10,297 nucleotides of DNA from Campylobacteraceae bacterium (lineage in GTDB: Bacteria > Campylobacterota > Campylobacteria > Campylobacterales > Sulfurovaceae). The position numbers were made by a program, and so were the translations under genes. Below the pieces are notes generated by a model. The model ran no database searches and was not told the DNA's origin. It saw only the letters and a program-made list of their open reading frames with translations. Each line of letters begins with the position of its first letter. Within the stretch, counting starts at the first letter, position 1. The DNA lies in the NCBI GenBank assembly GCA_027056615.1, contig JALUKJ010000219.1, positions 1-10,297 on the forward strand, in the 5' to 3' direction. Shown piece after piece: positions 1 through 10,297 of the stretch.

Positions 1-68
1 ATAAAGAACACTCTATGTTAACAAAAATTATCATGGGTGTTAAACTTCTTCTAAATCCCATAAAATAA
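1..68 (+). CDS. Possible 3' end of an upstream gene (C-terminal 21 codons)
   Basis: Reading from base 3, the frame is open from the window edge to a TAA at 66-68 and would encode a basic, amphipathic tail ending in NPIK. Nothing in 21 residues identifies a family. A perfect 6-bp inverted repeat (ATCTAG/CTAGAT, 71-84) follows immediately and could be a weak terminator, but no T-run follows it directly. The minus strand of the same stretch also has a short open frame, so both the strand and the reality of this call are uncertain. Confidence 0.3.
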   Translation, partial: KEHSMLTKIIMGVKLLLNPIK

Positions 69-102
69 CTATCTAGCCCTAGATTTAAAAAACTATTTTT
101 AT

Positions 103-108
103 TATAAT
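103..108 (+). promoter_or_regulatory. Putative sigma70 -10 box for the NlpC/P60 gene
   Basis: A perfect TATAAT lies 32 bases before the ATG at 141, preceded by an A/T-rich tract with T-runs and no convincing -35 hexamer. Campylobacterota vegetative promoters typically look like this. A purine stretch AAGGG (131-135) just before the start codon can serve as the ribosome binding site. Confidence 0.45.
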
Positions 109-140
109 AAAGTAAAAATTTTATTTAAAAAAGGGTTTCT

Positions 141-1472
141 ATGAAAAAAAAATTTATTACTCTTGCTCTACTATCTATCTTTAGTTCTACCCTATTAGCT
201 GAAACTATTTTATCTTTAGGAGAGCGAGAAAAAACCAATATTGACTATATGCCATCTAATGATGTTCAAGATACCTTAAAAATTAAACAAGACACAACTC
301 CTTTTACCAAAGATATTATTGGTATGAGCAATGAAGAACAACTAGAATATGATAGAATCTATAATGAAAAGTTCTTCGCTCCATGGACACAGAGTGAAGT
401 AGAACTCTCAAAAGGTTCAGCAACATGGCAATTTAAATATGCTAAAGATAGAACCTACCGAAGTGATGGTCAACTTATTCCTAATAGTTGGTATAAATAC
501 GAAATAGAAAACTCTAACTTTAAAGATTTTCTAACACTAAATACTCCTGCCATAACTTTAAGACATACTAACTTACGGCTATTTCCTAGTAGTGAAGGTA
601 TCTACTACGACCCAACTCGTGCTGGAGAGGGATTCCCTTTTGACTATTCTCAAAACTCGGCACTACATATAAATACCCCTATTATAGTTTCTCATTACTC
701 ACAAGATAAACTCTGGGTCTATGCTCAAGCTCCATTTGCCTCTGGATGGATAAAAGTTGAAGATATTGCCTTTGTAGATAGTAAGTTTCAACAAGCTTTT
801 CAAAATGAACATTATGCTATTACAGTTAAAGACAATCTAAATCTTTCAGATGACAATGGTGAAATATCTTTGGTAAAGATGGGGAGTATTTTTCCTATTG
901 ACCCAACAACAAAGAAATATATTATTGCTAAAAAAAATGAAAAAGGTTTTGCTACAGTTGAAAAAGTAACGGTTAATGACATTGATATTATTGCACAAAA
1001 ACCTATTAAATTTAACCCTTTTAACATCACTTATATCTCCAAACAACTCGTAGGTGAACCTTATGGATGGGGAGGAAAAGAGAAGTGCCGTGACTGTTCT
1101 GCATTAACACAAGATTTCTTCTCTCCTTTTGGTATCTACCTACCAAGAAATTCAAGACAACAAGCAAATGCAGGAAATGAGTTTATCTCTCTTAAAGGGC
1201 TAAGTTCCAAAGAGAAAAAAGAGACTATTTTAAACTATGCTAAACCATTCCGTTCACTACTTTTTGTTCCAGGTCATATTACTCTATATTTAGGAGAGAA
1301 AGATGGGGAACCTATTATCTTACACAACTATTGGGGTGTACGTCTAAACGATGGAAGCAAAAGGGTCATGGGTAGAGCAATTATTACTACTACCAAACCT
1401 GGGGCTGAACTTCCTAATGTTAAAAAGAAGAGTATGTTAATTAATACACTAACTGGAATAGTTAATTTTTAA
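141..1472 (+). CDS. Secreted SH3b1/NlpC-P60 family cell-wall hydrolase
   Basis: Predicted periplasmic peptidoglycan endopeptidase or amidase of 443 residues. An N-terminal signal peptide is visible (MKKK, hydrophobic core, likely cleavage after LLA at about residue 20). Residues about 60-130 resemble the helical N-terminal region of SH3b1-type NlpC/P60 proteins. Two SH3-like modules follow: about 135-212, containing RLFPSSEG and ending in SGWIKVEDIAFVD, and about 225-285. The C-terminal papain-like domain starts with YGWGG (309-312). Its catalytic Cys is C319 in RDCSALTQDF, followed by LPRNSRQQ (334-341), the catalytic His H379 in PGHITLYLG, and a third polar residue, probably H395 in ILHNYWG. 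All three active-site positions are present, so it should be active. The family cleaves bonds in peptide stems; exact specificity cannot be read from sequence. The 3' end overlaps the convergent phosphoesterase gene by 24 bp. Confidence 0.9.
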   Translation: MKKKFITLALLSIFSSTLLAETILSLGEREKTNIDYMPSNDVQDTLKIKQDTTPFTKDIIGMSNEEQLEYDRIYNEKFFAPWTQSEVELSKGSATWQFKYAKDRTYRSDGQLIPNSWYKYEIENSNFKDFLTLNTPAITLRHTNLRLFPSSEGIYYDPTRAGEGFPFDYSQNSALHINTPIIVSHYSQDKLWVYAQAPFASGWIKVEDIAFVDSKFQQAFQNEHYAITVKDNLNLSDDNGEISLVKMGSIFPIDPTTKKYIIAKKNEKGFATVEKVTVNDIDIIAQKPIKFNPFNITYISKQLVGEPYGWGGKEKCRDCSALTQDFFSPFGIYLPRNSRQQANAGNEFISLKGLSSKEKKETILNYAKPFRSLLFVPGHITLYLGEKDGEPIILHNYWGVRLNDGSKRVMGRAIITTTKPGAELPNVKKKSMLINTLTGIVNF

Positions 1473-2198
1473 AGATACAAACTCTTTAGATACTTCAATT
1501 ACCTCTTTTGTTTCAATGCAAAATGCACTTAACTTTGCTCCATGACTCTTTCCACAACCTGTGTCTATGGAGGCAAAGTTTTGCCCAATTACAACCGACT
1601 CAACATTTACATGCCCATAGATATTAAAAATAGGTGCATCAGGAGAGGGTCTATTTCGATTACTCAATGCATAAAACTCTAAGTGCTTAGGTTTACTATC
1701 CTTTAAGTACCAAAAGTTACCAATGCTTCCATGGCTAATAACAATAGGTAGTTCATAGCCATCAAAATTTCCCAATTCTAAATAGATTGGCAAAGACTCA
1801 ATCCACTCTAAATCTCTTTTAAGTGTCTCAATATTATCAGGCTTTTTTAAAACTACATAGGGGTTATCTTTAACCTGTTTGAGAAGACCATAAGATTGTA
1901 ACATTGGCACACCTCCAACATACATCCATATATTATTTAAATTTGGCTCTTCACACTTAGCAATAGAGTCTAAAAACTGCTTTCCATGCTCTAACATATA
2001 ACCCTCATGGTTTCCCCGAACCACAGCAAAAGCTCTCTCTTTTACAAAAGCAATAACCTCCCTACTCTTTTTTCCACGATTGACAAGGTCACCTACAAAG
2101 ATAAGTTTTGCATTTTTAGGTAGCCTCTCTACTAATTCCAAGAGCATATTATACTCACCGTGAACATCACCAATAACAAAATGTCTATCTTTTTTCAT
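1449..2198 (-). CDS. Metallophosphoesterase, PP2A/ApaH-like serine/threonine phosphatase
   Basis: Cytoplasmic 249-residue protein of the calcineurin-like phosphoesterase family. The three signature blocks are intact: GDVHGEYN (D11, H13), GDLVNRG (D37, R41) and RGNHE (N63, H64), which bind the two metals. Later metal-binding histidines are likely in VISHGS and IYGHVN, the latter followed by SIDTGCG. This layout is shared by lambda-phosphatase-like PrpA/PrpB enzymes and by ApaH-type Ap4A hydrolases, so the substrate could be phosphoproteins or dinucleoside polyphosphates. There is no signal peptide. The start is supported by an AAGGA about 10 nt upstream and by the GDVHG block lying at residue 10, as usual for the family. 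Its stop lies inside the last codons of the convergent NlpC/P60 gene. A TATACT box lies about 34 nt upstream. Confidence 0.88.
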   Translation of the reverse strand: MKKDRHFVIGDVHGEYNMLLELVERLPKNAKLIFVGDLVNRGKKSREVIAFVKERAFAVVRGNHEGYMLEHGKQFLDSIAKCEEPNLNNIWMYVGGVPMLQSYGLLKQVKDNPYVVLKKPDNIETLKRDLEWIESLPIYLELGNFDGYELPIVISHGSIGNFWYLKDSKPKHLEFYALSNRNRPSPDAPIFNIYGHVNVESVVIGQNFASIDTGCGKSHGAKLSAFCIETKEVIEVSKEFVSLKINYSS

Positions 2199-2231
2199 GG
2201 GTTTTTCCTTTTTTTTAATTTTTGCAAGGAG

Positions 2232-2237
2232 AGTATA
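2232..2237 (-). promoter_or_regulatory. Putative -10 box for the metallophosphoesterase gene
   Basis: On the minus strand this reads TATACT, 34 bases before the start codon at 2198, in an AT-rich 159-bp gap between the phosphoesterase and lipoprotein genes. No -35 box is evident. A -10 match alone in AT-rich DNA is weak evidence. Confidence 0.3.
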
Positions 2238-2357
2238 TCAGAGTTTACTTTTTAAGTATATAAGTTAATTTTCTTCTAATTTAATAAAGAATTTAAAATG
2301 AATTTTTGAGAAAAATAAGGAAATTTAAGGAATTTTGGAGTCTAAAAACTCCTTTTC

Positions 2358-2990
2358 CTATTCTCTAATCTCTACAATAGTATCTTTATTAACACTATCC
2401 CAAACATTATCCATACCTTTGTTAGTCATTGCCATACAGCCAATAGTCCAGTCATGCGATAACGTATAGTCGTCTCCATGTCCATCCCAATTCCAAGGTA
2501 CTTGTGAATGAAAGGTAATTCCTCCACCAGGGTTAACACCCAATGCTCGTGAAGCTTCTATATCTTCTCTATTTGGGTAAGAGATAAGAATCTCTTTGTA
2601 GTACTTAGGGTCACGACGAATATCAACAATATGGTAAACTCCTTCAGGTGTCTTTTTATCACCTGCTTCTCGCTTTGGACCAACTGGATGTTCTCCTAAT
2701 GAAATTCGATGTCGACTTAACATATTTCCATCTGTATCAAAAAGAACAGCAATACGTTTTGATTTAACCACAACTATTTTAGAGGCAATACCTTCTCTAA
2801 AGACTTCATCATTCTGGTTACACTCAAAGATATCATCTTCTAATGTACTAATTGAAGTATTTTGTTCTATTGTTATATTAGTATCCTTAACTCCTTCTGT
2901 TGTATTAGAATCCTTAGGAAAAGGTGGCTTCTTACCACATCCTGCAAAAACTATCATACCTATTAGTAAAACTAGTATCCCTTTTTTCAT
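2358..2990 (-). CDS. L,D-transpeptidase (YkuD fold) lipoprotein, YafK/DpaA-like
   Basis: A 210-residue lipoprotein with a basic, hydrophobic signal and lipobox-like VFAGC (acylated Cys18), then a Ser/Thr/Asn-rich linker to about residue 55. The catalytic domain (about 70-210) carries the YkuD-fold marks: GEHPVGPKREAGDKKTPEGVY (starting at residue 99), FHSQ with H161, and the Cys box TIGCMAMTN with C185. The family forms or cuts L,D (3-3) cross-links, or links or releases lipoproteins from peptidoglycan. The Cys box departs from the usual S-x-G-C-(I/V)-R: Ser is Thr182 and the usual Arg is Ala187. The following AMTN resembles YafK/DpaA-type proteins, so a hydrolase (L,D-carboxypeptidase or amidase) is as likely as a transpeptidase. 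Placement in the periplasm follows from the signal. AGGA upstream supports the start. The methyltransferase gene lies 81 bp upstream on the same strand. Confidence 0.87.
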   Translation of the reverse strand: MKKGILVLLIGMIVFAGCGKKPPFPKDSNTTEGVKDTNITIEQNTSISTLEDDIFECNQNDEVFREGIASKIVVVKSKRIAVLFDTDGNMLSRHRISLGEHPVGPKREAGDKKTPEGVYHIVDIRRDPKYYKEILISYPNREDIEASRALGVNPGGGITFHSQVPWNWDGHGDDYTLSHDWTIGCMAMTNKGMDNVWDSVNKDTIVEIRE

Positions 2991-3071
2991 TATTTTATCC
3001 TAAAATTTTATTTTTACAACTAAAAAGATTACAGACTCTTTTAAATATCTCATCCATCTTAGCATCTATTT

Positions 3072-3716
3072 CTAACATTTTTGAAATACTACTATATTAT
3101 TGTTAATAGTTTTTATCAATTTTAACTCAACTTTCTCAGCCATTATCTCAAAACTTTTAGGGGTAAAAAAACTAATGTGTGTTGGGTCTCTTCTGTACCA
3201 CCAATTTAAAAATAAATCATCTTCTTTTGGTGGAAATTTTGTCATTAACACAATATATCCATTAAAGTTAAGATGTCTAGTCAAAAGCTCTAAAGTTTCA
3301 AGAGGTTGACATAGATGTTCAAAAACCTCTGTTGATGTAATTAGGTCATAACTTTTATCTTCATAAACTTTTTTAGGTGCATAAAATAGGTCATAAATAT
3401 CAACCTCTAAACCTCGTCGTTTTAAAAGTTCTGAAAAGACAGGGCTAGGACCTGAACCAAAATCTAAAGCTGTCTGAATATTTTCTAAATATAGAGCAAT
3501 AGAGAGGTCAATAAACTCCTCAAACATCTCTACATATCCCTTATTTTCTAAACTATTATTGTGTTGGTCATACTGTTGTTTTTCTAATTTTATATCTACT
3601 CTTTGTGAATCATTTAATGAAATAAAGCCACAAAAACAACAACGATAGTAATACAATGATTTCTTTTTATCTTCTATTTGCTTTACTCTACTATTACAAA
3701 TTTTACAAAAGTACAT
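3072..3716 (-). CDS. Class I SAM-dependent methyltransferase with N-terminal zinc-ribbon-like motif
   Basis: Cytoplasmic 214-residue protein. Residues 1-31 hold CxxC (C4, C7) and CCxC (C26, C27, C29), probably a zinc ribbon. The methyltransferase core starts at about residue 80: motif I is ALDFGSGPSP (83-92), followed by the acidic end of strand 2 in VDIYD, then YDLITSTEVFEHL (motif II/III region) and GYIVLMTKFPP (motif IV/V). This arrangement matches the Methyltransf_23-like group; the methyl acceptor cannot be told from sequence. The C-terminal part with WWYRRDPTHISFF is typical of that group, in which this His-bearing stretch is often conserved. A TATAAT on the minus strand lies 28 nt upstream. 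The gene may be cotranscribed with the downstream lipoprotein gene; an open frame of 27 codons fills the 81-bp gap between them. Confidence 0.85.
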   Translation of the reverse strand: MYFCKICNSRVKQIEDKKKSLYYYRCCFCGFISLNDSQRVDIKLEKQQYDQHNNSLENKGYVEMFEEFIDLSIALYLENIQTALDFGSGPSPVFSELLKRRGLEVDIYDLFYAPKKVYEDKSYDLITSTEVFEHLCQPLETLELLTRHLNFNGYIVLMTKFPPKEDDLFLNWWYRRDPTHISFFTPKSFEIMAEKVELKLIKTINNNIVVFQKC

Positions 3717-3743
3717 ACAACTCTACTCAGTTTTTTAACTGTA

Positions 3744-3749
3744 ATTATA
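3744..3749 (-). promoter_or_regulatory. Putative -10 box for the methyltransferase gene
   Basis: Perfect TATAAT on the minus strand, 27 bases before the ATG at 3716, in the 147-bp divergent intergenic region. A small palindrome, CAGTT-TTTT-AACTG (3728-3741), would sit at or just after the transcription start and could be an operator, but five-base arms in AT-rich DNA are weak evidence. Confidence 0.35.
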
Positions 3750-3838
3750 ACCAACTATTTACTAATTTAAATATAAAAAAAATAAACTAGAAAAAATAAC
3801 AATAAACCAATTAAGTGAAAAGTTGATAAAGTATCTTA

Positions 3839-3844
3839 TATAAT
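3839..3844 (+). promoter_or_regulatory. Putative -10 box for the small secreted protein gene
   Basis: TATAAT, 19 bases before the ATG at 3864, with an A/T-rich upstream stretch and no clear -35. Transcription would begin near 3851, almost on top of the AAAGGA ribosome binding site (3851-3856). The leader would then be very short, so the true promoter may lie slightly upstream. Confidence 0.3.
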
Positions 3845-3863
3845 AAATATAAAGGATGAATTA

Positions 3864-4151
3864 ATGAAATTACTATTAAGCTTAATGATTGTAGGAACTG
3901 TTGTATTTGCAGGAGGAGACATTTTACCAGTTAAAGTTAAAACTAAATTTGAAGAGCCTGTCGTTGTACAGAAACAACAACCACATCAAAGAGGTTGTTA
4001 TAAACCAAACATTAAAAAATGTCCAGATTGTGTTGATGTAGCAGAAATTTGCCCAGATGACCCAAGCCTACCAGTCGCAGAGACAGTACCATGTGAAGGT
4101 CTTTTAAGACAACAAGCGGCAGCAAGAGCAGCTCAACAAGCAGGTCACTAG
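3864..4151 (+). CDS. Small secreted cysteine-rich protein of unknown function
   Basis: Not recognised. The 95-residue product starts with a clear signal peptide (MKLLLSLMIVGTVVFA, probable cleavage after Ala16). The mature part, about 79 residues, is rich in Lys, Pro and Val near the start and has five cysteines: C45, C53, C56, C63 and C77, including CPDC (53-56). The end (81-95) is an Ala/Gln/Arg-rich stretch. The CxxC and odd cysteine number would fit disulfides in the periplasm or a metal site; this is inference. A good ribosome binding site (AAAGGA) lies 7 nt before the ATG, a -10 box lies upstream, and a strong hairpin follows 10 bases after the stop, so it looks like a real single-gene transcript. 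It runs opposite to both neighbours, so context gives no clue to its role. Confidence 0.72.
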   Translation: MKLLLSLMIVGTVVFAGGDILPVKVKTKFEEPVVVQKQQPHQRGCYKPNIKKCPDCVDVAEICPDDPSLPVAETVPCEGLLRQQAAARAAQQAGH

Positions 4152-4160
4152 AAACATCTT

Positions 4161-4180
4161 TTACCACCTCTTGGTGGTAA
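4161..4180. terminator. Hairpin between convergent genes, likely terminator
   Basis: TTACCACC-TCTT-GGTGGTAA: perfect 8-bp stem with a four-base loop, 10 bases after the stop of the small secreted protein gene and 16 bases from the stop of the convergent rhomboid gene. The following bases (CCTTATTC) are only moderately T-rich and the other side has no T-run, so termination on the plus strand is plausible and on the minus strand weaker. Its position between two convergent stops supports the call. Confidence 0.6.
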
Positions 4181-4196
4181 CCTTATTCAAAATATA

Positions 4197-4874
4197 CTAA
4201 ATAAATATATAATTCTCATAAATAGGTACTAAATAGTTGTAAAACACTACCAACAATAATAAAGAAACAATAATATAACCCAAAACAAATTTAGGATTTT
4301 TAGCAATCACAAATCCTCCAACCATACCAGCAAACAATCCACCAACATGAGCTGATATATCAATATTTGGAACAGCAAAACCTATCACTAAGTTAATAAT
4401 CAAAATAATTCCAAAATCTTTCATAAAAGCTTTAAATTGTCCTCCTAGTCTATCTTTGTGAACAAATACAAATCCTGCCAATGCTCCAAAAAGACCAAAA
4501 ATAGCTCCACTTGCTCCAACAGCAACACCACCTACATGCATATACATTGACAAAAAAGCACCAAAAAATGCTGAAATAAAATATAGACTCAAATAAGCAG
4601 TTTTAGAAAAAAGTTTCTCAACCATTTTTCCAACAATATAAAGAGAGAGCATATTCATAAAAATATGTGTTCCACTAGAGTGAATAAACGTAGAGGTAAC
4701 CAATCTATATAGTTCACCTTTAACAATCACTAAGTAGCCATGTAATGCACCTGTCACAAAAATTGTCTCAGCTAAATTATCACTTATAGTAGAGATTAAA
4801 AAGAGCAAAATGCTCACAGCCATTAAACTATAGGTCAAGGGTATGTCTTTAAATTTTTCAAGATTATTATTCAT
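4197..4874 (-). CDS. Rhomboid family intramembrane serine protease
   Basis: Inner-membrane protease of 225 residues that cuts within or near the transmembrane segments of substrates. Six or so hydrophobic segments are visible. Family marks in order: the loop ELYRLVTSTFIHSSGTHIF with the conserved Asn in FMNMLSLY (N74), catalytic Ser122 in GASGAIFG, the glycine-rich LFGALAGF helix, and catalytic His176 in SAHVGGLFAGMVGG. Both catalytic residues are present. The frame could be opened 17 codons further upstream at a TTG (4925), but that would overlap comEC by 47 bp and has no ribosome binding site. The ATG at 4874 is preferred: it falls 4 nt after the comEC stop and starts with MNNNLEKFKD, as usual for a rhomboid with a short cytoplasmic N-terminus. 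Substrates are unknown. It is the last gene of the minus-strand run. Confidence 0.9.
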   Translation of the reverse strand: MNNNLEKFKDIPLTYSLMAVSILLFLISTISDNLAETIFVTGALHGYLVIVKGELYRLVTSTFIHSSGTHIFMNMLSLYIVGKMVEKLFSKTAYLSLYFISAFFGAFLSMYMHVGGVAVGASGAIFGLFGALAGFVFVHKDRLGGQFKAFMKDFGIILIINLVIGFAVPNIDISAHVGGLFAGMVGGFVIAKNPKFVLGYIIVSLLLLVVFYNYLVPIYENYIFI

Positions 4875-4878
4875 AAGC

Positions 4879-6147
4879 TTATAATACCAAAATAAACAAC
4901 CAAAGAGCAAATAGTAGAGCAACAAAATATAGCATATAGAAGAACCATCGCCAATATATAGATAAAAATGAAAGTATTAAATAGACAAAAAGATAGCTCT
5001 TTTCTAATTTAAACGCAACAGTATCAGCATGTAGGGTAAATAGTTCTTGAAGATAACTATCAAAAATGCCACCTATACCCAACAAATGAAAAAGAATACT
5101 TATAGGGTAGAAAAAAGTAAATCCTAAAGAGAGCAGAGGTGAGTAGAGTTGTAGAGGGCTAGTTATAGGAAAAAACGTATGAACAATTGGTAACATTAAA
5201 ATAAATAGACCAAAGCTTATCAATAATGTCATCAAATATTTATTAATATGTGAGAAGTAATGTAACAGTAAAAAGATATAAAATACCCCTGCAATAGAGA
5301 ACCAAAAAGCCAAAGAGAGCAGAAGCTTAGGGAAAATAATCAATAACACTAAGACAATCATCGCTAAAAAAGAAAATGAAACCAACTCCATACCTAAAAT
5401 GAGCAGTACCCAACCTGCAATAAGCATAACATAAGAGCGAAGCAAAGAGGGAGGAAAACCTACAAACCACACATAAAATCCTAAAATAAAAAGGACTATA
5501 AACCCAATGTCATAGAGGTCAAACCGATAGGGGAAAAACCTCTGTTGCAAAGGTCGATAGCCTAAACGTATAAGAAAAAAGAGCAATGCAGAGAGAATAG
5601 AGAGGTGAAACCCACTCAACGCAATCAGATGACTCACTCCCAAACTTGAAACAGACTCTCGCAATGACTTACTTAGTGGTGTTGCAAAATAGATAGCTTT
5701 ATAGAAACTACTTATATCTTTATTGCTATGTTGTTTCTCAATAAAGTGTAAAAAATTAGCTTTAGGGTTCTTTTTCTCATCATAAATATCATTTACATTT
5801 GAAAATATAAAGGGGGTTCCTAAGTAGTCTGAAAACTTCATATCAACATGAGGAAAAAGTTTAACACGTATCTTAGATGTTAAATCTTTAGAGTGAATTT
5901 TTGTTCTTGAAAAAAATCGTAAATCTAAGATAGGAGAGTAGAGTTTTAAGATGGTATAGTAGTTATCATCTTTCCACTTTTCATAGGCTTGAAGTACTTG
6001 AACATCAGTATAGAAAAAAGGTTTCTCCTTAAACTCTTTGTAATCTCCATATAGAAAATAGAGACGAACAGTAAGTAGTAAAAAAATAAAAATCATACTA
6101 ATCCACAACTCTTTTAGAGTCACAAAAAGTTTTGGTTTTTCAAGCAT
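4879..6147 (-). CDS. comEC: ComEC/Rec2-type DNA uptake channel, short form
   Basis: Inner-membrane competence protein of 422 residues thought to pass single-stranded DNA into the cytoplasm. A membrane segment near residues 15-33 is followed by a soluble region (about 35-160) standing where the OB-fold domain sits in ComEC. The Competence domain begins with GVSHLIALSGFHLSIL (170-185), the clearest family signature, followed by FPPSLLRSYVM (231-241) and many membrane helices to the end. Longer ComEC proteins (about 750 residues) carry a C-terminal metallo-beta-lactamase-like domain; it is absent here and the frame ends cleanly, matching the short ComEC usual in Campylobacterota. The start is 9 nt after the dnaB stop with no obvious Shine-Dalgarno, suggesting translational coupling. 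From memory, Helicobacter pylori also has comEC next to dnaB. Confidence 0.88.
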   Translation of the reverse strand: MLEKPKLFVTLKELWISMIFIFLLLTVRLYFLYGDYKEFKEKPFFYTDVQVLQAYEKWKDDNYYTILKLYSPILDLRFFSRTKIHSKDLTSKIRVKLFPHVDMKFSDYLGTPFIFSNVNDIYDEKKNPKANFLHFIEKQHSNKDISSFYKAIYFATPLSKSLRESVSSLGVSHLIALSGFHLSILSALLFFLIRLGYRPLQQRFFPYRFDLYDIGFIVLFILGFYVWFVGFPPSLLRSYVMLIAGWVLLILGMELVSFSFLAMIVLVLLIIFPKLLLSLAFWFSIAGVFYIFLLLHYFSHINKYLMTLLISFGLFILMLPIVHTFFPITSPLQLYSPLLSLGFTFFYPISILFHLLGIGGIFDSYLQELFTLHADTVAFKLEKSYLFVYLILSFLSIYWRWFFYMLYFVALLFALWLFILVL

Positions 6148-6156
6148 AGATAAATC

Positions 6157-8622
6157 TTAGATAGTAGGAAGCTCTATATTCCCCGTATCTCTAGTGTCTA
6201 CATTTCCATCTTGTTCAAAAACAACTTCAAAAGGTGCATCTCCTTTATGAGCATCAACAAAGCGAGTAAAACGTTTTTGAAACAGTAACCGTACTGTTCC
6301 TGTTGGTCCATTTCTATGTTTTCCAATAATAAGTTCCGTATCCTCTTCAGGCTTATTTTGAAACTTGTTCTCATACTCTTTACCATCTGCCTTGGCTTTC
6401 ATCTCTTTCTCTTTTTCTGCTGCTTCACGATAGACATCATCACGATATACGAACATTACTATGTCTGCATCTTGCTCTATTGAGCCACTTTCTCTCAAAT
6501 CCGACAACATAGGACGCTTATTATCCCTACTCTCAACCCCACGGTTTAGCTGTGAAAGAGCAATAATTGGCATCTGCAACTCTCTAGCTAACTGCTTAAG
6601 CCCCCTAGATATTTCAGAGATAACCTGCTGTCGCCCCTCAGAGCTATCACCAGACATCAACTGCAAATAGTCAATAATTGCCATGCTTATTTCGGGATGT
6701 TTAGCTTTGAGTTTTCTAAGTTTAGAACGAACATGGTGAATGGTTGCTACCCCACCATCATCAACAAAGAGTTTTCTCTTTGCCATTCTATCAGCAGAAC
6801 GTGATAAATTAGTCCACTGCTCATCTGTCAAATCCCCAACTCTAAGTTTTTGAAGAGGAATAGAGGTTTCAGTAGAGAGAAGCCTAAGCATCAACTGCTC
6901 TGCTGGCATTTCTAGTGAAAAGAAAGCAATGCCCTCACCTCTTTCTATGGCTTTTTGGGTCATGTTTAAGACCAAAGAAGTGTTATGTGTAACGGTCATA
7001 TCTTCTAGTAAAAAGAGTCTGTTTCCATCTATTTCAAACCCATAGTAATCATCTATTTTATCAAACTCTACTTTTATACCTGTGTGTTGATGATTACGAT
7101 TAGAAGCTGATGGACGAGCCTGTTTTCTTGCTATTTTTGTAGGTATCTCATCTAAATTTCCAACAATTCTTACCCTATAGACTTCACACTCATATCCAAT
7201 ACTTTTAATTCTTGCCATTTTTGATTTAAACGAACTTTTAAACCCTAAACTATCTGCTAAAAATTTAATCTGCTCTGCTAATAGCTTTAATTTTTGTGTA
7301 ATCTCCATTACATGAAATTTATCATCATAATAACCATCACTATCAAGTAATCCTGCTAAAAGCTCTAAACGGTTTTTACGACTATTAATTAAATAGTGCT
7401 GAGGAATATGTTTGTTATCTGAAAGATTTAATTGCTTAATATTTTCTTCTAAAGAAGAATCTTTAGAGTTTTCATCTCTATGTAATTTATATCTTTTGTG
7501 AGCAGGATTTTTATTTAAAATCCCTATAGTTAATGGAATATCTAAACTATGAGACAAATCTTTTAAATAAATATCTATCTCTTTATCTGTACTTGTAATT
7601 TGTGCAGAATTAGAATTTCCATCACCAAGCCATAACCCTAAAAAATAAGGCTCTATTTCTAACTTTTTTTCAGTAAAATCAACAGCTACAGAGTAGCCTT
7701 TATAATTTGTTTTAAATTTATTAGACTTCTTTACATAGTCTTCTACAGAAATATTTAAAACATCTCCATGTTTATGTTTTCCCTCATTTCGTGAACGTTT
7801 AAGTGATAAAATATGCGATTTATTAACCCTATAATCTATCCCTTTATTTTGACGAATCCAATACATCTCTTCACGCCCACGAGCTAAAGAGAGAACTTTT
7901 CTCGGAGTTGAATCATTACCCATTAGTAACTCTCCAACTTCAATATCTTCCACCTTTTTAAGCTCTCCAGAGTACATTAAAACCTTTGTACCAAATCCAA
8001 AGCATTTTCCCATAGCTGGCCGAGCAGCAATAATTATCAAGTCACCCTTACCAAACCCTTGTGTATGGTCATTCAAATTATGAAACCCTGTATCGACTCC
8101 AAGTAGTTTTGCATTACCTATAGCCTTTAGACGATTAATCTCTTCTATCATCGCTAAAGTTATCTCTTTGGACTCTCTAAAGTCATCACTTGTTGAGTTT
8201 TGGGTAATCTCATAGAGCTTTTTTTCTACAAGGTTCATTACCTCTTCGGTAGGAAGGTTATCTTCTATGGTAACTTTTTTAATGGTCGTTGCTAAGGTTG
8301 CTAAAGCACGTTTAGTAGAACGAGACTTAATCTCTTCAATATAAGCATCAGTATTAGAGATAGGGTTAGCAGCCAAAATATCTAAAAGAGCTACCTCATC
8401 ATAATTATTTGTACCACTAAGTTTAGTCTTTAAAAACTCCTCATCAATGGGTTTATCCTCTTTTGAGAGTTCCTCCATTGCCACAAAGATATGCTGATGA
8501 AAAGGCAGATAAAAATCATGTGGCTTAAGCTTAGCAGCAATCTCTTCAAAAGTTTTTGGGTCGAACATAATAGCTGAAAGAACTGCCCTTTCAATATTTA
8601 AGTTATACATATTTTCACTCAT
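6157..8622 (-). CDS. dnaB: Replicative DNA helicase DnaB precursor with intein in the P-loop
   Basis: Hexameric helicase that unwinds DNA at the replication fork. The precursor has 821 residues; removing the intein (207-547) leaves 480, the normal DnaB length. N-extein (1-206): the helical N-terminal domain opening with NLNIERAVLSAIMFDP, a linker, then GVDTGFHNLNDHTQGFGKGDL leading to the Walker A start, RPAMGK. C-extein (548-821): it resumes with T-S to complete GKTS, then FFSLEMP with the catalytic Glu571, Walker B in SMAIIDYLQLM (D651), IALSQLNRGVESR, LRESGSIEQDADIV, and IIGKHRNGPTG with the likely arginine finger R770. All motifs are intact, so spliced DnaB should work. Unspliced protein has a split ATP site and should be inactive. 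No cysteine occurs in the exteins. It lies 49 nt after ispG and 9 nt before comEC. MSENMYNL is chosen as start; Met5 is possible. Confidence 0.96.
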   Translation of the reverse strand: MSENMYNLNIERAVLSAIMFDPKTFEEIAAKLKPHDFYLPFHQHIFVAMEELSKEDKPIDEEFLKTKLSGTNNYDEVALLDILAANPISNTDAYIEEIKSRSTKRALATLATTIKKVTIEDNLPTEEVMNLVEKKLYEITQNSTSDDFRESKEITLAMIEEINRLKAIGNAKLLGVDTGFHNLNDHTQGFGKGDLIIIAARPAMGKCFGFGTKVLMYSGELKKVEDIEVGELLMGNDSTPRKVLSLARGREEMYWIRQNKGIDYRVNKSHILSLKRSRNEGKHKHGDVLNISVEDYVKKSNKFKTNYKGYSVAVDFTEKKLEIEPYFLGLWLGDGNSNSAQITSTDKEIDIYLKDLSHSLDIPLTIGILNKNPAHKRYKLHRDENSKDSSLEENIKQLNLSDNKHIPQHYLINSRKNRLELLAGLLDSDGYYDDKFHVMEITQKLKLLAEQIKFLADSLGFKSSFKSKMARIKSIGYECEVYRVRIVGNLDEIPTKIARKQARPSASNRNHQHTGIKVEFDKIDDYYGFEIDGNRLFLLEDMTVTHNTSLVLNMTQKAIERGEGIAFFSLEMPAEQLMLRLLSTETSIPLQKLRVGDLTDEQWTNLSRSADRMAKRKLFVDDGGVATIHHVRSKLRKLKAKHPEISMAIIDYLQLMSGDSSEGRQQVISEISRGLKQLARELQMPIIALSQLNRGVESRDNKRPMLSDLRESGSIEQDADIVMFVYRDDVYREAAEKEKEMKAKADGKEYENKFQNKPEEDTELIIGKHRNGPTGTVRLLFQKRFTRFVDAHKGDAPFEVVFEQDGNVDTRDTGNIELPTI
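6982..8004 (-). mobile_element. Full-length intein with LAGLIDADG homing endonuclease, in dnaB
   Basis: In-frame 341-codon protein-splicing element, DnaB residues 207-547. Splicing block A: Cys207 begins CFGFGTKVLM, followed by VEDIEVGELLMG. Block B: YRVNKSHILSL with His270; the usual Thr three residues before this His is Asn267. Endonuclease: FLGLWLGDG (327-335, Asp334) and LLAGLLDSDG (421-430, Asp429), the two LAGLIDADG motifs with their acidic residues. Blocks F and G: YYGFEIDGNRLFLLED then TVTHN, with penultimate His546 and terminal Asn547; the +1 extein residue is Thr548. Every residue needed for N-S shift, Asn cyclisation and DNA cutting appears present. The insertion point is between Lys and Thr of the Walker A GK-T. 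G+C counted in four sampled 60-base lines is 23-33%, against 38-42% in two lines of helicase DNA. Confidence 0.96.
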
Positions 8623-8671
8623 TACTATCTACCCCATTCCAATAAAATTATTATATTCTTTTTTACTACCA

Positions 8672-9733
8672 TTAATTCTGCTTAGAAGCAAAATCCTCAA
8701 CCTCTTGCACAAATCTATCTACCAACTCATTTTCAGGAAGCCGTGCTACTACTTCACCTTTAACCATAACAAGCCCTGACTCTTTACCATAAGCAATGGC
8801 AACATCTGCATGTTTTGCTTCACCAATGGCATTTACCACACACCCCATTACCGACACATCCATAGGAGTTTTAATATGAGCTGTTCTTTTTTCTACCTCT
8901 GCTACAGCACTTACTAAGTCTGCCTCTATTCGACCACATGTTGGACAAGAGATAATATTTAAGCCATCTTTAACACGTCCAGAATCTTTTAATATGGCTT
9001 TTCCAACTTTTATCTCCTCTTCAAGTTCACCTGTAATAGAGATTCTCATGGTATCACCAATGCCATCAAGCAACAATGCTCCAAGACCAATAGATGACTT
9101 AACTGTTGCATGAAAGATAGTTCCTGCTTCGGTTACACCCAAATGAAATGGGTAGTGGTTTTTAGGTCTCAACATTCTATAAGCATCTACGGTTCGTTCA
9201 ACATCAGAAGCTTTTAAAGAGACTTTAATGTCTGTAAAACCTAAATCTTCTAAAAACTTAATATTGTACTCTGCACTTGCTACCATACCCTTGGCTGTTG
9301 CTCCATATCTATCATCAAACTCTTTTTCAAGTGACCCTGAATTAACCCCAATACGAATTGGTAAATTTCTCTCTTTACACGCTTTGACAATCTCTTTTAT
9401 ACGACTCTTCTCTCCAATATTCCCTGGGTTAAAACGAATAGCATCAACCCACTTTGCAGCTTCGAGAGCCAATCTATAGTTAAAGTGAATATCAGCAATA
9501 AGTGGTAGAGAAATCTGCTCTTTAATATTCTTAAGTGCCAAAGCATCTTCCATTTTAGGAACAGCCACACGCACCATATCAGCCCCTGCAAAGTGCAAAC
9601 GGTTTATCTGCTCTACTGTTGCTTCTACATTATTGGTATCTGAATAAGTCATAGACTGTACGGAGATAGGAGCATCGCCACCTACGGCTACATCTCCTAC
9701 ATAGATTTTTTTTGTTGGGATTCTTTCTATCAT
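8672..9733 (-). CDS. ispG: 4-hydroxy-3-methylbut-2-enyl diphosphate synthase (flavodoxin/ferredoxin)
   Basis: Penultimate enzyme of the MEP isoprenoid pathway (also called GcpE): it reductively opens methylerythritol cyclodiphosphate to HMBPP in the cytoplasm using a [4Fe-4S] cluster. The protein has 353 residues, the usual size for the short bacterial form. The TIM-barrel part opens with [12 protein letters not shown] and continues through [34 protein letters not shown] and HLGVTEAG. The C-terminal cluster domain supplies the ligands Cys263 and Cys266 (SCPTCGR), Cys298 (MGCVVN) and Glu305 (GEAKHAD). An AGGAAG lies 5-10 nt before the ATG. It precedes dnaB by 49 nt and may share its transcript. 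The palindromic repeat region lies directly upstream, between it and priA. Confidence 0.97.
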
Positions 9734-9762
9734 ATTTTCTTCCTATTATTAGCTGTTAGTTG

Positions 9763-9802
9763 TAGCTCGTTCCCATCCGTCCTCGGTGGGAATGCATACG
9801 AG
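9763..9802 (+). repeat. Single REP-like palindrome (unit 0)
   Basis: A 40-bp imperfect palindrome starting TAGCTCGTTCCCA and ending TGGGAATGCATACGAGA. The six-base stem TTCCCA/TGGGAA (9770-9775/9787-9792) sits inside an outer CTCGT/ACGAG pairing (9766-9770 alternative/9798-9802). The loop carries CGTCCTCG, the reverse complement of the loop region in the right-hand palindrome of the two following elements, so it is a solo, flipped relative of that palindrome. It lies 30 bp upstream of the ispG start. Confidence 0.75.
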
Positions 9803-9813
9803 ATTTTTTATTT

Positions 9814-9924
9814 TTTTAGCTCGTTCCAAAGCTCCAGCTTTGGAATGCCTATAGGAGAAGCAACAACAAGATAAAGCTATTGTAATTCCTATATGCATTC
9901 CCAACGAGGACGTTGGGAACGAGA
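9814..9924 (+). repeat. Two-palindrome REP-like element, copy 1 (111 bp)
   Basis: Two hairpins face each other. The left one is a perfect 10-bp stem, TTCCAAAGCT-CC-AGCTTTGGAA (9824-9845). The right one is a perfect 9-bp stem, TTCCCAACG-AGGA-CGTTGGGAA (9898-9919). The flanks make the whole unit an inverted repeat: outer CTCGTTCC (9820-9827) against GGAACGAG (9916-9923), and an inner 15-base pair of arms (9842-9856 against 9887-9901) matching at 14 of 15 positions. About 30 bp of non-palindromic DNA lies in the centre. The design resembles a BIME or a small MITE. No transposase gene is present nearby, so it would be moved in trans, if at all. Confidence 0.85.
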
Positions 9925-9935
9925 ATGAGTTCAAA

Positions 9936-10046
9936 TTTTAGCTCGTTCCAAAGCTCCAGCTTTGGAATGCCCATAGGAGAAACAATAACAAAATAAAGCT
10001 ATTGTAATTCCAATATGCGTTCCCAACGAGGACGTTGGGAACGAGA
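9936..10046 (+). repeat. Two-palindrome REP-like element, copy 2 (111 bp)
   Basis: Direct repeat of copy 1 at an offset of 122 bp, separated from it by 11 bp. Aligned base by base it has 6 differences in 111 (about 95% identity) and no gaps. Both hairpin stems are unchanged (9946-9967 and 10020-10041); all six differences fall in the inner arms and centre. As a result the inner arms pair less well than in copy 1 (about 11 of 15). It begins 40 bp after the stop of priA in the direction of transcription. Confidence 0.85.
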
Positions 10047-10085
10047 GTAAGAACTTTGAAATTGTAGCAAAATTAAAAAAAATTC

Positions 10086-10297
10086 TTATGAAAATTCCAC
10101 AGGGTCCATATCAATCTCTATCAAAGGATTATTAACAGCATGTAAAGCCTTAAGCAAAACCGAACGCTTTTTACAACGCAACAAAATATTAAAACGAAAC
10201 TTATTTGCAATACGTTCAATAGGAGCTTTTCCATGTCCCACAATCTCAATATCTTTAAACTCTTTTAGTTTTGTAACGGTATCAAGTGTTGTTTTAG
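10086..10297 (-). CDS. priA: Primosomal protein N' (PriA helicase), C-terminal end, partial
   Basis: Translating the minus strand from the window edge gives 70 codons ending at TAA (10086-10088). The peptide contains GHGKAPIERIANKFRFNILL, then a basic stretch RCKKR, and ends IEIDMDPVEFS. This matches the end of PriA: the (G)P-x-APIxRxxxxYRxxxLL region and the terminal (I/V)D(V/M)DP. PriA is the 3'-5' superfamily 2 helicase that reloads the replisome at stalled forks, ultimately recruiting DnaB. The usual GPxxAPI reads GHGKAPI here. The start and helicase domains lie outside the window. It runs in the same direction as ispG and dnaB, but about 350 bp of palindromic repeats separates it from ispG. 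Identification rests on a short tail, hence moderate certainty. Confidence 0.78.
   Translation of the reverse strand, partial: KTTLDTVTKLKEFKDIEIVGHGKAPIERIANKFRFNILLRCKKRSVLLKALHAVNNPLIEIDMDPVEFS

What the first reader, a model, noticed from the sequence alone, without database searches (positions are those of the whole stretch)
6982..8004. Intein splits the Walker A loop of the replicative helicase DnaB in a likely campylobacterotal genome
Sequence shows a 341-residue insert that starts with Cys, ends His-Asn and is followed by Thr, placed exactly between Lys206 and Thr548 so that the GK-T of the P-loop exists only after splicing. DnaB is an essential gene, and DnaB inteins, including P-loop ones, are known from other phyla (for example mycobacteria). 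I do not recall one described from Campylobacterota, so the host lineage may be new. Every round of helicase production would depend on splicing, which gives a possible post-translational control point over replication.
Basis: partly seen in the sequence, partly recalled or inferred. Interest (0 to 1): 0.72.

Follow-up and report, generated by a model that had tools for sequence, protein, structure and literature searches.

The report
Mobile intein inside DnaB helicase ATP-loop
A self-splicing, probably still mobile protein element interrupts the ATP-binding loop of the replicative helicase of a Sulfurovum-like bacterium; it is a good example of a known kind of element that relatives and phages also carry, not something new in kind.

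Summary
Window 6982-8004 (-) encodes a 341-residue class 1 intein between Lys206 and Thr548 of an 821-residue DnaB, so Walker A (GK|T) is complete only after splicing. No second dnaB was found in the assembly (94.5% complete). The intein carries a LAGLIDADG endonuclease domain with intact acidic residues; by sequence and predicted fold PI-SceI is nearest among solved structures. The mycobacterial P-loop DnaB intein is another kind: class 3, no endonuclease.

The host lineage is not rare: 20 of 397 sampled Campylobacterota genomes carry it in DnaB; Bacteroidota and phages carry relatives, nearly always at GK|T. My paper searches found no description in Campylobacterota. One genus holds full, mini and empty alleles, and the window's intein groups with another species' intein against its own helicase: horizontal movement. 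A regulatory role is unsupported. New member of a known kind; the freshest facts are this homing series and further inteins in GyrA, GyrB and DnaG of the same genome.

The parts
6157..8622 (-). dnaB, 821-aa precursor ORF
8005..8622 (-). N-extein, DnaB residues 1-206, ending ...ARPAMGK
8005..8025 (-). 5' part of Walker A (A200-K206), cut off from T548 by the intein
   Evidence: sequence; Walker A consensus recalled
6982..8004 (-). intein, 341 aa (precursor residues 207-547)
7666..8004 (-). N-terminal part of the splicing (Hint) domain, intein residues 1-113; Cys1 codon 8002-8004
   Evidence: boundary approximate, from the mini-inteins
7813..7824 (-). block B, N61-K62-S63-H64; N61, S63 and H64 in 150 of 150 full-length rows
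   Evidence: block name recalled
7093..7665 (-). LAGLIDADG homing endonuclease domain, intein residues about 114-304
   Evidence: boundaries approximate
7618..7641 (-). LAGLIDADG motif 1, LGLWLGDG (residues 122-129); D128 in 150 of 150
7333..7362 (-). LAGLIDADG motif 2, LLAGLLDSDG (residues 215-224); D221 in 150 of 150, D223 in 149 of 150
6982..7092 (-). C-terminal part of the splicing domain, residues 305-341, ending T339-H340-N341 (codons of H340-N341 at 6982-6987)
6979..6981 (-). Thr548, both Walker A Thr and +1 splicing nucleophile
   Evidence: role recalled
6160..6981 (-). C-extein, DnaB residues 548-821

Best explanation
A class 1, PI-SceI-type (Hom_end_hint) intein with a LAGLIDADG homing endonuclease, allelic to a family that occupies the GK|T position of P-loop ATPases. 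Splicing (inferred): Cys1 attacks the Lys206-Cys1 bond, Thr548 takes over the N-extein, N341 cyclises, and the 480-residue DnaB is released with Walker A rebuilt. Spread (inferred): the endonuclease cuts intein-free dnaB at the P-loop and repair copies the intein in; endonuclease loss then gives mini-inteins, and loss or replacement gives empty sites. Shown here: boundaries, catalytic residues, fold prediction, sporadic presence, intein/helicase tree conflict. Not shown: splicing, DNA cleavage, any effect on the host.
Against: No splicing or cleavage was measured. The helicase tree did not reject window + G397 (AU p 0.059), and 10 of 31 inner branches of the genus tree were unresolved. No clear co-conversion tract in the flanks. 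Empty sites differ from the window's 42-bp site by 5-13 bases and occupied ones by 6-9, so the site shows no difference that explains who is invaded. The model's last 13 residues have pLDDT under 50. Genomes are mostly MAGs.
Confidence: 0.94

Rival explanations
1. The intein has been kept as a redox or stress switch on DnaB, as proposed for the mycobacterial P-loop intein: splicing stalls under oxidation and pauses replication.
For: Same Walker A site as M. smegmatis DnaBi1, whose splicing is inhibited by H2O2. Cys1 is the nucleophile here. Cys273 of the window is Cys in 120 of 150 rows.
Against: DnaBi1 is class 3 and uses a block F Cys with a Cys partner; here the nucleophile is Cys1, and columns with Cys in 15 or more of 150 rows other than residue 1 (near 166, 257, 273) lie in the endonuclease part. 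Of three mini-inteins two have Cys1 alone and one Cys1 plus Cys70. Close relatives live without the intein.
Confidence: 0.06
2. The intein still splices but is no longer mobile: the endonuclease is intact by descent only.
For: No cleavage shown. Endonuclease residues evolve faster than splicing residues. Decayed members exist (L022/L088, L071).
Against: Both LAGLIDADG motifs and their acids intact; purifying selection on that part; window and G397 inteins are closer than their helicases.
Confidence: 0.2
3. Assembly or binning artefact: the true chromosome has an intein-free dnaB.
For: Draft MAG of 467 contigs. In the relative G408 two contigs of one MAG carry a mini and a full-length allele sharing an exact 80-bp overlap, so mixed alleles do occur.
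Against: One uninterrupted ORF, same junction in many independent records including single-contig isolate genomes.
Confidence: 0.02

Closest known systems
PI-SceI (yeast VMA1 intein)
   Different: About 26% identical, 341 against 454 residues, other host gene and site, other kingdom.
Mycobacterial P-loop DnaB intein (DnaBi1, site b)
   Same: Inserted at the Lys|Ser/Thr of DnaB Walker A.
   Same: GK|T junction. L097, L098 and L103 inteins are 62, 58 and 60% identical to the window's and sit in phage DnaB or RecA-fold helicases.
   Different: TerL1-a is known to me from passages of PMC5050341 only, no sequence compared. In the tree the phage inteins lie beside, not inside, the cellular DnaB clade.
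Bacteroidota DnaB P-loop inteins (L066, Emticicia, Flavobacterium, Fibrisoma)
   Same: Same junction; L066 intein 60.8% identical although the helicase is only 36.2% identical; sister clade 94/87.
   Different: Form their own clade (99/92), so transfer between the phyla looks old. L071 has lost its LAGLIDADG acids.

Membership tests
Class 1 intein | Nucleophile Cys/Ser/Ala-type start: Cys at residue 1 | tested here: met
   C1 in 150 of 150 full-length rows
Class 1 intein | Block B His, C-terminal His-Asn, +1 Cys/Ser/Thr | tested here: met
   H64, H340, N341 invariant; +1 Thr
Class 1 intein | Ligates its flanks and excises itself | not testable with these tools
   needs expression or mass spectrometry
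Hom_end_hint (PI-SceI-type) intein | Profile score above the curated cut-off | tested here: met
   PF05203 78.2 bits, cut-off 32.1; PF05204 51.6, cut-off 21.1
Hom_end_hint (PI-SceI-type) intein | Shared two-domain fold | tested here: met
LAGLIDADG homing endonuclease | Two motifs with their acidic residues | tested here: met
   D128 and D221 intact; PF14528 36.7 bits, cut-off 22.5
LAGLIDADG homing endonuclease | Cuts the intein-free site | not testable with these tools
   needs a cleavage assay
Class 3 P-loop DnaB intein (mycobacterial) | No N-terminal nucleophile, block F Cys instead | tested here: not met
   Cys1 present; no Cys near block F conserved (criterion)
Redox-switch intein | Conserved second Cys able to trap the nucleophile in a disulfide | tested here: not met
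   no conserved second Cys in the splicing domain; 2 of 3 mini-inteins have Cys1 only. A switch of another kind is not excluded
DnaB, Campylobacterota type (PRK08506) | Equivalog score above cut-off | tested here: met
   661.5 bits, cut-off 596. That this model is the Campylobacterota one is recalled

The most novel reading that the evidence does not exclude
The family is a P-loop specialist that homes from Walker A to Walker A and has passed between phage helicases and cellular DnaB of at least two phyla. In Sulfurovum-like bacteria it belongs to a set of inteins that interrupt catalytic motifs of several replication enzymes at once (here DnaB, DnaG, GyrA and GyrB), so that the supply of working replication machinery depends on protein splicing at four places and could be throttled jointly.
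Probability: 0.1. Interest if true: 0.7.

Novelty: new member of a known kind. Interest (0 to 1): 0.34.

Why it matters
DnaB P-loop inteins are known, so the element itself adds a member. What it offers is a natural series: in one genus the same site is full, mini or empty, with a second DnaB site in similar states, and with cultured relatives (Malaciobacter, Sulfurospirillum) carrying the allele. That makes the homing cycle, the fate of endonuclease-free copies and the cost of an intein in an essential ATPase directly testable. It also shows that Walker A sites of unrelated ATPases hold related inteins, which bears on whether inteins choose P-loops or merely survive there.

Tried and rejected
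First reading of Bacteroidota intein L066 as nested inside Campylobacterota inteins (support 85/83, long branch) was dropped: with three more Bacteroidota rows they form their own clade.

Direct recent phage-to-host transfer: not supported; phage inteins are outside the cellular DnaB clade. Over nine host-gene groups the tree needs 8 changes, the fewest possible, so jumps between different genes are old or rare.

Site drift as the reason for empty alleles: no difference seen. Co-conversion of flanks: no clear signal. Plasmids as vehicle: 18 of 72,556 records match, best identity 40%, 2 with one place over 80% of the query.

First regular expression parsed 2 entries and was corrected. In one search two parses belonged to the second DnaB site and one (P0050) stopped early; they were dropped or re-read, as were duplicate loci (174 to 158 rows). 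P0060 is truncated and not counted; P0156 starts inside the intein and was left out of the site count.

Not opened: most listed papers. A 2016 survey of prokaryotic intein clustering (Novikova and others, recalled, and cited by papers) was not among the listed papers and I did not see it; it may list Campylobacterota inteins.

Full report
Observation. The window holds on its minus strand an 821-residue DnaB ORF (6157-8622). Residues 207-547 (6982-8004) form a 341-residue insert that starts with Cys, ends His-Asn and is followed by Thr. The flanks are AARPAMGK and TSLVLNMT: together a Walker A motif that the insert splits between Lys and Thr.

Host and copy number. The window's genome is a MAG of 2.4 Mb, 467 contigs, 94.5% complete, 2.2% contaminated; intein and DnaB are found once each. 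Two other contigs with DnaB_C matches carry RadA-like genes.

Distribution. Of 397 sampled genomes of the phylum 24 match the intein, in 14 of 68 genera. Reading the junctions, 20 are DnaB at GK|T; G250 is another ATPase at GK|T; G205 looks like a phage terminase at GK|T with Ala in place of Cys1; G010 looks like a terminase with the intein two residues before GK; G296 appears to be a chance match (protein names of the last four are recalled). A protein search gave 4856 matches at E 1e-5 or better among the 7998 candidates scored; only the best 120 were listed. Named carriers include Sulfurovum, Sulfurimonas, Sulfurospirillum, Malaciobacter, Poseidonibacter, and in Bacteroidota Emticicia, Flavobacterium and Fibrisoma.

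Papers. Searches for intein with DnaB+Campylobacter (3 papers), Epsilonproteobacteria (9), Sulfurovum (0), Sulfurimonas (0), Arcobacter (5) and Campylobacterota (0) showed no title or abstract start about such an intein. Of these I opened passages of one, PMC6390638, which concerns GyrB and DnaE inteins of a deltaproteobacterium. I saw passages of PMC6195587, PMC5050341, PMC5784728, PMC7765530 and PMC5874633 and the abstract of PMC10643990. The library lacks most subscription papers.

The homing series. In 34 genomes of the genus, 31 have a DnaB match; 28 can be scored at the P-loop: 8 full-length (341-343 aa; two cut by a contig end), 3 with a 163-aa mini-intein that lacks the endonuclease, 18 empty, G408 counting in two classes. 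Three more have DnaB pieces that miss the site and three have no match. The DnaB tree of 29 rows needs at least 8 changes of presence (10 of 31 inner branches unresolved). The three mini-inteins share one linker, yet their helicases as one clade are rejected (AU p 0.009), so mini-inteins too seem to have moved, or been left, across lineages. In G408 one contig carries the mini form and another the full form, sharing an exact 80-bp stretch where one ends and the other begins: both alleles appear to coexist in one sample.

Horizontal movement of this copy. The window's intein joins that of G397 at 100/100 while its helicase joins G417 (99/96, 84/85). Forcing window + G417 on the intein data is rejected (p 3.5e-15); forcing window + G397 on the helicase data is not quite (p 0.059). 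Protein identity to G397 is 86.5% for the intein and 80.8% for the helicase; to G417 79.2 and 93.0%. The simplest reading is transfer between the window's and G397's lineages after they split; the direction is open. The intein is poorer in G+C (0.30) than its exteins (0.36, 0.40), as in the other five genomes compared.

Across genes. tblastn finds relatives in 660 of 50,697 phage records, 405 with one place over at least 80% of the query, and in three IMG/VR contigs. All seven phage junctions that I read (L097-L103) are GK|T, in DnaB, RecA-fold and SF2 helicases. Among 315 complete inteins in 311 proteins from three searches, 311 have GK before and Thr or Ser after; one of these (P0125, second intein) is not in a Walker A, so 310 of 315 split Lys from Thr/Ser of Walker A or its SF2 form, two sit three residues upstream in the same motif, and three lie elsewhere (the SF2 form is recalled). 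Limits: all three searches were seeded with GK|T inteins and show only their best 120 hits, and 119 of the 315 are DnaB from one search. P-loop preference of inteins in general is in print. In the tree of 37 inteins, gene groups are kept together with the fewest changes possible, so jumps between genes are old.

Function. Every functional DnaB must pass through splicing if no second gene exists; that follows from the sequence. That this is used as a control is inference without support: the element is absent from most close relatives, the redox-toggle cysteines of the mycobacterial intein have no counterpart, and the pattern is what a homing parasite predicts. The endonuclease part is under purifying selection, weaker than the splicing part.

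Same genome, other inteins. GyrB (intein after DADVDG), GyrA (after ...AAMRY, across two contig ends) and DnaG (ending GN|C inside the zinc motif) also carry inteins. With DnaB this makes four replication proteins interrupted at catalytic or metal-binding motifs (motif roles recalled). In the genus 21 of 34 genomes match the Intein_splicing family, 20 over the cut-off. This was not pursued.

Verdict. A real, well-delimited, probably active intein; new member of a known kind.

Noticed in passing
own genome G000:C442 (L111:81-3572 +): GyrB with a long intein after DADVDG (followed by SHIQTLL), 1164-aa frame.
   Followed up: partly
own genome G000:C109 (L113) and G000:C61 (L112): GyrA with an intein right after ...AAMRY; its two halves lie on two contig ends.
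   Followed up: partly
own genome G000:C327 (L114:255-3071 -): DnaG primase with an intein-like insert in the zinc motif, ending Gly-Asn before a zinc-ligand-like Cys.
   Followed up: partly
genus relatives, e.g. L072, L073, L077, L078, L079: A second DnaB intein site (RESG|SIEQ) in states of 433/434, 203, 152, 139 residues or empty.
   Followed up: partly
genus of G000, 34 genomes: Intein-rich genus: 21 of 34 genomes match Intein_splicing; among 9 such ORFs tested are GyrB (3), DNA polymerase III alpha (2), ribonucleotide reductase alpha (2) and dCTP deaminase (1); one had no family.
   Followed up: partly
P0251, P0266: Two related inteins in one Walker A, three residues apart (PG|[ST]GK|T).
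   Followed up: no
P0131: A CDC48-type AAA protein with related inteins in both of its PPGTGK|T loops.
   Followed up: no
L071:3275-5689: Cytophagales DnaB with a 269-aa P-loop intein whose LAGLIDADG motifs have lost their acids: a decaying copy.
   Followed up: partly
L090 (G205): Terminase-like frame with a GK|T intein that begins with Ala, so not class 1.
   Followed up: no
G408: L073 and L074: Full-length and mini alleles of the P-loop intein in one MAG, on contigs sharing an exact 80-bp overlap.
   Followed up: partly
window 141-6147 and 8672-9733: Neighbours by ORF list only, names recalled and untested: NlpC/P60-like (141-1472), metallophosphatase-like (1449-2198), L,D-transpeptidase-like (2358-2990), methyltransferase-like (3072-3716), rhomboid-like (4197-4925), ComEC-like (4879-6147), IspG-like (8672-9733).
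   Followed up: no
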